Assembly (NCBI RefSeq): GCF_039596395.1
Contig: NZ_JBCNJT010000001.1
Coordinates: 248,001 to 312,000, forward strand
DNA length: 64,000 nt
Direction of reading: 5' to 3'
From: Fluviicola sp.
Lineage (GTDB): Bacteria > Bacteroidota > Bacteroidia > Flavobacteriales_D > Crocinitomicaceae
Below the pieces are notes generated by a model. The model was given only the letters and a program-made list of their open reading frames with translations, was not told where the DNA came from and made no database searches. Position 1 is the first letter of the stretch. Each line of letters starts with the position of its first letter. The translations under genes and the position numbers were made by a program. Below are positions 1-64,000 of the stretch, one piece after another.

Positions 1-402
1 ATGAAAGCCATGCAACTGGCCATGGCCGAAGCACAACTCAATCCCGACCAGATTGATTACCTGAATGCTCACGCAACTTCAACTTCCGTCGGAGATTTAA
101 GTGAAATTGCGGCTATTCGTGCTGTTTTCGGGGAGAATAGTTCGCTGAGTGTCAGCGCTACGAAATCCATGACAGGGCATTTGCTTGGGGCTGCCGGGGC
201 CGTGGAAGCAATTCTTTCGATCAAGTCGATCACTGAGAAACTTATTCCGCCGACGATCAATCTGCATCAGCTGGATCCGGCAATTCCAGGTCAGTTGGAC
301 ATTGTACGGAATCAGGCCATCGAAAAAAATGTAAAAGTAGCGATGAGTAATACCTTCGGTTTCGGCGGACATAACGGAATTGTGATTTTCAAAGAAGTCT
401 GA
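1..402 (+). CDS. fabF: 3-oxoacyl-ACP synthase II (FabF-type), C-terminal part
   Basis: This is the C-terminal third of a thiolase-fold condensing enzyme of fatty-acid elongation, which joins malonyl-ACP to acyl-ACP in the cytoplasm. Two catalytic histidines are visible, in NAHATST (about residue 24) and KSMTGHLLGAAG (about residue 60). The C-terminal glycine-rich NTFGFGGHNG segment of the family is also present. The active-site cysteine half is missing because the gene starts upstream of the window; the ATG at base 1 is an internal methionine. A full-length homologue would be about 410 residues. Other KAS-I/II-like synthases, for example in aryl polyene or secondary lipid clusters, have the same motifs, so the exact pathway cannot be settled from this part. 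The stop codon is followed by about 110 bp without a gene. Confidence 0.88.
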   Translation: MKAMQLAMAEAQLNPDQIDYLNAHATSTSVGDLSEIAAIRAVFGENSSLSVSATKSMTGHLLGAAGAVEAILSIKSITEKLIPPTINLHQLDPAIPGQLDIVRNQAIEKNVKVAMSNTFGFGGHNGIVIFKEV

Positions 403-486
403 ACAGAATCAGGACACGATTAATTATCCGGGATGAAAATCACTCTCGATCCTTAAATCATTCATCATTGATAATTGGTAAAGTCG

Positions 487-494
487 TATATTTG
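487..494 (+). promoter_or_regulatory. Bacteroidota -7 promoter motif (TAnnTTTG)
   Basis: TATATTTG lies 19 bases before the AraC start codon. A TTG sits 16 bases upstream (468-470), near the expected -33 position. It fits the RpoD-type consensus of Bacteroidota. The assignment rests on motif match and position only. Confidence 0.4.
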
Positions 495-513
495 AAAAAC
501 ATAATTCTACGCC

Positions 514-1425
514 ATGAATGGGTTATTGACTTTACAGGAATTTTATGCCAGCATTTTGAACAAAGGAACAATGGAACAGTTTTCCCATTTGTCTAAAATG
601 AGCCATTTCAATGTCTTTAAGCGCGGACAAATCCAGTGTGCACGTATTACGGAGCTTCACCGGACCGACTTTCATAAGATTTCCCTGGTGGTGGGTGAAG
701 GAATTATTCATTTTGAAGACCGGAAAGTACCGATTTCAGGCAAAACACTGGTTTTTTACCACCGCAACGTGCCGCATGTCTGGGAACCGGTTTCCGAAGA
801 CCAGCAGGGATATTTCTGCCTGTTCAACAGCCATTTTATCGAGACATTTTTGCTGGACACGGTTTTCCGGGATACACCGCTCATGAATATGATCATGAAC
901 CCGGTTTATCCGTTGTCGGATGCGGAGGCCCGAATATTTGAACTGATTTTCGAGCGAATGCACGATGAAATGGAAGGCGATTACGAAAAGAAGTACGAAG
1001 TGATCGTTCATTATTTACACCTTTTATTGCATGAAACAAATAAGTTGTGCACGCTCAACGGAGGTGATAAGAAACCTCAGGCTTCCGTCGTATTAACCGC
1101 TTTATTCATGGAAATGCTGGAAAGACAATTCCCGATCGATTCTTCCGATCAATCCTTGTCACTGAAAAAACCAAGCGATTTTGCAGAGAAATTATCCATC
1201 CATGTCAATCACCTGAACCGTTCCATTAAGGAAGTAACGGGTAGAAGCACTACCGAGATTATTTCTTCCAGGTTGGCAAACGAAGCCAAGGCATTATTGC
1301 GCCATACAGATAGCTCTGTTGCTGAAATTGCCTACACATTGGGTTTCGAACATCCCTCCAATTTCAATAACTTTTTCAAGAAACAAACACGGCTAACTCC
1401 CAAATCGTTCAGAGCGGAGATTTAG
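514..1425 (+). CDS. AraC-family transcriptional regulator
   Basis: A 303-residue protein with an N-terminal cupin-like sensing region (about 30-130) and a C-terminal AraC DNA-binding domain (about 205-303). The final part carries the second helix-turn-helix, with VAEIAYTLGFEHPSNFNNFFKK followed by the usual TPKSFR ending. It lies 182 bp upstream of, and in the same direction as, the RND efflux operon, so it is a reasonable local regulator of those pumps (inference). The ligand is unknown. The ATG at 514 is supported by an upstream TAnnTTTG motif at 487-494. Confidence 0.9.
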   Translation: MNGLLTLQEFYASILNKGTMEQFSHLSKMSHFNVFKRGQIQCARITELHRTDFHKISLVVGEGIIHFEDRKVPISGKTLVFYHRNVPHVWEPVSEDQQGYFCLFNSHFIETFLLDTVFRDTPLMNMIMNPVYPLSDAEARIFELIFERMHDEMEGDYEKKYEVIVHYLHLLLHETNKLCTLNGGDKKPQASVVLTALFMEMLERQFPIDSSDQSLSLKKPSDFAEKLSIHVNHLNRSIKEVTGRSTTEIISSRLANEAKALLRHTDSSVAEIAYTLGFEHPSNFNNFFKKQTRLTPKSFRAEI

Positions 1426-1607
1426 TTAAAAAATGTAAAATGTTTGATTTTAATAATTAATTGCATGAATTGAATAAGTTTTTGCGGAGACTTTGAAAGA
1501 TCTTTGCTGCAGAATTTGACCAAATAGTTAAACCAGTAACAAAGATTCGGATTCCGGCTCACACGATTTACCCCACTGGCCGGAGTTTCAAAAAAAGACA
1601 AAAATTT

Positions 1608-2768
1608 ATGATTGCAAAAAGAACAAACCACTTATTGGCGGCACTGTCGCTGGTACTTTTATCTTCCTGTAGTTCGGAAGAAGCGCCTGCTCCGGTCGGC
1701 GGGATTAAACCATACCAGGTATTGGAGATCGAACAACAAAATACAACTATTGAAACAACTTATCCCGCAGTCTTAGAAGGAGTAGAGAATGTGGATATTC
1801 ATCCTAAAATTGACGGATTCGTAGAGAAAATAGCGGTAGATGAAGGCCAGTTCGTGAAGAAAGGACAATTATTATTCACCATTTCCGCTCCGCAATACGA
1901 GCAATTGGTTCGCACGGCAAGAGCAGCCGTTAAAAGTTCAGAAGCAGCAGTAAGCGTGGCTCGTTTACAGGTTCAGAAAACCAAATCATTGGTAGACAAG
2001 AACATTGTAAATAAGTACGAATTGCAGGAAGCGGATCTGACCTTGCAAACGCGATTGGCCGAATTGGCACAGGCGGAAGCAAACCTGGTAAATGCCAATG
2101 TGAATTTGGGATATACCCGCATTTCAAGCCCGGTTGACGGGGTGATCGGAAGTTTGACTTTCAAGCCGGGAAGTTTGGTGTCGAGCAATATGACCAAACC
2201 GCTGACAACCGTTTCCAATATCACAAATATCTATGCGTATTTTTCCATGAATGAGAAACAGTTGTTGGAGTTCATCCGCAACACCAAAGGTGCGGATTTC
2301 AAAGCGAAAATTGCCAATTTACCACCAGTATCGCTGGTACTTTCCGACGGCTCCGTTTACCCGGAAAAAGGGACCATCGGTTCTATCAACGGATTAATCG
2401 ATCAGCAAACGGGAGCGGCAAGAATCCGTGCTACCTTCTCCAATAAACTGAATTTATTGCGAAGCGGCGGAAGCGCTCAAATCCGTATCCCGCAGGAAAT
2501 TTCAAATGGTTTCCTCATTCCGCAGCGTGCAGTTGCAGATATCCAGGGGAAGAAATTTGTCTACATAGTGGGCAAAGGCGGAACGATCAGCATGACCAAT
2601 GTAGAAGTGATGGAAGCAACCAGCGGACATTTCTACATCGTGACAAAAGGAGTGAAACTGAAAGACTCCGTGGTGCTGGAAGGAATCCAGTTCCTGAAAG
2701 ACGGAATGAAGATCAAGCCGGTGAAAGCCGATCCGAAAGCCATTTATGCAGAATTGAATCAACAATAA
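1608..2768 (+). CDS. RND efflux periplasmic adaptor (membrane fusion) lipoprotein
   Basis: The adaptor links the inner-membrane pump to the outer-membrane channel of a tripartite drug/solvent exporter. The N-terminus is a lipoprotein signal with lipobox LLSSC (Cys about residue 21), so the protein is probably anchored in a membrane facing the periplasm. A biotinyl/lipoyl-like half motif (VDEGQFVKKGQLLF) and the returning half (ISSPVDGVIG) flank an alpha-helical hairpin at about residues 100-165. These are followed by the beta-barrel and membrane-proximal domains. The length of 386 residues is normal for AcrA/MexA relatives. It is the first gene of a three-gene operon, 37 bp before the permease. 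Confidence 0.94.
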   Translation: MIAKRTNHLLAALSLVLLSSCSSEEAPAPVGGIKPYQVLEIEQQNTTIETTYPAVLEGVENVDIHPKIDGFVEKIAVDEGQFVKKGQLLFTISAPQYEQLVRTARAAVKSSEAAVSVARLQVQKTKSLVDKNIVNKYELQEADLTLQTRLAELAQAEANLVNANVNLGYTRISSPVDGVIGSLTFKPGSLVSSNMTKPLTTVSNITNIYAYFSMNEKQLLEFIRNTKGADFKAKIANLPPVSLVLSDGSVYPEKGTIGSINGLIDQQTGAARIRATFSNKLNLLRSGGSAQIRIPQEISNGFLIPQRAVADIQGKKFVYIVGKGGTISMTNVEVMEATSGHFYIVTKGVKLKDSVVLEGIQFLKDGMKIKPVKADPKAIYAELNQQ

Positions 2769-2805
2769 GATTCGTCGAATACTCATCCAATTTTAAGTAC
2801 GAATT

Positions 2806-5800
2806 ATGTTTAAGAAATTCATCGAAAAACCCGTATTATCTACGGTGATCTCGGTATTGATCGTGATTCTCGGAATTCTCGGCCTGGTAGCCATTCCGGT
2901 TTCGCAATACCCGGATATCGCACCGCCAACTGTCCAGGTTTCTGCTTCCTACCAGGGAGCGAACGCCGACGTGGTGCTCAATAACGTGGTTATTCCGCTC
3001 GAAGAACAAATCAACGGGGTGGAAGATATGACCTACATGACTTCTACTGCCGGAAACGACGGAACAGCAACCATCACGGTTTATTTCAAATTGGGAACAA
3101 ATCCCGATCTGGCGGCTGTAAACGTGCAGAACCGTGTTTCACGGGCTACCAGTTTGCTTCCTGCCGAAGTAAACAGGGCGGGAGTTGTAACAACCAAACG
3201 CCAGGCGAGTAACTTGCTGATCTTTAACTTGTACAGTGAAGATTCAACTTACGACCAGACTTTCCTTCAAAACTATGCAAACATCAACCTGATTCCGCAG
3301 ATCAAACGGATCAAGGGAGTCGGGGATGCAACGGCTTTCGGTTTGATGGACTATTCCATGCGTATCTGGCTGAAACCGGATGTGATGGCGAGTTACGGGC
3401 TTGTTCCTGATGACGTCAACAAAGCATTGGCCGAGCAAAACATCGAAGCTGCACCGGGACAATTCGGTGAACAGGGAGATCAAAGTTACCAGTACACCAT
3501 TAAGTACAAAGGCCGTTTGAAGGAAGAAACCGAATTCAGCGATATCGTGATTCGCGTCGGAGAAGGAGGCGAAGTGTTGCGCCTGAAAGACATTGCACGC
3601 ATCGAGTTAGGTGCTCAAAGTTATGGAAGTTCGGTTCGTGTGAACGGGAAATTCGGTCTGGGAGTTGCCGTAAACCAAACAGCAGGTTCGAACGCCCAGG
3701 AAGTAATCGAAGGAACTTTGAAAGTATTGGACGATGCACAGGCTTCTTTCCCGAAAGGTGTGAAGTATACAACTATCGTGAATGTTAACGACTTCCTCGA
3801 TGCATCCATTGAAAAAGTATTCCATACGCTGATCGAAGCATTTATCCTGGTGTTCCTGGTAGTATTCCTGTTCTTACAGGATTTCCGTTCGACCTTAATT
3901 CCGGCGATCAGTGTTCCGGTAGCTATTATCGGTACATTCTTCTTCCTGAACCTCTTTGGTTTCAGTATCAACTTATTGACATTATTCGCCCTGGTACTGG
4001 CGATCGGTATTGTAGTGGATGACGCGATCGTGGTTGTGGAAGCCGTTCACGCAAAACTGGATCAGGGATACAAATCATCCAAAAAAGCAACCATTGACGC
4101 CATGGACGAGATCACCGGCGCAATCGTTTCCATCACATTGGTCATGGCCGCAGTGTTCGTTCCGGTAAGTTTTATCCAGGGATCTACGGGTGTTTTCTAC
4201 AAGCAATTCGGGTTAACACTAGCCATTTCCATTATCCTTTCAGCTGTAAACGCATTGACCCTGAGTCCGGCTTTATGTGCTTTGTTATTGAAACCGCATA
4301 AAGATACACACGGTCAAAAGCAAACCTTTATGATGCGTTTCAATACGGCGTTCAATACGTCCTTCGGGAAACTAACCGATCGTTACAAGCGCATCGTTTC
4401 CTTCTTCAGCAGAAAGAAATGGATGGTGGTTGCAATCCTGTTGATCTTCACCGGCCTGTTGGTTTGGGGAATGAAAACCACCCCGAAAGGATTCGTTCCG
4501 GCAGAAGATATGGGAACTATTTTCTCCGATATCACGCTTGCTCCGGGAACCTCCCAGGAACGCACGGAAGAAGTACTGACGGAAATCGACAACATTGTAC
4601 GTTCGGTTCCGGAAACCAAATTCACCCTGCGGGTAGTCGGCCGCTCCATCATTTCCGGTGCGGGTAGTTCCTACGGAATGGTATTGGCCCGCATGAAGTT
4701 GTGGGATGAACGCGACCGCGATGTGAAAACGGTCATTGAAGAGCTCTTCAAGAAAACAGCACATATCAAAGATGCGAAGATCATTTTCTTCTCCCCGCCG
4801 ACCATCCAGGGATTTGGTAACACCGCCGGATTTGAATTCCAGCTGCAGGATAAATCGGGCGGAGATATCAACGAATTCAATACCGTTGCACAGAATTTCC
4901 TTGGCGCATTGGCACAAAGACCGGAGATCCAGTATGCAACAACTTCATTCAACCCGAACTTCCCGCAATACCAGATCGATGTGAACGTGGTGAAAATCAA
5001 GCAGGCAGGTATGACCATGAATGACGTAATGAGCGTCTTGCAGGGATATTACGGGGGAGTTTATGCATCCAACTTCAATAAGTTCGGAAAGCAATACCGC
5101 GTGATTTACCAGTCGGAACCCGGCAGCAGAAAAAACCTGGAAAGTTTGAATTCGATCTACGTAAGAAATGCAAACGGAGAAATGGCGCCGATCTCGGAGT
5201 TTATTACGATGAAACAGGTATACGGCCCGCAGGTGATTTCCCGCTTTAACTTGTTTACGGCAATTGCTGTTACCGGTGTACCGAACAAAGGATTCAGTTC
5301 CGGAGACGCTATGAAAGCCATTGAAGAAGTGGCGCAAACAAGCCTTCCGGCTGGATATTCCTACGAATATTCCGGTTTGACACGGGAAGAAAGTGCGGGT
5401 GGAAATCAGACTTTGTACATCTTCTTGCTGGTAATCGTATTCGTTTACTTCCTGTTAAGTGCACAATACGAAAGTTACATCCTGCCGCTTGCGGTATTGA
5501 TCTCTCTTCCGATCGGTTTATCCGGAGTATTCATCTTCGATAAGCTGTTTGAAGTAGACAACAACATCTATACACAGATTACGATCGTAATGCTCGTGGG
5601 ATTATTGGCGAAAAATGCCATCCTGATCGTGGAATACGCAGTGGAAAGAAGAAGGCACGGAATGAGCATCGTTGAAGCAGCGGTAAGCGGTGCGACTGCT
5701 CGTTTAAGACCGATCTTGATGACCTCTTTTGCATTCATTTTCGGGTTGTTGCCGCTGATGCTTTCAACCGGGGTTGGGGCAGCAGGAAACACTTCCATCG

Positions 5801-5946
5801 GAACGGGAGCTGTAGGAGGAATGCTGGTAGGAACACTTTTCGGAGTACTCGTTATCCCGATCCTGTTCATTGTATTCCAGCGTTTGCAGGAAAGAGTGAA
5901 ACCTTTGCAACAGGAGGATGAAACAGAAGAAGAAATCGCACACTAA
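2806..5946 (+). CDS. RND multidrug efflux permease (HAE1, AcrB-like)
   Basis: Proton-driven inner-membrane pump, trimeric in known homologues. The 1046-residue length is typical. The N-terminal helix begins MFKKFIEKPVLSTVIS. TM4 carries the paired acidic proton-relay residues in GIVVDDAIVVVEA, and TM10 carries the lysine in GLLAKNAILIVEY, so the relay looks intact. Two large periplasmic loops lie between TM1-2 and TM7-8. The C-terminal helices include ARLRPILMTSFAFIFGLLPL. It sits between its adaptor and an outer-membrane factor. Substrates cannot be predicted from sequence. Confidence 0.96.
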   Translation: MFKKFIEKPVLSTVISVLIVILGILGLVAIPVSQYPDIAPPTVQVSASYQGANADVVLNNVVIPLEEQINGVEDMTYMTSTAGNDGTATITVYFKLGTNPDLAAVNVQNRVSRATSLLPAEVNRAGVVTTKRQASNLLIFNLYSEDSTYDQTFLQNYANINLIPQIKRIKGVGDATAFGLMDYSMRIWLKPDVMASYGLVPDDVNKALAEQNIEAAPGQFGEQGDQSYQYTIKYKGRLKEETEFSDIVIRVGEGGEVLRLKDIARIELGAQSYGSSVRVNGKFGLGVAVNQTAGSNAQEVIEGTLKVLDDAQASFPKGVKYTTIVNVNDFLDASIEKVFHTLIEAFILVFLVVFLFLQDFRSTLIPAISVPVAIIGTFFFLNLFGFSINLLTLFALVLAIGIVVDDAIVVVEAVHAKLDQGYKSSKKATIDAMDEITGAIVSITLVMAAVFVPVSFIQGSTGVFYKQFGLTLAISIILSAVNALTLSPALCALLLKPHKDTHGQKQTFMMRFNTAFNTSFGKLTDRYKRIVSFFSRKKWMVVAILLIFTGLLVWGMKTTPKGFVPAEDMGTIFSDITLAPGTSQERTEEVLTEIDNIVRSVPETKFTLRVVGRSIISGAGSSYGMVLARMKLWDERDRDVKTVIEELFKKTAHIKDAKIIFFSPPTIQGFGNTAGFEFQLQDKSGGDINEFNTVAQNFLGALAQRPEIQYATTSFNPNFPQYQIDVNVVKIKQAGMTMNDVMSVLQGYYGGVYASNFNKFGKQYRVIYQSEPGSRKNLESLNSIYVRNANGEMAPISEFITMKQVYGPQVISRFNLFTAIAVTGVPNKGFSSGDAMKAIEEVAQTSLPAGYSYEYSGLTREESAGGNQTLYIFLLVIVFVYFLLSAQYESYILPLAVLISLPIGLSGVFIFDKLFEVDNNIYTQITIVMLVGLLAKNAILIVEYAVERRRHGMSIVEAAVSGATARLRPILMTSFAFIFGLLPLMLSTGVGAAGNTSIGTGAVGGMLVGTLFGVLVIPILFIVFQRLQERVKPLQQEDETEEEIAH

Positions 5947-5947
5947 A

Positions 5948-7357
5948 ATGAAACCATTCATGAAAAAGAATCACATTATACATACCGTTCTATTCGCAGG
6001 TATCCTTCTTGTTTCAAGTTGTGTGACTACGCGCTATGAACGTCCGGAAATGAATACCGCGAATTTGTACCGCGATAACACATCGGAAGACACTACTTCC
6101 ATGGCCGACCTGGAATGGAAAAAACTGTTTTCAGATCCGGTTTTGCATGATTTAATTGAAAAAGGGCTGGCAAACAACCTGAACCTGAAACAAGCCGTGG
6201 AGCGCATCAATATCAGTCAGGCATATTTGAAACAAAGTAAAATGGCCTTTTTGCCAAGTTTGCAATTGGATATTACTTCCACGGATGCGAAGCAATCCGG
6301 TCGTGCGATCAATGCACCGGCTGGTTTTATTAAACTCACGACGCATACAAACCGCATTCAATTGGGAACATCCTGGGAAGCGGACATCTGGGGAAAACTG
6401 AGAAGTGCGAAACGCGGGGCAATTGCAGGAATGCTGCAAAGTGATGCTTCCAAACGCGCTGTTCAAACCCAATTGATTGCAGACATTGCCAATACGTATT
6501 ACAACCTGCTGGCTTTTGATATGCAGTTGAAAATTACGCAGGAAACCATCGAATTGCGCAAGAAAGAAGTGGAAACACTGACCGCTTTGCAGGAATCCGG
6601 GAAAGTGACCAGTGCAGAAGTACTGCAAAGTCAGGCAAACCAGTATGCGGCAGAAGTCATGGTGCCGGAATTGCAAAACCAGATCTGGCAGGCAGAAAAC
6701 CTGTTGAACTACCTCCTGGCACGTGGCCCGGAGAAAATTTCCCGTGCTACGCTGGAGGAGCAAGTGATCTACACCGACCTGCGTTTGGGAGTTTCTTCCC
6801 AATTATTGAAAAACAGGCCGGATGTACAGGAAGCGGAATATGCCTTTATCCAGGCTTTTGAAAACACGAACGTGGCAAAGACTTATTTCTATCCGTCATT
6901 AACCCTCACGGCAAACGGAGGATTTGCAAGTTTCAAAATCCAGGACCTGTTCAGTCAGTCCATTTTCTATAACATCATTGGTGGTTTAACCCAGCCGATA
7001 TTTAACAGAGGTCAGAACAAAGCGCGTTTGAGAACAGCGAAGGCGGAGCAGCAGATTGCATTCTACAATTTCCAGGATGTGATTTTGCGAAGTGGGATGG
7101 AAGTCTCAAACGCGCTTTATGCCTACCAGAATGCCACGGAAAGAGAGCGTATCCGTAAATTGCAGATCGAATCCCTGACTACGGCCGTAGAAAACACGCA
7201 GGAATTGCTGAGCAACCGCAACGAAACCAATTATACGGATGTATTGAGCTCCGAACAAAACCTGATTGCTGCCCAAATGAACGGTATCAATGACAAGTTG
7301 AGCCAGTTGCAATCCGTTGTGAATTTGTACAGGGCACTTGGAGGAGGCTGGAAATAA
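5948..7357 (+). CDS. RND efflux outer-membrane factor lipoprotein (TolC/OprM-like)
   Basis: Outer-membrane channel of the tripartite pump. The lipobox LLVSSC supports lipid anchoring, as in OprM/CusC-type factors. Two repeated helical/beta halves follow, including the typical VQTQLIADIANTYYNLLAFD segment and, in the second half, LLKNRPDVQEAEY. The length is about 469 residues. I chose the ATG at 5948, directly after the permease stop at 5946. An in-frame ATG at 5918 would overlap the permease by 29 bp and add a lysine-rich stretch before the signal peptide; an ATG at 5960 is another option. It is the last gene of the operon, followed by a long palindrome at 7366-7403. Confidence 0.93.
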   Translation: MKPFMKKNHIIHTVLFAGILLVSSCVTTRYERPEMNTANLYRDNTSEDTTSMADLEWKKLFSDPVLHDLIEKGLANNLNLKQAVERINISQAYLKQSKMAFLPSLQLDITSTDAKQSGRAINAPAGFIKLTTHTNRIQLGTSWEADIWGKLRSAKRGAIAGMLQSDASKRAVQTQLIADIANTYYNLLAFDMQLKITQETIELRKKEVETLTALQESGKVTSAEVLQSQANQYAAEVMVPELQNQIWQAENLLNYLLARGPEKISRATLEEQVIYTDLRLGVSSQLLKNRPDVQEAEYAFIQAFENTNVAKTYFYPSLTLTANGGFASFKIQDLFSQSIFYNIIGGLTQPIFNRGQNKARLRTAKAEQQIAFYNFQDVILRSGMEVSNALYAYQNATERERIRKLQIESLTTAVENTQELLSNRNETNYTDVLSSEQNLIAAQMNGINDKLSQLQSVVNLYRALGGGWK

Positions 7358-7365
7358 TTACGAAT

Positions 7366-7403
7366 AATATGCAGGCACGCGATTAATCGCGTGCCTGCAT
7401 ATT
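7366..7403. terminator. 38-bp perfect palindrome after the efflux operon
   Basis: Every base from 7366 to 7403 pairs with its partner around the centre ATTAAT. The core half-arm is GCAGGCACGCGATT. It would form a very stable hairpin and is followed by T-rich sequence, so it may end transcription of the efflux operon. Related palindromes occur at 15847-15874 and 45760-45785, which points to a dispersed repeat family rather than a one-off terminator. Confidence 0.75.
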
Positions 7404-7440
7404 TGTTTTGATTTGACATTCATAATTCGCAATTAGGACT

Positions 7441-7448
7441 TATATTTG
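7441..7448 (+). promoter_or_regulatory. -7 promoter motif (TAnnTTTG)
   Basis: TATATTTG lies 22 bases before the ATG of the small lipoprotein. A TTTG 25 bases upstream (7412-7415) is a little farther than the usual -33 spacing. Support is motif and position only. Confidence 0.4.
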
Positions 7449-7469
7449 GCTCAACTAATATTCAAATCA

Positions 7470-7850
7470 ATGAAAAATTTAAAACTAATTGCCCTGCTTG
7501 GATTGGGATTCATGACCATTCAATCTTGTTCAAAAGAGAGTGAATTGTGTCAGTGTACCGATATGGCTACTGAAATCCTGAAAGGTGAGCGTGAAAAGAA
7601 CTACGACGGAACTTTCCAGAAAAAATATTCGGAAGATCACAAAGCTGAAGAAGAAAAGTGTAAGAAAATTTACGAGAAAATGGGAACAGATAAAGCTTCC
7701 ATGGAGAAAACCCGTAAAGAAATGAAAGAATGCAGCGGTTACGATGCATTTGTAGACGAATCTGTGAAGCAATTGGAGAATTTCAAAAAACAAATGCCTT
7801 CCATGTCCAAAGAAATCGATGAATCTATCAAGCAAATGCGCGAGGAATAA
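7470..7850 (+). CDS. Small lipoprotein, charged helical, unknown function
   Basis: A 126-residue predicted lipoprotein. The start at 7470 gives a clean signal peptide (MKNLKLIALLGLGF) and lipobox IQSC, whereas the longer TTG start would spoil it. The mature part is very rich in Lys and Glu and looks helical or coiled-coil. It has paired cysteines near its start (ELCQCTD) and further cysteines in EEKCKK and KECSGY. I do not recognise a family. It stands alone between the efflux operon and a strong bidirectional terminator. Confidence 0.75.
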   Translation: MKNLKLIALLGLGFMTIQSCSKESELCQCTDMATEILKGEREKNYDGTFQKKYSEDHKAEEEKCKKIYEKMGTDKASMEKTRKEMKECSGYDAFVDESVKQLENFKKQMPSMSKEIDESIKQMREE

Positions 7851-7866
7851 AATTCATTGTTCAAAT

Positions 7867-7905
7867 AAAAAAATCCGGTTTCATCTGTTGAAACCGGATT
7901 TTTTT
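7867..7905. terminator. Bidirectional rho-independent terminator
   Basis: An 11-bp stem (ATCCGGTTTCA at 7873-7883 pairing with 7889-7899) with a 5-base loop is flanked by an A run before and a T run after. It can therefore stop transcription from both sides. It separates the plus-strand lipoprotein from the convergent minus-strand gene at 7955-8782. Confidence 0.88.
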
Positions 7906-7954
7906 GTTCCAATGGTTTAAATGGTTCAACATTTGAACCGTTGAACTATTTGAA

Positions 7955-8782
7955 CTATTTGAACTTTTTCCTCTGCGGCTCATAAATCCACCGCACAAAA
8001 AAACTGTACGAATCGTACCGCGTATCTGTCGGGATTCCTGCCACCAATCCCACTTTCGAAGTTTTTGAAACCGTTACCCGCATTTGCGGACGCAAAACCA
8101 CCGATGTAAAATCCCTTGCTGCCAGTGTATTCACTTCCAGTCCCACAACGCTTTTGGTAGCCGGTATCGCATAATGCACACTTCCGTTAATGTGTACATA
8201 AAACCCGGTATTTCCTGAGTGCATTTCCTTTTCCCACTCCGGGCCGGTTATAAGCATCGTGTGGATGTTATTCTTCCAGCTTTTTGCCAGTACCAGGAAC
8301 GGATGCATGAGATTGGCCCGCACGATTTGCTCCTTTCCGTACCTATTGAAAGAAGTCAGTTCGAACTCATTCAGGTAGCCGACAGCTGCCGAAGTATTGA
8401 ATCGCGGAGAAACCAGGAAGGTATACTGCGTGGCGAGTTTCAGTCCGTCCAGGCGATTTCCGGGAAGCGGCTCTTTTTGATCGCGTGAACCCATGGAAAA
8501 AGTGAAAGGGATTTCCACTTCGAACCCCAACCGGTTGACAGGAGCAAATTCGTATTCCACCAAAGTCGTCAATTCCACATGATCATTCAAATGAGCACTT
8601 CCAAACCCGATGTTCCATTCACGTTCTCCTTTTCGTGCGCCCAGGTCACGGATCAAATCCACATACAATGGTTCAATGTGTTTGACCTTTGCCGGAAGCG
8701 TTGTATCACGGGGTTGAGCGGTTGAATAAAAGCAATGGAACAGACTTGCAACTGCGAAAAACGAAACGAAAAATATTCTCAT
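7955..8782 (-). CDS. Predicted outer-membrane beta-barrel-like protein, unknown role
   Basis: About 275 residues. The start at 8782 gives a signal peptide (MRIFFVSFFAVASLFHCF); the earlier ATG at 8803 adds seven residues before it. The mature N-terminus contains EPLYVDLIRDLGARKGERE, then many amphipathic strands alternate with turns (EWNIGFGSAHLN, VELTTLVEYEF, GLKLATQYTFL) and end with FFVRWIYEPQRKKFK. This pattern suggests a small outer-membrane barrel. I do not recognise a characterised function. It is a single gene, convergent with the lipoprotein upstream and divergent from the flavoprotein at 8945. Confidence 0.65.
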   Translation of the reverse strand: MRIFFVSFFAVASLFHCFYSTAQPRDTTLPAKVKHIEPLYVDLIRDLGARKGEREWNIGFGSAHLNDHVELTTLVEYEFAPVNRLGFEVEIPFTFSMGSRDQKEPLPGNRLDGLKLATQYTFLVSPRFNTSAAVGYLNEFELTSFNRYGKEQIVRANLMHPFLVLAKSWKNNIHTMLITGPEWEKEMHSGNTGFYVHINGSVHYAIPATKSVVGLEVNTLAARDFTSVVLRPQMRVTVSKTSKVGLVAGIPTDTRYDSYSFFVRWIYEPQRKKFK

Positions 8783-8944
8783 AACCTGAATTTGATGAGA
8801 CAAAGCTCCGGCCCGAATCTGGAAAAAATCGGGAACATTTTGTACAACGGTAGAGCCGGAAAATTTTCCATCCCGACTTAGGCTGTTAAGCGATGGATTC
8901 TTTGTATTTTCGTTACTGACAAAACTGAAAGTAGTAAACGCTTC

Positions 8945-9901
8945 ATGAAAAATAAAATCACTGAACTTTTTCAGATAAAATATCCGTTGATCCAGGCCGG
9001 GATGATTTGGTGTTCGGGGTGGGAATTGGCAAGTGCCGTTTCCAATGCCGGCGGGCTCGGAATCATCGGTTCAGGTTCCATGTACCCTGAAATTTTGGAC
9101 GAACACATCCGCAAGTGCAAGGAAGCAACCCAAAAACCTTTTGCAGTCAACCTTCCGATGCTTTATCCGAATATCGAGGAGCACATTCAAACGATCATCA
9201 AACACCAGGTTCCCATCGTTTTTACTTCGGCGGGTAACCCCAAAACATACACTGCACGCCTGAAAGAAGCCGGAATTACAGTTGTTCACGTGGTTTCTTC
9301 GGCAAAATTTGCTTTAAAAGCACAGGAAGCCGGTGTAGATGCCATTGTTGCGGAAGGATTTGAAGCCGGCGGACATAACGGGCGCGATGAAACAACTACC
9401 ATGTGCCTGATCCCGATGGTGAAAGCGGTGGTTTCCATTCCATTGATCGCAGCGGGAGGAATTGGTACCGGAAGAGGAATGCTGGCGGCTATGACTTTAG
9501 GCGCAGACGGAGTTCAGATAGGATCGCGGTTCATTGCTTCTCCGGAATCTTCGGCACACCAGAACTTCAAGGAAGAGGTGTTGAAAGCGAAAGAAGGAGA
9601 CACCATGCTGACGTTGAAAGAACTGACACCGGTACGACTGATGAAGAATTCATTCTTCGACAAAGTGGAGGCAGCCTATGAAAGTTGCGCTTCCCATGAA
9701 GAATTGAACGAATTGCTCGGAAGAGGAAGGGCAAAACGCGGAATGTTTGAAGGGGATTTGATCGAAGGGGAATTGGAAGTCGGACAGATTTCGGGCCTCA
9801 TCACCGAACTAAAACCGGCCGGAGAAATTGTCAGCGAAATAATAAACGAATTTAAGGTCGCTTTGAACGAACGAAGCGATGCCAAATATGCATTTGAATG
9901 A
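8945..9901 (+). CDS. Nitronate monooxygenase / FabK-like FMN oxidoreductase
   Basis: A 318-residue TIM-barrel flavoprotein of the 2-nitropropane dioxygenase family, which includes nitronate monooxygenases and the enoyl-ACP reductase FabK. The conserved histidine lies in AEGFEAGGHNG (H144). The FMN-phosphate loops AAGGIGTGRG (about 169) and GADGVQIGSRF follow. FabK and nitronate monooxygenase cannot be separated by these motifs alone. The stop codon overlaps the start of the M16 peptidase gene in ATGA, so the genes are probably translated together. Confidence 0.88.
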   Translation: MKNKITELFQIKYPLIQAGMIWCSGWELASAVSNAGGLGIIGSGSMYPEILDEHIRKCKEATQKPFAVNLPMLYPNIEEHIQTIIKHQVPIVFTSAGNPKTYTARLKEAGITVVHVVSSAKFALKAQEAGVDAIVAEGFEAGGHNGRDETTTMCLIPMVKAVVSIPLIAAGGIGTGRGMLAAMTLGADGVQIGSRFIASPESSAHQNFKEEVLKAKEGDTMLTLKELTPVRLMKNSFFDKVEAAYESCASHEELNELLGRGRAKRGMFEGDLIEGELEVGQISGLITELKPAGEIVSEIINEFKVALNERSDAKYAFE

Positions 9902-11139
9902 TCGCATTTAACCGATTTAAACTAGCAAACGGGCTAACAGTCCTGCACCATTTTGATTCCACGACTCCGATGGCAGTGGTCAACACGCTTTACGACGTCG
10001 GAGCAAGAGACGAGTCGGAAGAAAAAACGGGCTTCGCACATTTGTTCGAGCATCTGATGTTCGGCGGGTCTGTAAATATTGCTGATTTCGATGCGCCTTT
10101 GCAGCGTGCCGGGGGAGAAAGCAACGCCTTTACTTCCAACGACATTACGAACTACTACGATGTGCTTCCGGTGCAGAACATAGAAACGGCGTTGTGGCTG
10201 GAGAGCGACCGCATGCTTTCCCTGGCTTTCACGCCGAAAAGCCTGGAAGTTCAGCGAAACGTAGTGATCGAAGAGTTCAAACAGCGCTATTTGAATCAGC
10301 CGTATGGCGATGTGTGGTTGGAATTGAGGCCTTTGGCATATAAAAAACATCCCTACAAATGGGCTACGATCGGGAAGAATATCCAGCACATCGAAGAAGC
10401 AACAATGGATGATGTGAAAGCCTTTTTCAAAGCACATTATCATCCGGCGAATGCCATTTTGTGTATCGCAGGAAATATTTCACTGGAAGAAACGAAGCGT
10501 TTGGTAGAGAAATGGTACGGAGATATTCCCGCCTCTTTAAAACCACAACGCATGTTGCCGAAAGAACCTGCTCAGGAGGAATACCGCGAATTGACAATCG
10601 AACGCAAAGTTCCCAATGATGCGTTTTACTACAGCTTCAAAATGCCGGAAAGAAAAAGCTTCGAATACTATGTGGCTGATATTATTTCCGATGCTTTGGG
10701 CCGTGAAAAATCATCCCGTTTGTATTCCAAACTGAAGAAAGAACTGAAGTTGGTGACTTCCATCAATGCATACATTACCGGGTCCTTGGACGAAGGTTTG
10801 CTGATTATTGACGGGAAATTGAGCAATGGTGTCACATTTGAAGAGCTTGATCAGGCACTTTGGCCTTTATTGGAAGACATCAAAAAAGAATTGATGTCGG
10901 AAGCAGAAACTTCCAAGCTGCTCAACAAGATCCGCACCGTGAAGGAATTCCAGGAGCAGGGATTACTGAACCGCGCCATGAATTTGTGTCTGTACGAATT
11001 ATTGGGAGATGCCAACGGGGTGAATGAAGAAAATAACCTGTACCAGAGTATTACGGCAGAGCAGATAAAAACGGTGGCAAACCGCTTGTTTACAAAAGAA
11101 AATACGTCGCTTTTGCGCGTTAAATCCATCAAAGAATGA
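9898..11139 (+). CDS. M16 family zinc peptidase, catalytic subunit
   Basis: A 413-residue insulinase/pitrilysin-type peptidase. The inverted zinc motif HLFEH is at residues 48-52, and the third ligand is probably E126 in VIEEFKQRY, so the catalytic site looks complete. There is no obvious signal peptide, and the protein may be cytoplasmic. It starts in an ATGA overlap with the flavoprotein and ends in an ATGA overlap with a second M16 gene that lacks the zinc site. Paired M16 subunits of this kind form heterodimers like mitochondrial processing peptidase (family knowledge). Substrate unknown. Confidence 0.92.
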   Translation: MIAFNRFKLANGLTVLHHFDSTTPMAVVNTLYDVGARDESEEKTGFAHLFEHLMFGGSVNIADFDAPLQRAGGESNAFTSNDITNYYDVLPVQNIETALWLESDRMLSLAFTPKSLEVQRNVVIEEFKQRYLNQPYGDVWLELRPLAYKKHPYKWATIGKNIQHIEEATMDDVKAFFKAHYHPANAILCIAGNISLEETKRLVEKWYGDIPASLKPQRMLPKEPAQEEYRELTIERKVPNDAFYYSFKMPERKSFEYYVADIISDALGREKSSRLYSKLKKELKLVTSINAYITGSLDEGLLIIDGKLSNGVTFEELDQALWPLLEDIKKELMSEAETSKLLNKIRTVKEFQEQGLLNRAMNLCLYELLGDANGVNEENNLYQSITAEQIKTVANRLFTKENTSLLRVKSIKE

Positions 11140-12395
11140 GTATGAGAACCAAACAGCCTGAAACGAAACAGGTAGACCATATTTCGTTTGTAAAGCCCCA
11201 TATTTTCGATGTAACACCGGATGTGAAGCTCTTATGGATGAAAGAAGTTCCGAATGAGACTGTGCGCCTGGACCTGTTCTTTGATGCGGGAATTACGCGT
11301 GGAAACAAAAGTATTCCAGCCATTGTACACAGCTTGTTGTTATCGGGAACCAACGAATTTTCTTCCGTAGAAATCCACGAACGCATTGACGCGCTGGGAG
11401 GTTTCCTGGATACCGATATTTCATTCGAAACGGCGGTGGTAAGTATTTACTGCCTGCGCGAACACATCCGAGAGATCTCGAATATCGTGGCAGATGCCAT
11501 TCAGAACCTGTCTTTCCGGGAAACAGAAGTGGAAGATGTACTGCGTTCCATGAGACAGCAATTTGCCGTGAACCAGCAGAAAGTGAAATACGTGGCGCAA
11601 CAGCAATTCAGAAAACACCTGTTTGCTTCCAATCCGGATTATTCAACCATTTCCGAAGAATCGGATTACGACGAAGGAAATGTGTCGGCCTATAAAAAAT
11701 ACTGGAAAGACCATTACCTGGAAGGATTGACCCGCATTACACTGGTGGGTAACCTGGAACAAGACGAGGTGGATGCATTGATCGATTTGTTCGGTAAATG
11801 GGCGATCGATGGAAAAGTGCAACACGCGGGAGGATTTAAGTTCCAGGCGGAGCAGATCGATTTTCCGAAAGAAGAGGCCGTTCAGTGCGCGGTCAGAATG
11901 GGGCGTTTCCTGTTCCCGAAATCTCACCCGGATTACATCGATTTCCAGGTGCTGAACACCATTTTGGGAGATTATTTCGGTTCCCGTTTGATGTCTAATA
12001 TCCGCGAAGACAAAGGATATACCTATGGAATCGGTTCGGGGGTGATGGACATGAACCAAACCGGTTATTTTGTGATCGTCACCGAAGTAGGTAAAGAAGT
12101 GCTCAGCCCGACTTTGCAGGAGATTAAATTCGAATTGGAACGCCTGCAAAATGAGCTTGTTCCGGAAGACGAACTGGATTTGGTGAAAAACTACATGCTG
12201 GGCCAATTGCTGAAAAGTGCAGACGGTCCATACGCCATGCTGGATATGTACAACGGTGTCGATATGTATGATTTAACCCTCGAATTCTACGACGAAGCCA
12301 TCCGGAAAATAAAGAACATTACCCCTGAGCGCATTCAGGAACTGGCAAAAGAGTACCTGAAGTACGAAGATTTTTTAATCGTAACAGCAGGTTAA
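11136..12395 (+). CDS. M16 family peptidase-like protein, non-catalytic partner
   Basis: A 419-residue M16 homologue. Where the zinc site should be it reads SIPAIVHSLLLSGT, with no HxxEH, so it is probably catalytically dead. The C-terminal half keeps SRLMSNIREDKGYTYG, which contains the Arg/Tyr-type substrate-binding residues of the family. Together with the upstream active subunit it most likely forms a heterodimer. The start codon overlaps the upstream stop (ATGA at 11136). About 150 bp without features follow before the next gene. Confidence 0.92.
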   Translation: MSMRTKQPETKQVDHISFVKPHIFDVTPDVKLLWMKEVPNETVRLDLFFDAGITRGNKSIPAIVHSLLLSGTNEFSSVEIHERIDALGGFLDTDISFETAVVSIYCLREHIREISNIVADAIQNLSFRETEVEDVLRSMRQQFAVNQQKVKYVAQQQFRKHLFASNPDYSTISEESDYDEGNVSAYKKYWKDHYLEGLTRITLVGNLEQDEVDALIDLFGKWAIDGKVQHAGGFKFQAEQIDFPKEEAVQCAVRMGRFLFPKSHPDYIDFQVLNTILGDYFGSRLMSNIREDKGYTYGIGSGVMDMNQTGYFVIVTEVGKEVLSPTLQEIKFELERLQNELVPEDELDLVKNYMLGQLLKSADGPYAMLDMYNGVDMYDLTLEFYDEAIRKIKNITPERIQELAKEYLKYEDFLIVTAG

Positions 12396-12545
12396 GACAA
12401 CGCATCCGGAATTTTTACGTTTTCCATATAAGTATTCAGCCTTTGCGCTCTCCTTTCTTTGCGGTTAAAAGATCTGTGACGATCCTTACCCGTTAAGAAG
12501 CAAAGTAATGTAAACTAAAACAGCGTTTTATACGTTATAGACAAT

Positions 12546-15500
12546 ATGATTCGGGTAACTCTCCTTCTGATCTTGAGTGTTTTCGCCTTGAAAGCACATG
12601 CCACTCACGTGATGGGTGGTGAGATTACCTGGAAATGTACCGGAAACGGATATGTTTTTCAATTGGTTTTTTACCGCGATTGTAATGGTGTAGACGTAAA
12701 CCCGGTTTCTGAGAACTTAAGCGTATGGAACCATTCTTCCGTAACAAGTATCCCTGTTTTATTCGTCAGCCGCACAGATATTTCCCCTAACTGTACACAA
12801 GTTCCCGGATCTCCGAATCCGCTTGCATGCGGCTCGGGAGCCAACGGTGGAAACGGGGTAGGAGCAGTGGAAAAGATCATTTACCGGTCCAATCCTGTTA
12901 TTTTATCCGGTGTTCCGCCGGCACAGGGATGGATCATCACCTACAGCAACTTTTCCCGCAACGGAAATATCACGAACCTGGTAAATCCCACCAACTACGG
13001 AGTAACGATCCGCGCAACGATGTACGCTATTCCTGGCGCTGCAGCTGGAGTATGTTCGGATAATTCCCCGCAGTTCCTGCAGGATCCGTACCTGGTACTT
13101 TGTGCGGGAGAAAATTACGAATACAACATGCACCCGGTGGATGAAGATTTGGATTCCGTGGTGACCGTACTTGCCGCCCCGATGGACCGCATCCAGGGAA
13201 CAAGCTACAATCCGCCCTCTGATCCGGATTATATTCCCTATGAAGCGGGATTCAGTGCTACGAGCCCAACTCCGGATGCGACATTTAACGCCGGAAATGT
13301 TCCTCTGACATTAGATCCTCAAAACGGGCATTTGAGTTTCCGGTCCTTTACCATTGGAGGTTTTGTAGTCAAAGTCATTGCACAATCTTACCGGAAAGGA
13401 GTGTTGATCGCAGAGGTCGAACGCGAAATGCAGCTGATCGTAACGAATTGTCCGGCGGCTAACAATGCACCGGTTATTAACGGGCCTTTCGGAGGTCTTT
13501 TCGAAACAACGGTCAATGCGGGAACGCTGGTCAATTTTACTCTCACAGCAACGGATGTAGAGTTTTTACAGGACGGAACTCCTCAAAGCAATTACCTGAT
13601 TGCAACCGGCACGCAGTTCGGAACCAATTATACCAGTACAAGCGGTTGCGATGTGGCACCTTGTGCAACGCTGAATCAAACACCTGTTATTACGGGTGTT
13701 CAGGGAGTTTCTACCAATTTTTCCTGGCAAACGGATTGTGCTCATCTGATAGATGCACAGGGAAATACGGACGATGAGAAAACATATACGTTTGTATTCC
13801 GCGTGCAGGATAATTTCTGTCAGATCCCGAAAACGACTTTCAAAACGATTACCATTCACGTAAAGAACCCGGGAATCATTCCACCCACGAAAATCAATTG
13901 TATTTCAACCTTGCCGAACGGTACGATGAACATCAGCTGGGATCCGGTTTCGAACCCGAATAACACGTTTGTGGATTACGAATTGTATTCCGTTCAAAAC
14001 GGGCTGATCGGAAACTTCCCGATCGGAACAACAACAACTAACGTTCCTGATCCCGGAACAGACAACGAATTTTACATCCTGGTGAAATCCGGTTGTAATG
14101 TAACAACTTCCAGCGATACGGTGAAGAATGTACATCTGGACCTGCTCAATCCTGCAAATGGAACGGCTGTTCTGGACTGGAACCTTCCGGCTCCGAACCC
14201 GCTTCCGGGGATGGATAACTTCTGTACGATCTACCGGGAATACCCGACAGGTACCTGGACTTCGATTGCTGTACTCCCATACAATACCGTTCATTTTGTG
14301 GATACCATTGACATCTGTTCGGCATTCCTGAATTACCAGGTTGCCTATTCCACACCGACTTGCCAGTGGTCTTCCAACATCATCGGGGATCTTCTGCAGG
14401 ATGACATTACACCTCAAATCCCGATCATTTCAAGTGTTTCGGTAGATACACTAACCGGGAATGTGGTCATTACCTGGAACGAAAATTACGCGAAAGATAC
14501 TTACGGGTATATTGTCTATCACAAAGACGCGAACGGATTTATCGTGGAAATTGACACCGTTTGGGGAAGGCCGAATACAACTTACACACACCCGATTTCG
14601 GTAAATGGTCCGGAAACGTATTCCATTGCGGCATTCGATTCCTGTTTTACGCCTGCTATTCCGCCGACCTACCAAACCTCAGCGAAAGCAGAACCGCACA
14701 CGAGCAGTTACCTGACTTACACGACCAATAGTTGTACTTCCCAGGCTGAATTGACCTGGACAGCTTACGGCGGGTGGGGAACAGGTCTCACCGGTTACAC
14801 TGTTTTTGTCAAAGAAGGCACGGGATCGTGGGTTCCGGTGGCCACCACAACGGATCCGTCTTATGGGCTGGATTGTACGCCTTTGGTGAACTATTCGGTC
14901 ACTATCAGGGCCAATAATTCCAATGGAACCGAGGCGTTTTCAAACATACAGTCTTTTGTGATCCATGCTCCTTCGCCGCCGGCAATCAATTATTTGCGAG
15001 TGGCAACAGTCGATCAGAATACCGTGGTATTGCGGCACGAAATTTCTGTCGGGTCGAATGTACAGGCAGTTCGGTTTGAAAAGTTTGACATGGCAACCGG
15101 TCAGTTTGCTCTTTTAGGTGAAGTGCAGGCTACCGCGTCTACGCTTACAATCACGGATGCGGATGTAGATGTCGATAATTTCAGTTACACGTATCGTGCG
15201 ATTGTGGTTGACAGTTGCGGGAATCTCGGAGCTACTTCCAATCGGGCACGAACCATTTTACTGAAAGTCACTACCGATCAAACCCGTTTGTCGACATACC
15301 TGAATTGGTCTCCGTATGGGGATTACGACGGTGGTGTGTTGCAATACCTGATTTACCGGGGAATTGACGGAAATTACCCGGCAACTCCAACGGCCGTTGT
15401 GCCACCGGACCAGCGTTATTTTGAAGATTTAGTCGACGAATTGGGCTACGAGCACAGTGGCAAAGTCTGCTATTTCGTGGTCGCTGAAGAAGCAACGGAT

Positions 15501-15833
15501 CAATATGGTATCCATGAACTGAGCTTCTCCAATGATGTTTGTGCGGTCATCGAACCTTTGGTATATGTTCCGAATGCTTTCACGCCGGGCGGACTGAACC
15601 CGATCTTCATCCCGGTTGTTTCATTCCAGGATGTTTCCAAATACGAATTTTCGATCGTGGATCGCTGGGGACAACTGGTTTTCCAAACGAATGACCCGGC
15701 ACAGGGTTGGGATGGCCATCATCAGCAAAGCGGCAAATTGGTCGCACCGAATGTCTACGTTTACGTCCTCAAAGTGGTCGACGGCAACAACCAGGAGTAT
15801 TTCTTCCGCGGAAATGTGACGGTGATTCATTGA
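12546..15833 (+). CDS. Secreted type IX cargo protein with type B (CHU_C) sorting domain
   Basis: A 1095-residue exported protein. The signal peptide is MIRVTLLLILSVFALKAHA, followed by HVMGGEITWKCTGNGYVF, a common opening of large Bacteroidota surface proteins. The middle contains cadherin/PKD-like and several fibronectin type III-like beta-sandwich repeats (about 305-1000). The last 89 residues (1007-1095) are a gliding-motility-associated C-terminal domain, with VPNAFTPGG, DRWGQLVF and GWDGHHQQSGKLV. This domain directs export through the type IX system. It is probably a cell-surface or secreted adhesin-like protein; ligand unknown. A palindrome follows at 15847-15874. Confidence 0.9.
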   Translation: MIRVTLLLILSVFALKAHATHVMGGEITWKCTGNGYVFQLVFYRDCNGVDVNPVSENLSVWNHSSVTSIPVLFVSRTDISPNCTQVPGSPNPLACGSGANGGNGVGAVEKIIYRSNPVILSGVPPAQGWIITYSNFSRNGNITNLVNPTNYGVTIRATMYAIPGAAAGVCSDNSPQFLQDPYLVLCAGENYEYNMHPVDEDLDSVVTVLAAPMDRIQGTSYNPPSDPDYIPYEAGFSATSPTPDATFNAGNVPLTLDPQNGHLSFRSFTIGGFVVKVIAQSYRKGVLIAEVEREMQLIVTNCPAANNAPVINGPFGGLFETTVNAGTLVNFTLTATDVEFLQDGTPQSNYLIATGTQFGTNYTSTSGCDVAPCATLNQTPVITGVQGVSTNFSWQTDCAHLIDAQGNTDDEKTYTFVFRVQDNFCQIPKTTFKTITIHVKNPGIIPPTKINCISTLPNGTMNISWDPVSNPNNTFVDYELYSVQNGLIGNFPIGTTTTNVPDPGTDNEFYILVKSGCNVTTSSDTVKNVHLDLLNPANGTAVLDWNLPAPNPLPGMDNFCTIYREYPTGTWTSIAVLPYNTVHFVDTIDICSAFLNYQVAYSTPTCQWSSNIIGDLLQDDITPQIPIISSVSVDTLTGNVVITWNENYAKDTYGYIVYHKDANGFIVEIDTVWGRPNTTYTHPISVNGPETYSIAAFDSCFTPAIPPTYQTSAKAEPHTSSYLTYTTNSCTSQAELTWTAYGGWGTGLTGYTVFVKEGTGSWVPVATTTDPSYGLDCTPLVNYSVTIRANNSNGTEAFSNIQSFVIHAPSPPAINYLRVATVDQNTVVLRHEISVGSNVQAVRFEKFDMATGQFALLGEVQATASTLTITDADVDVDNFSYTYRAIVVDSCGNLGATSNRARTILLKVTTDQTRLSTYLNWSPYGDYDGGVLQYLIYRGIDGNYPATPTAVVPPDQRYFEDLVDELGYEHSGKVCYFVVAEEATDQYGIHELSFSNDVCAVIEPLVYVPNAFTPGGLNPIFIPVVSFQDVSKYEFSIVDRWGQLVFQTNDPAQGWDGHHQQSGKLVAPNVYVYVLKVVDGNNQEYFFRGNVTVIH

Positions 15834-15846
15834 TAAATAAAAAATT

Positions 15847-15874
15847 GTAGGCACGCGATGCTTCGCGTACCTAC
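15847..15874. terminator. Palindromic hairpin after the type B cargo gene
   Basis: GTAGG, ACGCGA, a TGCT loop, TCGCGT and CCTAC pair with one C/A mismatch. It lies 13 bp after the stop codon and resembles the palindrome at 7366-7403. It is a probable transcription end and a member of a dispersed hairpin family. Confidence 0.7.
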
Positions 15875-15975
15875 CTGGTTTTTTATTTATTCATGGAACA
15901 AAAAATGACAATAATCTGAAATTTAACCGACGTTATTTCCCTGAAAATGCTTACCTTATAGGGCTAATTGGAACT

Positions 15976-16914
15976 ATGAGAACTTCCGGACAAAAATTGC
16001 TTACTCCGCACCTCACAAGCGAAGCTTCATTAAAGACTTTGGTAGAGAACAGAACCGTTCATACGCTGGATTACTGCGAATTGAATTTGTTTGAAACCTA
16101 CCAGGAATCGCATTTGGTGCCTCTGAAATTTAACGACCTGGTGGTAACCAGTATGCTGCGCGGAAAGAAAGTCATGCATTTGTTTGACGATCCGGAATTT
16201 GATTATTTTCCGGGTGAAACGGTGATTGTTCCTTCACAGGTTGAAATGAAGATTGATTTCCCCGAAGCCAGTTTCGATAATCCGACGCAATGTTTGGCTT
16301 TGGCAATCGATCATCAAAAGATCAAAGACACGCTGCACTTTTTAAACGAGCGTTATCCCAAAGAAGGTTCTTCCGATTTCTGGCACCTGAACCATTCGGA
16401 CTATTTCTTCTACAACAACGAAGAAATGGCAACAACGATCAATAAACTGATTAAGATTTGCATGAGTACGGCACTCACAAAAGACGCGCTTGCCGATACG
16501 GCCTTGCAGGAATTATTGATTCACATGATCCAGCTTCAAACAGTAAACAAACTGGACGGATCCGGGTTCAAAGATCACTCGTCCCTTTTACAACACATCG
16601 TGAAGTTTATTCGTTCGAACCTCAATGACCGTTTGACGATGACTGATCTGACCAACGAAGCGTGCATGAGTAAAACCTCTTTTTACCGCTACTTTAAGCG
16701 TGAATTGGGAATGAGCCCGAATGAGTTTGTTTTGAAGGAGCGCATCAAATTGGCAAAATCACTGCTTAAAAACCCGGATATCCAGGTGAACCAGGTGTGT
16801 TTCGAATCCGGTTTTGACGATTGCAACTACTTTATCCGGGCATTTAAGAAAATAGAAGGAATCACCCCGAAACAATTCCGGCAGTGCCAGGGAATTAATC
16901 CGTTAAAAATCTGA
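15976..16914 (+). CDS. AraC-family regulator next to aldehyde dehydrogenase
   Basis: A 312-residue AraC regulator. The N-terminal region (about 30-200) resembles the AraC-type N-terminal sensing domain, and the two-HTH DNA-binding domain occupies about 215-307 (TMTDLTNEACMSKTSFYRYFKRELG, later GFDDCNYFIRAFKKIEGITPKQFR). The 3' end overlaps the convergent DUF779 gene by 20 bp. The order regulator / DUF779 / aldehyde dehydrogenase suggests that it controls the dehydrogenase in response to an aldehyde or alcohol (inference). Confidence 0.9.
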   Translation: MRTSGQKLLTPHLTSEASLKTLVENRTVHTLDYCELNLFETYQESHLVPLKFNDLVVTSMLRGKKVMHLFDDPEFDYFPGETVIVPSQVEMKIDFPEASFDNPTQCLALAIDHQKIKDTLHFLNERYPKEGSSDFWHLNHSDYFFYNNEEMATTINKLIKICMSTALTKDALADTALQELLIHMIQLQTVNKLDGSGFKDHSSLLQHIVKFIRSNLNDRLTMTDLTNEACMSKTSFYRYFKRELGMSPNEFVLKERIKLAKSLLKNPDIQVNQVCFESGFDDCNYFIRAFKKIEGITPKQFRQCQGINPLKI

Positions 16915-17269
16915 GTGGAGTCAGATTTGCTGCTTCTTCTTCCGTAAAAAGCCGGCTTTTGATAATGAAGCGAACTCCCATTGGGATTTCCAGGGAAAAA
17001 CTGGAACCTCTTCCGGGTGTTACGTCCAAAGTCAGATGCGTGAACTTCCAGTATTCGAACTGGTCCTTACTCATCCAGAATTCGCACCCTTCAATTTCTC
17101 CGAGGCAAACATCGCTGTTTCCCACCTTAAAATCACCCTTCTCAAAACACATGGGCTGAGAGCCGTCACAACATCCGCCACTCTGATGGAACATCAATTC
17201 CCCGAAACGGTTCTTTAGCTGATTGATAACCTCAGCAGCTTCCGGCGTAAGATCAATTCGTGCATACAT
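16895..17269 (-). CDS. DUF779 protein associated with aldehyde dehydrogenase
   Basis: A 124-residue protein of the DUF779 family. Conserved features are the cysteine-rich HQSGGCCDGSQPMC segment (about 28-41), EFWMSKDQFEYW and the ending TPGRGSSFSLE...GVRFIIKSR. Family members are typically encoded beside acetaldehyde-type aldehyde dehydrogenases, and no reaction is established to my knowledge. Here it lies 187 bp downstream of the dehydrogenase on the same strand and overlaps the AraC gene tail to tail. The cysteine cluster may bind metal (inference). Confidence 0.87.
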   Translation of the reverse strand: MYARIDLTPEAAEVINQLKNRFGELMFHQSGGCCDGSQPMCFEKGDFKVGNSDVCLGEIEGCEFWMSKDQFEYWKFTHLTLDVTPGRGSSFSLEIPMGVRFIIKSRLFTEEEAANLTPLRFLTD

Positions 17270-17327
17270 AGTCTTTTCTTATTATGGTTAAAAAGCCCAC
17301 GGAACAGTTAGCTCCGCAGGCCTGATT

Positions 17328-17348
17328 GAGAAACTACCCCAGTTTCTC
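17328..17348. repeat. Small stem-loop between ALDH and DUF779 genes
   Basis: A perfect 8-bp stem, GAGAAACT with AGTTTCTC, and a 5-base loop lie in the 187-bp spacer. No T run follows on either strand, so it may act as an mRNA processing or stabilising element rather than a terminator. The rest of the spacer holds short TTTGAACC-like repeats only. Confidence 0.45.
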
Positions 17349-17456
17349 ACCCTTGAACATCTATAAGGTTCAATCGCTCAAACGAGTTAAAAACATTCAA
17401 ATACTTGAGTTTTTAATCACTTTGAACCTGTTGATCTCTTTGAACCTTTTAAACCC

Positions 17457-18962
17457 TTAAAAGAATCCCAGTTTATTTTTATCGTAAGAGATCAGCATAT
17501 TTTTTGTTTGGCGGTAGTGATCCAGCATCATCTTGTGTGTTTCACGGCCAAATCCGGATTTCTTGTACCCGCCGAACGGAGCATGGGCCGGATAAGCGTG
17601 GTAACTGTTCACCCAAACACGTCCTGCCTGGATGGCTCTCGGTACCTGGTACAATTCATGTGCATCGCGTGTCCATACGCCTGCACCCAATCCGTACAAC
17701 GTATCGTTTGCAATTTCGATTGCTTCTTCGGTTGTTTTAAAAGTAGTTACACAAACCACAGGCCCGAAGACTTCTTCCTGGAAAATGCGCATTTTGTTAT
17801 GGCCTTTCAGGATTGTCGGCTGGATGTAATATCCGCCTTCCAGATCTCCCGGAAGTTTTTGAACAGATCCTCCTGTAAGTACTTCAGCACCTTCTTCCAC
17901 ACCGATCTTCAGATACGACTGGATCTTTTCATACTGGTCGTTGGAAGCCTGTGCACCCATCATTACGTTTCCGTCCAGTGGATTTCCCATAACAATGGCA
18001 TTGGTGCGCTCAATGACACGTTTCATGAATTTATCGTAGATAGACTCATGGACCAATATGCGCGAAGGGCAGGTACAAACTTCTCCCTGGTTGAGGGCAA
18101 ACAATACCGCTCCCTCAATGGCTTTGTCAAAGAATTCGTCGTCCGCATCCGCAACGGAAGGGAAGAAGATATTCGGGGATTTACCTCCCAATTCCATGGT
18201 GGAAGGAATGATGTTCTCGGAAGCATATTGCAAAATCAGTCGTCCGGTGGTGGTTTCACCCGTAAAAGATACTTTGGAAATGCGCGGTGACTGGGCCAAT
18301 GGCTTTCCAGCTTCCAGCCCGAAACCGTTCACAATATTGATCACTCCCGGAGGAACCACGTCTTTGATCAGTTCCATGAGAATAATAATGGAAGTCGGAG
18401 TTTGTTCTGCGGCTTTTACCACCGTACAGTTTCCGGCTGCGATTGCCGGGGCAATTTTCCATGTGGCCATCAATAAAGGAAAGTTCCAGGGAATGATTTG
18501 TCCGACAACACCCAACGGTTCGTGTAAAGCAATACTAACGGTGTTGTGGTCCAGTTCGGAAATCGTGCTTTCTTCCCCGCGGATCACTCCGGCGAAGTAG
18601 CGGAAATGGTCAATGCACAAAGGCAAATCTGCAGCGCGTGTCTCACGGATTGCCTTTCCGTTATCGATGGTTTCTACGGTTGCCAGGTATTCCAGGTTCT
18701 CCTCCATGATGTCCGCGATCTTGTTCAATACACGGCTTCGTTCTGCTACGGATGATTTTCCCCAGGTTTCAAATGCTTTGTGGGCAGCATCCAATGCCAG
18801 TTCAATATCTTCTTTGGTTGAACGGGCTGCTTTCGTAAAGACTTTTCCGTCGATCGGAGAGATATTGTCAAAATATTCACCTTTTACAGGCGGAACAAAT
18901 TCCCCGCCGATGAAATTATCGTAATGGGATTTAAAATTTGGTCGTTGTGCTGTTGAGCTCAT
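17457..18962 (-). CDS. NAD-dependent aldehyde dehydrogenase (acetaldehyde/ExaC-like)
   Basis: A 501-residue ALDH that oxidises aldehydes to acids with NAD(P)+ in the cytoplasm. The general base lies in MELGGKSP (E257). The nucleophile is C296 in [11 protein letters not shown], a form typical of the acetaldehyde/chloroacetaldehyde dehydrogenase group. The cofactor-loop sequence is [12 protein letters not shown] and the oxyanion Asn lies in PWNFPL (N160). Full length. It forms a module with DUF779 and the convergent AraC regulator. Acetaldehyde is the likeliest substrate, but longer aldehydes are possible. Confidence 0.93.
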
Positions 18963-19202
18963 AATTATCGATTTAATAGAATTACAAATGAACCGGGAAA
19001 GTGAAAAGTTTTATAGCACTATTCGTTCAAATGATAGCACAATTGTTCCTGGTGAATTGAAAACGCAAAATGAATAATTGAATAGGGGACATTAGTGTAA
19101 GATCATCGTATGCAGATCTTTTCAATTCTCAATATCATTTTCAATTTCTTGTTTCGCAATTCATAATTCGGCTTTCGCAATTATTTGTCGTATTTTTAAA
19201 GC

Positions 19203-20987
19203 ATGTTGACCCGATTTTTGCGAAAACTCAACGGCGGAATATTCTTTCTGAGAAATAGTTTGACTCCCCGCCAATTCTTATTGATATCAAGCGTAATTGT
19301 TGGTGTTTCCTGTGGTTTGGCAGTGGTAGCACTGAAATCGTTTGCCCATGCGGTGTTGGTATTTGCCAAAGAGCTCAATCAGCAATTGCATTTCAAGTAC
19401 GTCGATTTCATTCTGCCCGTTTTCGGGATCGTACTGACGATTCTGATCACTCGCAGGCTCCTGAACGGGAAGCTGGAAAAGGGAACCTGGCGGATTATTT
19501 ATGCCATCACTAAAAAATCGAGTATCCTGCCGCGCAAGCAGATGTACGCACAGGTCATTACCTCATCCGTAACGGTTGGGTTCGGTGGTTCTGCCGGTTT
19601 GGAATCCCCGGTAACGATCACAGGTGCCGCTTTCGGATCGAATTACGCCCGCGTTTATAAATTGTCGACCAAAGAACGGACTTTACTCCTGGCTTGTGGT
19701 GTAGCAGCAGGAATTGCAGCCGCCTTCAACGCACCGATCGCCGGAGTATTGTTTACCATGGAAGTGCTTTTGGCGGATGTCGGGATTACGGCCTTTATTC
19801 CATTAATGCTGGCTTCTGCTTCGGGGGCTTTGCTTTCCGGCGCGATCCTGAATGAGAGTATTTTGTTGTCGTTTAAGAACATGGCCGCTTTCGAAATGCG
19901 AAATGTGCCGTTCTACATTATCTTGGGAGTTCTGACAGGCTTTATTTCCGTTTACCATTCGCGTGTTTTCAACCGGGTAGAAACCTGGATTGAGCACTGG
20001 AAAATGGGGCCTTACCAAAAAGGAATAGCCGGGGCCTTATTGCTTTCTGCATTGATCTTTGTGTTTCCGTCCTTATTCGGGGAAGGATACGATAGCATTC
20101 GTTCGCTTTCCAGCGAAAAAGTATTCAACCTGCTCGACGGAACCTTGTTCGAATCGTTTAAACAATCGTGGTTTCCGCTATTATTTATCGGTGCTGTGGT
20201 ATTCCTGAAAGCCATTGCAACCGGTTTGACTTTGGGCTCGGGCGGTAACGGGGGAAATTTCGCACCGTCCTTATTTGTGGGAAGTTATACCGGGTTTGCC
20301 TTTGCTTACGGCTGGAATTTAACCGGGATCGCTTTCTCCCTTCCGATCACGAATTTCACGATGGTCGGTATGGCAGGCATGCTCAGCGGGTTGTTTCATG
20401 CTCCGCTGACGTCGATTTTCCTCATTGCGGAGATCACCGGAGGTTACGGCCTGATGATTCCGCTGATGATCGTTTCTTCCATCAGTTTTGCGATCTCAAA
20501 GCGCTACTCCAATCATTCCATGGATATTGTAAAACTGGCAGAGGAAGGCCACGTGGTGCGCGCAGATAAAGACAGACATGTGTTGTCTTCCATAGAGAGT
20601 GAAGATATCCTGGAAGAAACCATGGTGGTGCTCAAACCCGATGATACCGTTTCGACCTTGTTTTTGACGGTTCAATATTCGCAGCAGGCTTTAATTCCGA
20701 TTGTTTCGGACAACGGCATCCTGCTGGGAATGATCTACCTTGACGATTTACCGACCATTCTTCCGGTCTATTCCTCCGATCCGAATACACACCTGGAAGT
20801 GGTGATGGAACCGATCCGTTATTCCCTCAATCCGCGGAGCACCATGGAACAGGTCATGGAAATGTTCGAGCACTCCAAATTGAATTACCTGCCGGTAATC
20901 GATAACGACCAGGTGATGGGTTATTATTCCAAGCACCGCTTGCTGGAAGCATACCGCAAACGGGTCATGGAGAATATTGTGGAGTGA
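19203..20987 (+). CDS. ClC-family chloride channel with C-terminal CBS domains
   Basis: A 594-residue membrane protein: about ten or more helices over residues 20-440, then two CBS repeats (about 455-585) that often bind nucleotides. The external gating glutamate is kept in GGSAGLESP (E134) and the selectivity loop reads GNGGNFAPSLF. The usual GSGIP motif is not recognisable (the region reads LEKGTWRIIYAI). The inner proton glutamate of antiporters (second E of FIIEE in E. coli ClC) is valine here (FTMEV). These changes favour a Cl- channel over an H+/Cl- exchanger (inference). It is a monocistronic gene with no clear terminator; only a weak AT hairpin lies at 21010-21030. Confidence 0.9.
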   Translation: MLTRFLRKLNGGIFFLRNSLTPRQFLLISSVIVGVSCGLAVVALKSFAHAVLVFAKELNQQLHFKYVDFILPVFGIVLTILITRRLLNGKLEKGTWRIIYAITKKSSILPRKQMYAQVITSSVTVGFGGSAGLESPVTITGAAFGSNYARVYKLSTKERTLLLACGVAAGIAAAFNAPIAGVLFTMEVLLADVGITAFIPLMLASASGALLSGAILNESILLSFKNMAAFEMRNVPFYIILGVLTGFISVYHSRVFNRVETWIEHWKMGPYQKGIAGALLLSALIFVFPSLFGEGYDSIRSLSSEKVFNLLDGTLFESFKQSWFPLLFIGAVVFLKAIATGLTLGSGGNGGNFAPSLFVGSYTGFAFAYGWNLTGIAFSLPITNFTMVGMAGMLSGLFHAPLTSIFLIAEITGGYGLMIPLMIVSSISFAISKRYSNHSMDIVKLAEEGHVVRADKDRHVLSSIESEDILEETMVVLKPDDTVSTLFLTVQYSQQALIPIVSDNGILLGMIYLDDLPTILPVYSSDPNTHLEVVMEPIRYSLNPRSTMEQVMEMFEHSKLNYLPVIDNDQVMGYYSKHRLLEAYRKRVMENIVE

Positions 20988-21049
20988 TTTTTTTACATTG
21001 GAACTTTTGAAATTTCTATTTTAGAAATTTGAAATCTAATAGTTTACTA

Positions 21050-21907
21050 ATGTTACTTACTAACGATACTATTCAAAACACTAAAGATTGGTTAGATTAT
21101 ACTGATGTATTTCTTGACCCAGTTCTCTTAATACTAACTTTTTTCCTTGGGTATTGGATTTCCAATTGGCAAGTTAAACGAAAAGAAAAAAAGGAATTAA
21201 ATGAACTATACGATTATTTCCTTTTATACTTAGCTCGACAAGAAGCTACAATATCTTTACAAATCAAGGCAATAGAGGAACTTATTAATGAGTTAAATTA
21301 CCTGAAACCATTTAAAACGATAAGAGCTAAATTTATTATTCAACCAATTGAACTTTTAGAAAATTTAAATAGGGCTCAAATTGTTGAATCATTTAAATTT
21401 AAAAGTCATCCACCCGTTGAGGCTATTAATCTGTTTGTATTTATTAACCTCTGTGTCGAAAATTTTAAAAATTTTCAAGATTCACATTTAAACTTTGGGA
21501 AGAGACAAAATGAAATCCTTTATAAGTGGAATGAATTAATTAAAGATTTCCACATTTCGAAAATCAATTCGATTAATATGTCCACAACAGATATCATTAA
21601 TATTCCAGAGTTGATGACTTTGAATAGATATTATAATGATTTTTGCGAGCTAAAAGACCCAACCCCGGAAAACGTAATGGAAGTATGCATTACCCCTTTG
21701 AAAAAGTATTTTGGCGAACTAGGAAAAATTGACCATACGAATAGTTATGCTATTCATTATATACCTAAACTTGAACAAATAAGAATAACATATTTTACAA
21801 GTGAAGAGTATATTAGACAACAACAACAATATCTTAAGGACATGCTGGAAGTATTGAAGGTGCAAATGGAAAAATCAAAAATCAAGAATTACATTACTAA
21901 TCTTTAG
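21050..21907 (+). CDS. Hypothetical membrane-anchored protein (AT-rich islet)
   Basis: A 285-residue protein. I chose the ATG at 21050 over an in-frame TTG at 21029. One membrane helix is predicted near the N-terminus (DPVLLILTFFLGYWISNW, about 23-40), followed by a basic segment VKRKEKKE and a long, mostly helical cytoplasmic domain. No family recognised. Base composition is clearly more AT-rich than the flanking genes, and codons favour A/T endings. With the next gene it forms a foreign-looking pair separated by 31 bp. Function unknown. Confidence 0.62.
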   Translation: MLLTNDTIQNTKDWLDYTDVFLDPVLLILTFFLGYWISNWQVKRKEKKELNELYDYFLLYLARQEATISLQIKAIEELINELNYLKPFKTIRAKFIIQPIELLENLNRAQIVESFKFKSHPPVEAINLFVFINLCVENFKNFQDSHLNFGKRQNEILYKWNELIKDFHISKINSINMSTTDIINIPELMTLNRYYNDFCELKDPTPENVMEVCITPLKKYFGELGKIDHTNSYAIHYIPKLEQIRITYFTSEEYIRQQQQYLKDMLEVLKVQMEKSKIKNYITNL

Positions 21908-21938
21908 ACGAAGAAGATGTTTTCTTCAATGTGTTGAA

Positions 21939-22577
21939 ATGGAAAATAAAATAAAAAAAAATTGGTTTGAAGATAATCCGACAAAATCGATAATTACTTA
22001 TACGCTTATAATTATAGGAGCTGCTTGGGCTTTTTATAGATTTACTTTTGAAGAAAATAAACTTGACTTGTATAAAGCTCAAATTGAATCCAAAAAATCT
22101 GAAATTTCTCAATATATGGCGAGGATTGATTTTTTAGAAAAAGAGAATACTAGATTAAATGTTATATTAAAAGATTTTGAAGATTGGAATTCAAAAAGTT
22201 CAGATCCTGGATTGTTTTATAAAAATAAATTTAAAGAGTTAGCATTACTAAAAGCTAAATATGAAAAATCTCTTGCTTTAAATAATACGGTTTTAAACAA
22301 TACAGCACACAATTCTAAAAACTCAAAAACTTCATTAGATGTTGATATCTCAAAATCGAGTACTTACATTAACGATGATTTAGGAATTGTAATTGCTGTA
22401 AACGATGTTAACCTATATGGTGATTGTAATATTACAATTAGTGTAGGGATGAAAAAAAATGAAACTTTTAAAGATGTAAAGGTAGGAAGACAATTTTCCT
22501 ATGATAAAATAAGTATTACTTTGAGTGAAGCTCAATATATTGGTTCATACGCAAAATTTCATATTTCAGTTAATTGA
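21939..22577 (+). CDS. Hypothetical membrane-anchored coiled-coil protein (AT-rich islet)
   Basis: 212 residues. A single N-terminal membrane helix (SIITYTLIIIGAAWAFYRF, about 17-36) is followed by a coiled coil (about 40-105: LYKAQIESKKSEISQYMARIDFLEKEN) and a C-terminal beta-rich domain (DLGIVIAVNDVNLYGDCNITISVG). Such a layout is common for membrane-tethered sensors or anchors, but I recognise no family. It is strongly AT-rich like the preceding gene, with which it is probably co-transcribed. The two look horizontally acquired as a unit. Confidence 0.62.
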   Translation: MENKIKKNWFEDNPTKSIITYTLIIIGAAWAFYRFTFEENKLDLYKAQIESKKSEISQYMARIDFLEKENTRLNVILKDFEDWNSKSSDPGLFYKNKFKELALLKAKYEKSLALNNTVLNNTAHNSKNSKTSLDVDISKSSTYINDDLGIVIAVNDVNLYGDCNITISVGMKKNETFKDVKVGRQFSYDKISITLSEAQYIGSYAKFHISVN

Positions 22578-22591
22578 TGGAATAACTCTTC

Positions 22592-22599
22592 TATCTTTG
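22592..22599 (+). promoter_or_regulatory. -7 promoter motif (TAnnTTTG)
   Basis: TATCTTTG lies 20 bases before the start of the lipoprotein gene at 22619. A TTG at 22574-22576 is 15 bases upstream, slightly closer than consensus. Confidence 0.4.
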
Positions 22600-22618
22600 C
22601 CCGAAAATAAAACCACCC

Positions 22619-23341
22619 ATGAAAATCATTAGTAACATCTTTTTCCTGGTCGCAGTTCTTTTAGTCTTTGATTCCTGCACCATCACCAAACGTCATTTCG
22701 GAAGCGGATATCACGTGGAATGGAACAAGAAATGGAAAGAGAATGAAGCAGCTTCTGTCGCTGAAAAACAAGATGCTCCATCTGATACTTTATACGCTCA
22801 GGCAACGCCCGTTTCCAAACCAGATTCCGATAAACTTCCGTCAAAGAAAGAACCAAAAGTTGTTGTTATTGAAACGGTATCGGAAAAAGAGGGAGTAACG
22901 GAGAATTTGACGGTCGGTGAAACAGGAATAGCAGAAAAAACAGTTCAGGACGGAATTACTTCCGGGGATGAAACCGTTCAGGAGCAAGTGAAAACCGCAA
23001 CTGCGGCAGATGATCAGCCAACAGATGCTGCACCGAAGAAGAAAGTAGAACCGTTGACCTGGGTGGCATTTGCATTCCTGCTCGCAGGAATAGGATTCGG
23101 TTTTCTGCCGTTGTCCCTGTTTTCAAGTTTCGCCCTTCCGCTGATTTTATTTTTCCTCTTTTTCCTGATCGCATTTATCAATGCAGTGAGTTCTGCAATA
23201 CGCATCAAACGCAACCCGGAAAAATATAAGGCAAAAGGATTCACCTGGCTGGTCCTGGTGCTTAGTTCCATTTGTTTCGTATATGCCCTGACGACTTTGC
23301 TTCTTTATATGATCAAAGGGTCCGTCCTGAGTTTTGGATAA
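22619..23341 (+). CDS. Lipoprotein with C-terminal membrane helices, unknown function
   Basis: 240 residues. The N-terminal lipoprotein signal has lipobox VFDSC (Cys about residue 20), followed by KRHFGSGYHVEWNKKW, a short motif I have seen in several Bacteroidota surface lipoproteins. An acidic, low-complexity linker (about 45-140, rich in Glu, Thr and Val) follows. Three hydrophobic stretches (about 148-235) end the protein. A lipid anchor combined with a multi-helix tail is unusual. A TAnnTTTG motif lies just upstream. No function can be assigned. Confidence 0.6.
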   Translation: MKIISNIFFLVAVLLVFDSCTITKRHFGSGYHVEWNKKWKENEAASVAEKQDAPSDTLYAQATPVSKPDSDKLPSKKEPKVVVIETVSEKEGVTENLTVGETGIAEKTVQDGITSGDETVQEQVKTATAADDQPTDAAPKKKVEPLTWVAFAFLLAGIGFGFLPLSLFSSFALPLILFFLFFLIAFINAVSSAIRIKRNPEKYKAKGFTWLVLVLSSICFVYALTTLLLYMIKGSVLSFG

Positions 23342-23413
23342 TTGTCAAAAAAGCCCGGACTTTGAATTTTATTTTGCTAACTTGCCTGAATGTAAAACCA
23401 CGAATAGTCAATC

Positions 23414-23611
23414 ATGGAGGAAGTTTTAAAAGACGGCGACTTTTGCATTGTTACAGCCGGAACTCACAAAGGAAAAAGCGGTACTGTCCGCGATTTGAAT
23501 GTGAGCAAAACCGGGCATTTAACCATTACGGTAGTCCGGGAGAACGGAGTACGGTTTAAAACATTGGGCAGGAATGTACGCGTTCAGCCCAAACAGATTG
23601 ATACAAATTGA
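23414..23611 (+). CDS. KOW-motif mini-protein
   Basis: 65 residues that form little more than one KOW-like SH3 barrel: DGDFCIVTAGTHKGKSGTVRDLNVSKTGHLTITVV. KOW motifs bind RNA or ribosomal proteins, as in ribosomal protein L24 and NusG. This stand-alone version is probably an RNA- or ribosome-associated small protein (inference). It ends 13 bp before the start of the type A cargo gene. The next reading frame opens inside it, but its signal peptide sits downstream. Confidence 0.68.
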   Translation: MEEVLKDGDFCIVTAGTHKGKSGTVRDLNVSKTGHLTITVVRENGVRFKTLGRNVRVQPKQIDTN

Positions 23612-23624
23612 TACACGCATTAAC

Positions 23625-24539
23625 ATGAATAAAAACTTAGCCCTTGTCACTAGTTTGCTGGTATGTCTGAACAGCTTTACACAGGTTTTGATAAACGGTG
23701 GCCTTGAAGGGCCTGAAAGTTCGATTACTCCGCCAAATGGTTGGGAAGCGGTGCCGCATACGGATCCGAATTGCGAATCAGTGTACCAATTTGGTGCTAC
23801 TCCGGATGTTACCACAGCAACAGGTCCGGTGGCTTCAAACGGCATCAACGGAAATCCGCATGGTGGGCTCTCATTTGTGAGTGGTCTTTATTTAGGCTCG
23901 CCCGTAGAAATTACCCATCACGAGGGAATCAAACAAACCGTTTCGGGCTTTACACCCAATGAGGAATACCGCATTTCTTTCTGGCAAACGGTTATCAAGC
24001 AGCAGTCTACAGATTGTCTCGACACTACCGGGAGTTGGGGATTCTACCTGGATGATAACCTGGTGGCAGTCGTTCCGATGAGCCATAGTTTGCTTCCTCC
24101 GGCCAGTTTGAACCATGTATGGGATTACCGGGAAGTGTTTTTCACAGCGACTGCTGCAGACCATGTTCTGAAGTTTCTGCCGGCAGATGATGATACCAAT
24201 CAATTAGATCAGCAGGGAGATATGGGAGCTGCTTTGCGAATGGGGATCGATGATGTGGAACTCATTCTTGCAGCCAGCGCCGGATTGGATGAGTCGGCCT
24301 CCAATACTTTGAAAATATCACCTTCTCCTACAAACGGGGAATTTCAATTATCCGTTAAGGACGGGATGATCATTCAACGGGTAACCATCACAAACTACCT
24401 GGGAACTGTAATTGATTACCGGGAGTTAAACAATACAACTGCGAAACTGGATCTTACAGGAAATGCTGCCGGTATTTATCTCGTTGTAGTGACATATGAA
24501 GGAGGGAAGACGATCACTTCAAGAATTCAGAAATTATAA
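23625..24539 (+). CDS. Secreted type IX cargo protein with type A sorting domain
   Basis: 304 residues. The ATG at 23625 gives a signal peptide (MNKNLALVTSLLVCLNSFTQ); the longer frame from 23574 only adds residues before it. The mature part resembles a carbohydrate-binding, jelly-roll beta-sandwich (GGLEGPESSITPPNGWEAV, later HVLKFLPADDDTN), with a conserved His/Asp-rich core. The last 75 residues (LKISPSPTNGEFQLS to the C-terminus) form a type A Por secretion domain, used for type IX export and surface attachment. Ligand unknown. Confidence 0.83.
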   Translation: MNKNLALVTSLLVCLNSFTQVLINGGLEGPESSITPPNGWEAVPHTDPNCESVYQFGATPDVTTATGPVASNGINGNPHGGLSFVSGLYLGSPVEITHHEGIKQTVSGFTPNEEYRISFWQTVIKQQSTDCLDTTGSWGFYLDDNLVAVVPMSHSLLPPASLNHVWDYREVFFTATAADHVLKFLPADDDTNQLDQQGDMGAALRMGIDDVELILAASAGLDESASNTLKISPSPTNGEFQLSVKDGMIIQRVTITNYLGTVIDYRELNNTTAKLDLTGNAAGIYLVVVTYEGGKTITSRIQKL

Positions 24540-24544
24540 AGTAC

Positions 24545-24564
24545 GGATGCGAAGCACCGCGTCC
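24545..24564. terminator. Imperfect hairpin after type A cargo gene
   Basis: GGATGCG pairs with CGCGTCC (one G/T wobble) just after the stop at 24539. It is followed by T-rich sequence and lies between two convergent genes. It shares the GCGAAGC core with the dispersed palindromes. Confidence 0.45.
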
Positions 24565-24571
24565 CCTCTTA

Positions 24572-25048
24572 TTATTTTTCAATTTGATCAAATAACTGTT
24601 TAACAACTGCTTTCAACTTTTTTGCTTCACTAACAAGACTCAGGTGAACAATAGATCCGAAAAGTCCGGTAGCTCCAAGCAACATCGCAATACGTACCAG
24701 CCAATGGAAATCGTTCCCGAACAGACATCCTGCCGCAAATAGGAGTTGAATGAAAATGAGAGCAAACCAGGAAATTTCAGAATACTTGATCGTGACATTG
24801 ATTTGTGTGAGATCTTCAGGTAAAGACTGGAAACGGATATAAGCATCCGCCGAAAAACTATTCCGTTCAAACATTTTTGCCCGGCTGCTAACCACAAACT
24901 CATCCCAGTTAAATTCCACCGAATAAAATGTGTCTGATCCGAATGTGGCCTTCTGTACAAGGTCTTTTTGACTCAAATCCTTTAGTTCCCGGATTAAGAG
25001 CTCTTTATTCTTCGGAAATTGAAAATGGTATGTTCTTTTGAAAAGCAT
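24572..25048 (-). CDS. Hypothetical two-helix membrane protein
   Basis: 158 residues. A soluble N-terminal half (about 1-90; TFGSDTFYSVEFNWDEF) resembles a small beta-rich domain. Two membrane helices follow (about 93-110 and 116-138: WFALIFIQLLFAAGCLFG, LVRIAMLLGATGLFG), with a short charged tail (KKLKAVVKQLFDQIEK). No family recognised. A similar layout appears in the protein at 49573-50163 but without clear sequence similarity. Convergent with the type A cargo gene. Confidence 0.55.
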   Translation of the reverse strand: MLFKRTYHFQFPKNKELLIRELKDLSQKDLVQKATFGSDTFYSVEFNWDEFVVSSRAKMFERNSFSADAYIRFQSLPEDLTQINVTIKYSEISWFALIFIQLLFAAGCLFGNDFHWLVRIAMLLGATGLFGSIVHLSLVSEAKKLKAVVKQLFDQIEK

Positions 25049-25272
25049 GCTTCAAATATACCTGAGAATTCCTTACAGGATACTTGCCAGGATTGAATAC
25101 TCCAGGATTCCTGTCCAGTCGATCCGACCCCCCATTTTATAATTCCGATAGAATTAACGAAATAGTAAATAATATCTTGTGAACCTGAGTCAACTTTTAA
25201 ATGGGAAAATTTCCGACGGGCTCCTACGTACTCTATACTTTCTTGCGATTTGTCTCATTTATTCAAACCAAG

Positions 25273-25302
25273 CTATGTGCTCTATGTGAACTATGTGGTT
25301 CA
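25273..25302. repeat. Short CTATGTG repeat tract, related to the 29.4-30.3 kb array
   Basis: Three imperfect 9-bp units (CTATGTGCT, CTATGTGAA, CTATGTGGTT) lie just past the stop of the M1 peptidase gene. The same units form the core of the tandem array at 29481-30330. The remaining spacer 25049-25272 shows nothing else recognisable. Confidence 0.6.
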
Positions 25303-25307
25303 TTTTT

Positions 25308-28300
25308 TTAAGGGATTAATTTAAACCAATCCAGCGGTTTATCCGTCAAATTGAACTTCAGCGTAAACCGGATGCGCTCCGCATAATTTTGAGTAAGGTA
25401 TGCGTTGGTGATATTTTCTGACTGGACCACCGGGAAATAAACCCCGAAAGTTGTTCCCAGTCTCAGTGCCAATCCTGCATCAACTGCTACGGTAGGAGTA
25501 GTTTTGAAAGCCTCGTCAAACATTCCGAAATCCGCGTAAACACCGAAGATCTTTGGCCCGACCGGTGATTCCAGGTAGAAGTTGGCAGTTGTCATCCAGG
25601 TAGTCGTCATCCCGAAATATCCCGATTTCCCGTTACCTGCAGTAGAACGGAATCCTCCCATGTTATCCAGGCGCTGTTGCGACCACATGCCGGTTTGTGC
25701 CGAACGCCCGAAGAAATAATCTTCCACGAACAGATCCTGGCTTCCGCTGGCGCCACTGAGTGCATAGGCATAATTGAAGGCGTTTCCGGAATGGTACATG
25801 TTGAAATTCCAGTAGTTTCCGGCAAACAAACGCAACTCAACCCAGCGTGACCGCTTGTTCTTCACATAGCGGTATTTGTAAGTGGCAGCAACGGATGAAC
25901 GGGTGAAATGGTCACTGTTGACCGGGTTTGCTGCATAATCCGTTCGGACCTGCAGATTCACCCGGTGATCTTCCCGTGAAAAATTGAAATCGTATTGCAG
26001 GTAGCCGCCAACCAATTCGCGCTGTTTCGGCCGGGTGATATCCAGGCGGTACATGGATTGCACACGAATGTTCTGGCTGATCGGTCCGCCCACCCGGTTC
26101 CCGATTTTTGCCGTCCAATAGGGAAGAATGGCCACGTAATAACCGTCGTTCGTTCCCAGCGTATCGTTTTTAAAGGAGCGCAGGGAAACTCCGAACCGGG
26201 AAAGTTTCAGGTGCTTCTTCGGTAAACAGCTGATACTTGCTTCTGCAATCCCGGAAATCCGTTTTCCGCCGAAGGAATACATCGGGGCTAACAGGAATTG
26301 AAAGCGTTTGGACGGGATGCTGAAATTGTGGAGCGCTGCGCCCAGCATGAATTTGTCGTAGGCATTTCCGCCTAAAACAGGACTCCAGAACAGGTTGCTT
26401 CTCGTAGGCTCGTTCTTCCCGATCAGGAATTGCAGGCGTGGGCGTTCAACCTTCCCGAAAAGCCCTCTCTGATGCCAGTAATTATTTGTCTGGAAAATTT
26501 CCGGAGCCTTTCCGCTGGCATTGATCTGTACGGCATCCATTTCGGAGTCAAAAGTAACCTCTTGTTTTTTGGAACCGTTTTCAACCCAAATGGTTTGGAC
26601 TTTTTGGCCGTTACGGAATCCGCTTACTTCAATCGGTCCGTCGACCTGCCCGGCATTTTTAACCGTAACAGTTGTTGTTCCGCCAAAGGATTTCACTTTG
26701 GTAAGCTTGTAATCAATGTAATTCGTTGTTTGGATCAGATCCACGAAAAGCCATGAAAGATCCTTTCCCGTAACGCGTTCCAGTGTCGCACGCATATCCT
26801 CGGGTTGCGGATGCTTAAAGCTCCATTCGTTGTAATAGCTTTGCATGGCCCGGTCATAAAGCGAATCGCCCAGGTATGCTTTCAGGTAGTTGAAGACCAA
26901 CCCCGTTTTCTGGTACATAATTCCGGCATAGTTGATTTCAGTGAAGTTTGCCGAATGCGTTTCTATCGCCTGGTCTTCCCCGATTCCGGCAATGATCCGG
27001 TACATAAAATCCCCGCTGTCGTAATGGCTCAGGTGATCGAAATGAAACCTGCCATTCAGGATCTGGTCCGACAGGTTCGTGTTCTTCGGGTATTTCGTAT
27101 ACATGTAACGCATTTCGTTCATGGTGTTCATTCCTTCGTCCATCCATCCGTGAACGCGTTCATTGCTCCCCAATATCCCGTAAAACCAGTTGTGGCCTAC
27201 TTCGTGCACGATAACCGTTTCCAGTTCGATGTCTGATCGCGAATCCCCGATGACTGTGATATTCGGGTATTCCATACCGCCCCCGGCAGAAATCGTTCCG
27301 TCAACGGCAGTAACGTGGTTATACGGGTAATCCCCGTTCCAAAGCGAGTAATAGTATGTTCCGTCGCGAATGTATTCCGGGGCACGTTTCCACAAACGGG
27401 CGTTCCCGGGAGTAAATAGCGACCAGGTCGTTACTTTGCGTTTGGAATGCGGCAATTCCACTTCGCCTTTCAAAACCAGGTAGCGCTTATCTGCAAACCA
27501 GGCAAAATCGTGAACGTCTTTTTGCGTATATCGAATGGTTTTCCATTCAGGAGAGGAGGCGGGAAATTGGTTGCTGTTATTCTCCTTTTGCAGGTAACTC
27601 TGCAAATTTGCCTGGGTAGAAGCTGCCTTTTCATCCAGGAAGGCAAGCTCGGAAGGTGTTTGCAAATCTCCTGTTGCACCTACCACATAATTTTCCGGAA
27701 GCGTGATCGAAACATCAAAAGTCCCGTATTCCGAATAGAATTCGCCCTGGGTTAAATAAGGCATCTGGTTCCAGCCGTTCTTGTCGTAAACCGCTGGTTT
27801 CGGGTACCATTGGGTAATCTGGTACGATTGTCCCACATGACCCAGTCGGGAAACTTCTCCAGATGGGATTTTTACGTGAAAAGGAGTTGTAACGGTAACA
27901 GATTCACCCGGCCGTAAAGGCGCATTCAATTGCAGTTTGGCAATATCCGGGTTTTGAGGATCGAAACTGAACAAAGCATCCTGGCCGTTCACCTGGAAGT
28001 GAAGCGAATCAATTCCGCCGCGGATGGAATCCTTCCCGAAGGTAAGAATACCGTCGCCGGTTTCGTACAATTGTTTCCCAAGAGCCGTTTTCCCGCTGGT
28101 ATAAGCATTCGGCCACAAATGAATGTAGAGGAAATCCAGCGTCTGGGGAGAATGATTGTGATAAACAAAGCGTTCGTATCCGCTCAGCGTATGTTTCACG
28201 TCGTCCAGTTTGACAGTAATCGTGTAATCAACCTGCTGCTGCCAGTAATTCTGACTGAATGCATGCAGGAATACACCGGAAAAGATTGCGGATAGTAATA

Positions 28301-28310
28301 GGGATTTCAT
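25308..28310 (-). CDS. Exported M1 family zinc aminopeptidase-like protein
   Basis: 1000 residues from the ATG at 28310, which gives the signal peptide MKSLLLSAIFSGVFLHAFS; the earlier ATG adds 15 residues before it. An aminopeptidase N-like beta domain leads to the catalytic region. The exopeptidase-type loop is GGGMEYPNIT (about 343-352). The zinc site is HEVGH (369-373), with E392 as third ligand in DEGMN. The C-terminal 400 residues are unusual for M1 and contain many amphipathic strands (YVAILPYWTAKIGNRV, YLQYDFNFSRED, FTLKFNLTD). They could be an outer-membrane barrel, which would make this a surface-anchored peptidase (inference). Confidence 0.9.
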   Translation of the reverse strand: MKSLLLSAIFSGVFLHAFSQNYWQQQVDYTITVKLDDVKHTLSGYERFVYHNHSPQTLDFLYIHLWPNAYTSGKTALGKQLYETGDGILTFGKDSIRGGIDSLHFQVNGQDALFSFDPQNPDIAKLQLNAPLRPGESVTVTTPFHVKIPSGEVSRLGHVGQSYQITQWYPKPAVYDKNGWNQMPYLTQGEFYSEYGTFDVSITLPENYVVGATGDLQTPSELAFLDEKAASTQANLQSYLQKENNSNQFPASSPEWKTIRYTQKDVHDFAWFADKRYLVLKGEVELPHSKRKVTTWSLFTPGNARLWKRAPEYIRDGTYYYSLWNGDYPYNHVTAVDGTISAGGGMEYPNITVIGDSRSDIELETVIVHEVGHNWFYGILGSNERVHGWMDEGMNTMNEMRYMYTKYPKNTNLSDQILNGRFHFDHLSHYDSGDFMYRIIAGIGEDQAIETHSANFTEINYAGIMYQKTGLVFNYLKAYLGDSLYDRAMQSYYNEWSFKHPQPEDMRATLERVTGKDLSWLFVDLIQTTNYIDYKLTKVKSFGGTTTVTVKNAGQVDGPIEVSGFRNGQKVQTIWVENGSKKQEVTFDSEMDAVQINASGKAPEIFQTNNYWHQRGLFGKVERPRLQFLIGKNEPTRSNLFWSPVLGGNAYDKFMLGAALHNFSIPSKRFQFLLAPMYSFGGKRISGIAEASISCLPKKHLKLSRFGVSLRSFKNDTLGTNDGYYVAILPYWTAKIGNRVGGPISQNIRVQSMYRLDITRPKQRELVGGYLQYDFNFSREDHRVNLQVRTDYAANPVNSDHFTRSSVAATYKYRYVKNKRSRWVELRLFAGNYWNFNMYHSGNAFNYAYALSGASGSQDLFVEDYFFGRSAQTGMWSQQRLDNMGGFRSTAGNGKSGYFGMTTTWMTTANFYLESPVGPKIFGVYADFGMFDEAFKTTPTVAVDAGLALRLGTTFGVYFPVVQSENITNAYLTQNYAERIRFTLKFNLTDKPLDWFKLIP

Positions 28311-28388
28311 CTTGTTTTTCTCTGACTGCAAAATTAATCGAATATGCAGTAGCAAAGTAAAATTTTACGCCCCTACCGGTTTAATAAC

Positions 28389-28396
28389 TATTTTTG
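28389..28396 (+). promoter_or_regulatory. -7 promoter motif with very short leader
   Basis: TATTTTTG ends five bases before the ATG of the glycosyltransferase gene. If used, transcription would begin at or very near the start codon, giving a leaderless or nearly leaderless mRNA. There is no TTG at the -33 position. Confidence 0.3.
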
Positions 28397-28400
28397 TGAA

Positions 28401-29366
28401 ATGCAGCGCTTTTTAGTTATTCAAACAGCTTTTTTGGGAGATGTCATCCTGGCTACTCCCGTAATCAGCGAATTGAAGCGTTTGCATCCTTCAGCGGAAA
28501 TTGACGTGCTGGTACGAAAAGGGAACGAAGCCGTTCTAAAGAACCATCCGGCCATCCATGAAGTGTTTTCCTTCAACAAAAAAGAAGGAAAGTATGCTGA
28601 AATGCGGCGGTTGGTCCGTTTGTTTCGCGCCAGGAAATACGACGAGGTGATCAATCTGCAGCGCTTCGGAAGTTCAGGAATCATGACCTTTCTTTCCGGG
28701 GCGAAAAAGAAAATCGGTTTCAATAAAAACCCTTTCTCATTCTGTTACGACATCAAAATCAAACATGAAATCGGGACAGGGAAACACGAAGTGGAGCGCA
28801 ACCTCGAATGCATTGCACACCATGGAGCAAATCAGCTGGTGCGACCCCAGGTTTTTCCTTCTCCCGAAGATCGTGCGAAAGTGGCAGAATACACACAGGG
28901 ACCTTTCTACACACTGGCTCCTGCGTCCGTTTGGTTTACCAAGCAGCTTCCGGAACATAAATGGGTTGAACTGGCCAATAACCTGAAGCAAAAAGGAACC
29001 GTTTACCTGGTTGGCGGCCCGGCCGACTTCGAATTGTGTCAGCGCATATTGCAAGCAGCGCAACTGCCTCCAGAGAATAATTTGGCCGGCAAACTGAACT
29101 TGCTGGAATCCTGCGCCCTGTTTGAAAAAGCAACCCGTTGTTTTGTGAACGATTCCGGTCCTTTACACATGGCTACCGCGGTGAATGCCCCGGTTACCGC
29201 CTTCTTCTGCGCAACCGTTCCGCGCTTTGGTTTCGGCCCGCTTTCCGCTGATAGTGAGATCCGCGAAACGAAAGAAGTACTGACCTGCCGGCCTTGTGGT
29301 CTGCACGGCGGCAAAGTTTGCCCGGAAGGACATTTCAGATGCGGAAATATCAATGTGAATGTTTGA
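28401..29366 (+). CDS. Glycosyltransferase family 9 (heptosyltransferase-like)
   Basis: 321 residues of the GT9 fold, related to WaaC/WaaF heptosyltransferases that add sugars to the lipopolysaccharide core on the inner face of the inner membrane. The N-terminus reads FLVIQTAFLGDVILATPVISELKRLHP, and the C-terminal nucleotide-sugar domain has the signature NDSGPLHMATAVNAPVTAFF. Cysteines in TCRPCGLHGGKVCPEGHFRC near the end are common in this subfamily. Full length. It is a single gene, divergent from the M1 peptidase. The true donor may not be heptose in Bacteroidota. Confidence 0.9.
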   Translation: MQRFLVIQTAFLGDVILATPVISELKRLHPSAEIDVLVRKGNEAVLKNHPAIHEVFSFNKKEGKYAEMRRLVRLFRARKYDEVINLQRFGSSGIMTFLSGAKKKIGFNKNPFSFCYDIKIKHEIGTGKHEVERNLECIAHHGANQLVRPQVFPSPEDRAKVAEYTQGPFYTLAPASVWFTKQLPEHKWVELANNLKQKGTVYLVGGPADFELCQRILQAAQLPPENNLAGKLNLLESCALFEKATRCFVNDSGPLHMATAVNAPVTAFFCATVPRFGFGPLSADSEIRETKEVLTCRPCGLHGGKVCPEGHFRCGNINVNV

Positions 29367-29480
29367 CCACGAGGCGCACCAGGACCACGAAGATTTTTTG
29401 GTTTTATAAGTGTGAAGTAGCAATCCACAACAAAAAACTATGTGCTCTATGTGTCCTATGTGGTTCAAAGTCCGCGAGCA

Positions 29481-30330
29481 GAGCGAAACCACCAATTCCC
29501 TTCTTGAAAAACAGTTCACATCAATCGTTTCTTCAATCCCACAACAAAGTACTATGTGACCTAATGTGTCCTACTGTGGTTCATTACGCAAAAACAACCT
29601 CGTGCCCTTCGTGGTAAAAAAATGAGAGCGAAGCGAAACCACCAATTCCCTTCTTGAAAAACAGTTCACATCAATCGTTTCTTCAATCCCACAACAAAAT
29701 ACTATGTGACCTATTGTGTCCTACTGTGGTTCATTACGCAAAAACAACCTCGTGCCCTTCGTGGTAAAAAAAAATGAGAGCGAAGCGAAACCATCAATTA
29801 CCTTCTTGAAAAACAATTCGCATCAATCGTCTCCCAATCCCACAACAAAATACTATGTGACCTTATGTGTCCTACTGTGGTTCATTACGCAAAAACAACC
29901 TCGTGCCCCGTGGTAAAAAAATGAGAGCGAAGCGAAACCACCAATTACCTTCGTGAAAAACAATTCGCATCAATCGTTTCCCAATCCCACAACAAAAATA
30001 CTATGTGACCTATTGTGTCCTACTGTGGTTCATTACGCAAAAATAACCTCGTGCCCTTCGTGGTAAAAAAATGAGAGCGAAGCGAAACCACAAATTCCTT
30101 CTTGAAAAACAGTTCACATCAATCGTTTCTTCAATCCCACAACAAAGTACTATGTGACCTATTGTGTCCTACTGTGGTTCATTACGCAAAAACAACCTCG
30201 TGCCCTTCGTGGTAAAAAAAAATGAGAGCGAAGCGAAACCACAAATTCCCTTCTTGAAAAACAATTCGCATCAATCGTTTCCCAATCCCACAACAAAATA
30301 CTATGTGACCTTATGTGTCCTATGTGGTTG
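29481..30330. repeat. Tandem array of about 150-bp repeats between convergent genes
   Basis: Nearly identical units begin with GAGCGAAGCGAAACCAC and recur with the anchor GCGAAACC ending at 29490, 29640, 29792, 29939, 30089 and 30240, giving periods of 147-152 bp and about 5.6 copies. Each unit contains CTATGTGACCT, TGTGTCCTACTGTGGTTC, GTGCCCTTCGTGG and an A run. Units differ by a few substitutions and 1-3 bp indels. There are no conserved open frames, so it is non-coding. Related but degenerate sequence extends from about 29367 to 30372 and fills the whole space between the glycosyltransferase and histidine kinase genes, which face each other. Confidence 0.93.
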
Positions 30331-30372
30331 AATTACATGAACGTATCCCCGTGCGCCTGGTGTCCTTTGTGG

Positions 30373-31935
30373 TTACTTCAACGGCAGGCTCACCCGTATC
30401 GTCGTTCCTTTCCCCACCTCGGAATGCACCACGTAAACCTTTCCTTTGTGGTACTCAGAAACAATGCGTTTTACCAGCGAAAGCCCCAATCCCCAGCCAC
30501 GTTTTTTGGTCGTGTAGCCCGGTTCAAAGATCGACTTGAACTGTTTGGGCAAAAGTCCTTTACCCGTATCTGAAATTTCAATGTACACGCGCTCAGGCAC
30601 CACTTTGATTGTAACATCCAGTTTTCCTTTCGATTCCATCGCATCCACGGCATTGCGGATAATGTTTTCCATCACCCATTCCATCAGCGATTTATTGTGG
30701 CTCACCATCACTGGTTCATTGGTGAAATGAGCAGTCATTTCCACCTTCTGCGAAATGCGCGGACGCAGGTAATCCATCACGGCCTGTACGGTAATACGGA
30801 TATCGCTTTGGGTCAATCGGGTTTCCGAACCGATCTTGGAAAAACGCTGCGAAACCGTATCCAGGCGTTCGATGTCTTTCTGCATTTCGGCAATGATGCT
30901 CTGGTCTACATCCTGGGTTTCCAATAATTGCACCCAGGCCATCAGGGAAGAAAGCGGAGTTCCCAATTGATGGGCAGTTTCTTTCGCCATACCAGCCCAA
31001 ACCTGGTTCTGTTCAGCCTTACGGAAAGTACTGAAAAGCAGGTAACCGATAAAAATGAACAACCCGATGATCAGGAACTGGATGTACGGGAAGAACTGCA
31101 ATTGCTTCAATTCGGCCGAATTATCGAAATACAGCAGGTTCACCTCATCGCCTCCGAAAGAGATTTGGATCGGTTCGTTGACTAACTCCAGGGAATGCAG
31201 CGTCTTTGCCAGGTTTTTCGGAGAAGTTTTTTCTTTCGGGAGATTGCTGGAAATCAGTGAATCCTTGTGCTTGTCCATCAGCACCACCGGGATCAGTTTG
31301 GAGTCGTTGATCAATTCGCTGTTGAAAGCAGTAATCAGCGAGTCCCGTTCTTTTTCCAGTTGAATGGTTCTTTTGGTATCGGTGTAGAACGAGGTCATCG
31401 TTAAACCTTTGACCACTTCAATGCGGAAAGGAACGTGTTTTTTCTCCCAAACGGTGGTCAGTGCCAATAAACTGTCTTCGTATTTCCGGATCAGTTCCTT
31501 GCGGGATGCTTCCGGGTAAAGAGGCCGTAAATCTGCCGTATCGAAGTCAATATTGGTGTAACTGGAAATCTGGTTTTGATCGTCCACCAAAATGACCGGA
31601 ATGTCTTTGTTCTCGTCGATGATACTGATCGGGAAATGGTAATCCGGGAAACAATTCAGGTTCTCAGGTTCCTTGGAAATTTCCTTTGTCGCATCGAGGT
31701 AAAGTTTAATTTTCCGACGCTCATAGCCCCGCAGCTGACGGAAAGCACGGTCTGTAAATTCGACCAGTTCAGCTTTTTTCTTGATCGCATCTGCCCATTG
31801 CTTCGCACGCAAACGCTCCCGGTCGGATACTTTCTGTACCGTTGAATTCGATACCCATAATGAAGCAGCTACCATAATCAAAGCGATTACCAGCAGCACG
31901 ATTTTCCATTTCTGTTTGTTGGAGTATAAATTCAT
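30373..31935 (-). CDS. Membrane sensor histidine kinase (orphan)
   Basis: 520 residues. TM1 (about 12-28) and TM2 (about 283-303) enclose an extracytoplasmic sensor of about 250 residues. The phospho-acceptor is H322 in AKETAHQLGTPLSS. The ATPase domain is complete: N-box ENIIRNAVDAM, G1 DTGKG, F-box FEPGYTT, G2 GWGLGLSL. No HAMP domain is obvious. There is no response regulator beside it, so the partner must be encoded elsewhere. The 3' end faces the tandem repeat array. Confidence 0.93.
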   Translation of the reverse strand: MNLYSNKQKWKIVLLVIALIMVAASLWVSNSTVQKVSDRERLRAKQWADAIKKKAELVEFTDRAFRQLRGYERRKIKLYLDATKEISKEPENLNCFPDYHFPISIIDENKDIPVILVDDQNQISSYTNIDFDTADLRPLYPEASRKELIRKYEDSLLALTTVWEKKHVPFRIEVVKGLTMTSFYTDTKRTIQLEKERDSLITAFNSELINDSKLIPVVLMDKHKDSLISSNLPKEKTSPKNLAKTLHSLELVNEPIQISFGGDEVNLLYFDNSAELKQLQFFPYIQFLIIGLFIFIGYLLFSTFRKAEQNQVWAGMAKETAHQLGTPLSSLMAWVQLLETQDVDQSIIAEMQKDIERLDTVSQRFSKIGSETRLTQSDIRITVQAVMDYLRPRISQKVEMTAHFTNEPVMVSHNKSLMEWVMENIIRNAVDAMESKGKLDVTIKVVPERVYIEISDTGKGLLPKQFKSIFEPGYTTKKRGWGLGLSLVKRIVSEYHKGKVYVVHSEVGKGTTIRVSLPLK

Positions 31936-32045
31936 CAGTTACGAATGTAGTTAAAAACGGGATTTTGTGAAGTAAATTGTTCCAATTCAATTTTCCTTTC
32001 CTACCCTTGCATCTTCACTTTCGCAGAGAAGAGGCAATCTGGTCC

Positions 32046-32063
32046 TCCTCCCTTGAGGGAGGA
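32046..32063. repeat. GC-rich dispersed-type stem-loop in 280-bp spacer
   Basis: TCCTCCC, loop TTGA, GGGAGGA form a 7-bp stem. A related partial copy (CCCTCCTCAAG) lies at about 32154-32164. The intervening sequence is GC-rich compared with its surroundings. It looks like a small dispersed intergenic repeat between the kinase and fumarase promoters. Confidence 0.5.
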
Positions 32064-32187
32064 TCGAGGAGGGTGGATATCGCCCGGAGGCCGTCCACTC
32101 CAAGCCACCTCCTCTGACTGATTCTGATGCTCGTCAGAGTCGTCAGACCTTAATCCCTCCTCAAGCAGGAAGACTGGAATTTTTCAT

Positions 32188-32195
32188 TAATTTTG
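32188..32195 (+). promoter_or_regulatory. -7 promoter motif before class I fumarase
   Basis: TAATTTTG lies 23 bases before the fumarase ATG and matches TAnnTTTG. There is no clear TTG at the -33 spacing. Confidence 0.4.
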
Positions 32196-32218
32196 CGCCT
32201 GAAAACAACTAGAAAAAC

Positions 32219-33823
32219 ATGGCTGACTTTTTTTACCAGGAGCCGTTTCCTATTCAAAAGGACACGACTGAATACCGCAAAGTTTCTTCCGATTTTGTTA
32301 CCGTTGAGAAGATCGGGAACAGGGAAATACTGAACATCGATCCGAAAGCATTGGAATTCTTAGCACAGGAGGCATTGGCAGATGTTTCCTTTTACCTGAG
32401 AACTTCCCATTTGGAGAAATTACGCGCTATCCTGGATGATCCGGAAGCAACGGATAACGACCGTTTTGTGGCTTACAACCTGTTGCAGAATGCGACGATC
32501 GCTGCGGAAGGACAATTGCCTTCCTGCCAGGATACCGGAACGGCTATCGTAGTGGGCAAAAAAGGAGAAGACGTCTATACCGGCGTGAATGATGCTGAAT
32601 ACCTTTCCAAAGGAATTTACAATACTTACCAGGAGCGCAACCTGCGGTATTCGCAGATCGTGGCTTTGGATATGTTCGAAGAGAAGAACTCCGGTTCCAA
32701 CCTTCCTGCTCAGATTGACCTGTACGCCACACAGGGAGCGAAATACGAATTCCTGTTCCTGGCTAAAGGTGGAGGTTCTGCCAACAAAACATTCCTGTAC
32801 CAAAAAACAAAGTCCTTATTGAATGATGCTTCCCTGGAAGAATTCATCAAGGAAAAGATCAAGGATTTGGGAACTTCCGCTTGCCCGCCATACCATTTGG
32901 CGTTCGTAGTAGGAGGGACTTCCGCTGAAGCGAACCTGGCGGCAGTGAAAAAAGCTTCCGCGGGATATTACGATCATTTACCGACAGAAGGAAATATGGG
33001 CGGCCAGGCTTTCCGCGATTTGGAATGGGAAAAGCGCATCCAGAAAATTTGCCAGGAAAGTACCATCGGGGCACAGTTCGGTGGAAAATACTTTACACAC
33101 GATGTACGGGTGATCCGTTTGCCTCGTCACGCGGCATCTTGTCCGGTTGGATTGGGAGTTTCCTGCTCTGCCGACCGTAATATCAAGGCAAAAATCACCA
33201 AAGACGGGTTATTCGTAGAACAATTGGAGAAAAATCCGCGTCGTTTGTTGCCGGAAGTTCCGCCGCATTTGGAGCCGCCTGTAACAATTGACCTCGACAG
33301 GCCGATGGCTGAAGTATTGGCTGAATTGTCCAAATACCCGATCAAAACACGTTTGAAACTGAATGGAACATTGATCGTGGCGCGCGACGCTGCTCATGCC
33401 CGCATCAAAGAATTAGTGGATGCAGGCCAGCCGATGCCGGAATACTTCAAGAATCACCCGGTTTATTATGCAGGCCCTGCCAAAACCCCGGAAGGAATGC
33501 CATCCGGAAGTTTCGGACCTACAACGGCGGGCCGCATGGATTCATACGTAGACTTATTCCAGAGCATGGGCGGAAGCATGATCATGCTGGCAAAAGGAAA
33601 CCGTTCGAAAGACGTAACCAATGCCTGTAACAAATACGGCGGATTCTACCTGGGATCAGTTGGAGGCCCGGCAGCGATCCTTGCAAAAGAAAACATCCTT
33701 TCCGTAGAATTGGTCGATTTCGAAGACATGGGAATGGAAGCAGTTCGCAAGATCACCATCAAAGATTTCCCGGCGTTCATCATCACAGACGATAAAGGAA
33801 ACGATTTCTTCGCGAATTTGTAA
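32219..33823 (+). CDS. Fumarate hydratase class I, iron-sulfur type
   Basis: A 534-residue single-chain class I fumarase that reversibly hydrates fumarate to malate in the TCA cycle. The three [4Fe-4S] cysteines are visible as C103 ([10 protein letters not shown]), C222 (GTSACPPYH) and C316 (GVSCSADR), with the spacing (119 and 94) known from class I enzymes. The C-terminal domain has [19 protein letters not shown]. Such enzymes are oxygen-sensitive. A second, unrelated class II fumarase lies at 50289-51677. Single gene, followed by a nested hairpin at 33842-33877. Confidence 0.95.
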
Positions 33824-33841
33824 AAGACATAAAACACAATG

Positions 33842-33877
33842 GCAGGGGCGGTACCGTATACGGGATTCCGCCCCTGC
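33842..33877. terminator. Nested stem-loop after class I fumarase
   Basis: A 10-bp outer stem, GCAGGGGCGG with CCGCCCCTGC, encloses the small palindrome CCGTATACGG. It starts 18 bp after the fumarase stop. It probably ends that transcript, although the T run after it is weak (CTGGTTTATGG). The GC-rich nested design is also typical of REP-like elements. Confidence 0.65.
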
Positions 33878-33918
33878 TGGTTTATGGTAAAGCTGTCATC
33901 GTGTAACAGGGTTTCACT

Positions 33919-33926
33919 TATCTTTG
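33919..33926 (+). promoter_or_regulatory. -7 promoter motif (TAnnTTTG)
   Basis: TATCTTTG lies 15 bases before the ATG at 33941 and just after the fumarase hairpin, so the next gene probably has its own promoter. Confidence 0.42.
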
Positions 33927-33940
33927 AAGAAAACTGCAAA

Positions 33941-34540
33941 ATGAAAAAAGAAACCTTGCTATTCTTTATGCTGTTAGGTGGGTTATCCTTTGCAAATGCT
34001 CAACCCCGCTTTGTAAACGGGACCTATGAGAACGGGTTCCATATAGCACAGGTCGACAAAACGCACATCCGCGGATATTTTGAAAGTTATACCGGAATGG
34101 ATGAAACTACCGGACAACCACTGTTTTCCTGTGTTTTTATGCTCGAAGGAACCTTCGATGGCGGAGATAAATACACGATCAAAACCTATTACCCGTTCGA
34201 TGCCGACACGATCCGCGGGAAACTGATGGTAGCCGATACAAACATGATCCACATCTGGCTGGATGAAGATCCCGGAGGATGCTGGAACGTACAATCCTTT
34301 GCATCCGGCTGGCAGACCTTCATGCTCGACAAAAAAACACCCGTTATCAACTACTCGTACATCAAATCCGACAAAGCGTATTTCCACCAGTCCCCCGACC
34401 CGAAAACAGTGCGTAAAGGCTACATCCTCAAAAGCCAGTTTGTACAGGTTGAAAGGATCCAAAATAACTTTGCGTATTGCAGGTATGAAGGGGAGAAGGT
34501 AACGAAAGGATGGATTAAGCTGGGAGATTTGGGGAGGTAA
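33941..34540 (+). CDS. Exported protein with C-terminal SH3-like domain
   Basis: 199 residues from the ATG at 33941, which gives the signal peptide MKKETLLFFMLLGGLSFANA; the frame upstream of it is not protein-like. The mature part begins QPRFVNGTYENGFHIAQVD, a small beta-rich domain. It ends with a bacterial SH3-like segment (KAYFHQSPDPKTVRKGYILKSQFVQVERIQNNFAYCRYEG...GWIKLGDL), a fold often used to bind cell wall or protein partners. Probably periplasmic. No more precise function can be given. Confidence 0.7.
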   Translation: MKKETLLFFMLLGGLSFANAQPRFVNGTYENGFHIAQVDKTHIRGYFESYTGMDETTGQPLFSCVFMLEGTFDGGDKYTIKTYYPFDADTIRGKLMVADTNMIHIWLDEDPGGCWNVQSFASGWQTFMLDKKTPVINYSYIKSDKAYFHQSPDPKTVRKGYILKSQFVQVERIQNNFAYCRYEGEKVTKGWIKLGDLGR

Positions 34541-34556
34541 CACAATATGGAATAAA

Positions 34557-34585
34557 CGTAGGCACGCGATCAATCGGATACCTGC
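34557..34585. repeat. Degenerate copy of the GCACGCGAT palindrome family
   Basis: The left arm GTAGGCACGCGAT is intact, but the right arm has decayed (ATCGGATACCTG). It lies 17 bp after a stop codon, as do the other family members. Confidence 0.5.
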
Positions 34586-34624
34586 TGTTTTTATAACGAA
34601 CCGTTTTTTAAAGCATCAAATGGG

Positions 34625-34632
34625 TATATTTG
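34625..34632 (+). promoter_or_regulatory. -7 promoter motif (TAnnTTTG)
   Basis: TATATTTG lies 14 bases before the ATG at 34646. No TTG at the right spacing is seen. Confidence 0.38.
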
Positions 34633-34645
34633 ATGAAATCATTGA

Positions 34646-35545
34646 ATGAAAAACCGGCTGCTTTTTATCGTTTGCCTCTTGCTGCTGTCTGCACCTGCTT
34701 TTGCTGCTGAAAATCCGGCGTACCTGTATCTTAAAATGCCTTCCGGGATCAACACGAAAAAGTACCAATACCGGCTCCTTACGAATAATGTGAATAAGAG
34801 CAATACACGTGTCGGCTGTATGTTTTCTTCTATTGATCAGCCGGGACAAATCATTATCTGTGAGGTGGAAGATACCCTGGTGGACCTTCAGTTCATTGTA
34901 AAGAACCGCTGGGGTCCGGGTGAATACCTGCATCACCGTATCCGCATTCAAATAACGTCCGATTCCGTTTTTTATACCATTCCGGAATTGCCGGACGAAG
35001 CGGCAATAGATGCACATATCCGCGACAAGGAAAAGGTATACAGAAAGGAGCAACGCCGCGATGGGTTTCATGCGTTTATGACCGATTGGAAATCTATTTA
35101 TACCTATGTGAATTTCTACCAGGGAAACCGCCCTTTCGGAGAGCTAAGCTTCAGTAATGCCCGTTACAACGATATACCGGTTAAAAGAGGAAGTTTATTC
35201 AGAAGCCGTCTGGAATACAAACCCGGTTTTATCCGGGGGCCGGTTTATGGCGCCGAGTTTAATTTCCTCTGGAGGAAACAAGATTTCATTCTCGGCCCTA
35301 AGATCGGCTTCCATCTGGCTATGCGTGCTGTCAACCTTGGTTTAAGTGCGGTTTATTACACCGATTTCACGCACGGCCTGGTTTGCCTCAAACCCCGCAT
35401 CGGTATCAACCCCGGTATTCCCTGGGTCAATTTCTCCTACGAATACGCAATCCGCTGCGGTTACAACTATTTCGGGAACCGGATCAATGCCCATCAATTC
35501 AGCGTGTATTTTATCATTCCACTCAGGGTGGTGGAGTATGACTAA
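34646..35545 (+). CDS. Exported protein, predicted outer-membrane barrel, unknown function
   Basis: 299 residues. The signal peptide MKNRLLFIVCLLLLSAPAFA is followed by an N-terminal beta domain (ENPAYLYLKMPSG). A charged linker (DKEKVYRKEQRRDG, about 130) leads to a C-terminal half made of short amphipathic strands (LFRSRLEYKPGF, VYGAEFNFLWRKQDFILGPKIGFHLAM, FSVYFIIPLRV). The C-terminal pattern fits a small outer-membrane barrel. I do not recognise the family. It ends 42 bp before the convergent 3' end of the accessory region. Confidence 0.6.
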   Translation: MKNRLLFIVCLLLLSAPAFAAENPAYLYLKMPSGINTKKYQYRLLTNNVNKSNTRVGCMFSSIDQPGQIIICEVEDTLVDLQFIVKNRWGPGEYLHHRIRIQITSDSVFYTIPELPDEAAIDAHIRDKEKVYRKEQRRDGFHAFMTDWKSIYTYVNFYQGNRPFGELSFSNARYNDIPVKRGSLFRSRLEYKPGFIRGPVYGAEFNFLWRKQDFILGPKIGFHLAMRAVNLGLSAVYYTDFTHGLVCLKPRIGINPGIPWVNFSYEYAIRCGYNYFGNRINAHQFSVYFIIPLRVVEYD

Positions 35546-35587
35546 CCAGGGAAGCACAAAACCTGGTGACTCTCTGGGTTTTTTCGA

Positions 35588-36331
35588 TTAAAAGGATGAA
35601 TCAGAATCATCATTAGTTATGGGTTTATTGAACCAGCGTTTAACCCATCGCTTTCTGATTTTCCATTCCCAATCCGTGTATTTCGGGAAATAATATTCGA
35701 AAAACCGGATGGTGTATAATACTTCTTTTTCGAGGTTTAAGTCGCGAGTGTTTTCCAGGTATTTGGCATCAAGTGTTTCTTCAAACAAAATTTGTTTCAT
35801 GACAAAGGGAGGTAGTTTATTGAACCCTTTGTAGTCGTATTTCTCATCGAATACAATGCTGATTGCTTCATAGTTTTTAGTTTTTTTACCCGGGGAATGA
35901 TGAAGGATGTTCGGGATGAGTTCCTTCCTGGTCGATGGCAGGATTTCATCATTGCGGAGAGTTCCTAGTTTCTCGAAAATTAAACCCGCTTCTTCATCGG
36001 TAAATTTCCGTTTCTTTTTAAAATCCGTTGTGTTGAGTACTGGACAAAAGTGTTCAATCCATTTGTTAAAGGTTTCTGCATCTATCAGGTAATACCGGGT
36101 GAAAAACTTTTTGGAGTATTCGATCTTCTTTATTTTTTCCAGGTCCTTTTTACTCATCAATTCGAAAATATAAATAAGAATCTGCATCGTATCAAGCTTT
36201 TTTTGCTCGACGTAATACTCATACAAACGCAGATAAACCTGGTGATCTTCATCGAAAGAATCAACAGGCACATTGCTATGCCCGTTGATAGGTCCATGTT
36301 CGTTACCCTCTGCTGCTCCAGTAAGCATCAT
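35588..36331 (-). CDS. Hypothetical protein, accessory region
   Basis: 247 residues from tandem ATG codons at 36331/36328. It is soluble, Lys/Glu-rich and mostly helical, and ends with an aromatic-basic cluster (YFPKYTDWEWKIRKRWVKRW) and an acidic tail (NDDSDSSF). No family recognised. A 34-codon frame (36303-36407) lies just upstream in another frame and overlaps its first 29 bases. Either the two are translationally coupled, or a frameshift has split one longer gene and its true N-terminus is the short frame. More AT-rich than core genes. Confidence 0.5.
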   Translation of the reverse strand: MMLTGAAEGNEHGPINGHSNVPVDSFDEDHQVYLRLYEYYVEQKKLDTMQILIYIFELMSKKDLEKIKKIEYSKKFFTRYYLIDAETFNKWIEHFCPVLNTTDFKKKRKFTDEEAGLIFEKLGTLRNDEILPSTRKELIPNILHHSPGKKTKNYEAISIVFDEKYDYKGFNKLPPFVMKQILFEETLDAKYLENTRDLNLEKEVLYTIRFFEYYFPKYTDWEWKIRKRWVKRWFNKPITNDDSDSSF

Positions 36332-36407
36332 TATTCGGATTTAGTTGATTGGAATGGTTATCCAATTCTTCTTTGGAATAACGGTAACAGTTGTCTGCTT
36401 TTTTCAT
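36303..36407 (-). CDS. 34-aa small ORF overlapping the next gene
   Basis: The ATG at 36407 opens a short frame (MKKADNCYRYSKEELDNHSN...) that ends with PNNDAYWSSRG and TAA at 36303-36305. The composition looks protein-like rather than random (SKEELDNHSNQLNPNND). It overlaps the 247-codon gene by 29 bases in a different frame. It could be a leader peptide, a small protein, or the displaced N-terminus of that gene after a one-base frameshift. I cannot choose between these from one sequence. Confidence 0.4.
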   Translation of the reverse strand: MKKADNCYRYSKEELDNHSNQLNPNNDAYWSSRG

Positions 36408-36732
36408 ATTTATACGAATTAAAATTTAGTCAAACTTAGAGGTAAGAAAGTTAGTTAACGGAAAAAATCGGAGATAGAAGAATCAGTGATTTAAATTCTT
36501 TAAGTGGCTTGATGTGATCATTAATAATAATCATGGTTTTTAAATTTAAAATATCATCGAATGTACTTGAATTTCAATCTCTTGTACCACCTGATTTGTC
36601 AAGATATGTTAAAGCAGATCAGCAGCTTATTAAGTGATGGCAACGGATGATTATTTGCAGGGAAAGGGTGATTATTCCGAAAGCTCCTGAACGATTTATA
36701 CTTATTTTAGCAACTTATTCAACAGCCGCTAC
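36408..36732. other. 325-bp AT-rich intergenic stretch, no feature seen
   Basis: This lies between the divergent small ORF and the plus-strand membrane protein, and must hold promoters for both. I find no clear TAnnTTTG motif, hairpin or repeat. Composition is AT-rich (for example 36535-36560). Confidence 0.5.
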
Positions 36733-37143
36733 ATGAAGAAATACCTGTGGATTATTTCCCTGAGTTTATACCTGTTGGCTTTTATTTTGCCGGTGTATTC
36801 CACCACGAAAGGTCCGGCTACTTTCGGTCAGGGGATTCCTATGCTGGCCTTGGGCTGGATCCAGGCATTCACCGAAAAAGGACTCGCATTGGCATGGTTC
36901 GCCAATCCGTTATTCATCATAGCCCTGTGCACCACCAAAAAGTATCCGGTTACAAGCGTGTTCTTTGCCGCCTTTGCAATCCTCACAGCACTTTGTTTTC
37001 TCCGTGGCGGTGTTATTTACCTGCCCCACGACGCAACACATTTCGCCTACCTCACCGGAATAAAGATCGGCTACTGGACCTGGCTGGCGAGCATGGTGGT
37101 GGTTTTGGTGGGGGCGGTTTTGAGGTGGAAGGGCAGGAATTAG
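36733..37143 (+). CDS. Small four-helix membrane protein, unknown function
   Basis: 136 residues, mostly hydrophobic. Helices lie at about 4-22, 40-62, 66-88 and 110-132. The N-terminus MKKYLWIISLSLYLLAFILPVY could be read as a signal but is more likely TM1. There are no catalytic motifs. It is the only plus-strand gene in the accessory region and ends tail to tail with the minus-strand gene, the stop codons overlapping in TTAG (37140-37143). No family recognised. Confidence 0.6.
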   Translation: MKKYLWIISLSLYLLAFILPVYSTTKGPATFGQGIPMLALGWIQAFTEKGLALAWFANPLFIIALCTTKKYPVTSVFFAAFAILTALCFLRGGVIYLPHDATHFAYLTGIKIGYWTWLASMVVVLVGAVLRWKGRN

Positions 37144-37835
37144 GCTACTCCCAAATTTCCAAGTGAGTCGCTATTACGAATTTGATGGATTTCATCACAA
37201 ATCAATTTCAATTGCTTCATATCTAATGCCATTTTGTGTGATGCATTGATGATTGTTTGTGCAAATGGATCAATACAGATACACAATCTTGGGTCGACCT
37301 TTTCATCTTCTTTTTCAACAAAATTACTTAGGAATTGATTAAGTAATTGCGCAACCAGAGCCGATTGCTGGTTGTTGAAAGGATCTTTTTTAGCAATATG
37401 TATTTTAAATGCACCAATATATTTTTGACCTTCATATTCAATTCTGAAAATAGAATTAGGCGAAACCTTAATGTTAATACCATGTATGGGTAAGAAATTC
37501 GCCTTTGTTTCAATATATTCTAATCTGAAATTTTTCACAAATGGTGGAAGTGGCATACTTTTAAAAAGTTCCAATGCTTCAATGGAATATTTGTTATCTC
37601 TTTTTTTCCAGTCCGTATCCGGGATTTTGTTTTTGATCCGTTTAATACCATTATCCAAAATAGATTGATTTCCTCCAGCTAAGATGTATTTAATTATAGG
37701 CCATTTGGCTGCTTGATAATGGAAGGGTCTGTCAGGATCAAAGCTCAGTTGGCCCTGGATAAGTGTTTTCTTTTCAGAAGGAGTGCTATTCAAAAATTTA
37801 GCTAAAGAAATAAGTGAAAAATCGAGATCTGTCAT
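37140..37835 (-). CDS. Hypothetical protein, last gene of candidate defence operon
   Basis: 231 residues from the ATG at 37835 (a second ATG at 37856 adds seven residues). It is soluble and mixed alpha/beta. A central stretch FRIEYEGQKYIGAFKIHIAKKDPF (about 148-171) followed by a helix with NQQSALVAQLLNQFL looks like a structural core, but I do not recognise a domain. It lies 54 bp after the PD-(D/E)XK nuclease gene on the same strand, so it is probably the fourth gene of that operon. It might be a regulator, immunity factor or accessory subunit (inference only). Confidence 0.6.
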   Translation of the reverse strand: MTDLDFSLISLAKFLNSTPSEKKTLIQGQLSFDPDRPFHYQAAKWPIIKYILAGGNQSILDNGIKRIKNKIPDTDWKKRDNKYSIEALELFKSMPLPPFVKNFRLEYIETKANFLPIHGINIKVSPNSIFRIEYEGQKYIGAFKIHIAKKDPFNNQQSALVAQLLNQFLSNFVEKEDEKVDPRLCICIDPFAQTIINASHKMALDMKQLKLICDEIHQIRNSDSLGNLGVA

Positions 37836-37889
37836 TTTTAGTAGTAATATAACCACTCTTCAGACGGAAGACTAATTTTTAAGTTGCTT

Positions 37890-39029
37890 TTAATTTTTTG
37901 ATTTATAGTTTGTTAACAGTTTTGTGTGGCTTGGATTTGACGATAAATTGTTCTTCCATGAAGAAATATCTTTGTCAGAATAAAAATTGTCAACAATTTT
38001 TAAAATTAATTCCGCGAAATCCTTCAGAATGTTTTTATAAATGAAATTCGCCAGGTTCTCCAGTTCTTGATCAGAAAGATGATAGTCGCGAACTATAAAA
38101 TGCATGTACCTGCCCTTTGACTCCCTAGTGGTGTTTTGAATATACTTTGGATGATTAGAAAGAAGCTTTTCGATCTCCAGATAGCGTGCTTTGTCCTCGT
38201 CCCACAATTCCAGGATAATTTGAATATGTTTATGACCTTGCATTAAATCACTTGTAATTATAGTGATATATGAATGAATTTTATTTTGTTCGTCCCAAAA
38301 ATTCCTCCAATCTGTTGAATTTCCATGTGAAACCCAGCCCAATTTACCGGCAAGTAATTCGAATTGATTATTTATGAAGGTATTGGCAGCAGCAGTCGTT
38401 TCCTGAATTTTTAGAATTTTCTGTGCATGTTCGAAGTAAAATTTCGCTTGTTCATCCATGGTATAGTTCGTTGAAAATTGATCAATTGTATTTACAAAAT
38501 CCGTAATATAAATCGTGTATTTATTTGAAAGATGAAAAGGTATCCCTTTTTCCTTCACTTTTTGGGTCCATTCAACATGAGTGATATTGATGAATGTTTC
38601 TTGGTTCGCGTCAGGAATCTTGTGAGGATATGGTGTTAATAGAATGCCAATTTTATGATCTTCAGAACATTGGAAATGATTCCAATAGTCTGTTAAATCA
38701 TTGTTTAAATGATGAAATATTTTGTTTTCAACAAGAATTACCTGCTCACTCAATCTATCCGTGATTACAATATCGATTCTCCCATTTTTTGTAACCACTT
38801 CACACGTTGCGAAAGGATCTCCAAATGAAAAAAGTCTTTTTGATTTTTCTTCAATTAAATCTGTTAATGCGTCCATGAACAATTCACTCACTGCCTTTTC
38901 CTCACAGTTGATGAAATGTGCGTAGATTGAGCTATTGATATTTTCGTGGTATTGCTTTTTGATGATTTCCAGGAATCCAATAGGTAGTTTTTTGGATTCC
39001 GGGATATCAAGGGTGAGGAGATGTATCAT
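37890..39029 (-). CDS. PD-(D/E)XK nuclease superfamily protein (PDDEXK_4-like)
   Basis: 379 residues. The nuclease core is near the N-terminus, at about 45-125: GRIDIVITD gives the acidic metal ligand (D86), and ILVENKIFHHL gives the E-x-K pair (E101, K103), followed by a glutamine/aromatic helix (DYWNHFQ). This arrangement fits the PDDEXK_4 group of restriction-like nucleases common in defence regions. The remaining 250 residues are a helical C-terminal domain of unknown role, perhaps for recognition. It starts 29 bp after the DUF262/DUF1524 gene stop. Active-site residues look intact. Confidence 0.83.
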   Translation of the reverse strand: MIHLLTLDIPESKKLPIGFLEIIKKQYHENINSSIYAHFINCEEKAVSELFMDALTDLIEEKSKRLFSFGDPFATCEVVTKNGRIDIVITDRLSEQVILVENKIFHHLNNDLTDYWNHFQCSEDHKIGILLTPYPHKIPDANQETFINITHVEWTQKVKEKGIPFHLSNKYTIYITDFVNTIDQFSTNYTMDEQAKFYFEHAQKILKIQETTAAANTFINNQFELLAGKLGWVSHGNSTDWRNFWDEQNKIHSYITIITSDLMQGHKHIQIILELWDEDKARYLEIEKLLSNHPKYIQNTTRESKGRYMHFIVRDYHLSDQELENLANFIYKNILKDFAELILKIVDNFYSDKDISSWKNNLSSNPSHTKLLTNYKSKN

Positions 39030-39058
39030 AACAGAGATTCAATTTTTTATATCGGAAG

Positions 39059-40759
39059 TTAATTAAGTACTTTTTTGAAGTAAGAAATCAAATCCGAAAT
39101 CAACCGTTCTTCTCGTTCGATAATGTCTTCCTTCACCCAGTCTGTATTTTTATGGTTTGCTAATTCAACAACGTTGGCAATATTAGATTTGCTATAATGT
39201 GTTTTCTTAGCATTAAAGTATCCATTCCCAGCTTGAATGTTTAATCGTTTCTCAAACAAGATCTTATTTCCGAATTTTTCTAAATAATTTTTAGCATCAA
39301 TCTGTTCCCAACCGTTGTAATTGGTATTTTGCCATTTTTTAGGGAAGATATGTTCAATATCATGACCATTTGGAATTAGATCCATTTGGTGCTTATTTTG
39401 ATAGGCATGTAGTAAGAGTAAAGATCTTGTTATTCTCGAATACGAATATATAGGAAGGCGTTCACGTAACTGATCGTCATTTATTTCCCTGGTAAAGCTA
39501 TGATCTTGTGAGTTAGCAATATAAATACAGTGTTGGTAGATTGAATCTTTTATTGCGTTTACGGAAGGATTTTCAATAAAACGCACTAGCAGGAAAGCTT
39601 GTAAGTTTTCAAGAAATTTCGGAAAATTATCATTAAAAGTTGAAGTGCTCCTATTTATCAAATAATAAACTGATACAATATATTTCCAATATTCATTTGG
39701 ATAGGTACTAAGAATTTGAAGTTGCTTCCAAGTATAAATATTGAAATCAACAGATATGGATTCATGTTTTTCATTCTTATTGATATATAACCAAAAAAGA
39801 GATAGATCGATAATGTTTGGCATTAAATCAGGGTGATGTAGCTTTTCATTTTTAATACCCCCCGTTTGATAAAACTTACGAAGTGCAATTTCTTTTGATT
39901 TATCTCCATTTACTGCGCGAATGTAATGTGAATAATATCTGAAAATGTCATCAATTGTAAGGTCTGATTTTTTACAAACTTCAGTCAAATCTTTCCATTT
40001 TTCGTTGAAGGCATATTTCTCATCTGAAGAAGGTTTAGATTTATAAATTTCTGATTTGAAAATGTCGGAATCCGCTAATGGCATGCCGCGATCATTTAAT
40101 GTTGAGAAGATACGTAAAGCTGTATCAGGAGTATCGCATTCGATGGGTAAAATAATACAACGTTGTAGAATAGTAACACATAACTCCTGCCACTTAATAG
40201 GATTCAATGAAGCATATTCTTGACACTTAGTTAAAAAGAAATTATAGTTAATGGAATAGCGATCTTTCTTCACATGAGAAAGATGTCCAGTTTCAAGAAT
40301 TGTATGAAATGTGTGGTTATCATCATCTGTTGCTACTTTTGACTCAATATGGGTTTTCTTTTTGTCTTCTACCAATTGAGAAATGGAATCTACATCCCAA
40401 ATGCAAGGTGCAATTTGTCCCATTAATCCATTCACTCTTGGGTCGGATGTCATTTGTTCTAATCGGGTGTAGAATGCTCTTAATAGTAGAAAAAAAGAGG
40501 TTATCCGTTGTTGTCCGTCAATAATGTCGACCTCTTTATCATTGTCCTCACTTTTATAGGAAACAATTGTACCTAAATAGTATTCTTGTTTTTGAGAAGT
40601 GTCTGATTCATAAAAATCAAGAATATCCTGCCAAAGAGTTTCACACTTTTCAATGTTCCATTTGTAAGGGCGCTGGTATTCCGGAATAATGAATTTCTTT
40701 CCTTGCATATCAGTAAATAGTTTTCTGATATCCTTTCTGCTTACGTTAAGTTCTGCCAT
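39059..40759 (-). CDS. DUF262/DUF1524 protein (GmrSD-type modification-dependent nuclease)
   Basis: 566 residues. The N-terminal DUF262 domain has the opening FIIPEYQRPYKWN and the ParB-like nucleotide motif DIIDGQQRITSFF (81-90). The C-terminal DUF1524 domain has a His-Me/HNH-type nuclease motif HDIEHIFPKKW (H466, H470), followed by FGNKILFEKRLN and NAKKTHYS. This is the fused form of GmrS and GmrD, which in characterised examples uses nucleotide hydrolysis to cut DNA with sugar-modified hydroxymethylcytosine. Both motif sets are present, so it may be active against modified phage DNA (inference). It starts 3 bp after the metallo-beta-lactamase gene stop. Confidence 0.9.
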   Translation of the reverse strand: MAELNVSRKDIRKLFTDMQGKKFIIPEYQRPYKWNIEKCETLWQDILDFYESDTSQKQEYYLGTIVSYKSEDNDKEVDIIDGQQRITSFFLLLRAFYTRLEQMTSDPRVNGLMGQIAPCIWDVDSISQLVEDKKKTHIESKVATDDDNHTFHTILETGHLSHVKKDRYSINYNFFLTKCQEYASLNPIKWQELCVTILQRCIILPIECDTPDTALRIFSTLNDRGMPLADSDIFKSEIYKSKPSSDEKYAFNEKWKDLTEVCKKSDLTIDDIFRYYSHYIRAVNGDKSKEIALRKFYQTGGIKNEKLHHPDLMPNIIDLSLFWLYINKNEKHESISVDFNIYTWKQLQILSTYPNEYWKYIVSVYYLINRSTSTFNDNFPKFLENLQAFLLVRFIENPSVNAIKDSIYQHCIYIANSQDHSFTREINDDQLRERLPIYSYSRITRSLLLLHAYQNKHQMDLIPNGHDIEHIFPKKWQNTNYNGWEQIDAKNYLEKFGNKILFEKRLNIQAGNGYFNAKKTHYSKSNIANVVELANHKNTDWVKEDIIEREERLISDLISYFKKVLN

Positions 40760-40762
40760 GAT

Positions 40763-42010
40763 TTATATTATTTTTATATAATGATTGTTAATTGAGGTAT
40801 CGTGAACAACAGGAAATAAATTAGTGAAGTGTTGAACAATTCCTATTAAAGGATGTCCGTATCTTCCACCAGCTGAAATAACCGCATCCGAAGCTCCAGG
40901 GATATCAATAGTATTAATTAATTGATAAGTTCCTGCATTTCCGCCATGATGAGGAACTACAAAATTGAATTTAGTGTTAGTGCAATTTGGAAGTACATAA
41001 TTCATTAATTGTTCATAATAGTGGTCTCCCGGAAAAATAAAATCATCATTTTGTGAATGAATAGACAAAACCAATCCTCGTTTATTTCTGTTATAACATT
41101 TGGTTCCTTTGTATATTTTTAATACACTGCTGTCGTAGATATTCGTTAATCTATGGGCTTGACCATTACCAACAACTTGTTCGCTCATGGTTATCGGAAT
41201 AACCTGGGAATGTTGTACTAATCGATTGTATACGCGTCGCGTAGTTTCATTCTCGATTCTTGCAGGAACAATACAATACTCAAATAACTGTATTTGTTTA
41301 TCTGTTAATGAATTTATACCAATATAGTGGTCGGTGTCCCAATGACTGATAATTAGTATTTTTCTGATTTCTGCTTTGTCTATTCTTTCTAATATTTCTC
41401 TTACCCGCCGTGCTCTGATAATGCTTTTTAATAATCTTCCAAATACCTGGGAAGAGGATGAGCCGAAATCATAGGTGATAATAAGTTGATCGTCAAACGA
41501 AATCTCATTCCAATTTCCCTGCCCCACATTATAAACACCAATATGGATGTTATTGTTCGTTAGTTTATCAAACAAATTTGAAAGAAAACTATTTAATGCT
41601 AAATTATTTGGAGAATCTGTATTTTGAACATAACGTGAATAATTCAGGGCACGATTAAAGTACAAAGGGCTTTGATACGTTGCCTTGAAAGCAAGATATG
41701 TCGCTCCAAATTCTTCATCTTCTTCAACTGTAATCCAATTAACGTTCGTCATTAATGCATCGGGTAGCTCGTAAAAGCTACCTTCCCTGGGCGTTCCATA
41801 TTTTTCAAATGAAATATAACTTATTTCTATCATTGACTTATTCTCAGGAAAAGTCAGTTCTGTTCGACGGATAAAATTTTCCTTTGATTGTGGATCAATG
41901 GTGAAGTCGAAAATCATGGTATAAATAAATCTACCTGCTTCCTTTCCAATTTTCTCCAATCTTTCGATAAAGACAACAACTTCTCTATCTATTCCTGTTA
42001 GGTTATTCAT
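40763..42010 (-). CDS. ComEC-like metallo-beta-lactamase-fold hydrolase, stand-alone
   Basis: 415 residues. The first 150 have no recognised domain. The hydrolase domain opens with IGVYNVGQGNW (158-167), matching the DVGQGD signature of the ComEC/COG2333 group. The metal motif is SHWDTDHYIG (H223, D225, D227, H228); later ligands are in FPGDH (D329) and VPHHGGNAGTY (H354/H355), and the closing motif is SAGGRYGHP (379-387). There are no membrane helices, unlike ComEC itself. It is the first gene of the candidate defence operon. Members of this fold cut nucleic acids or nucleotides; the substrate here is unknown. Confidence 0.85.
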   Translation of the reverse strand: MNNLTGIDREVVVFIERLEKIGKEAGRFIYTMIFDFTIDPQSKENFIRRTELTFPENKSMIEISYISFEKYGTPREGSFYELPDALMTNVNWITVEEDEEFGATYLAFKATYQSPLYFNRALNYSRYVQNTDSPNNLALNSFLSNLFDKLTNNNIHIGVYNVGQGNWNEISFDDQLIITYDFGSSSSQVFGRLLKSIIRARRVREILERIDKAEIRKILIISHWDTDHYIGINSLTDKQIQLFEYCIVPARIENETTRRVYNRLVQHSQVIPITMSEQVVGNGQAHRLTNIYDSSVLKIYKGTKCYNRNKRGLVLSIHSQNDDFIFPGDHYYEQLMNYVLPNCTNTKFNFVVPHHGGNAGTYQLINTIDIPGASDAVISAGGRYGHPLIGIVQHFTNLFPVVHDTSINNHYIKII

Positions 42011-42320
42011 CTTAAATAGTGGTTAATTCGGTAATAGGGAAGATGCCATAGTTCAATTCAGTTTTATCCCCCAAACATGCAAATTCCCCTTCAACCCACA
42101 ATCATTTTTAGTTGAAATCTTCCCGGGTAACCATCATTTTCAGTATTTACCACATTTTAAACTTCTCAAAAATGTGGTTTTCCGAATCTAAAATCCCTTC
42201 CTTTTCCTTTTCAATCCGAAACGATAGGAACCTCACTTTAACTTCCCACACCTGTAACCATTCTAACCCTCCAAAAACCCATCCTCCAACCCCAAAATTC
42301 CCTCCGCCGACCCTCCCGTA

Positions 42321-42364
42321 TGGGTCAAGTACGGGTCAAGTATAGGTCAAGTACGGGTATAGTA
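42321..42364. repeat. Four 11-bp direct repeats
   Basis: Units TGGGTCAAGTA, CGGGTCAAGTA, TAGGTCAAGTA and CGGGTATAGTA follow without gaps. An 11-bp period is about one DNA turn, so bound proteins would line up on one face. This could be an operator or a simple-sequence expansion. Confidence 0.8.
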
Positions 42365-42409
42365 TCAAAACGTTATTCCTCTAACAAATCACACTATTCT
42401 TAACAAGTT

Positions 42410-42535
42410 AACTGGTCGGCCCAGGAAAACCCGCCAGGACTGGGCTTACTAGAGATGACTGCTCGTTACAAACATCGCTCACCGAAGAGATAGGAAAGTC
42501 AAAAAGACTTCAACAAACGGGGCAAATTCCCGCAG
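42410..42535. other. Block with several stem-loops, possible structured RNA or mobile remnant
   Basis: Three potential stems occur in 126 bp: GCCCAG with CTGGGC (about 42419-42445), AAGTC with GACTT around an A5 loop (42496-42510), and CGGG with CCCG (42518-42531). GC content and texture differ from neighbouring sequence. It matches no RNA family I can name. It might be a small RNA, an mRNA leader or a decayed mobile-element end. Confidence 0.35.
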
Positions 42536-42634
42536 CCAATTCCTTTTCAAAACCTGAATTCATTACACATAAATGCGTATTAGATAAACCGAATTTATAT
42601 GCCGAAGTGCTCCTCTGCCGGAAATTAAACATTT

Positions 42635-42651
42635 GTCTGCCGAAGGCGGAC
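42635..42651. repeat. Hairpin in the border region
   Basis: GTCTGCC, loop GAA, GGCGGAC form a 7-bp stem with one T/G wobble. No T run follows. It lies about 210 bp before the receptor gene. Confidence 0.5.
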
Positions 42652-42859
42652 ACTTAATTACTCTTGAACATCCCCGAAATCTGTGAAATCTGCGTGAAAT
42701 AAAATGAGTTCACCGAAATCTGTTCCTCCGTAACCAATACCGGCCCTGAATCTTCTCGAACCCGCAGGGCACGATTTTTGCTACCACCCACAGATTTTTT
42801 TGCTGTCCCGGTAAACCTTTCGGTCGCAAAACAATCCAAGCAGTAAACAAACCCATTTT

Positions 42860-45745
42860 ATGCAAATTCGCTTCATACTAGTTACACTTCTCACATTGCT
42901 TTTTGCCCTCGGTGGCTACTCACAAACACAACTTTCCGGGAAGGTGCTCGACTCCAAAACCTCCGAAAAACTCATGGATGCCCGCGTAGCATTGTTATCA
43001 GCGGCAGATTCCTCCGTGGTGAAAGCAGCCAATACAGACGAGAACGGGGCCTACACACTTGACAGTCTAAATCCCGGGAATTACATCCTCAAAACAACCC
43101 TCTTCGAATACGTCGACCAGTTCCGGAACGTAACGCTTCCCGAAGAAGATACAGTACTCGATGTCATCCTGAAAACCGATACGAAACTCGAAGAAGTAAC
43201 CGTGGAAGCCAATGCGGTACGCGTCGAGCAAAAAGGCGATACCACGCAGTATAATGCGGATGCCTATAAAACGAATCCCGATGCGACGGTGCAGGACCTC
43301 ATCACCAAAATGCCCGGAATTACACTCGAAAATGGCGTGGTGAAAGCGCAGGGAGAACAGATCACCAAAGTGATGATCGACGGACAGGAATTCTTCGGCG
43401 ATGACGCAGCAGCGGCCATGAAGAACCTGCCGGCCGAGATCGTTTCGAAGATCCAGGTCTACGACCAGGCAAGCGACCAGGCAAAGTTTACCGGTATTTC
43501 AGACGGGAACGAAGCGAAAGCCCTGAACATCGTCACGAAAGCGGGGAAGAATAACGGCCAGTTCGGGAAGATCTATGCCGGTTACGGAACCCCCAACGAT
43601 TTGTACATGGCAGGTGCCAATGTGAATTTCTTCAAAGGAACGCGGCGTTTCTCCATCGTGGGAATGTCCAATAACGTGAACCAGCAGAACTTTTCCACCG
43701 ACGATATCCTGGGAGTAACAGGTTCTACGGCAAGCTCGCAAAGCAGGGGAGGGCCGGGTGGTCCGGGCGGACGAGGTGGTTTCGGTGGTCCGGACAACGA
43801 GAACTACCTGGTTTCACAGCAAAACGGGGTGAGCACCACTCACGGACTGGGCCTCAACTTTTCCGATAAATGGGGAAAGAACAAGACAACGAAAGTAACC
43901 GGAAGCTATTTCTTCAATGCATCGAACACGAAAAATTCCCAGCAAACAAACCGTACCTATGTGCTCTCTACAACAGCCGGGCAGGTTTACAGCGAAGACT
44001 TCCTGTCAACAATGAAAAACGCCAATCACCGCCTGAATTTCAAGTTCGATATAGCACTCGATTCCATGAACTCCTTGGTGATCAACCCGAAAGTGAGCTA
44101 CCAGGGAAATGAAAAAGCGCAAACCACAGATGGAACTACGGCCGATGCAAGCAATGTGCTGATCAACCAGATCAATAATCGCACGTTCAACGAAACCAAA
44201 GGGTTGAATGCGAGTACGAGCGTATTGTGGCGTCACCGGTTCGCAAAGCCAAGACGTACCTTCTCGGCAAATATTACCGGTACATACAACATAAAAGAAG
44301 GCGACAACGGACAGCTTTCTTCCTCGCGTTACTACGACGAACTCGGCCAGGATTCACTGGCGGAAATCGATCAGCATACAGACAATAATACCAATGGTTA
44401 CGGGGTAAACGGACGTTTTTCCTTTACCGAACCGTTGAGCAAAACATGGTCGAGTGAGTTTTACTATGCTCCGGCCTATACGGTGAGCAATGCAGACAAG
44501 CGCACCTACGATTTCGACACGGTAACGAATTCCTATTATTTCATGGATACGACCCTTTCGAATGTCTTTGAGAATCAAACGATCGTGAATGAAGGAGGAA
44601 CGAATTTCCGTTTTCAGAAGAACAAAGTAGGATTGCAGCTGGGACTAAGTTACCAGAATTCACTGTTGATGAACGTGCAGGAATTCCCGACCAATCGCGA
44701 TGTGAACTTGTCCTTCAATTCCATCCTGCCGAACGTACGTTTCAAGTATGATTTTACCAAATCGCGAAGCCTGATGCTGAACTACCGCGCCGGAACTCGT
44801 AACCCCACGATTGATCAGTTGCAGAACGTGATCGATAACTCGAATCCTTTGTCTTTATCTTCCGGAAACCCGGATTTGAAGCAGCAATACAATCACCGCG
44901 TATTCGGTCGTTTCAACAACACGAATATTCAGAAAGCTACAAACTTCAACATCTTCTTCGGAGGGGAAATGAACCAGAACTACATTTCGAACGCAACCAT
45001 CATTGCAACAAGTGATACGGTCGTGAACGGGAATGTCCTGTTGCTGCGCGGAGCACAATTTCGCCAACCGGTAAACCTGCAGGGAAGCTACAACGCCCGC
45101 ACCACGATCTCGTATGGTTTCTCCTTGACGAAGCTGAAACTGAATCTGAATTTCTACCTGGGAGGAGCGTATACCGTGGCACCGGGATTGATCAACAATG
45201 TCGTAAACAAAGCGAAGACTTCCAATGCGAACGGAGGTCTGACCGTTTCCAGCAACATCAGCGAGAACCTGGATTTCACGGTAGGTTATACCCTGAATTA
45301 CAACAACGTGGTAAACACCCGCCAGAATGTGGCGCAGAACGAATACTTCGTACACAACGTGAATGCCCGTTTCAACTGGATTATCAAAGAGCGTCTGGTG
45401 ATCAACAGTACTTATTCCGTGAATGCCTATGCCGGTCTGGGATCAGGTTACAACCAAACGATCATGTTGTGGAACGGTGGAATCGGTTACAAACTCCTGA
45501 AGAAAAAACAGCTGGAACTGCGCGTTTCCGTATTCGATATCCTGAACAACAACAACAGCATTACGCGTAACGTTACCGAATCCTACATCGAAGACGTGAA
45601 ATCGAACGTGTTGAACCGTTACTACATGGTAACGCTCACTTACAACCTGCGCAATTTCGGAACGAAAGCTCCCGAAACCAAAGAAACAAAACCGGCACAT
45701 GAAGGTGGAATGGGAGGCCCGCCGTTCGGCCCGCCAACATATTGA
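42860..45745 (+). CDS. TonB-type outer-membrane beta-barrel receptor family protein
   Basis: 961 residues. The signal peptide (MQIRFILVTLLTLLFALGGYS) is followed by a carboxypeptidase-regulatory-like beta-sandwich (about 22-107, QLSGKVLDSKTSEKLMDARV). A plug domain follows (about 110-230; DLITKMPGITLENG, KVMIDGQEFFGDD) and then a long beta-barrel. It belongs to the outer-membrane beta-barrel family related to SusC/TonB receptors, and no SusD partner lies beside it. A Gly-Pro-Arg loop (297-311, GGPGGPGGRGGFGGP) is inserted at the start of the barrel, and the C-terminus is also Gly/Pro-rich (GGMGGPPFGPPTY). Substrate unknown. Confidence 0.9.
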   Translation: MQIRFILVTLLTLLFALGGYSQTQLSGKVLDSKTSEKLMDARVALLSAADSSVVKAANTDENGAYTLDSLNPGNYILKTTLFEYVDQFRNVTLPEEDTVLDVILKTDTKLEEVTVEANAVRVEQKGDTTQYNADAYKTNPDATVQDLITKMPGITLENGVVKAQGEQITKVMIDGQEFFGDDAAAAMKNLPAEIVSKIQVYDQASDQAKFTGISDGNEAKALNIVTKAGKNNGQFGKIYAGYGTPNDLYMAGANVNFFKGTRRFSIVGMSNNVNQQNFSTDDILGVTGSTASSQSRGGPGGPGGRGGFGGPDNENYLVSQQNGVSTTHGLGLNFSDKWGKNKTTKVTGSYFFNASNTKNSQQTNRTYVLSTTAGQVYSEDFLSTMKNANHRLNFKFDIALDSMNSLVINPKVSYQGNEKAQTTDGTTADASNVLINQINNRTFNETKGLNASTSVLWRHRFAKPRRTFSANITGTYNIKEGDNGQLSSSRYYDELGQDSLAEIDQHTDNNTNGYGVNGRFSFTEPLSKTWSSEFYYAPAYTVSNADKRTYDFDTVTNSYYFMDTTLSNVFENQTIVNEGGTNFRFQKNKVGLQLGLSYQNSLLMNVQEFPTNRDVNLSFNSILPNVRFKYDFTKSRSLMLNYRAGTRNPTIDQLQNVIDNSNPLSLSSGNPDLKQQYNHRVFGRFNNTNIQKATNFNIFFGGEMNQNYISNATIIATSDTVVNGNVLLLRGAQFRQPVNLQGSYNARTTISYGFSLTKLKLNLNFYLGGAYTVAPGLINNVVNKAKTSNANGGLTVSSNISENLDFTVGYTLNYNNVVNTRQNVAQNEYFVHNVNARFNWIIKERLVINSTYSVNAYAGLGSGYNQTIMLWNGGIGYKLLKKKQLELRVSVFDILNNNNSITRNVTESYIEDVKSNVLNRYYMVTLTYNLRNFGTKAPETKETKPAHEGGMGGPPFGPPTY

Positions 45746-45759
45746 TTCATAGTAAAAAC

Positions 45760-45785
45760 GTAGGTCTGCGATTAATCGCAGACCT
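45760..45785. terminator. 26-bp perfect palindrome between convergent genes
   Basis: TAGGTCTGCGATT pairs perfectly with AATCGCAGACCTA. It lies 15 bp after the receptor stop and 8 bp before the end of the minus-strand XRE gene, so it can end both transcripts. The ATTAAT centre matches that at 7366-7403. Confidence 0.72.
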
Positions 45786-45792
45786 AAAAATA

Positions 45793-46005
45793 TCAACAGG
45801 GCTTAAAAAAATCGTCGTTCGTACATTTCAAACACGAAAGGATTTTATCCAGGTAATCCAGCGTTAAATTGATTTTCCCGGTTTCAATTTTTGAAACATA
45901 CTGGCGGTCCGTATGTAACAGGTCCGCCAATTGTTGCTGCGTCAATTGCTTTTCCATCCGGTGTTTTTTTACCAGCAGGCCTACGAGTATTTTAGTACTT
46001 TGCAT
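45793..46005 (-). CDS. XRE-family helix-turn-helix regulator, single domain
   Basis: 70 residues that form one Cro/C1-type HTH: QLTQQQLADLLHTDRQYVSKIETGKINLTLDYLDKIL. The ATG at 46005 overlaps the upstream stop codon by one base (TGATG), so it is translated together with the MDR gene. It is preceded in frame by a TTG that I do not favour. It probably autoregulates or fine-tunes the five-gene oxidoreductase cluster (inference). It is the last gene before a palindromic terminator. Confidence 0.88.
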   Translation of the reverse strand: MQSTKILVGLLVKKHRMEKQLTQQQLADLLHTDRQYVSKIETGKINLTLDYLDKILSCLKCTNDDFFKPC

Positions 46006-46994
46006 CAAACCCGGACGATCGTTTTTCCGGCACCTTCGGAGTGTTGCAATGCCTCGTGAATAGCTTCAAACCGGAACTTTTCACCCATCCTGGTTTTAAA
46101 ATGAGGCTTGACCAGCAAACGGCTGATATCTCTCAGGGCTTCTTCCAACTTTTCCGGGTCTTGGACGGTTGTCGTTCTGTAATTATTGAAACCTCTGATT
46201 GTAAGACCCTTCATCAGAAGGCTGGTATGAAAGGTTAAAGGAATTCCTCCTCCCAGCCACCCGTAGGCAAAGATGGTAGAACCGAATGGCAGCAGGTCAA
46301 TGATGTTATTCAGAACAGCTCCGCCGACTCCGTCAAATACCGCAGTAGCCTGCAAATCCTGGGCTTTTTGCTGAAATAACTGCTTGAAGTCGGGTTGGTC
46401 CTGTACCAGGATATGCGTTGCTCCCAATGCTTCCAGTTCTTTTCTCCCCGCTTCGTTTCTTACGATGGAAATAATCGGGAAATCGGATGCCTGGCAAATC
46501 CCCAGTAAAGCAAGCCCGGTAGCTGAAGTTCCTGCCGTAGCGATCAGACCTTGATGGCCTTCTTCGCGTGCCTGTTTGAAAAATCCGTAGGGTGTAATGA
46601 TATTGACCAGTGAAGCTGCATATTCTTCCGGGTCCAGGCCGTCGGGAATGATGGCACATTGCAGGTAATGCAGGTGTGAATACTCACTCCAGGTCCCGAT
46701 AGTATCATCGTCGAATTGCAACGAGCGGTAAATGGTGACGTTTCTTCCCTGGTATTCGGCTGGTACTCCTTCACCGGTTTCAACAATGGTTCCCACACCG
46801 CTGACTCCTGACAGGTTATACTTACTCTCGGGAATCGTGCCTTTGGGAAACACGCCGTTGATAAAAGCGTGATCTCCGGGGTTGATTCCAAAAGCCAGCA
46901 TTTTTACAACGACATGCTCCTTGCTGGCTTTAGTGGGTTGCGGAATGTCGGTTATTTCAACGGTGTGATTGCCCGTTACTTGAATTGCTTTCAT
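46005..46994 (-). CDS. Medium-chain dehydrogenase/reductase (quinone oxidoreductase-like)
   Basis: 329 residues of the zinc-independent MDR type. The N-terminal GroES-like domain contains MLAFGINPGDHAFINGVFPKG, and the NAD(P)-binding Rossmann region contains GLIATAGTSATGLALLGICQA and later FDGVGGAVLNNII. The catalytic zinc cysteine/histidine pattern of alcohol dehydrogenases is absent, so quinone or enone reduction is more likely. It is the fourth gene of a minus-strand cluster, 24 bp after the cupin gene, and overlaps the XRE regulator. Confidence 0.86.
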   Translation of the reverse strand: MKAIQVTGNHTVEITDIPQPTKASKEHVVVKMLAFGINPGDHAFINGVFPKGTIPESKYNLSGVSGVGTIVETGEGVPAEYQGRNVTIYRSLQFDDDTIGTWSEYSHLHYLQCAIIPDGLDPEEYAASLVNIITPYGFFKQAREEGHQGLIATAGTSATGLALLGICQASDFPIISIVRNEAGRKELEALGATHILVQDQPDFKQLFQQKAQDLQATAVFDGVGGAVLNNIIDLLPFGSTIFAYGWLGGGIPLTFHTSLLMKGLTIRGFNNYRTTTVQDPEKLEEALRDISRLLVKPHFKTRMGEKFRFEAIHEALQHSEGAGKTIVRV

Positions 46995-47018
46995 GTGTAT
47001 TCTTTTTGAATGATTGGA

Positions 47019-47630
47019 TTATTTGTCTAAATAGTTGGGCGGATATAACACCTGTCCATATTTCCGGGAAATTTCAATAGCTTTTTGAATGCTCTCCTCG
47101 TCCGGGTGAGCGGGAGCTAAAAACTCACCGGCTTTCACGGGAGTTCCCACTTCTTCAAAAAACTCGTCAAGGCCGGCCGGAACCACCGTGCAGAGCATGT
47201 GAGCCATTTGCTGGCTGGTGTTTTTAAAACAGTGTATGGCTCCGCCTTTCGGAATAGTCACCAGGTCGCCCTTTTTAGCAATGAATTTCCCTTCTTCCGT
47301 ACTGAATTCCAGTTCCCCTTCCAGGATATAGAACGATTCGTGAATGGAAGCATGTGCATGCGGGGGCGGTCCGCCACCCGGAGGTACCTGCATGTCAATG
47401 ATGGCATATTCTCCGTTGGTTTGCTTCCCGGAGATAGCGATGCGGTACGTATCACCTACTAAAGAGATGTGATTTCCCTGGTTTTCATGAATGATGTTGA
47501 CGTTGTTTTTCATAGTTATATGAGTTGGATGAATTTGCTGGATACTGTCTGTCTTGGTTTGGGCATATGCCCCGGGTCCGGTTAATGGAAAAATGATTCC
47601 GATGACCCCTAGTTTGAATATTGTTTTCAT
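47019..47630 (-). CDS. Exported cupin-domain protein
   Basis: 203 residues from the ATG at 47630, which gives a signal-like N-terminus (MKTIFKLGVIGIIFPLTGPGAYA); an earlier ATG at 47678 adds 16 residues. A single cupin barrel has metal-binding residues in PPHAHASIHESFYILEGELEF and GGAIHCF. Quercetinase-like or storage-type cupins look like this, but the reaction is unknown. A periplasmic place is implied by the signal peptide, while its cluster neighbours are cytoplasmic MDR enzymes. It lies 115 bp downstream of the second MDR gene. Confidence 0.8.
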   Translation of the reverse strand: MKTIFKLGVIGIIFPLTGPGAYAQTKTDSIQQIHPTHITMKNNVNIIHENQGNHISLVGDTYRIAISGKQTNGEYAIIDMQVPPGGGPPPHAHASIHESFYILEGELEFSTEEGKFIAKKGDLVTIPKGGAIHCFKNTSQQMAHMLCTVVPAGLDEFFEEVGTPVKAGEFLAPAHPDEESIQKAIEISRKYGQVLYPPNYLDK

Positions 47631-47745
47631 AATTGGTTGTTTTTTAAATAGATTGGTGTTGTTTCTTGTGTAATGCAAAGATTGGTTACCACGCGGAGAG
47701 AAACTTGTATCAGATCACTGTTCTGTAATCTTGGATTGTGCCGTT

Positions 47746-48690
47746 TTAGTTAAATTCAACGACCACTTTACCCGCAAAACCGCCTTTTTCGGCATACTGG
47801 TAGGCTTCTTTGAAGGATTCTAATGGAAATACCTTGTTGATTTCTACCTGCAGCCCGTTCCGGATGGCATCCAGCAACAGCTCCATATTTTTCTGCGAAG
47901 GGGCAGAGAGGACTATCACATGTTTCTTGCGGGTAAACAGGTTTTTGAAAAGTGATAAAGGAATTTCGATAGGCTTGGGAGTAGGATTTATAAACAAGGC
48001 GCTGGCATTCATAATTTGCTTCGCGTTTTTATATCCCATTTTGCCCGACAGATCGATCACGATATCGTACTTGTTTTTTTGAGTCAGGACATTCACTTTG
48101 GAATAGTCGATCAGCGTATCGGCGCCCCATTCTTTTGCATACTTCAGGGTGTTGGAGCCCGCAACGGCACTGACCTGTGCGTTTTGTTGTTTCAGCAGCT
48201 GAAGCAGGAACATCCCGAAACCACCGGTTGCACCGTTTACCAAAATCGTGGATTGAGAAGAAATCTTCCCCATTTTCTCCAGGGCGGTCGCGGCTGCGGC
48301 ACCTACTATCGGAATGGATGCAGCCTGGGTGAAACTGATATCAGCCGGTTTTTTCCAAAGAGTAGCCGGGGTCACAGCCAGGTATTCCGCCGATGCACCG
48401 TCTTTCATGGTATTTTTCACCGTACCGAAAACTTCATCTCCTTTTTGAAGACCCGTTACGGAACTTCCAACCTCTTCAACGATCCCGGAAAAATCAGCTC
48501 CTGTATGTTTCGGAAATTTAGATCCCGACATGAGCTTCATTTCGCCCTTTCTGATTTTCCAATCCATCGGGTTAATGGAAAATGCCTTTACTTTTATCAA
48601 AACCTCATTGGATTGAATAACCGGTTTTGCTTCTTCGATTGTTTGGAGAACATCCGCGTTCCCAAACTGCTTATAAACGATTGCTTTCAT
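47746..48690 (-). CDS. NAD(P)-dependent MDR oxidoreductase
   Basis: 314 residues from the ATG at 48690 (MKAIVYKQFGNADVLQ); the upstream ATG at 48717 adds nine untypical residues. A GroES-like domain (KAFSINPMDWKIRKGEMKLM, FPKHTGADFSGIVEEVG) is followed by a Rossmann domain (VNGATGGFGMFLLQLLKQ). It is zinc-independent, like RTN4I1/quinone reductase relatives. It shares its cluster with a second MDR enzyme at 46005-46994, from which it is clearly diverged. It follows the AraC gene by 44 bp and is probably under its control. Confidence 0.87.
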   Translation of the reverse strand: MKAIVYKQFGNADVLQTIEEAKPVIQSNEVLIKVKAFSINPMDWKIRKGEMKLMSGSKFPKHTGADFSGIVEEVGSSVTGLQKGDEVFGTVKNTMKDGASAEYLAVTPATLWKKPADISFTQAASIPIVGAAAATALEKMGKISSQSTILVNGATGGFGMFLLQLLKQQNAQVSAVAGSNTLKYAKEWGADTLIDYSKVNVLTQKNKYDIVIDLSGKMGYKNAKQIMNASALFINPTPKPIEIPLSLFKNLFTRKKHVIVLSAPSQKNMELLLDAIRNGLQVEINKVFPLESFKEAYQYAEKGGFAGKVVVEFN

Positions 48691-48734
48691 CTTTATACTG
48701 TTTGAATGACAGTACAAAGTTGAGGATCGCCCGG

Positions 48735-49472
48735 CTAGAAAACTTGTATCAAATCACTGTTGTGCTTCAATGCCTTGGGTGGCATCCCGAACATTTCATA
48801 CATGTATTTGTTCAATTGCGGAAGGTCGTAAAACCCGCAATCATAGGCAATATCGGTCAGTGTTTTCTCCTTGTCGGATAAGGTCAGGTAAATAGATTCG
48901 CGCAATCTTGTCCAGAGTAAATACTTGGAAAGGCTGCTGCCGGTTTGTTGTTTGAAAAGCGAAGCCAGGCGAGAGGGAGACAGGAAAACAATGTCGGCAA
49001 ATGTTTGCGGTGTGATATCCTGCTGAAAAGAATTGGCTTTGATGTACTCCACAATTTTGGTAACCCGTTCATCGTATTGAACCGGCTCCTCTTTTGACAG
49101 TAAAGCAGACAGGATAGGCTGGATGTCCGGATTTTCTGTACCGGTTTGAAAAAAATCGCTGATTTCAGCTGCAGAACCAAAAACAATGGAATCCTGGTCC
49201 TTCTGAAACCGGCTTGCCAGATCCAGACCAACAGTGGAATAAGGTTCGATATTCAAAATGTTCAGGGTTCCTTTTTCGGCAATACAATGGTGCTTAACCT
49301 GCGGTTTAATCAGAAATCCATGGATATGTTCACACAAATTCCCGTTAATGGTCGACGTGAAAGGATTATCATTGGACAATACAATCTGGTAAGCCGAATG
49401 CCTGTGAATTTCCACCGAAAGATTACGGGCTTTCAGTGCCAGAACAAATGGGTTATGTGTTTGTGTTTTCAT
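48735..49472 (-). CDS. AraC-family regulator heading an oxidoreductase cluster
   Basis: 245 residues. The N-terminal cupin-like half (about 1-120) contains SVEIHRHSAYQIVLS, and the C-terminal AraC domain (about 140-238) contains ITPQTFADIVFLSPSRLASLFKQQTG and IAYDCGFYDLPQLNKYMYEMFGMPPK. It is the first gene of the minus-strand cluster AraC, MDR, cupin, MDR, XRE, so local control of that operon is likely. The inducer is unknown; an electrophile or quinone would fit the enzymes. Confidence 0.88.
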   Translation of the reverse strand: MKTQTHNPFVLALKARNLSVEIHRHSAYQIVLSNDNPFTSTINGNLCEHIHGFLIKPQVKHHCIAEKGTLNILNIEPYSTVGLDLASRFQKDQDSIVFGSAAEISDFFQTGTENPDIQPILSALLSKEEPVQYDERVTKIVEYIKANSFQQDITPQTFADIVFLSPSRLASLFKQQTGSSLSKYLLWTRLRESIYLTLSDKEKTLTDIAYDCGFYDLPQLNKYMYEMFGMPPKALKHNSDLIQVF

Positions 49473-49572
49473 AGGCTAATGACTTCGTCCGTCATCAAAT
49501 ATAAGGGCAAAAATCATTCATGTTGTAACCTTGGTATGACTACACCTTGAAACCAGGTCAATAGACAGATGT

Positions 49573-50163
49573 CTATCCATCTTTGAAAGCTTTACTGTTG
49601 GATTTCCCAACTAAATATGTGTGTGTTGTCTGATACTTTTCAATCAGTTCTTTTAGGAAAAGATATTCTTTCTTTACTTCCGGCAGATTCTCCAGCATAA
49701 TATCCGGATCTTTCATGTTCACGCCCATATTCTGACCAAAGATGCCGCCGGTTGTGATAATGGGTTCGGTCTTACCGATAACGATGTAACCGAAGTTTTT
49801 CAGGTTTTCGTGAAAGCTGAATGCCGGGAAGTTCTCGTAAAGCACTTCCTGGAGGATTTTGTGTTTTTTTTGATTGTAAATAACCAATCGGTCGTTATAA
49901 AAGAGGTATTGAAGTTGGGAAAGCCGGAGTTTTTTCAAAAGGAAGATGTTTACCAATAGAGAGGAAGACATTGCAAAGACTACGATTCCGAAAATGAAAG
50001 TTGAAAGTTCCGGATTATGATCCTTTTGTATACCCATGATGCCTGTAGCTATCATCAGAACAGACATGCAAAAAATCGGGATCAAAACCAGCAGTCGCAT
50101 GAAAACTGCAAGTGTAAAAGGCATCCGTTTAAGCGGTGAAAGTATTTTAAGCGGTTGTTCCAT
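49573..50163 (-). CDS. Hypothetical membrane protein with PH-like domain
   Basis: 196 residues. Two membrane helices (about 17-43 and 52-74) follow a short cytoplasmic start. The rest (about 78-196) has a strand-rich part (QLQYLFYNDRLVIYNQKKHKILQEVLYENFPAFSF) and a C-terminal helix (EVKKEYLFLKELIEKY), a pattern that resembles bacterial PH-like membrane proteins. No family confirmed. Single gene, 100 bp from the AraC start. Confidence 0.55.
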   Translation of the reverse strand: MEQPLKILSPLKRMPFTLAVFMRLLVLIPIFCMSVLMIATGIMGIQKDHNPELSTFIFGIVVFAMSSSLLVNIFLLKKLRLSQLQYLFYNDRLVIYNQKKHKILQEVLYENFPAFSFHENLKNFGYIVIGKTEPIITTGGIFGQNMGVNMKDPDIMLENLPEVKKEYLFLKELIEKYQTTHTYLVGKSNSKAFKDG

Positions 50164-50189
50164 GATCAGCCAAAATAGTATAAATACCG

Positions 50190-50225
50190 ATCAGTAGAGA
50201 CATAAAATGTTACGTCCCTACTGAT
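50190..50225. repeat. Dispersed-type palindrome (ATCAGTAG/CTACTGAT)
   Basis: An 8-bp outer stem (50190-50197 with 50218-50225) and an inner 3-bp stem (GAC/GTC) are separated by one mismatch. The sequence type (TAGAGAC...GTCCCTA) resembles short palindromes that recur in many bacterial intergenic spaces. A threefold CAATTGG repeat follows at about 50254-50274. The spacer lies between two minus-strand genes. Confidence 0.55.
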
Positions 50226-50288
50226 TATGATTCGATAGTATCGTTATAATTCGCAATTGGCAATTGGCAATTGTGAATACGACATTCG

Positions 50289-51677
50289 TTAAACCATTTT
50301 CTCCGGAATCACCCACTGATCAAACTCCTCAGCGGTTAAATAGCCCAGTTTCACAGCCATTTCTTTCAGGGTCGTTCCTTCTGCATGTGCTTTTTGCGCA
50401 ATCTCAGCTGCTTTGTAATAACCGATCTTCGTGTTCAAAGCCGTTACCAGCATCAGGCTGTTGTCGACATGTTTTTTGATGTTTGCTGTAATCGGTTCGA
50501 TTCCCACCGCGCACTTATCGTTAAAGGAAACACATCCGTCAGCGATCAGTCTGGCAGAATGCAGGAAATTGGCAATCATGACCGGCTTGAAAACATTCAG
50601 TTCGAAATGCCCGTTTGCCCCGCCGATATTGATGGCTACGTCGTTGCCCATCACCTGTGCTGCGATCATTGTCAGGGCTTCACACTGCGTAGGGTTTACT
50701 TTTCCCGGCATGATGGAAGACCCAGGTTCGTTGTCCGGAATATGGATTTCCCCGATCCCGCTTCGTGGTCCGGAAGAGAGCATACGCACGTCGTTGGCGA
50801 TTTTCATCAGGCTCACTGCAACGGTTTTCAATGCTCCGTGTGCCTCAACGATTGCGTCGTGTGCCGCCAGTGCTTCGAATTTGTTTTCCGCAGTGATGAA
50901 TGGCAAGCCCGTTAAGTTCGCAATGTGTTTCGCTACGTTTTCCGAATAGCCCGGAGGCGTGTTGATCCCTGTTCCTACGGCTGTTCCGCCCAGAGCCAGT
51001 TCGCTCAAATGCGCCAGCGTGTTTTTAATAGCTTTCAATCCGTGGTTGAGCTGGCTCACATATCCGCTGATTTCCTGTCCTAACGTAAGCGGAGTTGCGT
51101 CCATAAAATGTGTGCGTCCGATCTTCACCACGTGCATGTAGTCCTTGCTTTTTTGAGCCAGGGTGTCGCGCAGTTTTTCAATTCCCGGGATCGTTTTTTC
51201 GATCAGGATCTGGTACGCGGCAATGTGCATGGCAGTCGGGAATGTATCGTTGGAAGACTGCGATTTGTTAACATCGTCATTGGGATGCAGAACTTTTTCC
51301 TTGTCGGTTAAAGCTCCGCCGTTGATCACATGTGCTCGGTAAGCAATGACTTCGTTTACGTTCATGTTGCTTTGTGTTCCGCTGCCGGTTTGCCAGATAA
51401 CCAAAGGAAATTGATCATCCAGTTTTCCTGCAAGGATCTCGTCCGCTACCTGGCCGATGAGGTCTGATTTTTCTTTCGAAAGCACACCTGCATCCAGGTT
51501 AGTCAAAGCCGCTGCTTTTTTCAGGTAGGCGAATGCGCGGATGATTTCTTTGGGCATCTTGTTGATGTCCTGTGCAATTTGGAAGTTTTCAATACTTCGT
51601 TCGGTTTGGGCGCCCCAGTAAGCTTGTGCCGGTACTTTTACTTCGCCCATTGTATCTTTTTCAATGCGGTATTCCAT
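50289..51677 (-). CDS. fumC: Fumarate hydratase class II
   Basis: 462 residues of the aspartase/fumarase superfamily; it reversibly hydrates fumarate to malate without iron. The signature [15 protein letters not shown] with the catalytic serine loop, the fumarase-typical [13 protein letters not shown], the active-site His region [16 protein letters not shown] and [16 protein letters not shown] are all present. Length is normal. It is oxygen-stable and would back up the iron-sulfur class I enzyme at 32219-33823. Single gene. Confidence 0.96.
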
Positions 51678-51776
51678 GGTGTTTTAATTGCTGTTTATCG
51701 GGCTAAAATTAGCACCCGTTAAATTACGGAATAATCGCTTTTTTGAGTGATTTTTGGGAAAATTTAAACTCAAAGT

Positions 51777-51798
51777 ACACTGAGCGCAGTCGAAGTGT
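51777..51798. repeat. Dispersed-type CACTGAGCGCAGTCGAAGTG palindrome
   Basis: ACACT and AGTGT flank GAGCGCAGTCGA, a sequence type I recognise as a frequent intergenic repeat in Bacteroidota genomes. It lies in the 269-bp divergent spacer between fumC and the lpxR-like gene. The rest of the spacer shows no clear promoter motif. Confidence 0.55.
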
Positions 51799-51946
51799 GA
51801 ACTTTTTAAACCATTTCATTGGTACTGGTTATCTTAAAAATCCCTAAAGCTCTTTTGATACAAACTATTAAGTCCGTATCTTAATAGGTACTTATTTGGT
51901 TTACCAGCCAGAGAATCCTGCTTTCAAGACTTAAAAAAGTCAGGAC

Positions 51947-52870
51947 ATGGGTATACGCATAAGTTTGGTGTTTTTGTTGGTTCAGTTTGCAGGGTTCGCG
52001 CAGTTGGCAGATTCTCTTTATGCATATCAATCTTTTCACCTCACCTGGGAAAACGATATTTTCACGGCAAGCGACCGGTATTACTCCCAGGGAATTTTCT
52101 TACAATATGAAAATCACAACCTGGATTTGAAGTGGCTCAATCCGTTTTTCCTGCCGGTTCCAAATTTACACCGGACGCTGAAAACAGGAGTTGATCAAAG
52201 GGGATACACACCTTCCACCATTCAGTCGGATACTTTTTTAACCGGCGACCGACCTTACGCAGCAACGATTACTTACGGCGCACAGTTTTTTTCAAGGAGC
52301 CTAAGCAGGCACTATACCTTGAACTGGAGCTTTTTTGCAGGCTTTATCGGGAAACCTGCTTTCGGGGAATACACCCAGAAGACCGTCCACAAATGGATCA
52401 ACAGCCCCAAGCCGAAGGGATGGGAATACCAGCTGAATACAGGGTTTATTCTCGACATGAATATCGGGTACACGAAATTGTTTTTCACCCGGAGCAGATG
52501 GCTGCGCATGGAAGTAGGCGATCTGCTAACGATCGGGAACTTAACGAATGACATGCGTATTCGTGGCGGATTGAAACTGGGATACATCGGGAATCGGCGG
52601 CAGTTTTACCTGTATTACACCCCCGAATTACGGATCGTCGCATACGACGGAACCTTGCAGGGAGCCATTTTTGTAAAACCGAGTAAAGCGGCCATACCTG
52701 CCGGTTCGATCGAGCGATTCGTTTCGGAACAGCAGATCGGGATTTACCTGAGATACAAACCATTTTATGCCACCGCCCATTTCCATTACCAGTCCCGGTT
52801 GTTCAAATATGCCATGAATCACATGTGGGGCGGGATATCGATCGGTTATATCCTTTGGGATAATCAGTAA
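51947..52870 (+). CDS. LpxR-like lipid A deacylase, outer-membrane protein
   Basis: 307 residues with a signal peptide (MGIRISLVFLLVQFAGFA) and a predicted 12-strand barrel. Family motifs are HLTWENDIFTASDRYYSQG (Asn/Asp of the calcium/active site), LTGDRPYA, and QKTVHKWINSPKPKGWEYQL, whose histidine matches the catalytic His of LpxR. In Salmonella LpxR removes the 3'-acyloxyacyl group from lipid A. The key residues are kept, so activity is plausible; the real lipid A substrate of Bacteroidota differs. Single gene, ended by the terminator at 52871-52897. Confidence 0.85.
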   Translation: MGIRISLVFLLVQFAGFAQLADSLYAYQSFHLTWENDIFTASDRYYSQGIFLQYENHNLDLKWLNPFFLPVPNLHRTLKTGVDQRGYTPSTIQSDTFLTGDRPYAATITYGAQFFSRSLSRHYTLNWSFFAGFIGKPAFGEYTQKTVHKWINSPKPKGWEYQLNTGFILDMNIGYTKLFFTRSRWLRMEVGDLLTIGNLTNDMRIRGGLKLGYIGNRRQFYLYYTPELRIVAYDGTLQGAIFVKPSKAAIPAGSIERFVSEQQIGIYLRYKPFYATAHFHYQSRLFKYAMNHMWGGISIGYILWDNQ

Positions 52871-52897
52871 GGGCGTCCCGGCTAAGTCAGGACGCCC
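52871..52897. terminator. Hairpin between convergent genes
   Basis: GGGCGTCC (52871-52878) pairs with GGACGCCC (52890-52897) around an 11-base loop. It starts directly after the stop codon of the lpxR-like gene and ends 6 bp before the stop of the giant minus-strand gene. It serves both strands, although T runs are short. Confidence 0.7.
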
Positions 52898-52903
52898 GGC
52901 GCG

Positions 52904-55900
52904 TTAATATTTAACGGTAAATGTATAACTTCTTCCGCTGCTGCAAAGGTCCGTGTAAAGAACCAGTGTCACAAAATAGGTTCTGTGCGGATTGCTGTTG
53001 TCCAACACCAGGTTTCCGTCTCCCTGGTTAAAGGTGACTGAACCTGCGGCCGTAGAAATGGTTTTTATAAAAGCACCGCCCAAATCGTCCTCCAGGATAA
53101 CATCCATGTGATCAAACGTATGTCCTGAAGGCAATGCTCCCGAAATCAGGTCTGTCAGGGTAATGCTTCCATTGGGATGAGTAACGGAAGTGATGACGTG
53201 GTTAGCAAGCGGGTTGATAGCCGTACCATTATTGTCTCCGAATGCTGCCATACCTGTCAATAATGCCAGATCATCGCATGGAGTGTAGGTGTAACTGATC
53301 GAATAACTGGTTTCGTTTCCTGTAGAACATTCGTTGCTAATCAATTTCACATTGACTGTGTAATTTCTGCTCGGATTTGAGTTATCCAGCACCAATCCTC
53401 CGTCTCCGTTCTGGAAAATCACGGAACCTGTTGCTGCCTGGATTGTTTGCGTAAAGGTATTCCCCAGGTCGTCCGTAACGGTAATATCCGTGTGATTGAA
53501 TGTTTGCCCGATTGCCGCTAAATCTGCGATATCGGTAAACTTGAGTTGTGTCGGGTAGGCTACGCCGTTATTGATATTCCCGGAAACCAGCGGAATAACA
53601 CTGCCGGTCGAATCTTCTAATTTTACCAGGCTGGTTATCTGTTTCAGATCGTAACAAGGACCGGCCAGATAAGCCATCGTAAAACGTTGAACAGCTCCGT
53701 TGACCGCAAAATCGGTAAACAATTTGGTCTGAACGGTATAAGTCCTGTTCGGGTTTGATCCGTCCAGTTCCAGGCCACCGTCTCCCTGATAAAAGACCAC
53801 ATGGTCTCCTGCATTGGTAATGGTTTGCATATGACTGTTCCCCAAATCATCCGTTACGGTGATTTCTATTTTCACAAAGCTGTTATGCCCGGCAGGCAAT
53901 GGCCCGTTTAAATGTGTAAAGGTCATGTAATCCGGCTGGCTGGCCCCCGAAATAAAGGAGGCCGAATTCAATACGGACAAACTATTGCCGTTTCCATCGT
54001 CATAGCTGAGAACACTGTCGATTTCCTGCAGGTCGGAAGCTCCCTTGGCCAGGGTCAGTTCAAACTCCGACAAGTTAAAGAGCCCGGAGGAATTTTCTAC
54101 CTGGACACGGTAACGGTGATAAATCGGATTGCCGTCTGCATCTACCCGTGGTAAAAGTACTGTTTCCGGGTATCCGGTAAAGTCAGGACCTGATAACGGA
54201 AAGGTAGGCGGGTACTGCATGTCGGTTGATGTAACCTTGGTACTGTAAAATTCAACCCAGTTTCCGCTTTCGTTGAGCTTTTGTAAACGATACGTACCGT
54301 TGTAACAGGTCGGTTTCCACTTCAGGATTACGTGCTGAAGCTCTGTCGGTGTTGAATACCCGTTTTGAGAAGTCAATACCGGTGCCGGTGGATTTACCAC
54401 ATCCACAATGAGTGTTTTTGCCACATTGGAAGGCAGTGAAGGAAGGTCTACAATAACGGTTGGAATAGGAGTTGCCGGATTTAGCTGAGGCGCTAAAATA
54501 ACATCTTCCACATCCTCTATTTCACGGATGGCTACTAACCGGTAATGCAATTCTTCTCCATAAGGAGGGAATGTCAGGTCGGTAAAATCATCAATGAACG
54601 GATCTCCCCAATTCAGGGATTTCGCTTTTTTCATCGTTCGGATACTTAAGGCGTCCGTTTCATTGAATGCCCGGTAAATTTCCATTTTCGAAATTTTTTC
54701 GATTTCCGGATAATCATTGAGCTCAATGGCAATGGATGACGGAATGCTTTGAATATCGTCGCGTAAACGGGTAACCAGTTTTTTGATCTGTGGTTTCAGC
54801 GGATGCGCTGCATTGACCATCAATACCGGACCAACCGGCAAACTGGAATCACTGAACTTGAATTTGTCATCCATTTCCAGTGCCCGGTAGAAATACAAAC
54901 TTTTGGATGCGCCGTCAAGCGTGTAATCCGTATATCTCAGATAAGTATCTGAACCATTGGTGTATTTCCGGATCATCGGGAAAATATCATTGGTCTGAGG
55001 ATCCAAAAGATTTCCGAAGTTGTCACGCATTTTTGCTTTTACGGCAGATGTCTGCTTACCTGTTTTCAGATAATTGTACAAAGGCGGTTGTTCATTCAGC
55101 GGGATAAAGGCATCTTGTATTGCGCTCTTTAAAATGGCTTTTGCTGTCAGTGGTTTTCCATAAACGGTAAAAGTTTGGTGCAGCGCAAAATTAAAGGAAG
55201 CATCAAAGGGATAAACAAATTTTCCGTTCGGAGGGGGATTGGTAGTCCCGAATGCCTTATTGGATAAGTATGAAAGGTAAAAATCCGGATTATCGGGTAG
55301 TGGCCAGGTAAACGAACCTGCGCTGGTGGTATAAGTCACAAATCCGGGGTTCGATCCGCCACCGTTTTCTCCTTTAAACAGGATTTCCCACAATAAAGGA
55401 TCGTATTTCGCCTTCGGATCGGTTAACGCATCCAGGTCGTTCCAGATCGCTGTTTGCGTGCTCTTGGTGTAAAGAATATCAAGAAGCCGGTCTTCACTGG
55501 CTTTGTAAAAGACTACGCTGTAGGGAACTCTTCCGTTGGTGGTGTCCAGTTTCGTATCGAAAGTATAGGTTCCTTTCCCGTAAAAATCCGGACGTGTCGC
55601 ATACAACGGTCCTGTAGGCTTGGCCGGTGGAAGCGGAACGGAAATTTTTTGAGCCAGCAATACCACCGGACTAGACAGGAATGATTCGTAATCATTTTTA
55701 ACGTCGTAAGAGCGGATACACATGTATGTTTGCCGGTTTCCTTCATTCGGATCCGTGAATACAGGCAGGATTTCAGAACTGTCAAAATTGATGGTGTTGG
55801 GAGCAATCGGCGCTCCGGTAACAGGATTCAATCCGTCATCTGCTGTGATATAGAGTTTATAAGACGGATGATAATTGACTTCCTGGGCAACATTCAGATC

Positions 55901-58900
55901 CAATGTGTAAATATCTGCTCCGGTGTTGTTGGTCGGTTCACTTTTGGGAACAAAACCGGGATCCTGGATAATGACGGATAAATGACCGGTTCCGGTATTG
56001 GCCAAATCTCCGATAAAACTTACCGGATAAACCTGCATGGTGTTCGATACATCTCTTAGTCTCACCGTCCCTTTGTACCAGGATATTTCCGTATCCGGGT
56101 GTGGCTGCAGATCGTAATTCTGGAAATCCAGCTGGATGAACCCTGTACCTTCTATAGTTGATGGATTGGGATTGGAAGTCAGCAAAGGAGTAAAGCTTGC
56201 CAAATCATAGATTCCGCCTGCAACAAAACGGGAAATACTGCCGTCCGTTTCGGTGTGGTATTCACAATGCGCCAGGTTTATCTCTGCAGTTACATCTCCT
56301 GAAATAACAAAGGTATTGGTGAGTTGGTCGATAATGGATATATTTCTCGTTACCACCACTTCAATGATACCATCAACTGTATTACTCGGTATATTAGCCA
56401 CCACCACTCTGGTTTCGCCAAGTGTAAATATGCTCGACTGGACGGTGTATAACTGATCTTTGAGCTTACTTCCAAATACCCGGAACGTAGTTCCCGGCAT
56501 GAAATCGGCCAGGGAATTTCCATTAAATGCAAAATAGGAAGACGAAGCAAAAGGAGAAACTACGACTGAAGTGATTTTATACTTTACAGCATATTCCAGC
56601 GTAAGGCCTCCCGGCGAAGTGTTAGTGATCGGTTGCACAACATCCACGAAGGTATCGCCCGAAACCAGGTTTACTTCTTTGATATCGAATACGACTTTTC
56701 GCGTAGGTGATGTGCGCAGGGTTATTTTGGCATTGTTATAGAATTTTTCGAGATATACCCTGCGGCTGTGTTTTAAATTCCAGTTGCCCGGATCGCCCAT
56801 GTTTTCCACGGCAAAGAACAATTGGCCTACAGCCGGTGATTTGAATGTTTCATTGGATACGAATTGGTTTTGGTTAGTCGGATCAGGTGCCATTGCGGTC
56901 ACTGCTTTGATCTGTTTTACCACAAAAGTCGGATTTGCACCACCGGAAATAACGTTTTCAATGACGAAATTATCTTGCCCGTTATTGAAAAAAGCTCCGG
57001 CAAATTTCGGGGTATCAGTCGGAGAAATAACCGGTGAAACGGTTGTGGCCGGGAACGTACTCGTAATTTGATAACTCGTTGTGGTAATCTGGGCTCTGTT
57101 TCCCGGCAGCGTTACCACGGAACTGATTTTCCCTTTAATCACAAGTGGTTCCTGTCTGCGGAAAAACATTTCGGCATAATCCGCATACTGATGTGCATGA
57201 TGATGCACATGGTTCCAGTCAAATGTAGTTCTTACCAGTGTTTTATCCGGTGTGGATACGGATGCCAGAAGCTGCTGCTCTGCGGGAGTGGTGAGAATAA
57301 GTGTTTTGTCGGCAATCACTGCTTCGGCAGGATCTTCATCCTGGATCAATTGTACGGCAAAATTAAACGGAGGCAATAAATTGGTTTGCACCGGAAAAGT
57401 TGTGGTAGCCGAAAGTGTATTGCTCAGAGGTGAAACCCGCGAAAACCAGTTGATTGCATAAGCACTGTACTCGTGAACTCCTTCTTCTGTTTCCTGATGC
57501 GTATAAATTTGGGGAGTTCCGCCTTCCAGGATAGGCATTGTTTCCGGGGTGTTGGCCAGATCCCTGTAGTCGTTGTCATGACTGATTTCCGGTTTTCGAT
57601 AACCCGCTTCATTGATTTCCTTGTATTCCAAACCATAAGCAATCGGCTGTGTTTCATCGCATAAACAAAATTCCGTGGGCTCAATGTAAAAAGGACCGAA
57701 AGGCTTTTCAAAATTGTAGGGGCCGCGATTGATATTGATGAAACGTATATTCCCGAAAGGTGCATATCCCTGTGCATCGGTCAGTAAAGTCGGTTGCGAA
57801 GTTCCGTTGGGAACAGAAATGCCGTAAGTCAACGGAGTTAAAGTTGGAGCAGCCGGAAGCTTGTAATCGGTTTTGCCGATAGGGCAGGTCATGTATAAAT
57901 GCGCTCTTCCCTGTTCATCGGTATGCGGTGCTTCAAGTCCTGTATAAGTGAGGTACTCGAAACAGTAAACGTACCTCTCATTTTCCTTCGGATGAACATC
58001 CAGGTGTCCTAAACCCAATACACGTGCGATGTGATAATCAAGTGACATCAACCGGATCATGTCCACGTAACTGATGTCCTGGGTAGACGGATCATCCGGG
58101 ATATCGGATGGAATGGCTACCAAAGCGCGTTCATCCGTTGTACTCAGTTTCATGTAGGTATGCACAAAATGCTGCAGGCCTTCCGGGTCATTGGAGCTTT
58201 CATAGATCGGATCAAATGAGTAGCCTGGCCGTGACCACCTGTTCCAGTAATTCGTTTCATTTACGGTGAATTCCCGGGTACTTTGATCGTCCTCATTGAA
58301 TTTGGGCCAGAACAGGGCCGCTTCGTTCATCGTATTGAACTCAAACCGTTTTTCTGCCAGGTCGTTATCGGTGGTTAATGAAAACCGATCAATCAACTCC
58401 CAATTTCCTTCTTCTGCTTCGTTGTTTACCCCTTCGATGAAGTATTCGTAGCAGTAAATCCGGAGATCATACCATTGGGCATTCGCATAATCAAAACGGG
58501 TGTACTGGATGTTTTCACAGGATACTTTGGTTGTTCCCATCACAGTGAATTTTTTCCGGCAGGAAACCTGTTTGTTGGCTGTGTCACCGGAATCCGGCAA
58601 AGTCACAGACTCTACTCGCAGGTATCCCGCTGATTCCGCCGTTAAAATAATCCCGTATTCTACTAAAAAAGACAGTTTACCGGGAGTTTCCACTTCAACG
58701 ATGCCGGTATAGGCATTTAGGATTTGAGTAAGATGAAGGCTCCCCGCGGCAGCTTTTGCCAAATCGTAAAGAAGTGCGTCCATGAACCTTATGATTACTT
58801 CTGCACTTTGGCCCGGCAGGTTAGTTACGGATGTACTGAAATGCCATTCCCGCTTATTGCCGGTAATCCGTTCTTCCGGTACATCCTTTTTGAAGTCGAC

Positions 58901-59161
58901 CGAGAGGTAGTAATCCTTCCTGAAAGTGGTCCGGTAGATTTTAATGAAATCGTTTTCCCGGTTGAATCCAAGCGAAGATTGATAAGGATCTGAAAGGGTG
59001 TAATTTCCTTTCGCCAGGTGTTTATCTCCCAAAACTTTCAGGAAATCCCAGCGAAGATGCACTCCAGGAAGTGTATGGTCGGAACCGTCGGAACCTGCGG
59101 CCTGTAAATAGGCATATGGTGTTTGAAAAAGAGGATTCGTGATAATATCAACTTTTGACAT
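52904..59161 (-). CDS. Giant 2085-aa protein with C-terminal tandem repeats, unknown function
   Basis: 2085 residues, no signal peptide (MSKVDIITNPLFQTPYAYLQ), no membrane helix and no type IX sorting domain. The first 650 residues are mixed and contain GVHLRWDFLK and CFEYLTYTGLE. The middle and the segment at about 1600-1706 are fibronectin type III-like (PPAPVLTSQNG..., LQHVILKWKPTCYNGTYRLQKL). The last 378 residues are three repeats of about 126 residues (1708-1835, 1836-1961, 1962-2085), each with TDDLGN-like and QGDGGLELDNSNP-like motifs. It lies 10 bp downstream of another giant gene, so the two are one operon. I recognise no family; an extracellular or particle-associated structural protein is possible. 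Confidence 0.75.
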   Translation of the reverse strand: MSKVDIITNPLFQTPYAYLQAAGSDGSDHTLPGVHLRWDFLKVLGDKHLAKGNYTLSDPYQSSLGFNRENDFIKIYRTTFRKDYYLSVDFKKDVPEERITGNKREWHFSTSVTNLPGQSAEVIIRFMDALLYDLAKAAAGSLHLTQILNAYTGIVEVETPGKLSFLVEYGIILTAESAGYLRVESVTLPDSGDTANKQVSCRKKFTVMGTTKVSCENIQYTRFDYANAQWYDLRIYCYEYFIEGVNNEAEEGNWELIDRFSLTTDNDLAEKRFEFNTMNEAALFWPKFNEDDQSTREFTVNETNYWNRWSRPGYSFDPIYESSNDPEGLQHFVHTYMKLSTTDERALVAIPSDIPDDPSTQDISYVDMIRLMSLDYHIARVLGLGHLDVHPKENERYVYCFEYLTYTGLEAPHTDEQGRAHLYMTCPIGKTDYKLPAAPTLTPLTYGISVPNGTSQPTLLTDAQGYAPFGNIRFININRGPYNFEKPFGPFYIEPTEFCLCDETQPIAYGLEYKEINEAGYRKPEISHDNDYRDLANTPETMPILEGGTPQIYTHQETEEGVHEYSAYAINWFSRVSPLSNTLSATTTFPVQTNLLPPFNFAVQLIQDEDPAEAVIADKTLILTTPAEQQLLASVSTPDKTLVRTTFDWNHVHHHAHQYADYAEMFFRRQEPLVIKGKISSVVTLPGNRAQITTTSYQITSTFPATTVSPVISPTDTPKFAGAFFNNGQDNFVIENVISGGANPTFVVKQIKAVTAMAPDPTNQNQFVSNETFKSPAVGQLFFAVENMGDPGNWNLKHSRRVYLEKFYNNAKITLRTSPTRKVVFDIKEVNLVSGDTFVDVVQPITNTSPGGLTLEYAVKYKITSVVVSPFASSSYFAFNGNSLADFMPGTTFRVFGSKLKDQLYTVQSSIFTLGETRVVVANIPSNTVDGIIEVVVTRNISIIDQLTNTFVISGDVTAEINLAHCEYHTETDGSISRFVAGGIYDLASFTPLLTSNPNPSTIEGTGFIQLDFQNYDLQPHPDTEISWYKGTVRLRDVSNTMQVYPVSFIGDLANTGTGHLSVIIQDPGFVPKSEPTNNTGADIYTLDLNVAQEVNYHPSYKLYITADDGLNPVTGAPIAPNTINFDSSEILPVFTDPNEGNRQTYMCIRSYDVKNDYESFLSSPVVLLAQKISVPLPPAKPTGPLYATRPDFYGKGTYTFDTKLDTTNGRVPYSVVFYKASEDRLLDILYTKSTQTAIWNDLDALTDPKAKYDPLLWEILFKGENGGGSNPGFVTYTTSAGSFTWPLPDNPDFYLSYLSNKAFGTTNPPPNGKFVYPFDASFNFALHQTFTVYGKPLTAKAILKSAIQDAFIPLNEQPPLYNYLKTGKQTSAVKAKMRDNFGNLLDPQTNDIFPMIRKYTNGSDTYLRYTDYTLDGASKSLYFYRALEMDDKFKFSDSSLPVGPVLMVNAAHPLKPQIKKLVTRLRDDIQSIPSSIAIELNDYPEIEKISKMEIYRAFNETDALSIRTMKKAKSLNWGDPFIDDFTDLTFPPYGEELHYRLVAIREIEDVEDVILAPQLNPATPIPTVIVDLPSLPSNVAKTLIVDVVNPPAPVLTSQNGYSTPTELQHVILKWKPTCYNGTYRLQKLNESGNWVEFYSTKVTSTDMQYPPTFPLSGPDFTGYPETVLLPRVDADGNPIYHRYRVQVENSSGLFNLSEFELTLAKGASDLQEIDSVLSYDDGNGNSLSVLNSASFISGASQPDYMTFTHLNGPLPAGHNSFVKIEITVTDDLGNSHMQTITNAGDHVVFYQGDGGLELDGSNPNRTYTVQTKLFTDFAVNGAVQRFTMAYLAGPCYDLKQITSLVKLEDSTGSVIPLVSGNINNGVAYPTQLKFTDIADLAAIGQTFNHTDITVTDDLGNTFTQTIQAATGSVIFQNGDGGLVLDNSNPSRNYTVNVKLISNECSTGNETSYSISYTYTPCDDLALLTGMAAFGDNNGTAINPLANHVITSVTHPNGSITLTDLISGALPSGHTFDHMDVILEDDLGGAFIKTISTAAGSVTFNQGDGNLVLDNSNPHRTYFVTLVLYTDLCSSGRSYTFTVKY

Positions 59162-59171
59162 GATCGTAGGT

Positions 59172-62100
59172 TTAAATGTTAATAATGTTAGAGTTTGGTT
59201 GCGTGTATGAGCTTAAGTTGATATCAACGACTACGGAACTTACGGTTGCGTAAGTGATTCCGTTATACAGCTTGTATGTAAATGTAAACTGGTAAGTTGC
59301 AAATGCATCCATGTCGAAATTCAGGTTCCGGCCGGTGACAAACATTTTTGACCGGTCTTTCGAATGGATGACATAGAAATCAGAAGCATTCCCCAGGGAT
59401 GCCATCCTGGTGCCCGCCCATTGACGAACTTCCAGTGTTTCGGTAGGTTCCGTACTGGAAAGGTTCGGATCTGCTTTCGGCAATTTCGGATCATTGAACG
59501 GTTCCGGGTTGCGGATCAAAATTCCCAGAACTTTGTCTGTATCCGGGTGACGAATGATATTGAACTCCGTGGAAACCACACCGTGCAGTTTGTTGTAATC
59601 GATGTGGAAAACTCCGTTCATTAAGCGGTCAAACTGGTCGGCATACTGTTGCACCAATAAATCCGGAATCATCGGTAAATTATTGGTGAGCACGTGTTTT
59701 GCAAGATTGAGATCAATTTGAGGTGTGGGGATACCTGCTTTCTCTGCATGGATCACAAACACCGCCTCATTCAAAATGATGTCGTTAATATCCTTCTTCA
59801 GGATGTAACTGTTTACCTGCTCCCCGAAATTCGCGTAACGCGATGTCTGGAAAACATAACTGTGTACTACGGACTCATAATCCTTAGCAGCAAAAGCTCC
59901 GCCTATTTTCGGATTATATTTAGCAATAAACTGAGCAGTGTACAACTTAAGCGGTTTCAGGTCCAGTACCTTTTTAGTAGAGACATCAATCGGTGTCAGC
60001 GGCGTATAGCTCACACATGGATTTCCGTTGATCATCAGGTTGTTGAGCGTCATCACGTCGTTGTTAATACTATTGATATTAACAGGCGGAGTATTCAGCG
60101 CGCTAAGATGCGGAATGCTGTTGCCCACAAAGCTAAGCTGAGGATTTACCTCCGGAATGCCTGAATCTTCCGGGTCACGGATCAATACATCCAATGCGGA
60201 TTTGGCAATTAATGGAACGTTTGAACCGGTTACGTGTTTGTAATCCACCCAATTGGAATAGAATTCATACACGTAGTTGTAGAGGTAGAACAATCTCAAT
60301 TCAGCACCGACATAAAACAATGGTTTGGCATTGTGAATATCACCATCGGCGTTCGGATAGCATTTATCATAGTCGATGTAGTATTTCAGGGAAGACAATT
60401 TGAAATCATCCTCCCTGTCTTTTAGCTCCAAAGCAGCATAATCTTCCCGTTCCTTTTGAGGATCTGTCGCTCCCGAACTGTTATTGACCGGGTAATTGTG
60501 GTAATGGCCGATCGGACCGCCGGTTCTGAAACCATAAGCCATGTCCAGCGAGTAAGAGCCCATGGAAGCAGATCCGTTTTCACGGAACAAGCGGTCGGAA
60601 GTTTTTACCCGGATAGCGTAGATCGTATTCGGGCGCCAGATAGGTTGCAGGGTTTTATTGATCGTGTCTAACAAAGTTTGGTTATTGGCACTTTGCTGGG
60701 ATGAAGTCGGAACGGTTGAATTGATCAGGCTGCTCTCGTGACTCAGATAACAAATGCGGTACAAACCGGTGCTGCAACTATCAAAACAATAGGACATCGG
60801 CAGGCAGGATCTTCCGATCACGTCAACAATGCGTTCTGCACCATTGATTAGGATCCGTACTTTCATGATAAAGTTGTAATTGATTCCTGCAGTAGCCCCG
60901 GTTGTATAAGGCAGAATGCTTTGTATACTCAAAATGTTATTGAAATCAAATCCTGCTTCAAAAACAAGCGGCCTGAAAGCATAATCGCAACGGTATCCGC
61001 GGTCATCGGAAATGGTCCACAACAGCCGCGACCCGGAAATGTAACCCTGGGTCAAAGTAACCGTGGTTTCCGCATAGTTCTGGTTCGAATACAAGCGGGT
61101 TCCCATATACACATTGGTGTATGTTACATGATCCAGTTCCTGGGTGTGTGTGAAGTGATTGTGGGAAATCAGTGTATTGAAGAACAGTTTCAGTTTATTC
61201 AACAAGTCCGTCGTTGATTCGGTCGTATTTAAACAGGTAATGTTCCTGGTCGTATCATCTTCTTTGTAACAGCTTACACTGGTGATTTTGATGTAATCTA
61301 CCGATGATACCGGGTGTTCATATTCGATTTCACTAGCCCAATCCCCGGAAAAATAAGTCAGCGATTCGATCAACTCGTATTCGTAAGACGGTAAACCGCC
61401 GTTCAATACCGGCTCATCTGATCCGTCCACAATCGTTTTTTTCTCGTAATATTCGATCTCTACATTCGGAGCGGCAGAATTCAGAAGCATGAACACTTTG
61501 CGCATCGGTTCGGAGAAGAATACTTCCAGGCTTTCTCCCGGTTGAATAGCCAAAGCGTTCGGAACTCCCTGGTAAGGAAGCGGAAGAACGATGCCATTGC
61601 TGGTTAACCGGAACATGATTCCTTTATAGCTGTTGAGATCGCCGGCAGAGAACTCGTGGTAGACCTGGTCGTTGTCGAACGTGATACAGGTTTTTTTAAT
61701 CTCATCTCCGGGACAGAAAATTGTAGAGGAGGTTATCCCCAGGTTTTCTACCGGAAGAGAACCCGTTTTCGCCGCGTAGGAAAGCGGAGAAGTCGCTAAC
61801 AAACGCAATTTGTTATTGTAACCCGGTTTTTGCTGCTGCCAGTATCCCCACTTCATATTTTGCAGGGTTGTTGGGTCAATCAGCGCACCCACCGTATTCG
61901 GTGTATTCGGGAACATCGGAAGCAGTGCATTGTAGAAATCGTAGTCCTCCCATTTCGGAACGGCCGCATTTTCGTCCCAGTACTTGATTTCAATACTTTC
62001 AAAGAAGTACTCGTGCCTTACCCGGTCGGATTTCCCTTTTTGCGGCGGCACATAATCAATGTATTCGCTCGGACTGGAGATTCCACCCAGCTTCTCCAGG

Positions 62101-64000
62101 TTTCCACCTGTTCCTGTTACGTTCAGTCCTTTTTTGAATTCAATGTCAATAAACGTATCCACCGGCACACGGAAATCATCCAGTTCAAGACTTTCTATCC
62201 AGCCGCCGTCACCAGGATGTGGAAGTGGCGTCGCAGGAGCATTTCCCGGACCATCGTACAATATTCTTGCATCCAGGTTCAACGTTTCGCCCGTAACCAT
62301 GTGATTGGACTTCGCAATTTTGTTCAGATCACTTGCTTCGGTTGAATTCGATCCTTCCGGAACATTTCCAAGCACGGGATTTCGCGAATTGTCCAGGTTG
62401 CTGTCGTAATTCCAGGTAAACTCAAAGTGTGCACATCGTTTCTTTTTCAGTACCTGCACACAAACTTCAAATTCCCCGGTAATGATATGCGGTTTAGGAG
62501 CTTCGGCTGCTAATGTGGCAGCACCGGAAACACTGAATCCGAGTCCGCAGCATTTCAGGGAAACCGTACCACCTAGCTGAATCGCACCACCGATCTGTTT
62601 CGGTCGGAAAGCAATTCGTCCCTTGGTATCCAGGTAGGCGGAAAGTTCGGCTTTCAACGGTCCGAATGATTTCTTCAGGGCAAAACTCACACCTGCTCCC
62701 GCGCGAATTCCGCTGTTCGAGATCATGAAGTAGAAGTACATGTTCAGGATGTCGAGTACACGCGCCTGAATGCGGTAAGAATCCGGTGATTCACGACCAA
62801 TGTTGAAGTACCATGCTGCCGAGTTTCCAAAGAAGAAGCCAAGTTCTGTAACACCGTCAACAGTCACAACTTTCCCCGTTTTAGGACCGGTATCCGGCAT
62901 TTTGTAATTGATTCCGAATCCGGCCTCGATGGAATGTTTGGTAATGGCAATAATGGCAAAGAATGGCGGATCGGGATTGGCGTCCAGCTTAATCCGGTCT
63001 TTCAGGAATTGTGCCTGGCCCTGGAACAGGAATACATCCGGCAAAGAAAGGAGGAAGAATAATTTCGAAGAAAAGGTTTTTCCGGCATCGCTTGATGTAG
63101 CCAATGAAACACCCGCTCCGAAACTAAATCCGTCCTTGATCAGGAACTTGGACGTTTGGATTCCTTCTTTGAAATCCGGGTCTATTTTGGCCTTGTAGTA
63201 TTGCCACCATTCTGCATCTGCAGGAAGATCGGCTGCAAACTTGTCGGCCACGTATTTCTTACCGAACAGTGCCCGGAAACCATAAATTCCAAGCCCGGTT
63301 GTTCCGAGCAGGATAGGGGTAGAGATCTCAATTCCCAGGTCGACAATAAATGCCGGTACTTTCGGGTTCATGCGCATGGATGCACTCGCTTCCAAACCTT
63401 TGAATTTCGGAATGGACACATAGACACCTCCGGCGTATTCCGTACTGTTTTTCAGTACTTCTACCAGGGCCGGGGATGCATTCGGTGGGATTTTAGGATC
63501 CTTCATGGACAAGAATCCTTTAATGATCACAGCGGCGTCTTCCGGTTTCGCACTTCCCGGAATGATGATATCAATGGCCAGGCTTTCCAACCGGATAAAC
63601 CATTCGAATTTATGATTGGAATTGAACGGGCCATCCACGGTGTAGTAATACTTAATCCCCTTTCCATTGGCATTGAAACCGCCCGGATTTGCACTCACGC
63701 CACCGTCGAACCCGAAGTATTTGTATTTTCTGTCGTCTTTTTCGAAGGACCCCAGGTGAATTGCAGTGATCGCAATTTTGGCCGGTCCCATTTTCAATTC
63801 GAATGCTTTCGGCAAATGGATGGAACCACCTTCGATCTCAAATTTACCATCATCGTAAATGATCAGCTTGTTGATATCGATCTTATCCGGCAAAAACTTC
63901 CCGATAGGCGGCTGCAGCAGGAAGTCGATATCGCCCGAACAACCCGCATAAAACCGCCCGTCTTCATGTTTTCCGAAGAAAAGGCTCTTCACATCAAACG
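59172..64000 (-). CDS. Giant protein (more than 1608 aa), 5' end outside the window
   Basis: The frame is open to the window edge: codons for Phe-Asp-Val precede KSLFFGKHEDG, and the apparent start at 63992 is only a GTG inside the frame. The visible N-terminal 500 residues have repeated hydrophobic/glycine strands (FSFGAGVSLATSSD, SIEAGFGINYKM, GIRAGAGVSFALKK, AIQLGGTVSLKCC), suggesting a long beta-sheet or barrel-like domain. The rest is beta-sandwich-like with scattered cysteines. No sorting domain lies at the C-terminus. It is upstream of, and 10 bp from, the 2085-residue gene, so they are expected to work together. Family unknown. Confidence 0.7.
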   Translation of the reverse strand, partial: FDVKSLFFGKHEDGRFYAGCSGDIDFLLQPPIGKFLPDKIDINKLIIYDDGKFEIEGGSIHLPKAFELKMGPAKIAITAIHLGSFEKDDRKYKYFGFDGGVSANPGGFNANGKGIKYYYTVDGPFNSNHKFEWFIRLESLAIDIIIPGSAKPEDAAVIIKGFLSMKDPKIPPNASPALVEVLKNSTEYAGGVYVSIPKFKGLEASASMRMNPKVPAFIVDLGIEISTPILLGTTGLGIYGFRALFGKKYVADKFAADLPADAEWWQYYKAKIDPDFKEGIQTSKFLIKDGFSFGAGVSLATSSDAGKTFSSKLFFLLSLPDVFLFQGQAQFLKDRIKLDANPDPPFFAIIAITKHSIEAGFGINYKMPDTGPKTGKVVTVDGVTELGFFFGNSAAWYFNIGRESPDSYRIQARVLDILNMYFYFMISNSGIRAGAGVSFALKKSFGPLKAELSAYLDTKGRIAFRPKQIGGAIQLGGTVSLKCCGLGFSVSGAATLAAEAPKPHIITGEFEVCVQVLKKKRCAHFEFTWNYDSNLDNSRNPVLGNVPEGSNSTEASDLNKIAKSNHMVTGETLNLDARILYDGPGNAPATPLPHPGDGGWIESLELDDFRVPVDTFIDIEFKKGLNVTGTGGNLEKLGGISSPSEYIDYVPPQKGKSDRVRHEYFFESIEIKYWDENAAVPKWEDYDFYNALLPMFPNTPNTVGALIDPTTLQNMKWGYWQQQKPGYNNKLRLLATSPLSYAAKTGSLPVENLGITSSTIFCPGDEIKKTCITFDNDQVYHEFSAGDLNSYKGIMFRLTSNGIVLPLPYQGVPNALAIQPGESLEVFFSEPMRKVFMLLNSAAPNVEIEYYEKKTIVDGSDEPVLNGGLPSYEYELIESLTYFSGDWASEIEYEHPVSSVDYIKITSVSCYKEDDTTRNITCLNTTESTTDLLNKLKLFFNTLISHNHFTHTQELDHVTYTNVYMGTRLYSNQNYAETTVTLTQGYISGSRLLWTISDDRGYRCDYAFRPLVFEAGFDFNNILSIQSILPYTTGATAGINYNFIMKVRILINGAERIVDVIGRSCLPMSYCFDSCSTGLYRICYLSHESSLINSTVPTSSQQSANNQTLLDTINKTLQPIWRPNTIYAIRVKTSDRLFRENGSASMGSYSLDMAYGFRTGGPIGHYHNYPVNNSSGATDPQKEREDYAALELKDREDDFKLSSLKYYIDYDKCYPNADGDIHNAKPLFYVGAELRLFYLYNYVYEFYSNWVDYKHVTGSNVPLIAKSALDVLIRDPEDSGIPEVNPQLSFVGNSIPHLSALNTPPVNINSINNDVMTLNNLMINGNPCVSYTPLTPIDVSTKKVLDLKPLKLYTAQFIAKYNPKIGGAFAAKDYESVVHSYVFQTSRYANFGEQVNSYILKKDINDIILNEAVFVIHAEKAGIPTPQIDLNLAKHVLTNNLPMIPDLLVQQYADQFDRLMNGVFHIDYNKLHGVVSTEFNIIRHPDTDKVLGILIRNPEPFNDPKLPKADPNLSSTEPTETLEVRQWAGTRMASLGNASDFYVIHSKDRSKMFVTGRNLNFDMDAFATYQFTFTYKLYNGITYATVSSVVVDINLSSYTQPNSNIINI

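Follow-up and report, generated by a model that had tools for sequence, protein, structure and literature searches.

Three predicted nucleases and an orphan gene in a chromosomal defence hotspot of Fluviicola

Described relatives and the layout of the four genes

Domains of ComEC are described as having Mn2+-dependent nuclease activity (PMC8579336), and related metallo-beta-lactamase-fold (MBL) proteins of Hachiman, AVAST and canu loci are presented as DNases that a partner protease activates (PMC12799240). GmrSD and BrxU, which are single-chain Type IV enzymes, cut modified DNA under NTP control by DUF262 according to PMC10952713, which also links the NTPase activity of DUF262 to control of the nuclease in SspE and suggests such a link for Menshen. 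Proteins related to both groups stand side by side in the window, by which we mean the whole stretch of 64,000 nucleotides of Fluviicola sp. DNA that was analysed, together with a third predicted nuclease and an orphan gene. The parts are all of known kinds, and their arrangement is that of cargo in a defence hotspot. The genes and the leader in front of them are:

42070..42183, minus strand: conserved leader in front of the operon, about 113 bp long, containing the dyad ACCACATT..AATGTGGT (DNA search)
40763..42010, minus strand: predicted DNase with a ComEC-type MBL fold, 415 aa, of which about 150 precede the MBL core (motifs and predicted fold)
39059..40759, minus strand: single-chain GmrSD (DUF262 + DUF1524), 566 aa (Pfam and conserved residues)
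37890..39029, minus strand: PD-(D/E)XK nuclease (PDDEXK) of the PADLOC family PDC-S26, 379 aa (PADLOC profile and conserved residues)
37140..37856, minus strand: orphan gene 4, 238 aa, or 231 aa if the ATG at 37835 is the start (ORF)

The four genes follow each other with gaps of 3, 29 and 33 bp, and since the spacing is so close they are probably transcribed together, from one leader. A preliminary description of this DNA had the four minus-strand genes and the first two gaps right, while the 54 bp that it gave for the last gap applies only with the ATG at 37835 as the start of gene 4. It had also called the region AT-rich, which agrees with a GC content of 0.325-0.337 in the four genes against 0.443 in the window and 0.485-0.487 in two flanking genes. 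Its assignment of the first three genes to the MBL, DUF262/DUF1524 fusion and PDDEXK families holds, and the motifs that it listed are present, i.e. VGQGN and SHWDTDH in the MBL protein, DGQQR and HDIEH in GmrSD and D86/E101/K103 in PDDEXK. Because the catalytic residues are conserved in aligned relatives, all three proteins look catalytically intact. A search of plasmids with the operon DNA matched no more than 15% of the operon length, in Planktothrix, and a first scan of genome contigs for homologues gave no match. A search of PHROGs returned only families of unknown function, except for a tail-protein match to the MBL protein at E 0.029.

The MBL protein has no significant match in Pfam and none in a sequence search of the PDB, and its assignment draws on motifs, the predicted fold and a family profile whose matches are of ComEC size. 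All ten aligned rows, the window included, keep the MBL metal ligands H223, D225, D227, H228, D329, H354, H355 and H386. The predicted model (pLDDT 71, with low-confidence loops at 202-214 and 279-283) has its best PDB fold match in 9ic4, the beta-lactamase-like domain of ComEC (Foldseek E 1.1e-8, TMt 0.59, TMq 0.40, rmsd 7.9). A profile of ten homologues matches 98 of 395 genomes of the phylum, nearly always in open frames of 720-911 aa, which is the size of ComEC; from this size, and from the match of five of the ten family members to TIGR00361 (ComEC_Rec2), we read these frames as probable ComEC. The window protein is not among the five. It thus shares the VGQGN, SHWDxDH, D, HHG and H motifs and the best fold match with the C-terminal MBL nuclease domain of ComEC, but differs in that it matches none of the ComEC sequence models, has no membrane channel, carries the extra N-terminal residues and lies in a restriction-type operon. 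The preliminary description let the protein process either a nucleotide or a DNA intermediate; since by fold it comes closest, among characterised proteins, to ComEC-type nucleases, the nucleotide role appears less likely than a DNase activity. Close stand-alone relatives are rare, with one in 395 phylum genomes, two in 150 family genomes and, by profile, three in 399 order genomes, counts that come from overlapping samples and each include the own genome. No relative was found in phages. Plasmids gave none either, apart from one weak Hymenobacter match (23% identical, E 5e-3) with a Flavobacterium tyrosinilyticum relative as the query, and among viral contigs one search found nothing and two further searches yielded one and the same contig.

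GmrSD matches both GmrSD_N (1.5e-36) and GmrSD_C (5.8e-13) above the Pfam cut-off in one chain. The DUF262 motif IDGQQR is at positions 80-85, with D81-R85 invariant in seven aligned rows, and in the DUF1524 motif it is H470 that is kept in all six rows that have this domain. H466, earlier pointed out as a key residue, is F, L, W, W and S in the relatives. The protein resembles GmrSD and BrxU in the DGQQR of DUF262, in the conserved His of DUF1524 and in having relatives that occur without MBL or PDDEXK, but its top PADLOC models are HEC-06 and Orf5, SspE scores lower, and the best 25 of 29 PADLOC matches include none to a model by the name of GmrSD. By analogy with the described enzymes it may cut modified DNA in the same way, with NTP control by DUF262. 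It matches 1100 plasmid records, of which 28 cover 80% of the query, and no viral contig.

The PDC-S26 profile PDLC04982 matches residues 17-354 of the PDDEXK protein (E 1.9e-31), and all six aligned rows keep R84, D86, E101 and K103. We take PDC-S26 to be PADLOC's label for a single-gene candidate; the window protein agrees with it in profile and in the catalytic residues kept, but differs in standing in tandem with MBL and GmrSD genes, and a relative 87% identical has other neighbours. No paper using the names 6A-MBL or PDC-S26 was found in a literature search. The protein search found PDDEXK in three of 296 phylum genomes, the own one included, and in no viral contigs. Gene 4 has no significant Pfam match, a predicted fold of low confidence (pLDDT 55) and no match in plasmids and viral contigs, and besides itself it has one relative in 150 family genomes, which is 25% identical and adjoins an IS1595-type transposase.

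A chromosomal hotspot with exchangeable cargo

The operon lies between two genes that make it possible to compare the same place in other genomes of the genus, and a further ORF lies within this interval:

32219..33823, plus strand: fumarate hydratase gene, left flank (Pfam Fumerase 1.4e-76)
35588..36331, minus strand: 247-aa ORF, possibly cargo (31% identical to a homologue at the G489 hotspot; no Pfam match)
42860..45745, plus strand: outer membrane beta-barrel gene, right flank (Pfam OMP_b-brl_3 7.6e-26)

The outer membrane gene has a match at E <= 1e-100 in eight of the 14 genomes of the genus, the own one included. The region 5' of it is occupied in six of these eight, again with the own genome, and the six cargoes are all different and of restriction or defence type; it is empty in the other two. 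The labels are family names given by Pfam or PADLOC, and the functions are predicted. G439 has KAP, an HSDR_N-like protein (below cut-off), putAbiC and PDDEXK_4, and G463 has a Schlafen-type helicase with GIY-YIG, a MazG-like gene and one unclassified gene. A Type I R-M set is present in G473, in G489 (with an AAA ATPase, an unclassified gene and a GmrSD_N protein) and in G497 (with two GmrSD_N proteins), and since their HsdM proteins are only 25-30% identical these are three different sets. The distance between the fumarate hydratase and outer membrane genes is 9.0 kb in the window, about 2.8 kb in G481 and about 0.13 kb in G404, and in the latter two defence-type cargo is absent between them. 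The far flank varies: G439 and G473 share flanking genes (45-68% identical) that are also present on one side in G522 but absent from the window. The G522 contig is without the outer membrane gene. The 247-aa ORF may be a recurrent gene of the hotspot.

What was first described as a core-like neighbourhood is rather a variable defence hotspot, in which the cargo differs among congeners, and the location speaks for a defence role more strongly than could be seen when the operon was first described. The place is a testable hotspot in a freshwater genus of Bacteroidota, where the cargo is swapped and in three genomes stands behind a conserved leader. A second AT-rich block of the window (GC 0.28-0.33 at 21-23 kb) is found at 21029-22577; its two ORFs, 292 and 212 aa long, look membrane-anchored by eye.

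Homologue neighbourhoods and possible modes of action

Twenty loci with homologues were each searched with all four proteins (tblastn, E <= 1e-3, which would miss remote family members). One family was present in 19 of them, two in a single locus, and three or more in none. A second copy of the whole four-gene set was not found by these searches, so the conservation of the set can be tested only piecewise.

The closest MBL relative (G754, 48% identical) has none of the other three families in 10.7 kb, on a contig that ends 1.4 kb downstream. The next one, in F. tyrosinilyticum (42%), has two DUF262 genes 72 bp behind it, and by eye the operon looks Type III R-M-like. A relative in a Flavobacteriales MAG (about 32%) adjoins a DUF3644 gene, and one on a contig of a viral collection (30%) is alone. 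PDDEXK and gene 4 are thus absent at all four of the MBL relatives of about 30% or more, and DUF262 at three of them. Seven more distant MBL loci (L006-L012) lack the other three families throughout; a peptidase label considered for a gene of L010 was rejected, as Pfam gave it no support. The closest GmrSD relatives are on plasmids of Planktothrix (50%), Lactiplantibacillus (39%), Lactococcus (38%) and Enterococcus (37%), four loci out of the 1100 matching records, and the other three genes are absent beside every one of them; the one in Enterococcus comes after Type I R-M genes. The 87% identical PDDEXK relative, in the congener G522, stands behind a copy of the leader with TPR, KAP NTPase and putAbiC genes between. 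Two PDDEXK relatives from the same class are found amid genes that we read by eye as Type I R-M, and one on a Vibrio plasmid amid annotated Type I R-M genes, and none of these four loci has any of the other three genes.

We consider it probable that the operon is composite cargo of the hotspot, made of modules that move independently, and that each nuclease works additively or largely alone. The additive reading is supported by the swapping of cargo at the hotspot, by the occurrence of relatives of each gene without the other three, and by the nuclease activity described for ComEC domains and related MBL proteins. The four genes would be the local cargo, put together from such modules and probably co-expressed from one conserved leader. 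The single-chain GmrSD would recognise and cut modified phage DNA, with NTP hydrolysis by DUF262 controlling the DUF1524 nuclease, the PD-(D/E)XK protein would cut DNA as an independent module, and the MBL protein would be a soluble, metal-dependent DNase of ComEC type that serves as an extra effector. We infer that all three nucleases act on DNA, against phages and independently of each other. If the action is additive, the case warns that compact gene arrays in defence hotspots need not be single systems.

Two observations count against additive action, namely the gap of only 3 bp between the MBL and GmrSD genes, which suggests translational coupling, and the DUF262 genes that also follow MBL in F. 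tyrosinilyticum. Both would fit a two-gene system of MBL and GmrSD, with PDDEXK and gene 4 as passengers, which we hold to be possible but unlikely. DUF262 would sense modified DNA and hydrolyse NTP, and together with DUF1524 it would either nick or cut DNA that the MBL protein then degrades, or directly switch the MBL protein on; the NTPase-nuclease coupling described in SspE and suggested for Menshen (PMC10952713) speaks for this. However, DUF262 adjoins only the one MBL relative among the four closest, the very closest has no DUF262 up to the end of its contig, and the DUF262 proteins of the window and Flavobacterium are only 22% identical and of different subfamilies, so the pairing is not co-inherited. 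DUF262 (GmrSD_N) is moreover common at the hotspot, and two of the other five occupied genomes have it without MBL. If the two proteins do cooperate, restriction of modified DNA would gain a second DNase step. More doubtful than the pair itself is the wider proposal that it is an undescribed system, in which the DUF262 NTPase/DUF1524 protein, with no protease involved, either recruits a soluble DNase of ComEC type or switches it on, and that the dyad-bearing leader is a genus-wide operator controlling cargo at two hotspots.

It is improbable that the MBL protein is a gated pro-nuclease, inactive until it is cut by a protease. What it has in common with the MBL nuclease-protease pairs (HamM, Avs1- and LmuA-associated, CanC; PMC12799240) is a ComEC-like MBL in a defence locus, to which the predicted ComEC-type fold, weak PADLOC matches around the metal motif (LmuA 1.5e-4, RTasMBL 0.0049) and a subtilase (Peptidase_S8) gene next to a distant family member (L009:483-6967) can be added. 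The operon differs from these pairs in having no recognisable protease partner gene: Pfam gave no significant protease family match among the four genes, the sole trace being Peptidase_A21 on gene 3 (PDDEXK) at E 0.19, below the cut-off, and inspection by eye of the surroundings of the four closest MBL relatives revealed no protease. A branch of ComEC-type MBL proteins that is without a recognisable protease partner is now placed in a defence locus. The locus L009:483-6967 also holds an MBL-like gene (by eye), and may itself be a further protease-nuclease locus.

The reading with the smallest probability is the one first proposed, in which all four genes make up one multi-nuclease anti-phage system. 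The compact same-strand array, the uniformly low GC and the single leader upstream agree with it, but the homologue loci almost all hold one family, none has three or more in this or any order, and GmrSD, PDDEXK and MBL genes are each found apart in homologous neighbourhoods. No title or abstract opening describing a set of MBL, GmrSD and PDDEXK was found in the literature, which is weak evidence because preprints and most subscription journals were outside the scope of the search.

The leader and a second hotspot

In the DNA search the leader recurs just ahead of other cargo, in G522 (87% identical over 115 bp, E 1.3e-33) and G439 (82%, E 9.4e-26). This search is the independent evidence, since the covariance model of the leader has the copies of G439, G522 and the own genome as its input, so that its scores for those three are by construction. 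The model matched 23 of 119 genomes at E <= 0.01, of which 17 are outside the genus, all with E above 1e-4, and three of the four out-of-genus matches that were inspected are inside long ORFs. Rfam gave nothing in the window at gathering score, and nothing at E <= 1 in 41900-42900.

A core of 23 bp in the leader, AATGTGGTAAATACTGAAAATGA, has 13 matches in nine of the 14 genomes with up to three mismatches allowed, against one control match. We count nine of the 13 (window 42070-42183, L037, L038, L053, L059, L061, L065, L066 and L067), and dropped those in G452 and at G439:C1:2382296, which are inside ORFs, and those in G481 and G522:C71, which are without the full element. Three of the nine are at the hotspot of the window and six at a second one. 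The leader was not reported at the first hotspot in G463, G473, G489 and G497, although cargo is present there, and is therefore not a general feature of it.

At the second hotspot three of the six cores are near glyA (94-95% identity among the three), and the remaining three have one or more further flanking genes in common with these. One of those near glyA is in the own genome (L067, C5:101500-114500), with DndB-, PAPS-reductase- and SMC-like genes behind the core, and looks like a phosphorothioation-type locus. In G473 the genes behind the leader are TIR_2 (below cut-off), PDDEXK_4 and HNH_2, and one gene behind it in G463 has no Pfam match. The leader is possibly a shared operator for cargo at the two hotspots. 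The dyad is conserved in its sequence and not by compensatory change, which makes a protein-binding site as likely as an RNA hairpin. We also considered that the leader could be a multi-copy repeat, which was rejected as the own genome has only two copies of the core. A different, dispersed repeat is found beside it, at 42310-42449 of the window; with 12 of 49 candidates scored, no fewer than 11 other places in the own genome match it, and it contains short TACTTGACC direct repeats.
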